A stretch of 35,092 bases of DNA from Candidatus Rokuibacteriota bacterium (GTDB lineage Bacteria > Methylomirabilota > Methylomirabilia > Rokubacteriales > CSP1-6): the NCBI GenBank assembly GCA_016866775.1, contig VGLJ01000052.1, positions 1-35,092 on the forward strand. The letters run 5' to 3'. Within the stretch, counting starts at the first letter, position 1, and each line of letters begins with the position of its first letter. A program made the translations under genes and the position numbers. Shown here in pieces: positions 1 to 35,092 of this stretch. Below the pieces are notes generated by a model, which searched no databases, was not told the DNA's origin, and was given only the letters and a program-made list of their open reading frames with translations.

Positions 1-66
1 GCCGCCCTCACCGACACGGCCAAGACCCTCGGCTACGCTCTCGTGCCGAACGTTGCCACCGGGTGA
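1..66 (+). CDS. C-terminal end of an unidentified protein (partial)
   Basis: An open frame enters from the left edge and gives 21 residues (ending ...GYALVPNVATG) before a TGA at 64-66. The end resembles the 'LGY.PLP' tail of PstS-type phosphate-binding proteins, but 21 residues are too few for a call, so the family is unknown. It converges on the Rid-family gene with only 9 bases between the two stop codons, so no separate terminator fits between them. Confidence 0.45.
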   Translation, partial: AALTDTAKTLGYALVPNVATG

Positions 67-75
67 AGTTTCAGG

Positions 76-522
76 TCAGCGGCGGCGCGCTTTCCGGGCC
101 TTCCGCGCCGGGCGGCGCACGCTGCGGCCTCCCGCCGCCTTCGTCCGGAGCTCGGCGACCGCCTCGACCTCGACGAGGAGGTCCGGCCGCACGAGCTCCT
201 TCACGACCACGACCGCGCTGGCCGGCGGGTCCTTCTGGAAGTATTCCCTGCGGACCTCGTTGAGCGCCGGATAGTCCGACGCGTTCACGAGATACGTGGT
301 CGTGCTGACCAGATCGTCGAAGCTCGCGCCGGCGGCCTTCAGGACCTCGCGGACGTTCTCGTACATCTGGCGACATTGCGCGCGGATATCCGGCGAGGTG
401 CTGCCGTCCGGCTTCCACCCGACCGTCCCCGACACGAAGACGAAGTTGCCGCTGCGCACCGCGAGAGAGTACGGCCCGAGCGGCCGAGCCACGGCGTGAG
501 AGCTCACGATCTGCTTGGCCAT
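76..522 (-). CDS. Rid-family (YjgF/YER057c/UK114) protein
   Basis: This 148-residue protein belongs to the Rid family of small trimeric proteins, whose archetype RidA hydrolyses reactive enamine/imine intermediates made by PLP enzymes. Visible family features are the N-terminal GPYSLAVRSGNFVFVSG stretch, the YENVREVLKAAGASFDDLV helix and the LLVEVEAVA strand near the C-terminus. The arginine that binds the substrate carboxylate in RidA (in VARLP) does not appear; the matching place reads VKELVRP, so imine deaminase activity is doubtful. A basic tail (RPARKARKARRR) extends the usual ~130-residue length. The ATG at 520-522 is chosen because the family homology starts there and a GAGGG ribosome site lies about 7 bases upstream; an open frame runs further upstream but shows no homology. 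It is divergent from a PLP aminotransferase gene, a sensible neighbour for a Rid protein. Confidence 0.85.
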   Translation of the reverse strand: MAKQIVSSHAVARPLGPYSLAVRSGNFVFVSGTVGWKPDGSTSPDIRAQCRQMYENVREVLKAAGASFDDLVSTTTYLVNASDYPALNEVRREYFQKDPPASAVVVVKELVRPDLLVEVEAVAELRTKAAGGRSVRRPARKARKARRR

Positions 523-562
523 CGTCAATCCCTCTTCGAGGGGAGAGGTAGGTTGTGGCGGC

Positions 563-571
563 ATCGTAGCA
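563..571 (-). promoter_or_regulatory. Possible extended -10 promoter for the Rid-family gene
   Basis: The minus strand reads TGCTACGAT, an extended -10 element (TGn plus TACGAT) about 40 bases upstream of the ATG at 522. No good -35 box is seen, as is usual for extended -10 promoters. It lies just downstream of the divergent -35 box at 593. Confidence 0.35.
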
Positions 572-592
572 TCGAGCGGGCGCCGGGCGCGG

Positions 593-621
593 TTGACACC
601 GCCTCGGCGCGCGCATACAGT
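593..621 (+). promoter_or_regulatory. Sigma-70-type promoter for the aminotransferase/liv/hyu operon
   Basis: A perfect -35 hexamer TTGACA (593-598) is followed after 17 bases by TACAGT (616-621), a 4/6 match to TATAAT. Transcription would start near 628, followed by a strong AGGAGG ribosome site at 638-643 and the ATG at 653. It sits between two divergent genes and is the only good promoter seen for the plus-strand operon. Confidence 0.6.
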
Positions 622-652
622 CCGCCCACACGCGCGCAGGAGGCGTCCGCAG

Positions 653-1978
653 ATGAGCGCGAACCGTTTTCTCGATCCGTCCTCCGCCTCCGCGCGCCTC
701 TTCGCCGACGCGCGGCGCCTGATCCCCGGCGGCTCCTCGAAAGCCAACTTCCACGTCAAGCCGCACCCGTTCTACGTCGCCTCGGGGCACGGCTGTCGCA
801 TCACCGACCTCGACGGCGTCGAGCGCCTCGACGCGATCAACAACTTCACCGCGCTCGTCCACGGCCACGCGTTCCCGCCCGTCGTGGCGGCGGTGACCGA
901 GCAGCTCGCGCGTGGCAGCGCCTTCGCCGCCTCGACACGGGAGGAGGTCGAGCTGGCCCGTCTGCTCGTCGATCGCGTGCCCGGCGTGGAGCGCATCCGC
1001 TTCGCCAACTCGGGGACCGAGGGCGTGATGATGGCGATCAAGGCGGCGCGCGCCTACACGGGGCGTGACCGCATCGCCAAGTTCGAGGGCGCCTACCACG
1101 GCTACTACGACGACGTGCAGGTGTCGTTCAACTCCGGGCCGGCGGATTGGGGCGACGATCACGAGCCCGCCAGCGTGCCCTCGAGCCGCGGCGTGCCGAA
1201 GCACCGCGTGGCGGAGACGCTGGTCCTGCCGTGGAACGATCGCGACGCGGTGGAGCGGCTGCTCACCCGTCACGCGCCGGAGATCGCCGCCGTCGTCGTC
1301 GATCCGTTGAGCAATCGCATGGGATTCATTCCGCCGGCGGAGGGCTTCCTCGATCATCTCCGTCGCGTGACGCGCGCGCTCGGCATCCTCGTCATCTTCG
1401 ACGAGGTCATCTCCTTCCGCGTGGCCGCCGGTGGCGCCCAGTCGCGCTATGGCGGCGATCCCGACCTCACGGCCTTCGGCAAGATCATCGGCGGTGGCTT
1501 CCCCGTCGGCGCCACCGGCGGGCGGGCGGACGTGATGGCAGTCTTCGATCCCGACTCGCCCAACGCGATCGCCTCCGGCGGCACGTTCACCGGCAACCCG
1601 GTGTCGATGGTGGCCGGTCTCGCCACGCTGCGTGCGCTCGACGCGGAGACCTACGCGCGGCTCGAGCGCATGGGCGCCGACCTCCGCGCGCGGCTCAACG
1701 AGAGGCTTCGTGCCCATGGCGCCGAGGGGTACGTCACCGGAGACGCCTCGCTGTTTCGCTTCGTGATGACGTCGAAGCTGCCGCGAACGTATCGCGACAC
1801 CGTGGAGCCGGCGGCGAGCGAGCGCATGGGGCGCCTCTTCATGCACCTGCTCGACGCCGGCGTCCTCGTCAACACCAACGGCCTCGCCTGCCTCAGCACG
1901 CCGATGAGCGATGCCGAGCTGGACGAGATCGTGCAGGCCTTCGACCGCGCACTCTGGCAGCTTCGCCGCGCAGGCTGA
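653..1978 (+). CDS. Class III PLP aminotransferase, glutamate-1-semialdehyde mutase-like
   Basis: This 441-residue fold-type I PLP enzyme is closest in pattern to glutamate-1-semialdehyde 2,1-aminomutase and related transaminases. Visible motifs are FANSGTEGVMMAIKAARAYTG (about 117-137), which binds the cofactor phosphate, the cofactor-contacting Asp in LVIFDE (D250), and the Schiff-base lysine in TAFGKIIGGGFPVGA (K277). The start at 653 has AGGAGG nine bases upstream; the longer open frame upstream has no homology. A true HemL would usually sit among haem genes; here the gene leads a transport and hydantoinase operon, so a catabolic transaminase acting on an amino or beta-amino acid is more likely. 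The stop is 23 bases before the binding-protein gene. Confidence 0.9.
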   Translation: MSANRFLDPSSASARLFADARRLIPGGSSKANFHVKPHPFYVASGHGCRITDLDGVERLDAINNFTALVHGHAFPPVVAAVTEQLARGSAFAASTREEVELARLLVDRVPGVERIRFANSGTEGVMMAIKAARAYTGRDRIAKFEGAYHGYYDDVQVSFNSGPADWGDDHEPASVPSSRGVPKHRVAETLVLPWNDRDAVERLLTRHAPEIAAVVVDPLSNRMGFIPPAEGFLDHLRRVTRALGILVIFDEVISFRVAAGGAQSRYGGDPDLTAFGKIIGGGFPVGATGGRADVMAVFDPDSPNAIASGGTFTGNPVSMVAGLATLRALDAETYARLERMGADLRARLNERLRAHGAEGYVTGDASLFRFVMTSKLPRTYRDTVEPAASERMGRLFMHLLDAGVLVNTNGLACLSTPMSDAELDEIVQAFDRALWQLRRAG

Positions 1979-2001
1979 CCCGTCGTCCGCAGGAGGACTT
2001 C

Positions 2002-3249
2002 ATGCGATACGACACGCTCCGCATCCCCATCGTCCTCGCCCTCGCGTGTGTCGCCACCACCTCGAGCGTCCCGCCCGCAGGCGCGGCGGACGACGTGCGC
2101 CTCGGCGTCGTGGCGCCGATGACCGGTCCCACCGCGAAGTTCGGCCAGGCGCAGAAGAACGCGCTCACGTTGGCGGCGGACGACATCAATGCGGCGGGTG
2201 GCATCAAGTCGCTCGGCGGCGCCAAGGTCAAGCTGATCTTCGGCGACACGCGCGGCGAGGCGGACACGGGGGTCACCGAGACCGAGCGGCTCATCACGCG
2301 TGAGAAGGTCCACGCGCTCATCGGCGCCTTCCAGAGCGGCGTGGGCTTCCCGTCGTCGGCGATGGCCGAGAAGCACCAGATCCCGTGGCTCACGTTCGGC
2401 ACGTTCGACAAGATCACCGAGCGCGGCTTCAAGTACGTCTTCCGCGCGCACGCCAACGACACCATCAAGGCACGCGCGCTCATCGAGGGCCTGGTGGCGC
2501 TCGGCAAGCGCTCGTCGCCTCCCATCAAGAGCGCGGTGGTCCTCGCCGAGAACACCGAGTGGGGGAAGTCGGTCAGCGACAAGCAGCGCAACTTCCTCGA
2601 GAAGGCCGGCGTGAAAGTGCATTTCGTCGAGAATTACCCGTACGCGGCGCCCGACCTCACGTCGCTCATCGTCAAGACCAAGGGTGTCCGACCCGATCTC
2701 GTCGTGGCCGACTCCTACCTGGGCGACGCGCTGCTCATCACGCGCCAGATGCACGAGCAGGAGCTGCGTCCCGTCGCCTACGCGGCGGGCGGCGGCGGCC
2801 ACGTGCAGCCGGACTTCCTCAAGAACATGGCGAAGCTTTCGGACGGCATCATCGCGGCCACCATGTGGGACGCGGCCGTGGGCAAGAAGGTGCCGTGGAT
2901 CGCGAAGGAAAACGAGCGCCACGCGGCGAAGTTCGGCGTGCCCTACACGGAGGACTCGGCCGGGTTCTATCAGGCGTTCCAGATCATCGTGGACGCGCTG
3001 GAGCGCGCGAAGACGACGTCGGCCAAGCCGCTGCGCGACGCCATCGCCGCCACCAACATCACCGACGTCAACCACAAGGCGATGCTGCTGCCGTACCAGG
3101 CCATCCGGTTCGACGAGACCGGGCAGAATCCGCTGGCCACGGCCATGGTGGTGCAGATCCAGGGCGGGAAGTTCCGCCTCCTCTATCCGGAGAGCATCGC
3201 CGAGCCGGACGCCAAGGTCCTGTGGCCGTACCTGGCCACGACGCGGTAG
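2002..3249 (+). CDS. Branched-chain amino acid type ABC transporter substrate-binding protein
   Basis: This 415-residue periplasmic binding protein is of the LivJ/LivK class (type I fold). A signal peptide covers about residues 1-30 (basic start, hydrophobic core, AGA before ADD), followed by the typical first strand and loop VRLGVVAPMTGPTAKFGQ. Family features further on include the region around EKHQIPWLTFGTF and the YEDSAGFYQAF-like stretch near residue 325. An AGGAGG site at 1991-1996 lies five bases before the ATG. It belongs with the permease and ATPase genes that follow. The ligand cannot be told from sequence; the downstream hydantoinase genes suggest a cyclic amide or amino-acid derivative rather than leucine. 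Confidence 0.9.
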   Translation: MRYDTLRIPIVLALACVATTSSVPPAGAADDVRLGVVAPMTGPTAKFGQAQKNALTLAADDINAAGGIKSLGGAKVKLIFGDTRGEADTGVTETERLITREKVHALIGAFQSGVGFPSSAMAEKHQIPWLTFGTFDKITERGFKYVFRAHANDTIKARALIEGLVALGKRSSPPIKSAVVLAENTEWGKSVSDKQRNFLEKAGVKVHFVENYPYAAPDLTSLIVKTKGVRPDLVVADSYLGDALLITRQMHEQELRPVAYAAGGGGHVQPDFLKNMAKLSDGIIAATMWDAAVGKKVPWIAKENERHAAKFGVPYTEDSAGFYQAFQIIVDALERAKTTSAKPLRDAIAATNITDVNHKAMLLPYQAIRFDETGQNPLATAMVVQIQGGKFRLLYPESIAEPDAKVLWPYLATTR

Positions 3250-3265
3250 GCGTGCGCGCCGTCGC

Positions 3266-4144
3266 TTGAGAGGTCTGGCCCAGGCCGTCACGAGCGGCCT
3301 CCTCATCGGCGGCGTCTACGGGTTGATCGCGCTGGGGCTGAACATCGTGTTCGGCACCATGCGCGTCGTCAACTTCGCGCAGGGGACGCTGCTGATGGTC
3401 GGGATGTTCGTCACCTACTGGCTCTGGGAGCTGGGCGGCGTTCATCCCTACCTCTCGCCGCTGGTGACGGTGCCGCTCCTCTTCGGGCTCGGGTTCCTCA
3501 TCCAGCATCTCTTCGTCTCGCCGCTCCTCGCCCGCGAGCGGGCGCGCGAGCCCATGAGCGTGCTCCTCCTCACGCTCGGCCTGGCCCTCGTGCTGGAGAA
3601 CGCGGCGCTGCTCTTCTTCAGCGCGGACTTCAAGACCGTCACGACGGACGTCTCGATGCAGACGGTCAAGACCGCCGGGCTGATCGTGAGCGTGCCGCGG
3701 CTGGTGGGCCTGGCGGCGCTGGCCGCCACGAGCGTCGCCCTCTATGTGTTCCTCACGCGCACGGATCTCGGCCGTGCGGTGCGCGCCACCGGCCAGGACC
3801 GCGAAGTGGCGCGCCTCATGGGGATCAACGACTTCCGCATCTACGGCGTCGCGTACGGGCTGAGCGCGGCGATGATGGGCATCGCGGGCGCCGTCCTCGT
3901 GCCGTTCTTCTACATCCACCCCGGGGTCGGCACGTCGTTCCTCCTCAAGGCGTTCGTCATCGTGGTGCTGGGCGGTCTCGGCAGCATGCCCGGCGCGGCC
4001 CTCGGGGGACTGCTCGTCGGCGTCATCGAGGGCGCGGTGGCCCTCTGGGTGCAGGCGGCGATCGCGCAGATCGTGCTCTTCGGGATCTTCGTGGCCATCC
4101 TCTTCGTCCGTCCTGCGGGATTGCTCGGGGTCGAGCGCCGATGA
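3266..4144 (+). CDS. livH: ABC transporter permease, LivH family
   Basis: An integral membrane permease of about 292 residues. The N-terminal run GLLIGGVYGLIALGLNIVFG and the following MRVVNFAQGTLLM match the LivH signature, and GGLGSMPGAALGGLLVG near the C-terminus is the conserved cytoplasmic coupling region. About eight hydrophobic segments can be counted. The start is uncertain: no ATG or GTG lies near the expected N-terminus, so a TTG at 3266 is chosen, 16 bases after the binding-protein stop; a CTG at 3275 is the alternative. The gene ends in an ATGA overlap with the next gene, implying translational coupling. Confidence 0.85.
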   Translation: MRGLAQAVTSGLLIGGVYGLIALGLNIVFGTMRVVNFAQGTLLMVGMFVTYWLWELGGVHPYLSPLVTVPLLFGLGFLIQHLFVSPLLARERAREPMSVLLLTLGLALVLENAALLFFSADFKTVTTDVSMQTVKTAGLIVSVPRLVGLAALAATSVALYVFLTRTDLGRAVRATGQDREVARLMGINDFRIYGVAYGLSAAMMGIAGAVLVPFFYIHPGVGTSFLLKAFVIVVLGGLGSMPGAALGGLLVGVIEGAVALWVQAAIAQIVLFGIFVAILFVRPAGLLGVERR

Positions 4145-5913
4145 GGCTCGCGATCGTTGCCATCGCCGGCGCCGCGCTCATTCCGTTCGCCACGCGGGCG
4201 CTCATCGGCGACGACGACTACTGGCTCCAGGTGCTGATCTGGGTGATGTTCTTCGCCTACCTCAGCGCGGCCTGGAACCTCATCGGGGGTTTCGGCGGCC
4301 AGTACTCGATCGGGCATGCCGGGCTGCTCGGCATCGGCGCCTATACCTCGTCGCTCCTCTACGTCCAGGCCGGCGTCAGCCCGTGGCTGGGCATGCTGGC
4401 GGGCGGCGCGCTCGCTGCCGTCATCGGGGGCGTGATCGGTTATCCGTGCTTCCGGCTGCGTGGCGCGTTCTTCTCGCTGGTGACGATCGCGTTCGCGGAG
4501 ATGCTGCGCGTGGGCACCGAGCTCACCGACTCGCTCTTCGGCCTGCCGATCAACGGCGTGCGCGGCTTTCTGCTCCCGGTCGTCGGCCATCGACCCGCCG
4601 AGTTCCAGTTCTCGGGCAAGCGCGGCTACTACTACGTGATGCTCGCGCTCCTGCTCGTCATCCTCGCCGTCGGCTGGCTGGTGAAGCGCTCACGCCTCGG
4701 CTACTACCTGGCCGCGATCCGCGACGACGAGGACGCCGCTGCCGCCCTCGGCGTCCATCCGGCGCGCGCGAAGCTCGTGGCGATGATGCTGAGCAGCTTC
4801 TTCACGGCCATCGGCGGGACGTTCTACGCGCAGCTGGTCGGCTTCATCACGCCCACGCGGACGATGAGCCTCGACTTCTCGGTGCAGATGGTGGTGATGC
4901 CGGTACTGGGCGGCATCGGCACCGTGCTCGGCCCGCTGTGGGGCGCTCTCGTGCTCGTGCCGATCGGCGAGGTCACCCGCGCGCGGTGGGGCGGCAGCGT
5001 GCAGGGTGTGCATCTGATCATCTACGGTGCGCTCCTCATGCTCGTCATCCTCAGGTGGCCGCAGGGCATCGACCCGTGGCTCCGCGGATTCGTCAGGAGG
5101 CGCCGGGCGGCGGCCGCCGTCGAGGTCGCGCCGCTCGCCGTCGCGGAGGGTCCGCGTGTCGCGCCGCGCGCGCCGGCGGGCGGCGGCGAGCCTCTCCTTC
5201 GCGTCGGGGGACTGCGGCGCAGCTTCGGCGGCGCCGTGGGCGTCCGCGATCTCAGCTTCCACGTCGCGCCCGGCGAAGTGGTGGGCATCATCGGCGCCAA
5301 CGGCGCCGGCAAGACGACCGTGTTCAACCTGCTCACGGGCGCGCTGGACGCCGACGCAGGGGACGTGTGGTTCGCGGGCCAGCGGCTCGATCGTGAGCGC
5401 CCCGAAACGCGCAACCGGCTCGGGATCGCGCGGACGTTCCAGATCGTGCGCCCGTTCATCGGCCTGACGGCGCTCGAGAACGTGATGGTCGCCGCGCTCC
5501 CGCGCGCCGCGAGCGTCGGAGAGGCGCGGCGCGAGGCGGCGCGGTGGCTGGCGTTCGCCGGCCTCGCGTATCGCGCCGACGTGATCGCGAGCGGGCTGAG
5601 CACCGGCGAGCGCAAGCGTCTGGAGCTGGCGCGCGCACTCGCCACGCGACCGCGGCTGCTGCTGCTGGACGAGGTGACCGGCGGCGTGGACCAGCGGAGC
5701 CTTCCGGGTCTCGTCCGCCTGATGCAGCAGATCCGCGCGGAGGGCCTCACGCTGCTCGTCATCGAGCACAATCTGCGCGTGGTGACGGCGCTCGCCGATC
5801 GCCTGCTCGTGCTGCACCTCGGCGAGAAGATCCACGAGGGCGCGCCGCAGGCGGTCGTGACCGATCCCGCCGTGGTGGACGTCTACGTGGGAGGTCCGGT
5901 TGCTCGCGGTTGA
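4141..5913 (+). CDS. Fused ABC permease and ATPase (LivM-LivG fusion)
   Basis: A 590-residue single chain carries two parts of one importer. Residues 1 to about 325 form a LivM-type permease (WNLIGGFGGQYSIGHAGLLGIGAY; the EAA-like region YLAAIRDDEDAAAALGVHPARAK; GGIGTVLGPLWGA). After a linker rich in Ala, Arg and Pro (about 320-350), an ATPase domain runs to the end: Walker A GANGAGKT (385-392), signature LSTGERKRLELARAL, Walker B LLLLDEV, and H-loop IEHN. It begins with an ATGA overlap onto LivH and overlaps LivF by 14 bases. The fusion forces 1:1 stoichiometry of permease and ATPase. LivM-LivG fusions occur in some proteobacteria; the second transporter in this window keeps the two separate. 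Confidence 0.92.
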   Translation: MRLAIVAIAGAALIPFATRALIGDDDYWLQVLIWVMFFAYLSAAWNLIGGFGGQYSIGHAGLLGIGAYTSSLLYVQAGVSPWLGMLAGGALAAVIGGVIGYPCFRLRGAFFSLVTIAFAEMLRVGTELTDSLFGLPINGVRGFLLPVVGHRPAEFQFSGKRGYYYVMLALLLVILAVGWLVKRSRLGYYLAAIRDDEDAAAALGVHPARAKLVAMMLSSFFTAIGGTFYAQLVGFITPTRTMSLDFSVQMVVMPVLGGIGTVLGPLWGALVLVPIGEVTRARWGGSVQGVHLIIYGALLMLVILRWPQGIDPWLRGFVRRRRAAAAVEVAPLAVAEGPRVAPRAPAGGGEPLLRVGGLRRSFGGAVGVRDLSFHVAPGEVVGIIGANGAGKTTVFNLLTGALDADAGDVWFAGQRLDRERPETRNRLGIARTFQIVRPFIGLTALENVMVAALPRAASVGEARREAARWLAFAGLAYRADVIASGLSTGERKRLELARALATRPRLLLLDEVTGGVDQRSLPGLVRLMQQIRAEGLTLLVIEHNLRVVTALADRLLVLHLGEKIHEGAPQAVVTDPAVVDVYVGGPVARG

Positions 5914-6619
5914 GAATCTCGTCGTGGACTATGGCGGCTACGTCGCGCTCTCCGGCGTGTCGCTCGAGGTGCGCGCGGGCGAGATCGTGTGCCTCATGGG
6001 CGCCAACGGCTCGGGCAAGAGCTCGCTGCTCAATGCGGTCTCTGGCCTCGTACGCCCGGCGGCGGGCTCGGTCAGCTTCGAGGGACGATCGCTCGCCGGC
6101 GTCCCGACGTACCGCCGGCTCGGGTTCGGCCTCGCCCACGTGCTCGAGCGCCGCCGCCTCTTCCCGTACATGACCGTGCTCGAGAATCTCCTGCTCGGCA
6201 GCTATCTGCCCGCCGCGCGCGCGCGGCGCGGCGAGGCGCTGGAGCGGGTCTTCGCGAAGTTCCCGGTGCTGCGTGCACGGCGCGATCAGCTCGCCCACAC
6301 GCTGTCGGGCGGGGAGCAGCAGATGGTCGCGATCGCGCGGGCGCTCATGAGCGCGCCGCGGTTCCTGATGCTCGACGAGCCGTTCCTCGGACTCGCGCCG
6401 CGACTCGTGGCCGAGGTGGCGGAGACGATCGCGCAGCTCAACGCCGACGGCATGACGGTGCTCTTCACCGAGCAGGCCATCCACCAGTCGCTCGTCACCG
6501 CGCATCGCGGCTACATCCTCGAATCCGGCCGCCTCGTCCTGAGCGGGACGAGTGCTGCGCTGCTCGCGAACGAGCTCCTGCAGCGCGTCTACATGGGGCT
6601 CGACCTGGAGGCGCCATGA
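5900..6619 (+). CDS. livF: ABC transporter ATPase, LivF family
   Basis: A 239-residue ATPase, the second nucleotide-binding subunit of the importer. Motifs are Walker A GANGSGKSS, signature LSGGEQQMVAIARAL, Walker B FLMLDEP followed by the LivF-type FLGLAP, and the switch region LFTEQA, where Gln takes the H-loop place as in many LivF proteins. It starts with TTG at 5900, preceded by GGGAGGT at 5889-5895, inside the end of the upstream gene, and ends in an ATGA overlap with hyuA. The unbroken chain of overlaps ties transporter and hydantoinase to one mRNA. Confidence 0.92.
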   Translation: MLAVENLVVDYGGYVALSGVSLEVRAGEIVCLMGANGSGKSSLLNAVSGLVRPAAGSVSFEGRSLAGVPTYRRLGFGLAHVLERRRLFPYMTVLENLLLGSYLPAARARRGEALERVFAKFPVLRARRDQLAHTLSGGEQQMVAIARALMSAPRFLMLDEPFLGLAPRLVAEVAETIAQLNADGMTVLFTEQAIHQSLVTAHRGYILESGRLVLSGTSAALLANELLQRVYMGLDLEAP

Positions 6620-8655
6620 ACCTGATCGGGGTCGACGTCGGTGGGACCTTCACCGACCTCATCCTCCTGGACGAAACGACGGGACAGGTGCGCGTCGCGA
6701 AGGTCCCCACCACCGTCCGCAACCAGGCCGAGGGCGTGCTGGCCGCGCTGCGCGAGGCCGGAGCGACGGCCGCCGCGATCAAGGTGCTGGTCCACGGCAC
6801 GACGACCGGAACCAACGCGCTGCTGGAGCGGAAGGGTGCCCAGACGGGGCTCATCACCACGCGCGGCTTCCGGGACGTGCTCGAGCTCGGGCGGCGCACG
6901 CGTCCGACGCCCTACGGGCTCAAGGGCACGTTCGAGCCGCTCATCCCGCGCGACCTCCGCGTGGAAGTGGCGGAGCGCGTGGATGCCGAGGGGCAGGTCG
7001 TGGTGCCGCTCGACGAGGACGCCGTGCGGCGCGCGGCCGAGACGCTGCGCGCGGCCGGTGTGGACGCACTGGTGATCCACTTCGTCCATTCCTACGTCAA
7101 CGACCGCCACGAGCGGCGGGCGCGGGAGATCGCGGCGGGCGTGTGGCCGAATGCGTACGTCACCGTCGGCTCGGAGCTGTTACCCGAGTACCGCGAGTAC
7201 GAGCGCGGCACGACGGCGGCGATCAACGGCTACCTCCAGCCCGTGATCGATCGGTATCTGCGGTCGCTCGCCGACACGCTCCGAAGCGACGGCTACGCGC
7301 GCGAGCTCCTCGTCATGCAGGGGAACGGCGGGACGATGTCCGTCGACGTCGCGGCCCGTCACGCCGTCAACACGCTCATGTCGGGGCCGGCCGCGGGCGT
7401 GAAGGCCGCCGCGTTCACCGCGCTCGCCGCGGGGTATCGCAACGTGATCTCGTGCGACATGGGCGGGACCAGCTTCGACGTCGGTGTCATTCGCGACGGT
7501 GTGCCGGCGGTCAGCGCGGACAAGGAGCTCGGCTACGGCCTGCCCGTCCGCGTGCCGATGATCGACATCCATACGATCGGGGCCGGCGGCGGCTCCATCG
7601 CGCGCGTGAGCTCGGCCGGCATCCTCCAGGTCGGTCCACAGAGCGCGGGCGCCGAGCCGGGGCCGATCTGCTACGGCCGTGGCGGCGCCGAGCCGACGAC
7701 GACCGACGCGAACCTCGTGCTCGGCCGTCTGAACCCGAAGGGGCTCCTCGGCGTGGCCGGTGCGGCCGAGCTCGAGCGCGTCAGGAGCATCCTCGACAAG
7801 AAGATCGGCGCGCACCTGGGACTCGGACCCGACGAGGTCGCCGCCGCCATCGTCCGCGTGGCGAACGACAAGATGGCGGGCGCGATCCGCCTGGTGTCGC
7901 TGCAGCGCGGGTACGATCCGCGCGACTTCATCCTCTTCGCGTTCGGCGGCGCCGGGCCGCTCCACGCCGCGGCGCTCGCGCGCGAGCTGGCCATCCCGAA
8001 GGTGCTGGTGCCGGCGCGGCCGGGCATCACGTCCGCGCTCGGCTGTCTCGTGGCCGACGTCCGCCACGACTTCGTGCGAACGATCAACCAGGATCTGCTG
8101 CGCCTGGACGTCGACGAGGCCCGCGCGATCCTCGCGGCGCAGGTGGCGGAGGGCCGGCGTCTGCTCGCGTCCGAGGAAGTCGACATCGAGACCGTGAGCG
8201 TGCTCCACCAGGCGGACATGCAGTTCGCCGGGCAGACGCACGTGCTGACCGTGACGATCCCGCGCGCCGACTTCGGCCGCGACGACCTGCTCCTCGCGTT
8301 CGAGCGCGCGTACTGGGAGCGCTTCGAGGTCGAGCTGAAGCAGATGCGCGCGCTCGTCATGAGCCTGCGCACGGCGGTCATCGGCCGCCGTCCCCCGGTC
8401 TCGCTGAACGGACTCGCGGCCACGCCGTCTCGAGGAGCGCTCGAGGACGCGCGGGACGGGAGCCGTCGCGCCTGGTTCGACGGCGCCTGGCACGACACGC
8501 CGATCTATCGTCGCGAGCGCCTCGCCGTCGGCGTGCGGTTCGACGGCCCGGCGATCGTGGAGCAGCTCGACTCGACCACGGTGATCGAGCCGGGAGACCG
8601 TGTCGAGGTCGACACGCTCGGCAACCTCATCATCACCGTGCGGGGGCTCGTATGA
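6616..8655 (+). CDS. hyuA: Hydantoinase/oxoprolinase family protein, subunit A
   Basis: A 679-residue protein of the HyuA/AcxA/5-oxoprolinase N-half family, which couples ATP hydrolysis to ring opening of hydantoins or 5-oxoproline, or to carboxylation of ketones. The N-terminal phosphate-binding loop GVDVGGTFTD is at residues 5-14, a second actin-fold phosphate motif is CDMGGTSFDVGV, and the GGAGPLHAAALARELAIPKV stretch is conserved in the family. The usual size is about 680-700, so the protein looks complete. Start and stop overlap livF and hyuB by ATGA. N-methylhydantoinase, 5-oxoprolinase and acetone carboxylase subunits cannot be told apart by eye; no third, gamma-like acetone carboxylase subunit follows, which argues against acetone carboxylase. 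Confidence 0.9.
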   Translation: MNLIGVDVGGTFTDLILLDETTGQVRVAKVPTTVRNQAEGVLAALREAGATAAAIKVLVHGTTTGTNALLERKGAQTGLITTRGFRDVLELGRRTRPTPYGLKGTFEPLIPRDLRVEVAERVDAEGQVVVPLDEDAVRRAAETLRAAGVDALVIHFVHSYVNDRHERRAREIAAGVWPNAYVTVGSELLPEYREYERGTTAAINGYLQPVIDRYLRSLADTLRSDGYARELLVMQGNGGTMSVDVAARHAVNTLMSGPAAGVKAAAFTALAAGYRNVISCDMGGTSFDVGVIRDGVPAVSADKELGYGLPVRVPMIDIHTIGAGGGSIARVSSAGILQVGPQSAGAEPGPICYGRGGAEPTTTDANLVLGRLNPKGLLGVAGAAELERVRSILDKKIGAHLGLGPDEVAAAIVRVANDKMAGAIRLVSLQRGYDPRDFILFAFGGAGPLHAAALARELAIPKVLVPARPGITSALGCLVADVRHDFVRTINQDLLRLDVDEARAILAAQVAEGRRLLASEEVDIETVSVLHQADMQFAGQTHVLTVTIPRADFGRDDLLLAFERAYWERFEVELKQMRALVMSLRTAVIGRRPPVSLNGLAATPSRGALEDARDGSRRAWFDGAWHDTPIYRRERLAVGVRFDGPAIVEQLDSTTVIEPGDRVEVDTLGNLIITVRGLV

Positions 8656-10412
8656 CACCCATCGATCCGGTGACGCTCGTCGTCGTCCAGAACGGTCTCC
8701 AGCAGGTCGCGACCGAGATGGACCTCACCTTCGAGCGCGCGGCCTTCTCGCCCGTCATCTCCGAGGGCTTCGACCGCTCCGACGGGATCTACTCGAAGGA
8801 CAACGGCGAGGTGATCGCGCAGGGCGAGCTCGGGCTGCCGATCTTCGTCGGCGTCATGCAGTTCACGACGCGCGCGGTGATCGAGCACGTGGGCCGGCGC
8901 GGCGGCGACAGCCTCAGGCCCGGCGACATCTTCATCGTCAACGATCCGTACGCGGGCGGCACGCACCTGATGGACGTCAAGATGGTGAAGCCGTTCTTCT
9001 ACCGGGGCCGGCTGTGGGCGTACCTCTCGAACACCGGCCACTGGCCCGACACGGGCGGCGCGGTGCCCGGCGGCTTCTCGACGCGCGCAACCGAGGTTCA
9101 GCAGGAGGGGCTGCGCCTGCCGCCCGTGAAGCTCTTCCGCGAGGGCGTGATGGACGAGGACATCCTGTCGATCGTCCTCGCGAACATCCGCGTGCCGGAA
9201 GAGCGGATCGGCGACATCAAGGCGCAGGTCGCCGCGCTGACCGTGGGCGAGAAGCGGCTCACGGCGCTCATCGACCGCTACGGCGAGGGGACCGTGACCG
9301 CGTGCGTGAAGGAACTGCGCCACCGCTCCGAGCAGATGATGCGCGCGCACATCGCGAAGATCCCCGACGGCGCGTACGCCGGCGAGGCGTTCCTCGACTC
9401 CGACGGCATCGGCCCGGACCCGCTCGCCATCCGGCTCCGCGTGAAGAAGGAAGGGAGCGACCTCCACTTCGACTTCTCGGAGTCGAGCCCGCCGTGCCGC
9501 GGGCCGCTGAACAGCGTCATCGCGACGACGAAGGCGGCGGTCTACCTCGCCATCAAGCACATCTTCCCCGACGTGCCGATCAACGCCGGGTGCTTCGAGC
9601 CGCTGCACATCGCGGAGCCGCACGGGACGTTCCTCTACGCACGGTATCCGCGGCCGGTCTCCGGCTGCGCGGCCGAGGTGAGCGCGCGCATCGCCGAGAG
9701 CGTGTTCACGACGCTGGCGCGCGCGATCCCCGACGACGTCTTCGCGGCGCCCGCCGGCACGAGCGGCAACCTGACGCTGGGCGGGTACGACCCGCTGAAG
9801 GAGCGGCACTACATCATGTACGTGTTCTCCGGCGGCGGGTACGGCGGGTACGTCGAGAACGACGGCCTCACGAACGGCTGCTCGACGATCGGCATCTCGA
9901 AGACGCAGCCGACCGAGGTGCTGGAGCAGCACTATCCCGTGCTGTTCGAGCAGTACGCGCTGCGCGAGCGCTCGGGCGGCGCGGGGAAGACGCGCGGCGG
10001 GTTTGGCGTCGACTACCGGATTCGTATCCGCCGCGGCGAAGGCCTGCTGTCGTTTCTCATGGATCACGGACGCGTCGGTCCTCCCGGCCTCTTCGGCGGT
10101 CACGACGGCGCAAAGAACGAGGTGATCCTGGAGCAGGACGGCCGCACGCACGTCTCGCCGCACTGGTCGAAGGACGAGGACATCCACGTGAAGGCCGGCG
10201 ACCTCATCACCGTCCGCACGCCGGGCGGCGGTGGCTACGGCAACCCGCTCGAGCGCGATCCCGCGCTCGTGCTGCGCGACGTCGTGCGCGGCTACATCAC
10301 CATCGAGGACGCGGAGCGCGACTACGCGGTGGTGGTGCGCGGTGTGCCGCCGGCCGTCGACGCCGCCGCGACCGCGCGCGTGCGTGCACAAAGCGAGCGG
10401 ACGGCCCGATGA
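8652..10412 (+). CDS. hyuB: Hydantoinase/oxoprolinase family protein, subunit B
   Basis: A 586-residue partner of HyuA. Hallmarks are the N-terminal ERAAFSPVISEGFDRSDGIY stretch, the metal-site motif NDPYAGGTHLMDVKMVKPFF, NTGHWPDTGGAVPGGFS with His and Asp ligands, and the Gly-rich end TPGGGGYGNPLERDP that is typical of HyuB. Length is normal for the family (about 520-600). A and B act as a heteromeric complex in the cytoplasm. The aminotransferase, importer and HyuAB together suggest that an imported cyclic amide is opened to an amino acid that is then transaminated; that pathway is inference. Confidence 0.9.
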   Translation: MTPIDPVTLVVVQNGLQQVATEMDLTFERAAFSPVISEGFDRSDGIYSKDNGEVIAQGELGLPIFVGVMQFTTRAVIEHVGRRGGDSLRPGDIFIVNDPYAGGTHLMDVKMVKPFFYRGRLWAYLSNTGHWPDTGGAVPGGFSTRATEVQQEGLRLPPVKLFREGVMDEDILSIVLANIRVPEERIGDIKAQVAALTVGEKRLTALIDRYGEGTVTACVKELRHRSEQMMRAHIAKIPDGAYAGEAFLDSDGIGPDPLAIRLRVKKEGSDLHFDFSESSPPCRGPLNSVIATTKAAVYLAIKHIFPDVPINAGCFEPLHIAEPHGTFLYARYPRPVSGCAAEVSARIAESVFTTLARAIPDDVFAAPAGTSGNLTLGGYDPLKERHYIMYVFSGGGYGGYVENDGLTNGCSTIGISKTQPTEVLEQHYPVLFEQYALRERSGGAGKTRGGFGVDYRIRIRRGEGLLSFLMDHGRVGPPGLFGGHDGAKNEVILEQDGRTHVSPHWSKDEDIHVKAGDLITVRTPGGGGYGNPLERDPALVLRDVVRGYITIEDAERDYAVVVRGVPPAVDAAATARVRAQSERTAR

Positions 10413-10418
10413 TATGAT
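10413..10418 (+). promoter_or_regulatory. TATGAT -10-like box close before the Rieske start
   Basis: TATGAT (5/6 to TATAAT) lies nine bases before the ATG at 10428, directly after the hyuB stop. There is no Shine-Dalgarno sequence in this gap. The spacing fits a leaderless transcript beginning at the ATG. No -35 hexamer is recognisable, so this is tentative. Confidence 0.3.
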
Positions 10419-10427
10419 CCGCGCCCG

Positions 10428-10979
10428 ATGACGCTCGACGTCCACTCGATCAAGCGGCTCGTCGAGTCCGATCGCGTGCACCGGCGCGTGTACACGGACC
10501 CTGCGCTGCTCGAGCTCGATCGTCTCTTCGGGCGCGCGTGGCTCCTGCTCGGACATGCGAGCCAGGTCGCGCGCCCGGGGGATTTCGTCACGACACGGAT
10601 GGGGCGCGAGTCCGTCATCGTGGCGCGGCACACCGACGACGCGATCCACGTGCTCGTGAACCGCTGCGCGCACCGCGGCGCGCGCGTGTGCGACGCCGCA
10701 CGCGGTCACGCGCGCCAGCTCGTGTGTCCGTATCACGGCTGGACCTACGCGACCGACGGAGCGCTCTGCGCCGTGCCGTTGCCCGATGGATACGACCCGC
10801 CGGTGGTCGGGACGCCCGAGCACGCGCTCACGCGCGTGCCCCGGGTCGACAGCTACCGCGGGTTCATCTTCGCGTCGCTCGCCGCGCGCGGGCCATCGCT
10901 CCATGATGTCCTCGGGCCGCTGCGCGCGTCGTTCGACGACCCTCCGCGGCGGCCGGAAGGGCGAACGCTCCGAGCGTGA
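10428..10979 (+). pseudogene. Rieske oxygenase alpha subunit, truncated after the 2Fe-2S domain
   Basis: A 183-residue frame holds the N-terminal part of a ring-hydroxylating oxygenase large subunit. The Rieske cluster ligands are C80 and H82 (CAHRGARVC) and C100 and H103 (CPYHGWTY), followed by the usual stretch up to HDVLGPLRASFDD. Family members run on for another 200 or more residues with a START-type domain carrying the mononuclear iron; here homology stops at about 10940 and the frame ends 12 codons later, running antisense through another gene's signal peptide. Without the catalytic domain it cannot be a normal oxygenase. It is either a deletion product or an assembly artefact; a free-standing Rieske ferredoxin is unlikely because the fold and linker are those of the alpha subunit. 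Confidence 0.8.
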
Positions 10980-11016
10980 GCAGGACGACGAGCATGACGG
11001 CGCGACGACCGTTCAT
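10864..11016 (-). pseudogene. Secreted protein remnant: signal peptide only, probably an ABC binding protein
   Basis: The ATG at 11014-11016 has a perfect AAGGAG eight bases upstream and overlaps the aldolase stop as ATGA, so this is a real translation start. The first 25 residues form a textbook signal peptide: MNGRR, a hydrophobic core, then ALPAAAEG. After the cleavage site the frame becomes Arg-rich nonsense antisense to the Rieske gene and stops at 10864-10866. The gene is therefore cut at about 10942. Its place after a nitrate/taurine-type ABC ATPase suggests it was the substrate-binding protein of that importer; no mature residues remain to prove this. Confidence 0.7.
10936..10945. other. 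Junction joining two truncated convergent genes
   Basis: Plus-strand Rieske homology ends with SFDD at about 10940, and the minus-strand secreted protein's signal-peptide cleavage region (AAA before E) ends at about 10942. The two genes meet within a few bases with no intergenic DNA, and each has lost everything after its N-terminal part. This marks a breakpoint (deletion, rearrangement or assembly join). No insertion sequence, direct repeat or target duplication is visible at the point itself. Confidence 0.7.
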
Positions 11017-11729
11017 CGTGCTCTCCTTTTCGATACCGCCTTCGTCCACATCTCCCACGCGCGCGGATAGTCGCCGTGCATCTCCACCGTCGTCCGGCTC
11101 TCTTCCGAATCGAGATAGGTGATCGGACCGCCGAGACGGATCGCGTCGAGCTGGATGCGCGCGTTCACTTCCATGTAGATCGAGCGCGCGACGACCTGCG
11201 CCAGCGACTTGCCGGCCACCACCGCGCCGTGGCCGCGCATCAGCGCCGCGTGCGCCCCGCCGACCGTCCGCGCCAGCGCACGCGCGAGCTCGGGGGTGCG
11301 CACGAGCATGTCGGTCGCCGTCCCGGCGGTGTCGCGGATCTCCCAGACGGGCAGGCCGTCACCGAGGAACCCGCTCATGTGGCAGATGGCGCGCAACGGC
11401 GTGCCGGTGACGCCGAACGCCACCGTCGTCACGGAATGGTGATGGACGACGGCCTGCACGTCCGGACGCGCGCGATAGAGCTCGCCGTGGATGAAGCGCT
11501 CCGCGTAGAGCAGCCGTCGCTCCGTGCGGCTCGGCGCGCTGTCGAGGTCGAGCCCGACGACGTCGCGCTCCACGACGCTCTCCGGCGCCAGCGACCGGCT
11601 GATCAGGTAGCGTCCGGCGTCCCGCGGGTCGCGAACGCTCACGTGGCCGTAGGCGTCCAGGATTCCGAAGCGCGCGAGGATGTGGTTGGCGGCGACGACG
11701 TCGCGAACGAGAGCGCTCGGTGGCTTCAT
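11013..11729 (-). CDS. Class II aldolase/adducin family protein
   Basis: A 238-residue zinc-dependent aldolase-family protein (relatives: L-fuculose-phosphate aldolase, decarboxylases, ribulose-phosphate epimerases). The metal site is visible as VVHHHSVTT (about residues 96-104) and RGHGAVVAG near 170, with a glutamate in ERFIHGELY as the likely acid/base. The N-terminal AANHILARFGILDAYGHVSVRD is typical. The ATG at 11727-11729 overlaps the stop of the ABC ATPase gene; the frame stays open upstream, but that part is a shadow of the ATPase. The exact reaction is unknown; alongside a FAD monooxygenase it may cleave or decarboxylate an oxidised ring product. Confidence 0.88.
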   Translation of the reverse strand: MKPPSALVRDVVAANHILARFGILDAYGHVSVRDPRDAGRYLISRSLAPESVVERDVVGLDLDSAPSRTERRLLYAERFIHGELYRARPDVQAVVHHHSVTTVAFGVTGTPLRAICHMSGFLGDGLPVWEIRDTAGTATDMLVRTPELARALARTVGGAHAALMRGHGAVVAGKSLAQVVARSIYMEVNARIQLDAIRLGGPITYLDSEESRTTVEMHGDYPRAWEMWTKAVSKRRAR

Positions 11730-12496
11730 GTCATGACCTCGCTGCGGATCAGGTCGCCCACGCGATTGCGGTAGTCGAGCAGCGCGATGGACTTGCGGAC
11801 GCCGAGGTCGCGCGGCCGCGGGAGATCGACGGCGATCTCCTCGCGGATGCGCGCCGGGCGCGCGGTCAGCACCACGACGCGGGCGCCGAGATAGACGGCT
11901 TCCTCGATGTCGTGCGTGACGAACACGATCGTCTTGCCGGTCCGCTCCCACAGGCGGAGGAGCTCTTCCTGCATCGCCTCCCGCGTCTGCGCGTCGAGCG
12001 CGCCGAACGGCTCGTCCATCAGCAGCACCTCGGGATCGAACGCGAGGACGCGCGCCAGCGCGACCCGCTGCTTCATGCCGCCCGAGAGCTCGCCCGGAAG
12101 ATGATTCCGGAACTCGACGAGCCCGGTCAGCTCGAGATGACGATCGACGATCGCGGCGCGCTCCGCGGCGGGCACGCCCTGCACCTCGAGACCCCAGCCG
12201 ACGTTCCCCGCGACGGTACGCCATGGAAACAGCGCGAACTCCTGGAAGACCATCCCGCGGTCGGGCCCGGGCGCCACGACGTCGCGGCCGTGCACGCGGA
12301 TCGTGCCGGCGTCGGCGCCGACGAAGCCGCCGAGGATGTGCAGCAGCGTGCTCTTGCCGCAGCCGCTCGGGCCCACGATCGTCATGAACTCGCCGTCCGC
12401 CACGCTGAGGCGCTCGAGATCGAGCACCGCGAGCGTGCGCCGATCGCGCGTGTAGGTCTTGCGGAGCCCGGCGACCTCCAGGGCTGGACCGGTCAT
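11726..12496 (-). CDS. ABC transporter ATPase, nitrate/sulfonate/taurine type
   Basis: A 256-residue ATPase of the NrtD/SsuB/TauB group. Walker A is GPSGCGKST, the Q-loop region reads VFQEFALFPWRTVAGNV, the signature is LSGGMKQRVALARV, Walker B is VLLMDEPFGALD, and the H-loop is THD. ATGA overlaps link it to the monooxygenase upstream and the aldolase downstream. The matching permease is absent from the window and the binding protein is only a signal-peptide remnant, so this importer is incomplete here. Confidence 0.9.
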   Translation of the reverse strand: MTGPALEVAGLRKTYTRDRRTLAVLDLERLSVADGEFMTIVGPSGCGKSTLLHILGGFVGADAGTIRVHGRDVVAPGPDRGMVFQEFALFPWRTVAGNVGWGLEVQGVPAAERAAIVDRHLELTGLVEFRNHLPGELSGGMKQRVALARVLAFDPEVLLMDEPFGALDAQTREAMQEELLRLWERTGKTIVFVTHDIEEAVYLGARVVVLTARPARIREEIAVDLPRPRDLGVRKSIALLDYRNRVGDLIRSEVMT

Positions 12497-13653
12497 CGCG
12501 GCCAGCGGAGGAGCTCGACCAGTGTCGTCTGCGCGCGCGCGACGTCTCGCCCCTCGCGCTTCAGGCGGCGGTTCCGGAGCCAGCACGCCAGCGGATTCGT
12601 GATCTGGCCGCGATCGATGACGGCGCGGGACAGGCGGCCGATCGCCTGCACCCGGTCGCGGCGCCGCCGCTCGTAGCGCGCGAGCGCGGCCTCGAGCGCA
12701 CGGGGCGCGCCGCTCGCCGCCGCGAGCTCCTCGGCGAGCACGGCCGCGTCCTCCATCGCCATGCCCGCGCCCTGGCCCATGCCGGGCGACATCGCGTGCG
12801 CGGCGTCGCCGAGCAGCACGGCGCGGCCCGCGACCCACGGCGTCTGGTGGATCTCCTCGAGCTCGGTGCAGATGACCCCGTCGGTCGAGGCGAGCTGAGC
12901 GAAGGCGTTGAGCACGCGCCCGTCGGTGAACTGCGCGAAGCGCGCGCGGAAGGCCGCGGCGCTTTCGAGCGCCCACGCGCGGCTCTCGCGCGGCGAGGTG
13001 AAGACGGTCCACACGTAGAGCTTGCCGTCGCCGATCGGCACGAGGCCGATCTGCTGGCCGCGCCCGAGGAACTCCGTGAAGTGCACCAGCCCGTCGCGGT
13101 TCTCCACGACGAAGCGATGCGAGCGATAGCCGAGATACGCGGGCTCGGTCGCGCCGAAGCATCGCGCGCGCACCGCGGAGCGAATGCCGTCGGCGCCGAC
13201 CAAGAGATCGCCCGCGAGGCGCTCGCCGCTCTCCATCTCGGCGCGAACGCCGTCGGCGTCGGCATGGAGCGCTCGAATGCGCACGTCGAGATGGACGGTG
13301 CCGGGCGGCAGCCCTTCCGCCAGGCACTCGTGCAGCCGTGCGCGGTGCACGAGCGCGCCGCGGACGAGCCGCCCCGAGTCGTAGAGCGGCCGGTAGTCGC
13401 GCGTCGCGAGCAGGCGTCCCCGGTGGTCGCACGTGTCGCGCCCGAGGTACGGCGCGCTGTCCGCGCGCACGCACGCGGCGAGGCCGTTTTCTTCGAGCAC
13501 GGCCATCGCGTTGGGATTCATGATGATCCCGGCGCCGACGGCCTCGATCTTCGGCGCGCGCTCGAGCACCGTCACCGGGAGCCCGCGCCGCGTGAGCTCG
13601 CGCGCCACCGAGAGTCCGCCGATGCCGCCACCGACGACGAGCGTCCTGAACAT
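12493..13653 (-). CDS. FAD-dependent aromatic monooxygenase, salicylate hydroxylase-like
   Basis: A 386-residue class A flavoprotein hydroxylase. Motifs are the N-terminal FAD-binding GGGIGGLSVARELTRRG with ERAPKIEAVGAGI, the GADGIRSAVR motif that contacts FAD and NAD(P)H, and GDAAHAMSPGMGQGAGMAMED, which binds the FAD ribityl chain. The family hydroxylates aromatic carboxylates using NAD(P)H and O2. The ATG at 13651-13653 is where homology begins; an upstream in-frame ATG at 13692 would add 13 unconserved residues. No Shine-Dalgarno precedes the chosen ATG. It leads the minus-strand group of ATPase, aldolase and truncated binding protein, and is divergent from a flavin amine oxidase. Confidence 0.88.
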   Translation of the reverse strand: MFRTLVVGGGIGGLSVARELTRRGLPVTVLERAPKIEAVGAGIIMNPNAMAVLEENGLAACVRADSAPYLGRDTCDHRGRLLATRDYRPLYDSGRLVRGALVHRARLHECLAEGLPPGTVHLDVRIRALHADADGVRAEMESGERLAGDLLVGADGIRSAVRARCFGATEPAYLGYRSHRFVVENRDGLVHFTEFLGRGQQIGLVPIGDGKLYVWTVFTSPRESRAWALESAAAFRARFAQFTDGRVLNAFAQLASTDGVICTELEEIHQTPWVAGRAVLLGDAAHAMSPGMGQGAGMAMEDAAVLAEELAAASGAPRALEAALARYERRRRDRVQAIGRLSRAVIDRGQITNPLACWLRNRRLKREGRDVARAQTTLVELLRWPR

Positions 13654-13661
13654 CGGCGGCG

Positions 13662-13667
13662 ATTGTA
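13662..13667 (-). promoter_or_regulatory. TACAAT -10-like box close before the monooxygenase start
   Basis: The minus strand reads TACAAT eight bases before the ATG at 13653, with no ribosome site between. The spacing would place the transcript start at or next to the ATG, a leaderless arrangement. No convincing -35 box is seen. Confidence 0.35.
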
Positions 13668-13709
13668 CAGGGACTTCCCCGGCGTCGCGCACGCAGGCAC
13701 GATAGAGCG

Positions 13710-14951
13710 ATGCTGGACGCCTGCGTCGTCGGTGCCGGCGCGGCCGGACTCGCCGCGGCCTGCGAGCTCGCGCGCACCGGGCTCTCGGCCCGCGTGCTGG
13801 AGGCGCGCGGACGCGTCGGCGGACGCGCGTGGACCGACGTCGAGACGCTCGGCGTGCCGATCGATCGCGGATGCGCGTGGCTGCATTGCGCGGACCGCAA
13901 TCCGTGGACGCCGTACGCGCGCGAGCAGGGGTTCACCGTCATCGAGCGCTTGCCCGATTGGCAGCGCTACGTCGGACGCGCGCCGCTCTCGCCGGAACGG
14001 CGCGCGCGGCGCGACGCGGACTGGCAGCGCGCGGAGCGCGCGATCGAAGCCGCGGTGCGCGCCGGACGCGACGTGCCGGCCTCCGAGGTGCTGCCGCCCG
14101 ATCTCGAGTTCCGCACGCTGATCGACGCCACGATGAGCTGGGCGATGGGCGTCGACACCGTCGATCTGTCGACGGCGGATTACGTGATCTACGCGGACAC
14201 CGAGATCAACTGGGCCGTGCGCGAGGGCCTGGGCGCCGTCGTCGCGACGGCCGCGCGGGGTCTGGATGTCGTCCTCGAGTGTCCGGTCGTCGGCATCGAC
14301 TGGGGCGGGTCACACGTGCGCGTGACGACCGGGCGGGGCACGCTCGAGTGCCGTGCCGTGATCGTCACGGTGCCGACGACGCTGCTCGCGCGCGCCACCC
14401 CGCGATTCTCACCGGCGCTTCCGTCCGCCTACGAGGAGGCCTTCAACGGGCTCACGCTCGGCGTGGCGAACAAGGTCTTCGTCGAGGTCGAGCCGGGCGC
14501 GCTTCCTTTCGACGGGAGCGTCAACCTCGTCGCGAGCGACACGACGGTCCGGACGGCGAGTGTGAGCGTGCGTCCGGCCGGTCAGGACGTGATGCTGGTC
14601 TTCTTCGGCGGCGCCTACGCGCGGGAGCTGGAGACGACGGGCGCGCTGGACGTCACCGCCCGTGACGTGCTGATCGGCGTGTTCGGCAGCGACCTCGGAC
14701 GGAAGATCCGGCGGACGACGGCGACCGCGTGGGCGACCGATCCGTGGGCGCTCGGATCGTATTCCGCCGCCCGTCCCGGCTTCGCGCGCTGTCGCAACGT
14801 GCTCGGCGAAAGCGTGGCGGATCGCATCTTCTTCGCGGGCGAAGCCGTCCCGCCGAAGGCGTACGGCGCGATCCACGGCGCCGCGGAGTCAGGCGTCACG
14901 GCTGCGCGCCGCATCGCGACGTTACTCGCGCGCGATGTGGCCCCGCGCTGA
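13710..14951 (+). CDS. Flavin-containing amine oxidase / FAD-dependent oxidoreductase
   Basis: A 413-residue protein of the monoamine oxidase/polyamine oxidase family. The N-terminal dinucleotide fold GAGAAGLAAACELARTG is followed by LEARGRVGGRAWT, the RxGGR motif typical of this group, and the C-terminal FAD motif DRIFFAGEAVPPKAYGAIHG, which ends with the conserved AAESG helix. The family oxidises amines to imines with O2, giving H2O2. It stands alone on the plus strand and faces a lipoprotein gene across a hairpin cluster. No Shine-Dalgarno is evident in front of the ATG. The substrate cannot be assigned. Confidence 0.88.
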   Translation: MLDACVVGAGAAGLAAACELARTGLSARVLEARGRVGGRAWTDVETLGVPIDRGCAWLHCADRNPWTPYAREQGFTVIERLPDWQRYVGRAPLSPERRARRDADWQRAERAIEAAVRAGRDVPASEVLPPDLEFRTLIDATMSWAMGVDTVDLSTADYVIYADTEINWAVREGLGAVVATAARGLDVVLECPVVGIDWGGSHVRVTTGRGTLECRAVIVTVPTTLLARATPRFSPALPSAYEEAFNGLTLGVANKVFVEVEPGALPFDGSVNLVASDTTVRTASVSVRPAGQDVMLVFFGGAYARELETTGALDVTARDVLIGVFGSDLGRKIRRTTATAWATDPWALGSYSAARPGFARCRNVLGESVADRIFFAGEAVPPKAYGAIHGAAESGVTAARRIATLLARDVAPR

Positions 14952-14984
14952 TTCGCGAAACGAGTCTGAGTGGCCGCCGTTCGA

Positions 14985-15080
14985 GCGCGGGCTGCGCCCG
15001 CGCAATCCTGCGGTTGGGGGAGGTTTCGGAGGGGGCCGTCGAGGCCCCCTCCGACGAGGATGAGGGGCGAAGCCCCCCTC
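14985..15080. terminator. Cluster of three GC hairpins between convergent genes
   Basis: Three inverted repeats lie in 96 bases: GCGCGGGC/GCCCGCGC with a TGC loop (14985-15003), a perfect 12-bp stem TCGGAGGGGGCC with a GTCGA loop (15026-15054), and GGGGC-GAA-GCCCC (15064-15076). The CCCCCTCCGA arm of the second is echoed after the third. There is no T-run, so they are not classical terminators in either direction, but their place between the stops of two convergent genes (14951 and 15088) suggests a bidirectional transcription end or an intergenic hairpin repeat. Confidence 0.55.
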
Positions 15081-15087
15081 CGAGGAA

Positions 15088-15276
15088 TCAGCGCATGTCT
15101 CCGGGGGACTGGTACTCGCACATGCCATGCACAGCGCGCCAGGCACCGCCGTTGCGCTCGCACTGCGCCTCCTCCGAGAACGCGGCGGGATAGACGTTGT
15201 CGCCCGGCGCAATGGCTCCGGCGCACCCCGCGAGCAGCAGAACGAATCCGGCGAGCGGCATCCCGATGTAATTCAT
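15088..15276 (-). CDS. Small lipoprotein with two cysteines in the mature part
   Basis: A 62-residue protein. The N-terminus MNYIGMPLAGFVLLLAGC is a lipoprotein signal with lipobox LAGC, so Cys18 would be lipidated. The mature part of 45 residues holds EEAQCERNGGAWRAVHGMCEY, where two cysteines spaced 15 apart could form a disulfide in the periplasm. The start is supported by GGGGAGG about eight bases before the ATG at 15274-15276; the longer upstream frame is antisense noise. No function is known to me. It follows the enoyl-CoA hydratase gene by 71 bases on the same strand. Confidence 0.75.
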   Translation of the reverse strand: MNYIGMPLAGFVLLLAGCAGAIAPGDNVYPAAFSEEAQCERNGGAWRAVHGMCEYQSPGDMR

Positions 15277-15347
15277 GCCTGGCGACCTCCCCGTCGTCTG
15301 GTTCGTAACGAGCAACCCGTGGGCCAGGTTCCTCCAGCCGGCTGCCG

Positions 15348-16121
15348 TCACTCTCCAGTGAACCACGCCGGGCGCTTTTCGAGAAACGCGTCCAGGCCTT
15401 CCGCCGCGTCGCGCGTGGCGATGACCTCGAAGACGGCCTGGCGCTCGACCTCGAGGCCTTCCGCGAGCGGACGGCCCCATCCGCCGTAAATGCACCGCTT
15501 GAGCAAGCCGATCGCCCGTGTCGGCTTTGCGGCGAGCTCGCGCGCGAATTCGCCGACCTGAGCGGCGAGTGTGTCAGCGGGCAGCACGCGCTGTACGAGC
15601 CCCAGGTCCAGCGCGTCTGTCGCGCTCATGCGGCGGCCCGAGACCATCAGGTCGAGCGCGCGCGCGGGCCCGAGGAGGCGTGTGAGGCGCTGGGTGCCGC
15701 CCGCACCGGGGAAGATGCCGAGCCCGATCTCGGGGAAGCCGATCGACGCATCCGCCGCCATCCATCGGAAGTCGCACGCGAGCGCGAGCTCGGCGCCGCC
15801 ACCGAACGCGTAGCCGTTGATCGCCGCGATCACCGGCTGCGTGAGCGCTTCGAGACCCGCCTGCACGTCGATCCAGCGCCGCACGCGCTCGTGGTTCGCG
15901 CGCGAGACGTCGCGCATCATCGCGATGTCGGCGCCGGCGCAGAACGCGCGGCCGGATCCGGTGACGACGACCGCGCGCACGCGCGCGTCCGCCCCGAGCG
16001 CGGCGACGACGGCGAGGAAGTCGTCGATCACCTCGAGGTTCACCGCGTTCACCGGCGGACGGTCGAGCGTGACGGTCGCGACGGCCCCGGCGATCTCCAG
16101 GCGGACGTGGCGCAGGCTCAC
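15348..16121 (-). CDS. Enoyl-CoA hydratase/isomerase (crotonase family)
   Basis: A 257-residue crotonase-fold enzyme. The oxyanion-hole region is AFCAGADIAMM, and the two catalytic glutamates of hydratases are both present, in GGGAELALACD and in FPEIGLGIFPGAGGTQRL. It would add water to a 2-enoyl-CoA. The start is the GTG at 16119-16121, which overlaps the CoA-transferase stop as GTGA and has AAGGAG upstream; the frame stays open further up but only antisense to the upstream gene. It is the last gene of the long minus-strand unit and would act after CoA activation by its neighbour. Confidence 0.92.
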   Translation of the reverse strand: MSLRHVRLEIAGAVATVTLDRPPVNAVNLEVIDDFLAVVAALGADARVRAVVVTGSGRAFCAGADIAMMRDVSRANHERVRRWIDVQAGLEALTQPVIAAINGYAFGGGAELALACDFRWMAADASIGFPEIGLGIFPGAGGTQRLTRLLGPARALDLMVSGRRMSATDALDLGLVQRVLPADTLAAQVGEFARELAAKPTRAIGLLKRCIYGGWGRPLAEGLEVERQAVFEVIATRDAAEGLDAFLEKRPAWFTGE

Positions 16122-18469
16122 TCGAGCACTCCTTCCTTCTCGTGACGGGTGATCTCGGCCTCGTCGAGGCCGAGGAGCTCGCCGAGGATCGCGCGCGTGT
16201 GCTGGCCGAGCGTCGGCGCCGGGTGCCACACGCGGCCGGGCGTCCCGGCGAGTCGCGCGACGACGCCTTCGTGTGGAAACGCGCCGATGACCGGGTGCTC
16301 GACGGTCTCCCAGTAGCCGCGGGCCCGGAGATGCGGATCGCCGTCGACGAGATCGCGCGCGTCCTGCACGGCGCCGGCGGCGACGCCGCGGGCCTGCAGC
16401 GCCTCCATCAGCGCGTGCGCGTCGCGCTCGCGCGTCCACGCTTCCACGGCGTCGTCGATCGCATCCTCGTGCGCCTTGCGTCCGCCCGCCGTGGCGAGCC
16501 GCGGGTCCGCGGCGAGGTCGGCGCGGCCGATCGCGGCGCACAGCGCGCGCCACGCGTCGTCACCCGTCACGGCGATCGCGATCCATCGGTCGTCGCCGCG
16601 GCAGCGGAACACGCCGTGAGGCGCCATCGTCGGATGGCGATTGCCGCGCGGTTCTCGGGCGCCGCCGGCCGCGGCCTCGAGCAGGCTCGTGCCGGTGTGC
16701 GCCGCCACCGCTTCGACCTGGGAGAGGTCGATGTGCTGCCCTTCACCGGTGGCCGCGCGATGCTCGAGCGCGGCGAGCGCCCCGAACGCCGCGTGCAGCC
16801 CGGCGATCATGTCGCCGAGCCCGAACGTGGTGCCCACGGGATCGCGTCCGGGGAAGCCGGCCTGCGCCGAGAGCCCCGAGAGCGCCGCGAGCGCGTCGGC
16901 GTACGTCAGGAAGTCGCGCCACGGGCCCGTGTGGCCGAGGCCCGACATGGAGACCAGGATGATGTCGCGACGGATCGCGCGCAGCCCCGCGTAGTCGAGC
17001 CCCCAGCCGGCCATCACGCGGGGACTGAAGTTCTCGATGACCACGTCCGAGTGCGCGGCGAGCCGCGCGAGAAGGTCGCGCCCCGCCGGCAGGTTGAGAT
17101 TGAGCGCGACGCTGCGCTTGTTGCGGTTGTGATTGTTGAAGTAGCCGTTGCGGTCGTGGTGGAAGTCGCCACGCGAGAGGAACAGCATGCGCGCGAAGCG
17201 CGTCGGGTCCGGGCGGTGACGCGACTCGATCTTGATCACGTCCGCGCCGTGGTCCGCGAGCAGCCGCGCCGCGTACGGTCCGGCGAGCACCCACGTCAGA
17301 TCGAGGACCCGAACTCCGGCGAGCGCGCCGCGCGCGGCCGGCGCGGACCGTGTCACACGCGCCGTCGACTGGGCGTCATGCCCCGCGAGCATCGTCGTGT
17401 TGCCTTCGCCGGCGGCCGGCACGACGAGCCGAGGGGGCCGGTGACCGTTCGGGAATCCGAAGGCGAAGCCGCCGTCGCGAAGCACGCGGCCGTCGAGCAC
17501 GGTCTCGACGAAGAAGCCGCGCGCCGCGAGGTGCGGATTCGCGGCGACGTCGGCCGGCCGCTCGACGGACGCCCACGGCAGACGCCGGCGCTGCGCCTGC
17601 TGGAAGAAGTCGGCCTTCGCGAGCCCGCGCGTGAACGCCTCGATGACCTCGAAGACGTGCGCGCGCTCGGCGAGGCGCACCTTCTCGTCGAGCCAGCGCG
17701 GCTCGACGAGGTCGACGGCCGCGCCGCGCTCGCGCATCCAGTTGACGAGGTCGCCCCACATGCGCGGGTTGCCCCCGAGGCCGCCGGCGACGAGGCCGTC
17801 ACGCGCGCGGAAGAAGCTGTGCGGCACGTAGGGATGCCAGCTGCCGCTCCGTCGCGGAATCACGCCGGCGTGGACGTACGCGATCGCGCCGTACTCGAGC
17901 GTCGCGGCCACGGCGTCCTGGATCGAGACGTCGATGTGCTGTCCGCGGCCGGTGCGCCGGCGCGCGTGCCGCGCGGCGAGTGCCCCGACGGCCGCGTGCG
18001 CGCACGCGACGTGATACGACTGCTCGCACGGCGGCGCCAGCGGCGGCCCGTCGGCATCGCCGCAGAGCCGCATCATCCCGCCCATCGCCGCCGCGGTGAG
18101 ATTCGTCCCCTGCCACTCGGCCCGCGGTCCCGTGCGACCGAACGGCGTGATCGAGACGTGGATGAGCCCCGGCCGGAGCGCCGCCGTCGCGGGGGGATCG
18201 AGGCCGAGCGTCGCGAGCTCGCTCGAAGAGAGCGTCTCGACGAGAACGTCCGCCGTGGCGACGAGAGCGCGGAGACGTTCGCGGTCCCGCGCCACCGTGA
18301 GATCGAGCGTCACCGAGCGTGCGCCTGCGCGGAAGTGCGCGAACGCGAGCCCGGCGCGCGCCGGATCGCCCCCGGGCGGCTCGACGACGATGACCTCCGC
18401 ACCCAGCCCGATCATGAGACGGCCGAAGAACGCGCCGGCATCGCCGGTGAGGTCGACGACGCGGATCAT
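16118..18469 (-). CDS. Two-domain CaiB/BaiF family (class III) CoA transferase
   Basis: A 783-residue protein containing two full class III CoA-transferase halves. The first (about 1-375) starts MIRVVDLTGDAGAFFGRL and has RRTGRGQHIDVSIQDAV, with Asp near residue 184 at the place of the catalytic Asp of formyl-CoA transferase. The second (about 380-783) starts GVRVLDLTWVLAGPYAARLL and has GEGQHIDLSQVEAV, with Glu near residue 585 at that place. Class III enzymes move CoA between carboxylates through an aspartyl-CoA thioester, so the first half is the likelier active one. Most relatives are about 400 residues and dimerise; tandem versions exist, such as DddD. The ATG at 18467-18469 has only a weak AGGA site upstream. 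Confidence 0.9.
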   Translation of the reverse strand: MIRVVDLTGDAGAFFGRLMIGLGAEVIVVEPPGGDPARAGLAFAHFRAGARSVTLDLTVARDRERLRALVATADVLVETLSSSELATLGLDPPATAALRPGLIHVSITPFGRTGPRAEWQGTNLTAAAMGGMMRLCGDADGPPLAPPCEQSYHVACAHAAVGALAARHARRRTGRGQHIDVSIQDAVAATLEYGAIAYVHAGVIPRRSGSWHPYVPHSFFRARDGLVAGGLGGNPRMWGDLVNWMRERGAAVDLVEPRWLDEKVRLAERAHVFEVIEAFTRGLAKADFFQQAQRRRLPWASVERPADVAANPHLAARGFFVETVLDGRVLRDGGFAFGFPNGHRPPRLVVPAAGEGNTTMLAGHDAQSTARVTRSAPAARGALAGVRVLDLTWVLAGPYAARLLADHGADVIKIESRHRPDPTRFARMLFLSRGDFHHDRNGYFNNHNRNKRSVALNLNLPAGRDLLARLAAHSDVVIENFSPRVMAGWGLDYAGLRAIRRDIILVSMSGLGHTGPWRDFLTYADALAALSGLSAQAGFPGRDPVGTTFGLGDMIAGLHAAFGALAALEHRAATGEGQHIDLSQVEAVAAHTGTSLLEAAAGGAREPRGNRHPTMAPHGVFRCRGDDRWIAIAVTGDDAWRALCAAIGRADLAADPRLATAGGRKAHEDAIDDAVEAWTRERDAHALMEALQARGVAAGAVQDARDLVDGDPHLRARGYWETVEHPVIGAFPHEGVVARLAGTPGRVWHPAPTLGQHTRAILGELLGLDEAEITRHEKEGVLE

Positions 18470-18483
18470 ACGCGGCCGCGATC

Positions 18484-20805
18484 CTACCGCAGCAGCGCGA
18501 ACACGCGTGACGGCGTCAGCGGCACGCGGGTGACCACGACGCTGCGGTCCGCGAGCGCGTCCTCCACCGCGTTGCCGATCGCCGCGGCGCCCGCGATGAT
18601 GCCGCTCTCGCCCACCCCCTTGATCCCGAGCGGGTTGACCGTCGACGGAAAGTCGAGCGACGTCACGTCGAGCGGAGGGATCTGGTCCGCGCGCGGCGGA
18701 CAGTAGTCCATGAACGTCGCGGTGAGGAGCTGGCCCGCGTCGTCGTAGACGAGCTCCTCGTAGAGCGCGCTGCCGATGCCCTGCGCGATGCCGCCGTGGA
18801 GCTGGCCCTCGACGATCATCGGGTTGATCGGCCGGCCGCAATCGTGGACGGCCACGCAGCGCAGCAGCGTCACGACGCCGGTCTCGACGTCCACCTCGAC
18901 GACCACGCCCTGGCCGCCGAACGCCCACGTCACCGAGCCCGGATAGAAGAACGCACACGCGCTGAGACCGGGCGTGCCACCCGCCACGGCCGACGCGCGG
19001 CTTCGCAGCGCGGCACGCGCGACGCGCGCGAGCGGCAGACGGCGATCGGGCGCGCCGCGGACCTCCGCGTGCCCGGCGCGCAAGACGACGTCGTCGGCGG
19101 CGCACTCGAAGAGCTCCGCCGCCACGCGGCGCGCCTTGTCCGCGACCTCGTTCGTGGCCTGCGCCACCGCCGGTCCCGCCACGGCGGCGACACGGCTCGC
19201 GATCGTGCCCATGCCGTAGCCGACGAGCTGCGTGTCGCCGCCGGCGACCACCACGTCGTCGACCGTGACGCCGAGACGATCGGCGCAGATCTGCGCGAAG
19301 ACCGTCTCGTGACCCTGGCCCTGCTGCGAGACACCGAGGTACACGAACACCGTGCCGTTGGGATCGACGCGCACGTCGGCGCCCTCGAACGGTCCGAGGC
19401 CCGTGCCCTCGACGTACGCGGAGACGCCGATGCCGATGGGCCGGCTGGTGCCGCGCCGCGCGTGCTGCTCCTTGCGCCAGGCCGAATAGTCGAGCCGCTC
19501 GATCATCCGGTCGAACGCCGCGACGTAATCCGCCGGGTCGTAGCTGATCGGCACGCCGTCGCGATAGCTCAAGCCCGATGCGTACGGCATCTCCGCGGCC
19601 GTGACGAGATTCCGCCGGCGCAGCTCCACGGGATCGACGCCGCTCGCGCGCGCGGCGCGGTCGAGCAGGCGATCGAGGACGAACGCCGCCTCGGGACGGC
19701 CGGCGCCGCGATACGCGGCGAGGAACGTCTTGTGCGTGACCACGTTGTCCGCCGTCGCCTTGTAGGCGGGCACGCGGTACGGCCCGGGCAGGTGGTTGAT
19801 CGTGTTGAGCGTGATCGCCTCGCCGAGCGTCGGGAACGCGCCGTGATCGCGCGTGAACCGGGTCTCGATCGCGGTGATCGTCCCGTCGCGGGCGACGCCG
19901 ATGCGCGCATCGTGCTCCTGATCGCGATCCGCCGCGGCGGTGAGGAGGTGCTCGGTGCGCGTCTCCACCCACTTCACCGCGCGGCGGAGATGTCGCGCGA
20001 CCGCCGGGATCAGCACGTCCTCCGGATAGACGTGGCCCTTCACCCCGAATCCGCCGCCGACGTCGGGCACGATCACCCGCACGCGCTCTTCCGGCACGCC
20101 CAGAATCCCCGCGACGGCCGCGCGCACGCCGAACGGCACCTGCGTCGAGGTCCACACGGTGAGCCCGTCGCCCGTCTCGGGCCGCGCCACGACGCCGCGC
20201 GGCTCGATCGGCGTGCCGGACACGCGCGGATACGCGACGCGCACGCGCTCGACGATGTCCGCGCTCGCGAAGCCTCGACCGACGTCGCCGACGGCACTGG
20301 TCGTCGTCGCGAAGAGGTTGTCGGGCCAGTCCGGCTGCACGATCGGGCCGCCGACCGCGGTGGCGACGCGCGTGGCCGCGGGCCGTGGCGAGTAGTCCAC
20401 CGTGACCGCGGCGGCGCCGTCGGCCGCGCGGTACGGATCGGTCGCGACCACCACCGCGACCGCCTCGCCGACGTGCCGCACACGGTCGGCGGCGAGGACC
20501 GGATGCGCGTACGGACGCCGCTTCGGCTCGGGGACGAGCGCCGGAATCGATCCGCCCAGCGCGGGCAGCTCACGGCGCGTGAGCGCGGCGACGACGCCCT
20601 CGAGCGCGAGCGCCGCGCGCGCATCGATCCGCGTGACGTCGGCGTGGGCGTGTGGGCTGCGGACGATCACGACGTGCAGCAGATCGGGCAGCCGCAGGTC
20701 GTCGAGATAGCGGCCGCGGCCCGCGACGAGGCGCGCGTCCTCCTTGCGCTTGACGGATGTGCCGGCGAACGGGCCAGTCGGCACTCGCGGAGGGCCGGGA
20801 TTCAC
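18484..20805 (-). CDS. Molybdenum hydroxylase large subunit (xanthine dehydrogenase/aldehyde oxidase family)
   Basis: A 773-residue Mo-binding subunit. The N-terminal GTSVKRKEDARLVAGRGRYLDD begins the family homology; PDVGGGFGVKGHVYPED, AAYRGAGRPEAAFVLDR, GVSQQGQGHETVFAQI and the catalytic glutamate in IKGVGESGI (about residue 730) follow. The active-site loop is AYRGAGR rather than the AYRCSFR of true CO dehydrogenase, so this is a hydroxylase of a heterocycle, aldehyde or acid. The start is uncertain: GTG at 20803-20805 overlaps the cupin stop as GTGA, and GTG at 20782-20784 is the alternative. Partner FAD and 2Fe-2S subunits are not in the window. Confidence 0.9.
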   Translation of the reverse strand: MNPGPPRVPTGPFAGTSVKRKEDARLVAGRGRYLDDLRLPDLLHVVIVRSPHAHADVTRIDARAALALEGVVAALTRRELPALGGSIPALVPEPKRRPYAHPVLAADRVRHVGEAVAVVVATDPYRAADGAAAVTVDYSPRPAATRVATAVGGPIVQPDWPDNLFATTTSAVGDVGRGFASADIVERVRVAYPRVSGTPIEPRGVVARPETGDGLTVWTSTQVPFGVRAAVAGILGVPEERVRVIVPDVGGGFGVKGHVYPEDVLIPAVARHLRRAVKWVETRTEHLLTAAADRDQEHDARIGVARDGTITAIETRFTRDHGAFPTLGEAITLNTINHLPGPYRVPAYKATADNVVTHKTFLAAYRGAGRPEAAFVLDRLLDRAARASGVDPVELRRRNLVTAAEMPYASGLSYRDGVPISYDPADYVAAFDRMIERLDYSAWRKEQHARRGTSRPIGIGVSAYVEGTGLGPFEGADVRVDPNGTVFVYLGVSQQGQGHETVFAQICADRLGVTVDDVVVAGGDTQLVGYGMGTIASRVAAVAGPAVAQATNEVADKARRVAAELFECAADDVVLRAGHAEVRGAPDRRLPLARVARAALRSRASAVAGGTPGLSACAFFYPGSVTWAFGGQGVVVEVDVETGVVTLLRCVAVHDCGRPINPMIVEGQLHGGIAQGIGSALYEELVYDDAGQLLTATFMDYCPPRADQIPPLDVTSLDFPSTVNPLGIKGVGESGIIAGAAAIGNAVEDALADRSVVVTRVPLTPSRVFALLR

Positions 20806-20814
20806 TCCCGGCCC
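20792..20814 (-). promoter_or_regulatory. Perfect 9-bp hairpin with the stop/start overlap in its loop
   Basis: The minus strand reads GGGCCGGGA-GTGAA-TCCCGGCCC. The five-base loop contains GTGA, which is both the cupin stop (TGA, 20802-20804) and the best candidate start of the Mo hydroxylase (GTG, 20803-20805). The stem could limit re-initiation, or act as a processing or attenuation site. It may alternatively belong to a set of GC-rich intergenic hairpins also seen near 15.0 and 23.4 kb. Confidence 0.5.
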
Positions 20815-21377
20815 GGAGCGCGGGGGGCGAGGGGTTTGGGGTCCTCCAGTGGCGAGGCCCCATGTTCGGAGGCGGTGCGCCTCGCGCCCCCCATGTCCTT
20901 CAGGTGCTCGTCGCGGCGGCGGGCGAGGTCCTCGTCGACGTAGCCCATGAGCTGGGGCTTCGAGGCGCCGAGCATCACTTGCAGGTACGCCGGCTCGAGG
21001 CCGACGTTCTCGTAGCCGTGGATGACGTTCGCGGGGCACGAGACGCAGTCCCACGGCCCGAGCACGGCCTCGACACGCGTGCCCGCCTCATCCTGGAAGA
21101 AGACCTTCACCTTGCCCTGGAGGATGAAGAAGACTTCCTCGACCTCGTGCGTGTGCGCGGCGTTCCCCTGGCCGGGCGGCACGAACATGATGCTGAGCGT
21201 GAAGTGCTCGGCGGGGATGAAGTCGGTGCGGTCGTGCTTGCCCGACCCGCCCGCGCCGATGAAGCGGTGCTGCGCGCGGCGATAGCCGTCGACGCGCGCG
21301 TCGGCGAACGCATCCCAGTCGGCCTTCCGGTCGATGAAGCGCGCGACCTGCCGCGTGAGGAGCTCGTCGATGTTCAT
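20802..21377 (-). CDS. Cupin-domain protein
   Basis: A 191-residue single-cupin protein. The metal-binding motif is PPGQGNAAHTHEVEEVFFIL, with two His and a Glu, and the second motif DCVSCPANVIHGYENVG supplies the last His, so a divalent metal site is complete. The last 30 or so residues, after HLKDMGGA, are Pro-rich and look like read-through into GC-rich repeat sequence rather than fold. The ATG at 21375-21377 overlaps the upstream stop as ATGA. The function (dioxygenase, isomerase or sensor) cannot be assigned; its place in the operon suggests a role in the same catabolic route. Confidence 0.85.
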   Translation of the reverse strand: MNIDELLTRQVARFIDRKADWDAFADARVDGYRRAQHRFIGAGGSGKHDRTDFIPAEHFTLSIMFVPPGQGNAAHTHEVEEVFFILQGKVKVFFQDEAGTRVEAVLGPWDCVSCPANVIHGYENVGLEPAYLQVMLGASKPQLMGYVDEDLARRRDEHLKDMGGARRTASEHGASPLEDPKPLAPRAPGRE

Positions 21378-22936
21378 GGCGTTGCGGGAGGCGGCAGCAC
21401 GCGCACCGCGTCGCCCGTCTTCACCACGCCCGGCGCGAGCACGCGCGCGTAGACGCGGCTCCATCCCGCGTGACGCTTCTGCGAGATCCGCGCGTAGTTG
21501 CCCCCGGCGAACGCGCTCCTGATGTTCACGCACGGCGAGGTGTACCGGGTGACCTCGAGCGCGACGTCGTCGCCGAGCAGGATGCGGGCGTTCGGTTGCA
21601 CGGCGTCCCAGTCGATGCCTTCGACCGTGAGGTTCTCGCCGGCCGAGCCGGGAACGATCGCGTGGCCTTCGCCCTGCAGATCGCGGATCCGCTCCATCGA
21701 GAAGAGGCACACCGCGCGCTCGGGACCGCCGTGGTGCTCGAGATCCCGCTGGCGATCGCCGTCCACGCCGTGTTCGGTGATGCGGGCGCTCGGGACGGCC
21801 GTCTTCGGCACGCCGCCGTTCGATACGCTGATCTGGACGATCCGACCCTTGTCCACAGGCTGACCTCCGGCTGGTTCGACGGGTCGAGTGTACGCCACGC
21901 CGGACCTCGTGCGGGTCGTCGCGCGGCTCGCCGGCCGGGAAGCGGCCTCGACGCGGAGCTCGCGCCCGACGCCGCGCGCCTTCGCCGTCGTGTACGCCAG
22001 GCGCGCGGCGACGAGGTCCTCGAGCGCGTAGCCCTCGGACTTGAAGACCGTGATCTCGTCGGCGCGCGTGCGGCCTGCGACCCTGCCGCTCGCCACGTCG
22101 GCGAGCGTTCCCACCACGTGGCTCCGCTGAATCACGCCCTCGATGATCGGGATCGCGATGTCGCCGGCGTTGTCGACGGTCGCCGGCTGATCGATCACGA
22201 CGCGGGCGCGGCGGATCGTCTCGCTGTCGAGCTCGCGCGCCGTCGGCTGAAAGGTTCCGACGCCGTCGACGTGCACGCCGGGCCTGAGCCGGCCGCCGTC
22301 GAACAGCGGCGTCGTCGCGGTCGTCGCGCAGGTGATGACGTCGGCCCGCGCCACCGCGTCGTCCCGGTCGTTCGTCACCGTGACGGGCAGGCCGAGTCGT
22401 TCGCTCCACGTCGCGGCGAAGCGGCGCGCGCGCTCGGGGTCGCGGCCGACGACCTCGACGCGCACGATCGGCGGCTCGGCGGCGAGGCACACGAGCTGGA
22501 AGCTCGCCTGCACGCCGGCGCCGAAGCACAGCAGCGTCTTCGCGTCGCGACGCGCGAGAGCGCGCGCCGCCACCGCGGACGTCGCACCGGTGCGAAGGCC
22601 GGTGAGATACCCGGCGTCCATGACCGCGAGCGGCGCGCCCGTGCGCCCATCCATGAGGACGTAGGTCCCGTGGACCGTCGGCACGCCGCGTGCCCGGTTG
22701 CCCGCGTAGAACGAGACGAGCTTGACGCCGAGCGCGACGCCGTCGCTCGGCGTCGCACCGGCGGGGGCGACCGCCGGCATGAGGAGGAGCACGCCGTCGT
22801 CGGTGACGGGCACGGTCGCGCGCGGCGGCACCCGCGAGGCGCCGGTCGCGTGCTCGGCGAACGCGCGCGCGAGCGCGTCGATCAGCGCGCGCGGCTCGAG
22901 GACCGCCTCGACGTCGGCGCGACCGAGAACCAGCAC
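21374..22936 (-). CDS. Ornithine cyclodeaminase/mu-crystallin family protein fused to a MOSC domain
   Basis: One open frame of 520 codons. Residues 1 to about 325 match the ornithine cyclodeaminase/mu-crystallin family: GVKLVSFYAGN near residue 70, TGLRTGATSAVAARALAR, the NAD(P)-binding GAGVQASFQL, and FKSEGYALEDLVAARLAY near the end. Relatives normally stop at about this point. After a 35-residue Pro/Arg/Thr linker, residues 361-520 form a MOSC domain (IVQISVSNGGVPKTAV, GPERAVCLFS, GSAGENLTVEGIDW, RYTSPCVNI with the conserved Cys). The start is GTG at 22934-22936, right after the upstream TAG; the end is an ATGA overlap with the cupin. It may make one fused protein, two proteins, or both, because the MOSC part has its own ribosome site. 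Confidence 0.85.
   Translation of the reverse strand: MLVLGRADVEAVLEPRALIDALARAFAEHATGASRVPPRATVPVTDDGVLLLMPAVAPAGATPSDGVALGVKLVSFYAGNRARGVPTVHGTYVLMDGRTGAPLAVMDAGYLTGLRTGATSAVAARALARRDAKTLLCFGAGVQASFQLVCLAAEPPIVRVEVVGRDPERARRFAATWSERLGLPVTVTNDRDDAVARADVITCATTATTPLFDGGRLRPGVHVDGVGTFQPTARELDSETIRRARVVIDQPATVDNAGDIAIPIIEGVIQRSHVVGTLADVASGRVAGRTRADEITVFKSEGYALEDLVAARLAYTTAKARGVGRELRVEAASRPASRATTRTRSGVAYTRPVEPAGGQPVDKGRIVQISVSNGGVPKTAVPSARITEHGVDGDRQRDLEHHGGPERAVCLFSMERIRDLQGEGHAIVPGSAGENLTVEGIDWDAVQPNARILLGDDVALEVTRYTSPCVNIRSAFAGGNYARISQKRHAGWSRVYARVLAPGVVKTGDAVRVLPPPATP
21854..21868 (-). promoter_or_regulatory. Internal ribosome site and GTG start for a separate MOSC protein
   Basis: On the minus strand GGAGGT (21863-21868) is followed after six bases by GTG (21854-21856), in frame with the MOSC domain and placed exactly where a stand-alone MOSC protein would begin (160 residues, VDKGRIVQISV). 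This suggests the two domains were separate genes and that the cyclodeaminase has lost its stop codon. Confidence 0.6.
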
Positions 22937-22937
22937 C

Positions 22938-23387
22938 CTAGGACGGCTTGCGCCGGATCATCCGCTGGAGCTTCAGCTCCATCACGGTCTCGCCGCGCTG
23001 GTTGAAGACGCGGTGCTTGTACGTGACGATGCCGCGGTCCGGCTTCTTCGTCTCCCGCTTGTCGACGATCTCGACCTCCACGCGGATCGTGTCGCCGGCG
23101 AGCACGGGCGCCACCACCTTCACCTCGCCGCCGAGCCACGCCATCGCCACACCGTGGATGAGCCCGGTCTGGATGACGAGGCCCTCGGAAAGCGCGAACG
23201 TCAGCGTGCCCGGCGCCGCGCGGCCGCCGAAGACCGATTCCTTCTTCACGTACTCCATGTCCATGAAGAGCGGCTCGATCAGCCCCGCCGTGTTCACGAA
23301 GTTCACGATGTCGGTCTCGGAGACCGTGCGTCCGAGCGTCTGGTACGTGGCGCCGATCTTGTGGTCGTCCCAGGTCAGCCCCTGCAT
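22938..23387 (-). CDS. MaoC-like dehydratase (hot-dog fold)
   Basis: A 149-residue protein with the MaoC/(R)-hydratase layout: VSETDIVNFVNTAG near residue 22, then the long hot-dog helix GTLTFALSEGLVIQTGLIHG, and GGEVKVVAPVLAGDTIRVEVEI. These proteins act on acyl-CoA or acyl carrier substrates, often hydrating enoyl-CoA. The typical catalytic D-x(4)-H is not clear here, so the exact activity is open. AAAGGAG lies six bases before the ATG at 23385-23387. It follows livF after a hairpin and precedes the cyclodeaminase by one base, so it starts the enzyme part of the operon. Confidence 0.85.
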   Translation of the reverse strand: MQGLTWDDHKIGATYQTLGRTVSETDIVNFVNTAGLIEPLFMDMEYVKKESVFGGRAAPGTLTFALSEGLVIQTGLIHGVAMAWLGGEVKVVAPVLAGDTIRVEVEIVDKRETKKPDRGIVTYKHRVFNQRGETVMELKLQRMIRRKPS

Positions 23388-23403
23388 GACGTCTCCTTTG
23401 GAG

Positions 23404-23432
23404 GTCGGGGCCCCACAGCAAAGGACCCCGAC
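23404..23432 (-). repeat. Hairpin between livF and the MaoC-like gene
   Basis: The minus strand has GTCGGGGTCC and GGGCCCCGAC separated by nine bases, a 10-bp stem with one G-U pair. It lies in the 57-base gap between the livF stop (23445) and the MaoC ATG. No U-run follows, so it may be an attenuating or RNA-stabilising element separating the transport and enzyme sections rather than a full terminator. Confidence 0.5.
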
Positions 23433-23444
23433 ACCCCTCCCGCC

Positions 23445-24149
23445 TCACTCGCCGAGATACGCGCGGCGGACCTCGGGATTGTCCGCGAGCTCGGCCGCGG
23501 TGCCGCTCAGCACGATCGCGCCGGTCTCGATGACGTAGCCCCGCTGCGCCACCGCGAGCGCCATGGCCGCGTTCTGCTCCACGAGCAGGATCGTCGTGCC
23601 CTGGCGGTTGATGTCGCGCACCGTCTCGAAGATCTGCTCCACGAGCACGGGCGCCAGGCCCATGCTCGGCTCGTCGAGGAGCAGCAAGCGCGGGCGCGCC
23701 ATCAGCGCGCGTCCGATCGCGAGCATCTGCTGCTCGCCGCCCGACAGCGTGCCCGCGACCTGCGTGATGCGCTCCTGCAGGCGCGGGAAGAGCGTCAGCA
23801 CGCGCTCGAGGTCGCCCGCGATCACCACGGTGTCACTGCGCGTGTACGCGCCCATCGTCAGGTTCTCGCGGACGGTGAGCCGGTTGAAGATCCGGCGGCC
23901 CTCGGGGACGTGCGCGATGCCGCGGCGCACGATCTCGTGCGGCGGCACGCCGGCGAGCGGCTGGTTGTCCAGCGTGAGCGCGCCGCGCATCGGCACGAGC
24001 AGGCCGGAGATCGTGCGCAGCGTGGTGGTCTTGCCGGCGCCGTTGTTGCCGAGGAGCGCCACGATCTCGCCCTCGCGCACCTCGAGGGCGACGCCCTTCA
24101 GCGCGGGGATCTCGCCGTACGCGACGTGGACGTCGTCAAGGCGCAGCAC
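23445..24149 (-). CDS. livF: ABC transporter ATPase, LivF family
   Basis: A 234-residue ATPase. Motifs are Walker A GNNGAGKTT, signature LSGGEQQMLAIGRAL, Walker B LLLLDEPSMGLAPVLVEQIF (the hallmark LivF continuation) and the switch region LLVEQNA. It begins with GTG at 24147-24149 and overlaps livG by 14 bases, the same overlap length as in the first transporter of this window. It forms the ATPase pair with LivG for the second importer. Confidence 0.93.
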   Translation of the reverse strand: MLRLDDVHVAYGEIPALKGVALEVREGEIVALLGNNGAGKTTTLRTISGLLVPMRGALTLDNQPLAGVPPHEIVRRGIAHVPEGRRIFNRLTVRENLTMGAYTRSDTVVIAGDLERVLTLFPRLQERITQVAGTLSGGEQQMLAIGRALMARPRLLLLDEPSMGLAPVLVEQIFETVRDINRQGTTILLVEQNAAMALAVAQRGYVIETGAIVLSGTAAELADNPEVRRAYLGE

Positions 24150-24912
24150 TGTGCGCTCCGCGCCGCCCGAGATAGGCTTCGATCACGCGCGCGTTGGTCT
24201 GGACCTCGCGCGGCGTGCCCTCGGCGATCTTCTCGCCGTGGTCGAGGACCGTCACCCGGTCGGAGACTTCCATGACCACGCGCATGTTGTGCTCGATCAG
24301 GACGATGCCGAGGCCGGAATCGGCGACGAACCCCCGCAGCAGGCCCATGAGCTGACGCGCTTCCGAGCCCGTCATCCCCGCCGTCGGCTCGTCGAGCAGG
24401 AGCAACCGGGGCTTCGAGGCGAGCGCGCGCGCCAGCTCGAGCCTGCGCTGGTCGCCGTAGGGCAGGTGGCGCGCCTCGGTGTGGAGCTGGCGCCCGAGGC
24501 CGACGCGCTCGAGCAGCGTGCGCGCCGTCCGCCACGCCTCGCCCTCGACCGCGCGGAAGCGCGGGCCGCGCGCGAGCACGTCCCACAGGCCGAGCTCGAC
24601 GCGCGCGTGCATGCCGACGAGCACGTTCTCGATCGCGGTCATCGCCTTGAACAGCCGGATGTTCTGGAACGTGCGGCAGACGCCGAGCGCGGTGATCTCG
24701 TCCGGCCTGAGCCCGATCAGCGAGTGCTCGTCGAGCTTCACCTCGCCGCCGTCGGGCGTGTAGAGCCCGGTGAACACGTTGAACAGCGTCGTCTTGCCGG
24801 CACCGTTCGGGCCGATGATCGCGGCGATGCCGCCCTCGAGCGTGAAATCGACGTCCTTCACCGCGGTGAGGCCGCCGAAGCGCTTGGTGATCCCTTTCGC
24901 CGCGAAGAGCAT
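24136..24912 (-). CDS. livG: ABC transporter ATPase, LivG family
   Basis: A 258-residue ATPase. Walker A is GPNGAGKTT, then the LivG-specific GVCRTFQNIRLFKAMTAIENVLVG, signature LPYGDQRRLELARAL, Walker B LLLLDEPTAGM and H-loop LIEHNM. The ATG at 24910-24912 directly abuts the livM stop (TAG then ATG), with no spacer, suggesting coupled translation. Confidence 0.93.
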   Translation of the reverse strand: MLFAAKGITKRFGGLTAVKDVDFTLEGGIAAIIGPNGAGKTTLFNVFTGLYTPDGGEVKLDEHSLIGLRPDEITALGVCRTFQNIRLFKAMTAIENVLVGMHARVELGLWDVLARGPRFRAVEGEAWRTARTLLERVGLGRQLHTEARHLPYGDQRRLELARALASKPRLLLLDEPTAGMTGSEARQLMGLLRGFVADSGLGIVLIEHNMRVVMEVSDRVTVLDHGEKIAEGTPREVQTNARVIEAYLGRRGAHSAAP

Positions 24913-26163
24913 CTAGACGGTCACCGTCTTGTGCTCTTCGGCCGTCACTTCGATCTCGCGCTGGCGGCGGCGCGCGGGCAGGAAGCCCTGCGGCCGGAAG
25001 ATCATCATCACGACCAGGATCACGCCGAAGATCATCCGCTCGTACTTCGCGGGCTCGAGCTGGGTCGGCAGATCGGCGAGGGGATAGCCGAGGATCACCA
25101 CGCCCGCGTTCTTCAGCTCGTTCAGCCAGAGGCTCAGGCCCTTCAGCACCTGCAGGTTGAGGACCGTCACGATCGTCGCGCCGAGCACGGCGCCCGGGAT
25201 CGAGCCCATGCCGCCGAGGATCACCATCGCGAGCACGCCGATCGACTCGAGGAACGTGAACGACTCCGGGTTGATGAAGACCTGCTTGGCCGCGAAGACG
25301 ACGCCCATCACGCCCGCGAACGACGCGCCGCACGCGAAGGCCAGCAGCTTCGCGCGCACGAGCGGCACGCCCATCGCCTGCGCCGCGACCTGGTCCTCCC
25401 GGATCGCCTCCCACGCGCGGCCGATGTGCGAGTCCTCGAGCCGGCGGTTCACGACGATGACGACGAGCACGATCAGCAAGACGAGGAAGTAGGAGTACTC
25501 GGCATACGGCAGCCCGAACGGCACCGGCGGCCGGTTGATCGGCGTGATGCCCTTCGGCCCGTTGGTGAAGTTGATCGGCTTGTCGAGGTTGTTGGCGAGC
25601 ACGCGGATGACCTCGCCGAAGCCGAGGGTGACGATCGCGAGATAGTCGCCGTGCAGCCGCAGCACGGGCAGGCCGAGCAGCACGCCCGCGAGCGCGGCCA
25701 CCGCGAGCCCGACGAAGATGAACAGGTAGAACCAGCCCGGCGCGAGCGGGAAGCCGCCGCCGAAGATCTGGTTGGCGTGCGGCGAGCCGAAGATCGCCCA
25801 CGAGTAGGCGCCGACCGCGAAGAACGCGACGTAGCCGAGGTCGAGCAGGCCCGCCAGGCCGACGACGATGTTGAGGCCGAGGGCCAGCGCGGCGAAGATG
25901 CCGACCTGCGTCGCGATCTCCAGGTAGTAGACGTTGTACGCGCCGATGATCGGCATCATCACGAGCAGCGCCACGGCGAGGAGGGCCGCGCGCAGATAGC
26001 CGGGCATCGCGGCGAGGTAGATGAACAGGATCGCGCCCTGGAACAGGAGGAAGGCGAGCACCGAGCGGGGGAACGAGGCGACGGCGGCGCCCGACACGAT
26101 CAGGAGCAGCACCGACAGCGGGATCGCCACGAGCGGCCGGCGGATCACGCGCGCACCGCGCAT
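24913..26163 (-). CDS. livM: ABC transporter permease, LivM family
   Basis: A 416-residue membrane protein with about ten hydrophobic segments. The LivM core starts at residue ~90 (ALALGLNIVVGLAGLLDLGYVAFFAVGAY) and contains LPVLRLHGDYLAIVTLGFGEV, the coupling segment AIREDQVAAQAMGVPLVRAK, and GGMGSIPGAVLGA. The first ~85 residues carry extra hydrophobic helices, as in many LivM proteins of this length. It follows livH after one base. Confidence 0.92.
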   Translation of the reverse strand: MRGARVIRRPLVAIPLSVLLLIVSGAAVASFPRSVLAFLLFQGAILFIYLAAMPGYLRAALLAVALLVMMPIIGAYNVYYLEIATQVGIFAALALGLNIVVGLAGLLDLGYVAFFAVGAYSWAIFGSPHANQIFGGGFPLAPGWFYLFIFVGLAVAALAGVLLGLPVLRLHGDYLAIVTLGFGEVIRVLANNLDKPINFTNGPKGITPINRPPVPFGLPYAEYSYFLVLLIVLVVIVVNRRLEDSHIGRAWEAIREDQVAAQAMGVPLVRAKLLAFACGASFAGVMGVVFAAKQVFINPESFTFLESIGVLAMVILGGMGSIPGAVLGATIVTVLNLQVLKGLSLWLNELKNAGVVILGYPLADLPTQLEPAKYERMIFGVILVVMMIFRPQGFLPARRRQREIEVTAEEHKTVTV

Positions 26164-26164
26164 C

Positions 26165-27136
26165 TCATGCGCGCTCCCGCACGACCTCGCCGAGGAGGCC
26201 CTTGGGCCGGAAGATGAGGATGAGGATCAGGATCGAGAACGCGAAGATGTCCTTGTACTCGGCGCCGAACGCGCCGCCGGTGAGCAGCGAGAGATACGAC
26301 GCGGCGAACGCCTCGAGCAGCCCGAGCACGAGGCCGCCGAGCATCGCGCCGGGGATGTTGCCGATGCCGCCGAGCACGGCCGCGGTGAACGCCTTCAGCC
26401 CGGGAATGAAGCCCGTGTAGGGATTGATGAGCCCGTACTGCACGCCGAACAGCACGCCGGCCGCGCCGCCCATCGCGCCGCCGATGACGAACGTCAGCGA
26501 GATGATCCGGTTGACGTTGATGCCCATGAGGCTCGCCGCGGCCTGGTCCTCGGCGACCGCGCGGATCGCCGTCCCCACCTTGGTCCGGTTCACGAGCGCG
26601 TGGAGCGCCCACAGCATCAAGAGCGCGGCGACGATCACGACGAGCGACTTGATCGAGACGTCGATCGTCTCGGTGATCTCGAGCCGCACGTTGAGGGACT
26701 CGATCGTCGGATAGACCAGGTTGAAGGCGTTCCGCCAGATCGACTCGGTGAGGCGGATCACGTCCTGCAGGAAGAACGAGACGCCGATCGCCGAGATCAG
26801 CGGGATCAGCCGCGGCGCGTGGCGCAGCGGGCGGTAGGCGACGCGCTCGATGGTGAACGCGAGCAGCGCGCTGGCCAGCATGCCCGCCAGCAGCACGACG
26901 ACGAGCACGAGGATCCACGGGAACCGCTCGAGGACGCCGGCGCTCTTGAGCCCCAGCATGATCTCCACGCCCACGAACGCGCCGAAGATGAAGACCTCGG
27001 AGTGGGCGAAGTTGATGAACTCGAGCACGCCGTAGACCATCGTGTAGCCGAGCGCGATGAGCGCGTACATGAACCCGAGGATGAGCCCGTCGATGACGAC
27101 CTGGGGCAGGATCCCGATGAGGAGCTCGACATCCAT
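26165..27136 (-). CDS. livH: ABC transporter permease, LivH family
   Basis: A 323-residue permease. Signature stretches are DGLILGFMYALIALGYTMVYG, LEFINFAHSEVFIFGAFVG, the coupling segment AIRAVAEDQAAASLMGINVNR, and GGIGNIPGAMLGGLVLGLLE. About eight membrane helices are evident. The ATG at 27134-27136 matches the family N-terminus although no clear Shine-Dalgarno is seen before it; a long hairpin lies just upstream. It pairs with LivM to form the membrane channel. Confidence 0.92.
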   Translation of the reverse strand: MDVELLIGILPQVVIDGLILGFMYALIALGYTMVYGVLEFINFAHSEVFIFGAFVGVEIMLGLKSAGVLERFPWILVLVVVLLAGMLASALLAFTIERVAYRPLRHAPRLIPLISAIGVSFFLQDVIRLTESIWRNAFNLVYPTIESLNVRLEITETIDVSIKSLVVIVAALLMLWALHALVNRTKVGTAIRAVAEDQAAASLMGINVNRIISLTFVIGGAMGGAAGVLFGVQYGLINPYTGFIPGLKAFTAAVLGGIGNIPGAMLGGLVLGLLEAFAASYLSLLTGGAFGAEYKDIFAFSILILILIFRPKGLLGEVVRERA

Positions 27137-27154
27137 CGCGGGCGGGAGAGCAAC

Positions 27155-27184
27155 GCGGGGACGGCACGCGCGTGCCGCCCCCGC
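27155..27184 (-). repeat. 13-bp intercistronic hairpin between the binding protein and livH
   Basis: GCGGGGACGGCAC and GTGCCGCCCCCGC pair around a four-base loop with a single A-C mismatch at 27161/27178. It fills most of the 57-base gap after the binding-protein stop (27194). Such hairpins after the binding-protein gene are common in importer operons and let that protein be made in excess by slowing transcription or protecting the upstream mRNA. Confidence 0.6.
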
Positions 27185-27193
27185 GGGACGGTC

Positions 27194-28384
27194 CTACTTC
27201 TTTTCGGCCGGCGGAGCGATCGTGAGCTGCTTGACGATCTTGTTGTCGCCCCACTTCGTGGGGTCTTCGTTGGCGACCTGGAGCACGAAGTAGAGCGCCT
27301 TCTTGCGGTCGCCCTTGCCGTCGAACTCGATGTCGCCGGTGATCCCGCTGTGCTTGACCTTGCGGATCTGCGCCGAGACGTCCTCGCGCGTGACCTTGCC
27401 GCTCTTCGCCGCCGCCTCGACCGCCTTCAGCGCGATCGCGGTCGCGTCGTAGGCCTCGGCCGCGTACGGCTCGGGGTTCTTGCTGAACTTCTTCTTGAAC
27501 TCGTCCACGAAGCTCTTCGCCTTCGGCAGCGCGGACGCCGGGCCGGCGGCGGAGGTGTAGTACATGCCGACGACCGCCTTGCCGGCGATCTTCGTGAGGT
27601 CGGACGAGTCCATGCCGTCCGGGCCCATGAACTTCGACTTCAGGCCCTTCTCGCGCGCCTGCTTGAAGAACGGCGCGCCCTGGTCGTAGATGCCGCCGAA
27701 GTAGATGAGGTCGGGGTTCTTGGCCTTGATCGGCGTGAGGATCGGGTCGAAGTTCGACTTCTCCTCCGTGCCCTCGAAGCCGATGACCTTGAGGCCCTTC
27801 TTCTCGGCGTCGGCCTTGAAGAAGTCCGCGATGCCCTGGCCGTACGCGGTCTTGTCGTGGATCACGTAGACGGACTTCGCGTTCTGGCCCTTCGCGAACT
27901 CGGAGCCGACCACGCCCTGCACGTCGTCACGCCCGCACACGCGGCTGACGTTCGGCAGCTTGCGGTCGGTGACCGTGGGGTTCGTGTTGGCCGGCGAGAT
28001 CATCGCCAGCGTCTGCTCCTTGTAGACCTCGGACGACGGGATGGCGACGCCCGAGTTCAGGTGGCCGATGACCACCATGATGTCCTTGTCGGCGATGATG
28101 TTCTTCGCGTTCGCGACGCCGACGTCGGGCTTGGCCTGGTCGTCGAAGGGCACGAGCTCGACCTTCCAGCCGGCCTTCTCGAGCGGGCCCTTCAGCTTGT
28201 CGATGGCGAGCTGCGCGCCGAGCTTGATGCCTTCACCGAGCGCCGCCTGGCCGCCGGACAGCGGGCTCTGGGTGGCGACCTTGATCGTGCCTTTGCCATG
28301 GGCATCGCCGGCCATGGGCACGGTCACGACCGCGACGGCGGCCGCGAGCAAGAGGATGGAGACGATGCGGAGCGTGCGAGTCAT
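27194..28384 (-). CDS. livK: Branched-chain amino acid type ABC transporter substrate-binding protein
   Basis: A 396-residue periplasmic protein of the LivJ/LivK class. A signal peptide (MTRTLRIVSILLLAAAV...GDAHG) is followed by GTIKVATQSPLSGGQAALGEGIKLGAQLA and the ligand-site stretches GHLNSGVAIPSSEVY, ISPANTNPTVTD and AYGQGIADFF, which are close to classical leucine-type binding proteins. The internal ATG at 28382-28384 is preferred over the upstream one at 28435 because AGGAGG lies eight bases before it and the signal peptide starts there. It is the first gene of the long minus-strand unit. Confidence 0.92.
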   Translation of the reverse strand: MTRTLRIVSILLLAAAVAVVTVPMAGDAHGKGTIKVATQSPLSGGQAALGEGIKLGAQLAIDKLKGPLEKAGWKVELVPFDDQAKPDVGVANAKNIIADKDIMVVIGHLNSGVAIPSSEVYKEQTLAMISPANTNPTVTDRKLPNVSRVCGRDDVQGVVGSEFAKGQNAKSVYVIHDKTAYGQGIADFFKADAEKKGLKVIGFEGTEEKSNFDPILTPIKAKNPDLIYFGGIYDQGAPFFKQAREKGLKSKFMGPDGMDSSDLTKIAGKAVVGMYYTSAAGPASALPKAKSFVDEFKKKFSKNPEPYAAEAYDATAIALKAVEAAAKSGKVTREDVSAQIRKVKHSGITGDIEFDGKGDRKKALYFVLQVANEDPTKWGDNKIVKQLTIAPPAEKK

Positions 28385-28444
28385 GGCTGGCCTCCTGAAG
28401 CTGGGTGTCCTCTTGAAGTCTGCGCCCCCGGACAACGTGGCGTC

Positions 28445-28472
28445 ATTATAGCGAGCGACCCTCGCTCTTCAA
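28445..28472 (-). promoter_or_regulatory. Strong promoter for the second liv operon, inside the thiE stop region
   Basis: The minus strand has a perfect TATAAT (28445-28450) with TTGAAG (28467-28472) 16 bases upstream, a 4/6 match to the -35 consensus. The -10 box contains the thiE stop codon (TAA at 28446-28448). Transcription would begin about 53 bases before the binding-protein ATG. It separates the housekeeping cluster from the catabolic unit. Confidence 0.65.
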
Positions 28473-29096
28473 CAAACGTGCGGCGTCGATCGCGGTCACG
28501 AAGCGGCGCGCGGCGGCCGCGGGGTCGGGTGCCGCGCAGACGGCGGAGATGACGGCGACGCCGTCGCAGCCGGCCGCGATGACCTCGCCGGCGTTCTCGG
28601 GCGTGATCCCGCCGATGCCGACCAGCGGGACGCGGACGAGGGGCCGGACCCGGCGCGCGAGCGCAGGACCGACGAGGTGCCGGATCGGCTTCGTCGTCGT
28701 CGGGAACATCGAGCCGACCGCGACGTAGTCGGCGCCGGCGGCCTGCGCCGCCGCCGCCTGCGCTTCGCTGTGCGTCGAAAGGCCGAGGACCATCCCTGGT
28801 TTCATCAGGGAACGGGCGGCGGCGGGCGGAAGATCCTCCTGGCCGAGATGGACGCCGTCGGCGCCCAGCGCCACCGCGAGGTCGACGCGATCGTTCACGA
28901 TGAAGGGGACGCCGGCCGCGCGGCACCGCGCGAGCAGGCGCTGGGCGAGCGGAAACAGCGTGCCGGACGGCTCGGTCTTCTCGCGGAGCTGGATCATCTC
29001 GGCGCCGCCCGCGAGCGCGGCGGCGAGGATCTCGTCGAGATCCCGTCCCGCCGAGGCGGTACGGTCCAGCACGACGTAGAGGCGCGGGGCCGTCAC
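28446..29096 (-). CDS. thiE: Thiamine-phosphate synthase
   Basis: A 216-residue TIM-barrel enzyme that joins the thiazole phosphate and hydroxymethylpyrimidine diphosphate to make thiamine phosphate. Family motifs are MIQLREK, FIVNDRVDLAVALGADGVHLGQEDLP (phosphate and Mg site), VAVGSMFPTTTK and LVGIGGITPENA. The start is GTG at 29094-29096, overlapping the accC stop as GTGA. The length is normal. No other thiamine genes or TPP riboswitch are seen; its place behind accC is unusual and implies expression with the fatty acid and elongation-factor genes. TenI-type paralogues are a lesser possibility. Confidence 0.9.
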   Translation of the reverse strand: MTAPRLYVVLDRTASAGRDLDEILAAALAGGAEMIQLREKTEPSGTLFPLAQRLLARCRAAGVPFIVNDRVDLAVALGADGVHLGQEDLPPAAARSLMKPGMVLGLSTHSEAQAAAAQAAGADYVAVGSMFPTTTKPIRHLVGPALARRVRPLVRVPLVGIGGITPENAGEVIAAGCDGVAVISAVCAAPDPAAAARRFVTAIDAARLLKSEGRSL

Positions 29097-30430
29097 CTGG
29101 TGAGGTCGGCGGCGTCGGCGCTCGTGAACCGGCCTTCGACGAACGCGTCGGTCGCGAGCGCGCGCTGGAGGAACGGGATGGTGGTCTTCACGCCCTCGAC
29201 CACCGTCTCGCCGAGCGCGCGGCGCATGCGCGTGAGCGCCTCGGCCCGGTCGTCGCCGCGGACGATGATCTTGGCGATCAGCGAATCGTAGAAGGGCGGC
29301 ACCGCGTAGTCCGCCATCAGGTGGCTGTCGACGCGCACCTCGCGCCCGCCCGGCGGCAGCCACGTGCTCACGCGGCCCGCGCTCGGCGCGAAGGTGACCG
29401 GGTTCTCGGCGTTCACCCGGCACTCGATCGCGTGCCCTCTGAAGCGCACGTCGTCCTGCCGGTAGCCGAGGCGCTCGCCCGCGGCGATGCGGATCTGCTC
29501 CCTGATGAGGTCGAGCCCCGTGATCATCTCGGTGACGGGGTGCTCGACCTGGATGCGCGTGTTCATCTCGATGAAGTAGTAGCGGCCCTCGTCGTCCACC
29601 AGGAACTCCACCGTGCCCGCGCTCTGGTAGTTCACCGCGGCGGCGGCGGCGAGCCCCGCCTTGTGCAGGCCGGCGCGCGTCTCCGCGGAGAGCGACGGGG
29701 CGGGCGCCTCCTCGATCAGCTTCTGGTGGCGGCGCTGCACCGAGCAGTCGCGCTCGCCCAGGTGCACGCGCATGCCGTGCTTGTCGCCGATGACCTGGAC
29801 CTCGACGTGCCGCGCGCGCTCGATGAACTTCTCGCAGTAGACCTCGGACGACCCGAAGGCCGCGCCCGCCTCCGACTGGCACGCCGCGAACGCTTCCGCG
29901 GCGCCGCTGCCGCCGCGCACGATCCGCATCCCGCGCCCGCCGCCGCCGGCGGCGGCCTTGAAGATCACCGGATAGCCGATCTCCTCCGCGAGCATCACGG
30001 CTTCTTCGGGATCCTTCAGCGGCTCCTCGCTGCCCGGCACCACCGGCACGCCCGCGTGCTTCGCGAGCTGCCGGGCCTGGGCCTTGTCCCCCATCAGCCG
30101 GATCGCCTCGGGCGACGGGCCGATGAACGTGAGCGAGCACGCGCGCACGACTTCCGCGAAGGCGGCGTTCTCGGCGAGGAACCCGTAGCCCGGGTGGATG
30201 GCCTCGCTGTCCGTCAGCTCCGCCGCGGAGATGATGGCGGGGATGTTGAGATAGCTGCCGCGCGCCTCGTCGGGGCCGATGCAGATCGACTCGTCGGCGA
30301 GCCGGACCGCGAGCGAGTGGGTGTCGACCTTCGAATGGGCGACGACCGTGCGGATGCCCATCTCGCGGCAGGTGCGGATGATTCGGACGGCGATCTCACC
30401 GCGGTTGGCGATGAGGATCTTGTTGAACAG
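29093..30430 (-). CDS. accC: Biotin carboxylase subunit of acetyl-CoA carboxylase
   Basis: A 445-residue ATP-grasp enzyme that carboxylates the biotin on AccB. Motifs are NRGEIAVRIIRTCREMG at the N-terminus, HPGYGFLAENAAFAE, the glycine-rich ATP loop FKAAAGGGGRGMRIV, ERDCSVQRRHQKLIEEAP, and the catalytic EMNTRIQVEHPVTE. The first in-frame ATG (30361) would drop 23 conserved residues including the first strand and loop, so the start is placed at CTG (30428-30430), giving LFNKILIANRGEIA, an exact fit to the family. GAGG lies eight bases before this CTG. The start is five bases after the accB stop. Confidence 0.9.
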   Translation of the reverse strand: MFNKILIANRGEIAVRIIRTCREMGIRTVVAHSKVDTHSLAVRLADESICIGPDEARGSYLNIPAIISAAELTDSEAIHPGYGFLAENAAFAEVVRACSLTFIGPSPEAIRLMGDKAQARQLAKHAGVPVVPGSEEPLKDPEEAVMLAEEIGYPVIFKAAAGGGGRGMRIVRGGSGAAEAFAACQSEAGAAFGSSEVYCEKFIERARHVEVQVIGDKHGMRVHLGERDCSVQRRHQKLIEEAPAPSLSAETRAGLHKAGLAAAAAVNYQSAGTVEFLVDDEGRYYFIEMNTRIQVEHPVTEMITGLDLIREQIRIAAGERLGYRQDDVRFRGHAIECRVNAENPVTFAPSAGRVSTWLPPGGREVRVDSHLMADYAVPPFYDSLIAKIIVRGDDRAEALTRMRRALGETVVEGVKTTIPFLQRALATDAFVEGRFTSADAADLTR

Positions 30431-30435
30431 GGGGA

Positions 30436-30900
30436 CTACCTCGAGGGCTCGATCAGGAAGAGGGCCTGGCCGTACTCGACCGGCTGCCCGTTCTCGACGA
30501 GGATCTTCGCGACGCGGCCGGCCACCTTCGCCTCGATCTCGTTCATGAGCTTCATCGCCTCGATGATGCAGACGATCTGGCCTTCCTTCACCACGTCGCC
30601 CTCGCGCACGTACGGCTCGGCGGTGGGCGAGCTCGCGCGATAGAAGGTGCCGACCATCGGCGCCTCGACGGTGACCATGTTGCCGGGGCGCTCGACGATC
30701 ACGACGGGATCGGGCAATCCAGCGGCGGCGGGCGCCGCGGCGGCGGCGACGGCCGGCGCGGCCCGCTGGACGCGGACACGCATGTCGCCCACCGTGACCT
30801 CGGCTTCGGTGAGGCGCAGCTCGTCGAGCAGCTTTCCGAGCCGGCGCACGAGCGTCGCGGCGTCCTCGCTGCCGTGCCGCGCGCGGCGGCGGATCGGCAT
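30436..30900 (-). CDS. accB: Biotin carboxyl carrier protein of acetyl-CoA carboxylase
   Basis: A 154-residue carrier. The C-terminal biotinyl domain holds the modification site EAMKLMNEI (Lys117), preceded by the typical [15 protein letters not shown] (about 78-92) with the 'thumb' region; the middle is a flexible Ala/Pro linker (about 47-62). The N-terminal region [26 protein letters not shown] matches the domain that binds biotin carboxylase. Its ATG shares one base with the EF-P stop (TGATG). It works with AccC in the first step of fatty acid synthesis. Confidence 0.95.
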
Positions 30901-31469
30901 CAGCCCGCCGCGGCCACGCGGCCGAGGTACTCGCCGCTGCGCGTGTCGACCTTCACGACGTCACCCTCGTTGAGGAACAGCGGGACCTGCACGACGGCGC
31001 CGGTCTCGAGCGTGGCCGGCTTGTTGCCGCCCTGCGCGGTGTCGCCGCGCACGCCCGGATCGGTCTTCGCGATGGCGAGCTCCACGAAGTTCGGCAGCTC
31101 CACCGTGGTGGGCGAGCCGTCGATGTAGAGCACGTCGACCTCGATGTTCTCCTTCAGGTACTCGCGCGCCTCGCCCACCTCGTCGGCGGAGAGCGAGACC
31201 TGCTCGTAGCTCTCCATGTCCATGAAGTGGTAGCGCTCGTCCTTGTAGAGGAACTGCATGTGCTTGTCCTCGAAGTCGACGAGCTCCGCCTTCTCGCCCG
31301 AGCGATACGTGTGGTCGATCACCCGGCCCTGCTTCATGTGCTTGAGCTTGGTGCGCACGAACGCGCCGCCCTTGCCGGGCTTGACGTGCTGGAAGTCGAC
31401 GATCTGGTAGGGCTGGCCGTCGAGGACGATCCGGAGCCCTTTCTTGAAGTCCGCGGTCGAGACCTGCAT
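30900..31469 (-). CDS. efp: Translation elongation factor P
   Basis: A 189-residue three-barrel factor that relieves ribosome stalling at proline runs. The modified loop is [10 protein letters not shown], with Lys33 where EpmA-type systems attach beta-lysine; a lysine here argues against EarP rhamnosylation. The C-terminus [17 protein letters not shown] is typical. The ATG at 31467-31469 has AAAGGG just upstream; the frame stays open above it but only antisense to the TPR gene. Proline-rich proteins in the window, such as the secretin N-terminus, could be clients. Confidence 0.96.
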
Positions 31470-31471
31470 CG

Positions 31472-32095
31472 CTACCCTTTCCGTCGTGAGCGCGCGCCGA
31501 GCGTCCGCTCGAGACCCTCGCGCGCGCTCGCGTTGTTCGCGTCTTTCCTCAGGAGCCGCGTGAACACGGCCGCCGCCTCGTCGAGGCAGCCCTGCTCGAG
31601 GCAGGCCGTCCCGAACGTCAGCGTCGCGAACGTGTCGTCCCGCAGCACACGCGCCAGCCCCGTGCTCTCGCCCGTGGCCTGCGGGTCGGCCCGCAGCAAG
31701 CCGAGCAGGACCTTCGATTCCCGGTCGCCGGGATCCAGCTTCACGACCTTTTCGAGGTGATCCGCGGCCCCGTCGACGTTGCCCCGGCGGCGCTCGACTT
31801 CCGCCGCCAATCGAAGACATTGTACGTCCTTCGGGCTCCCCTCGAGGATCGTGCGGATCTCCGCTGACGCCTCGTCGAGGCGCTCCTCGGCGATCCACGT
31901 CTTGGCGAGGATCAGGCGCGCGGTGGCGTAGTGCGGGTAGCGGGCGAGGCCCCGGCGGCAGAGCGCGATCGCGTCCTGGGTCCGGCCGGCTTTCCGGTAC
32001 AGGTCGGCCAGCTGCGCGAAGGCGAGCGAGCCGGGATCGCGCGCGAGCCGTTCCTCGTGACGCCGGATCGCGGCGGTGAGCGCCTCGTCGGTCAT
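31472..32095 (-). CDS. Tetratricopeptide repeat protein
   Basis: A 207-residue soluble protein built of TPR-like helical pairs. Recognisable repeats are LAFAQLADLYRKAGRTQDAI, ATARLILAKTWIAEERLDEA, VQCLRLAAEVERRRGNVDGA and ATLTFGTACLEQGCLDEA, each with the Gly/Ala spacing of TPRs. No signal peptide is seen. It overlaps the aroB stop as ATGA and sits two bases before efp. TPR proteins act as scaffolds; its role is unknown, though its place beside pilQ leaves a pilus-related role possible. Confidence 0.85.
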   Translation of the reverse strand: MTDEALTAAIRRHEERLARDPGSLAFAQLADLYRKAGRTQDAIALCRRGLARYPHYATARLILAKTWIAEERLDEASAEIRTILEGSPKDVQCLRLAAEVERRRGNVDGAADHLEKVVKLDPGDRESKVLLGLLRADPQATGESTGLARVLRDDTFATLTFGTACLEQGCLDEAAAVFTRLLRKDANNASAREGLERTLGARSRRKG

Positions 32096-33180
32096 CGGCC
32101 CGCGGCGATCTCCGTGAGCGCGGCGCGCACGTCGTCGGGTCCGATGTCCGTCACGATCGTGAAGCGGCCGATCTCGGGCGCGAGGACGAACGGCACGCGG
32201 CCGTCACGGCCCTTCTTGTCGTGCGTCATCGCCTCGAGCACGGCCCGCGCGTCGATCGCCGTGCTGCGGACCGGCAGCCCCAGCCGCGCGAGCAGGTGCT
32301 CCTGCCGCGCGCGCGTCGCGGCGGACGCGATGCCGCGCCGGACGGCGACCGCGGCCTCGGCGGCGATGCCGAGCGACACCGCCTCGCCGTGGGTCATCTC
32401 GCCGTAGCCGGCCGCCGCCTCGATCGCGTGGCCGATCGTGTGGCCGTAGTTGAGCACCATTCTGAGATCGGACTCGCGCTCGTCGCGCTCGACGACGGAC
32501 GCCTTGAGCCGGCACGAGCCGGCGATGATGCGGTCGACGGTCGCGTGGTCGCGCGTGCCGAGGCCGTCCGTCGACCGCTCGATGTCGTCGAAGTACGCCG
32601 CCTCGAGCACGATGCCGTGCTTCACGACTTCCGCGAGGCCCGAGCGGTATTCCCGCGCGGGCAGGCTGTCGACGGTCGCGGTGTCGACGATGACGAGCCG
32701 CGGCTGATGGAACGCGCCGATGAGGTTCTTGCCCTTCGGATGATCGATGGCCGTCTTGCCGCCGCTGGAGGCGTCGACTTGCGCGAGCACCGTCGTCGGA
32801 CACTGCACGAAGTTGGTGCCGCGCATGTACGTGGCGGACACGAAGCCCGCGAGGTCGCCCACCGCGCCGCCGCCCAGGGCGACGATCGTCGAGCTGCGGT
32901 CCAGGCGCGCCGCCACGCAGGCGTCCCAGCCGTCGGACGCGACGGCGACCGTCTTCGCGGCTTCGCCCTCCGGCAGCTCGACGGTCGTGACCGTGAAGCC
33001 GGCCGACGTGAGGCTCTCGACGACGGCCTTGCCGTAGAGACGCCCGATGGCGGCATCGGTGAACAGCGCCGCGCGGCTGCCCACGCCGAGCGCCCGCAGC
33101 CGCGCGCCGACGGTGCCGAGCGCGCCGCGCTCGACGACGATGGAGTACGACCGTGGACCGAGATCAACGGGGATCAGCAC
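32092..33180 (-). CDS. aroB: 3-dehydroquinate synthase
   Basis: A 362-residue NAD- and metal-dependent enzyme converting DAHP to 3-dehydroquinate in the shikimate pathway. Motifs are ALGGGAVGDLAGFVSATYMRG, TTVLAQVDASSGGKTAIDHP, and the metal ligands in SGLAEVVKHG (Glu), YGHTIGHAIE (His) and MTHGEAVSLG (His). The start is GTG at 33178-33180; no ribosome site is clear upstream. In many bacteria aroB lies beside pilQ together with aroK; here no aroK is between them. Confidence 0.95.
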   Translation of the reverse strand: MLIPVDLGPRSYSIVVERGALGTVGARLRALGVGSRAALFTDAAIGRLYGKAVVESLTSAGFTVTTVELPEGEAAKTVAVASDGWDACVAARLDRSSTIVALGGGAVGDLAGFVSATYMRGTNFVQCPTTVLAQVDASSGGKTAIDHPKGKNLIGAFHQPRLVIVDTATVDSLPAREYRSGLAEVVKHGIVLEAAYFDDIERSTDGLGTRDHATVDRIIAGSCRLKASVVERDERESDLRMVLNYGHTIGHAIEAAAGYGEMTHGEAVSLGIAAEAAVAVRRGIASAATRARQEHLLARLGLPVRSTAIDARAVLEAMTHDKKGRDGRVPFVLAPEIGRFTIVTDIGPDDVRAALTEIAAGR

Positions 33181-33208
33181 GGGCGGCGTTCAGCTTAGCA
33201 CGCGCTCG

Positions 33209-33229
33209 CGGCGGGATGGCGGCCCGCCG
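33209..33229. terminator. 7-bp hairpin in the pilQ-aroB gap
   Basis: CGGCGGG and CCCGCCG pair around a seven-base loop inside the 57-base gap between the pilQ stop (33238) and the aroB GTG. There is no T-run on either strand, so it may be a weak attenuator rather than a terminator. Confidence 0.3.
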
Positions 33230-33237
33230 GCGGCGTG

Positions 33238-35092
33238 TTATCGCGGCTGCGCGGGCGGCGCGGGCAGGGTGGCGGCGGGGTTGCGCAGAACCGACGGCGT
33301 CACGAACACGACGAGCTCGCGACCCTGCTCGAAGGTTTCCTTCTGCTTGAAGAGCCAGCCGATGACCGGCAGGTCGCCGAGCACGGGCACCTTGCGGACG
33401 GTGTTCGTGTCGGTCGACGTGGCGACGCCGCCGACGACGAGCCGCTCGCCCTCGCGGATGAGGACCTGGGTCTCGGCCTTGCGCTTGTTGATCGCGGGCG
33501 GGTTGCCGGAGTTTCCGAGGTTGACGACGGTGCCGCGGGAGTTGTTCTCGACGATCACCGTCATCTTGATCTTGTTGACGTCGCCTTCCCTGATCACGGT
33601 GGGCGTGACTTCCAGCTTCAGGAGCGCTTCCTTGAACTGGATCTGCGTGCCCGCCGAGCTCACGGTCGCGTAGGGGATCTCTTCACCCAGCGAGATCGTC
33701 GCCTTCGCGTTCTCGACGGTGACGATCTCGGGCCGCGCGAGCGTGCGCGTCTTGCCCTGCTCGGCCAGCGCCTGCAACGCGAGGTTGACGTTGAACCGCG
33801 AGGCGATGATCCCGAACGCGAGGCCGGCCGCGGGCAGCGGGCCCGCGTTCGGCAACGCGCTGATCGGCAAATTGATCAGGTTCCCGCCGAGCGGCAGACC
33901 CGTCGAGGCGCTGACCGGCAGGAACGCGTTCAGCAAGGTGTTCGGGTTCGGCAAGCCGCTGGTCGGTCCCGCCGTGACGCTCCCCGGGGGCGTGATCGCG
34001 ATCCGGTCGGAGAGCAGCGAGCCGTCGGGAAGCACGACACCCGGCGCCGCCGCGACGGTCTGGCCGAGGTTCGACGCGCCCTGGAAGCCCTGTCCCACGA
34101 GCGCCAGCGAGCCCGCTCTCCCGGCCGCCGCGCCGCCCCACATGATGCCGATCTGCTCGAGCGCGTTGCGGTCGAGGATCTCCATCCGCGCCTCGATCTT
34201 CACCTGCGGCAGCGGGATGTCGAAGCTCTCCTTGATCAGCTTCTTGATGCGCTCGAGGTCGGCCGCGTACAGCCGGAGGAAGATCGTGTGCGTCGCCTTG
34301 TGCGCGCGGATCGTGAGGCCCTTCGCCACCACGTCCTGCGACACGGAGATCGGTCCCGTCGTCGGCGCGGGCTGCGCCTGGCCTTGCTGCTGGCCGTAGA
34401 GGTTCGAGAACGGCGGCTCCGCGATCGGCGGCGCGCCGCCGGTCGTCGGCGTGCCCTCGATCTTCTTGCCTTCCTTCGGGATGCCGAGGATGCCCTGCAG
34501 CGTCTCGGCGACCTCTTCGGGATCCGCGTAGGAGAGCCGGATCGTCTCCTCGCGCAGCGGTCCACGCGCTTCGGCTTCCTTCACCGCGGCTTCCGCCGCG
34601 TACTTCCGCTGCAGCGCCTCGGCTTCCTTGAGCTGCGCCTCGGCCATCTTCGCGCGCGCCTCGGCCTCGCTCTTGAGCTTGGCCTCGACGACCTTCGCCG
34701 CCGCCTCACGCTCCTTCGTGAGCGCCTCCGACGTCACGATGCGGAGGACATTGCCCTTCTCGACCTTCTGGAGCCCGCGCGTCTCGAGGACCGTGTCGAG
34801 CGCCTGCTCCCACGACACGTTGCGGAGCGAGATCGACATCTTTCCCTTGACGTCGTCGCCGACCACGATGTTGCGCCCGCTCTCGGCGGCGAGGATGCGG
34901 AGCAGGTTCACGACGTCGGCGTCCTTGAAGTCGAGCGAGATGAGCCGCCGGCCGTTCGCCGCGCTGATCGTGCCCGCGGGCGGCGCGGGCGTCGCGGGAG
35001 GCGGCGTCTGCGCTTGCGCCAGCCGGACCGGCGGCGCGGCGACGATCGGCGGCGCGGCGACCACGGGAGCCGGTGCGGTGGCGACGGGCTCG
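33238..35092 (-). CDS. pilQ: Type IV pilus secretin PilQ (5' end outside the window)
   Basis: At least 618 residues of an outer-membrane secretin; the frame is open to the window edge, so the signal peptide and probably AMIN domains lie outside. The visible order is a Pro/Ala linker, an STN domain (ISLDFKDADVVNLLRILAAESGRNIVVGDDVKGKMSISL), a long Ala/Glu/Lys helix segment (about 60 residues from SEALTKEREAAAKVVEAKLK), an N-domain around PLPQVKIEARMEILDRNALEQIGI, and the secretin core ending in RKVPVLGDLPVIGWLFK and the ELVVFVTPSVL strand. A Gly/Pro/Leu-rich stretch interrupts the core near 33850-34030, where secretins vary. It forms the pore through which the pilus leaves the cell. Confidence 0.93.
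   Translation of the reverse strand, partial: EPVATAPAPVVAAPPIVAAPPVRLAQAQTPPPATPAPPAGTISAANGRRLISLDFKDADVVNLLRILAAESGRNIVVGDDVKGKMSISLRNVSWEQALDTVLETRGLQKVEKGNVLRIVTSEALTKEREAAAKVVEAKLKSEAEARAKMAEAQLKEAEALQRKYAAEAAVKEAEARGPLREETIRLSYADPEEVAETLQGILGIPKEGKKIEGTPTTGGAPPIAEPPFSNLYGQQQGQAQPAPTTGPISVSQDVVAKGLTIRAHKATHTIFLRLYAADLERIKKLIKESFDIPLPQVKIEARMEILDRNALEQIGIMWGGAAAGRAGSLALVGQGFQGASNLGQTVAAAPGVVLPDGSLLSDRIAITPPGSVTAGPTSGLPNPNTLLNAFLPVSASTGLPLGGNLINLPISALPNAGPLPAAGLAFGIIASRFNVNLALQALAEQGKTRTLARPEIVTVENAKATISLGEEIPYATVSSAGTQIQFKEALLKLEVTPTVIREGDVNKIKMTVIVENNSRGTVVNLGNSGNPPAINKRKAETQVLIREGERLVVGGVATSTDTNTVRKVPVLGDLPVIGWLFKQKETFEQGRELVVFVTPSVLRNPAATLPAPPAQPR

Follow-up and report, generated by a model that had tools for sequence, protein, structure and literature searches.

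An ornithine cyclodeaminase-family gene open in frame into a MOSC domain in a Candidatus Rokuibacteriota genome, with start signals retained before the MOSC part

The open reading frame and its surroundings

The window, i.e. the whole analysed stretch of 35,092 nucleotides, corresponds to contig C52 in a draft assembly of 159 contigs and 5.13 Mb, and its minus strand carries from 22936 to 21374 a single stop-free frame of 520 codons with a GTG start and a TGA stop (Table 1). Pfam assigns residues 3–320 to OCD_Mu_crystall (PF02423, here OCD) with an E-value of 1.7e-75 and 254.4 bits against a gathering score of 24, and residues 398–512 to MOSC (PF03473) with an E-value of 3.1e-20 and 72.8 bits with the whole ORF as query, or 75.4 bits with the MOSC part alone, above the gathering score of 22.7. 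No stop intervenes, and the frame is uninterrupted through both domains as the consensus sequence stands, which is what the initial annotation had described as a cyclodeaminase running in frame into a MOSC domain.

Table 1. Features of the OCD-MOSC locus (window coordinates).
Feature	Position	Strand	Remarks
MaoC-like gene	22938..23387	-	directly upstream; its TAG stop is one base from the OCD GTG; conserved neighbour
OCD/mu-crystallin-type imine reductase part	21950..22936	-	residues 1–329; Pfam, PDB sequence match, AlphaFold
TACACG	21989..21994	-	in OCD codons A-Y-T; site of TACAAT in 10/29 relatives
GAG codon	21947..21949	-	residue 330; at the stop position of 22/29 relatives' OCD genes
Joining segment	21857..21949	-	residues 330–360; 93 nt, 31 codons; non-coding composition
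TACACT, -10-like element	21887..21892	-	within the segment above; 30 nt upstream of the MOSC GTG
GGAGGT	21863..21868	-	Shine-Dalgarno (SD) site of MOSC
MOSC gene with own GTG start	21374..21856	-	160 aa; residues 361–520
Cupin gene	20802..21377	-	ATG overlaps the MOSC stop (ATGA)

The best solved sequence match to residues 1–327 is a delta1-pyrroline-2-carboxylate reductase (6t3e, E-value 2.3e-69), and the best NCBIfam model for the OCD part is PRK06141, the equivalog of the same reductase. The OCD part misses the cut-off of this model, with 278.6 against 322 bits; the reductase, and with it the substrate, is therefore only a putative assignment. Compared with that enzyme the ORF has an additional C-terminal MOSC domain, and family-conserved residues are altered at 230–301. 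The MOSC part resembles the YiiM-type proteins (PDB 5yhi, 5yhh and 1o65) in having a MOSC domain with an SPC cysteine: C469 aligns to the SPC of YiiM and is invariant across the 22 sequences of alignment A3, and PMC5818509 likewise describes a cysteine invariant in MOSC proteins. The similarity is weak (E-value 3.4e-10), the 160 residues of the window compare with 221–246 in the YiiM type, and the NCBIfam model for 6-hydroxyaminopurine reductase gives 43.8 bits, far under its cut-off of 294. With OCD homologues, AlphaFold predicts the structure with a pLDDT mostly above 80 to about residue 330, and with MOSC homologues the confidence goes up at about residue 361, which is the internal GTG. The joining segment has a low pLDDT in both models, in part by construction since no aligned homologue spans it. 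Alignments A2 and A3 were used, and an alignment combining the fusion with the two homologue sets (A1) was left out as it appeared mis-aligned.

Gene order was compared in 20 chosen regions, in 12 of which both OCD and MOSC were found. MaoC lies directly before OCD-MOSC in 11 of these 12, and ten of the 11 stand behind liv genes. Region L131 has some 3 kb between livF and MaoC, L129 is without MaoC, and in L137–L140 the OCD gene is missing and MOSC comes after MaoC. On the minus strand of the window, positions 18487–20799, two genes downstream of MOSC, encode a xanthine-dehydrogenase-type molybdopterin-binding protein, and a molybdenum link is conceivable. Positions 16121–18469 of the same strand hold a 783-residue frame with two tandem CoA-transferase family III domains.

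The joining segment and the OCD stop in relatives

The GC content of the joining segment by codon position is 0.71/0.81/0.74, as against 0.76/0.54/0.95 in the OCD part and 0.72/0.50/0.90 in the MOSC part. Read in the frame of the ORF it has a codon log-likelihood of -0.49 per codon (-0.66 and -0.25 in the alternative frames), while the reference values span 0.28 to 0.84 (5th–95th percentile of 85 in-frame 31-codon windows from eight neighbouring genes, the same genes on which the score was trained). The segment thus has the character of translated intergenic DNA, as had been noted from its composition. All three frames of the segment are without stops, and so is the somewhat longer interval 21970–21780. 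At this base composition (about 70% GC) a run of 31 stop-free codons in one frame has a chance of about 0.55, and the open linker is therefore unremarkable; the remarkable part is the absent OCD stop. Once a stop has been lost, the chance of reaching the next gene in frame is about 0.18.

The OCD ends could be read in 29 relatives, these being the loci returned (L004–L032), and all 29 have a stop, 27 of them TGA and two TAG. The initial annotation had suggested a stop-codon loss, which may be recent, to be checked in relatives near residues 325–335, and the missing stop is borne out: the stop aligns to the GAG codon of residue 330 in 22/29 and lies one codon later in the remaining seven, and in the window consensus it is absent. 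Among 195 searched relatives 119 gave some match, and in these as well as in 95 genomes of the phylum, two sets that overlap, the only match stop-free through both domains among those listed is that of the window itself. No genome of the same genus is among the matches listed for either set. With stops and separate genes in the relatives and only the window fused, the fusion seems to be a derived state and, among the genomes searched, peculiar to that of the window. A fusion shared by the family was rejected on the same ground, one genome of 95 having it among the matches listed.

In 13 relatives a MOSC start lies next to the OCD gene: ten whole genes, L019, L021 and L030. In ten of the 13 the OCD stop has a 4-nt overlap (GTGA) with a GTG in frame with MOSC, and two of these ten (L006 and L015) have besides it a second GTG slightly downstream; of the other three, L025 overlaps by 1 nt, and in L010 and L014 the MOSC start is downstream of the OCD stop. 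According to PMC10666635 an overlap of 4 nt is, along with one of 1 nt, the commonest among overlapping gene pairs, and coupling of such pairs by termination-reinitiation has been described for bacteria and archaea. Most of the relatives' OCD-MOSC pairs have the 4-nt overlap of such coupled pairs; the window differs from them in that both stop and overlap are gone and the frames are fused. Some of the relatives show peculiarities of their own. The MOSC of L019 has an inner gap, and in L021 (G038:C344) and L030 (G021:C28) MOSC is matched over the first 33 and 93 residues only, although the contigs continue, a possible sign of MOSC decay. In L014 (G012:C94) the OCD stop and the MOSC ATG lie about 139 nt apart, and the GC-rich sequence between them may be a small inserted repeat. 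L011 (G004:C29) has a relic of a MOSC start (TGRIVQLGV) just past the OCD stop and then another gene, presumably an FAD-dependent oxidoreductase by its motif. The MOSC alignment of L079 (G035:C246) contains an in-frame TGA, and this gene appears to end slightly early.

The main threat to the fusion is a single wrong consensus base. If there were such an error, or one of assembly, the living genome would have the OCD stop and the two genes would be separate as in the relatives. Among the genomes searched the fusion was seen in one, a draft in 159 contigs, and the sense codon stands exactly at the usual stop position, where one wrong base could suffice. A frameshift error is ruled out as the cause, since without a stop in any frame from 21970 to 21780 a single indel offers no explanation, and the conserved gene order argues against a chimeric contig. 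The segment before MOSC is moreover unlike the short overlap of the relatives and has the look of a relic, suggesting a junction that is truly rearranged, and we regard a sequencing or assembly error as unlikely.

Start signals of the MOSC part and their counterparts

The ribosome binding site and start codon that the initial annotation had assigned to the MOSC part are present: GGAGGT at 21868–21863 is followed after 6 nt by GTG at 21856–21854. Together they stand where the MOSC of separate homologues begins, and an SD-like site precedes the MOSC start in 22 of 32 relatives, indicating that MOSC has probably retained a start of its own. When the RNA around the start was folded, the window gave a z-score of -0.06, and among five sequences L009 alone stood out (-2.27). 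The -10-like TACACT is followed by GGAGGTCAGCCTGTG, which L014 and L016 likewise have where their OCD ends. MOSC perhaps keeps a promoter of its own as well, with TACACT as candidate -10 region. In 435 kb of the own genome, words of the class TAnA(A/C)T stand before an SD site and start in 11/56 cases, the window site counted, compared with 43/477 for other TANNNT words (p 0.019, the class having been picked after the table was seen). A plain count upstream of crude gene calls in the own genome did not pick out any -10 hexamer. The own genome has a single copy of the relatives' form CGCGTACAMTC and two of the reversed control, and the window's own -10-like site, which starts with a different base, does not match it.

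In the relatives a related word, GTACAAT, is found within 130 nt of the MOSC start in 16/32, namely in seven of 13 with an adjoining OCD gene and in nine of 19 without one. With an adjoining OCD it sits in the OCD codons A-Y-N, in all seven 38 nt from the MOSC start; without one the distance is 29–37 nt in seven of the nine, 93 in L087 and 7 in L103. The motif occurs in 8/13 OCD genes that have a MOSC start next to them (that of L014 farther off) and in 2/16 others (p 0.016), these two being L011, where a relic of the MOSC start remains, and L020. Counting the MOSC fragments L021 and L030 among the others instead changes the figures to 6/11 and 4/18 and raises p to 0.11, so the link between motif and MOSC is not robust to how these two are counted; since related genomes are not independent, the p-values of this comparison are only a guide. 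Codon choice at this place in OCD is biased. Asn is encoded there by AAT in 10/10 cases, whereas the rest of the 29 OCD genes have 6 AAT and 28 AAC (p 3e-6, with 29 of the 34 comparison codons belonging to one conserved site), and Asp codons lean likewise, with GAT in 7/11 at this place and in 102/486 elsewhere (p 0.003). This bias points to selection on the DNA, in which the motif would have a putative promoter role.

Stretches resembling the end of the OCD gene are also found where the gene itself is gone. The MOSC leader of L083, for example, can be aligned with the 3' end of the L021 OCD gene at a z-score of 14, and of ten leaders without OCD, picked from 19 such loci for carrying the motif or a near form, nine have a best z of at least 5.3 over 13 comparisons with base shuffles, and L090 has 3.8. 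The gap between MaoC and MOSC in L077, L082–L084, L086, L087, L089, L103 and L104 holds sequence similar to the final OCD codons; these leaders are non-coding, and have GTACAAT and often a GGAGG site.

The joining segment of the window, in its 3' part, resembles the OCD 3' ends and MOSC starts of L093, L095 and L098 (z 5.8, 4.9 and 4.5), all with an adjoining OCD and each with 0/300 base shuffles as good; among the 32 leaders no shuffle was as good only for these three and for L104, which is without OCD. We read the segment as a putative relic of an OCD 3' end. It may have arisen by a partial duplication, through a diverged copy taking the place of OCD, or by convergence of the sequence on signals for promoter and ribosome. 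A tandem duplication of the 3' end of the window's own OCD finds no support in direct similarity, with 75/500 shuffles as good (the query was off by two bases). A scan of genome contigs yielded 42 loci, in all of which the listed matched residues fall within the OCD part. A possible, if tentative, reading would join these observations: the OCD 3' end in this family would contain the promoter, SD site and start of MOSC and be kept as a relic when OCD is lost, and in the window a stop-less OCD, either with a duplicated end or itself a diverged replacement, would stand before such a relic, giving both the fusion and, from an embedded promoter derived from the OCD gene, a free MOSC.

Divergence of the OCD half and predicted products

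The OCD part of the window is altered in 12/101 near-invariant columns, compared with at most 5/97 in any other row, and ten of the 12 cluster at residues 230–301 (22034–22249, minus strand), among them the E before AGD. The MOSC part retains 49 of the 51 columns near-invariant in 28 relatives, a count that leaves out L079 with the stop in its alignment. The OCD branch of the window has a length of 0.64–0.76 compared with medians of 0.10–0.11, and the OCD identity is 6.7 points under the expectation from livF and MaoC over 13 comparisons, where the residual standard deviation of the other 78 pairs is 4.0. MaoC has diverged too, with a median identity of 73 against 83, and MOSC slightly, with 65 against 69. 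The OCD may have diverged under relaxed selection, through a functional shift, or because it was replaced. In the tree the window OCD stands on a long branch, and next to it 18 OCDs of the family form a group (fork 93/96). An origin from a distant donor finds no clear support, and keeping all the family rows together is not rejected (p-AU 0.30).

The long branch, the changed columns at 230–301 and the low identity could also mean that OCD is decaying or has changed its function and lost its stop along with that, the MOSC made from its own start being the product that matters. We consider this quite unlikely, as the OCD frame is intact with a strong coding signal (GC3 0.95), its fold is predicted with confidence, and the adjoining MaoC has diverged as well.

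The explanation we favour, with somewhat better than even confidence, is that the OCD stop is missing and a 520-residue fusion is made, that the internal signals probably give a free MOSC too, and that the fusion is near-neutral. Two genes of an operon, separate in the relatives, would be joined here by the absence of the OCD stop, and a ribosome translating OCD, meeting no stop before that of MOSC, would make the OCD-linker-MOSC protein, as the sequence requires provided that the consensus is correct. Because the SD site, the GTG and the -10-like element are kept, the free 160-residue MOSC is probably made too, by internal initiation on the long mRNA, from its own transcript, or both. The short stop/start overlap through which, in most relatives, translation of MOSC may be coupled to that of OCD is absent here. 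The initial annotation had envisaged a fusion and a free MOSC protein from one mRNA; two products from the locus are plausible given the retained SD site and GTG, but the restriction to a shared mRNA should be loosened, since with the -10-like element in the joining segment the free MOSC may also have its own transcript.

The fusion would on this explanation be a tolerated by-product and not an adapted bifunctional enzyme. An established enzyme, made and used as the fusion alone with the internal signals vestigial, would suit a frame that is open throughout, two domains predicted to fold, and a MOSC part with the catalytic cysteine and nearly all of its conserved columns. The linker without a coding signature, the presence of SD site, GTG and -10-like element, and an architecture found in no other genome among the matches listed make such an enzyme quite unlikely.

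The locus is a compact natural case of neighbouring genes becoming fused, in which syntenic relatives represent the unfused state with its stop/start overlap and the window a state where start signals outlive the loss of the stop. Whether a retained internal start, and perhaps a promoter, lets the cell tolerate a lost stop is testable here. It is also a warning for annotation, where the ORF would pass for an enzyme of two domains although the MOSC start probably remains in use. The case overturns no known pathway and is a modest curiosity of a single genome. In the literature searched, "ornithine cyclodeaminase" and "MOSC domain" were not found together in one paper, and by the listings on lost stops, gene fusion, and starts or promoters inside genes nothing was found on an OCD-MOSC case. 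Gene fusion of this kind is already known, and a C-terminal MOSC attached to another enzyme is likewise found in the MoaC-MOSC fusion (PRK14499), where the partner is MoaC instead of OCD; the match of this model to the window covers the MOSC part only, with 52.6 bits against a cut-off of 457.
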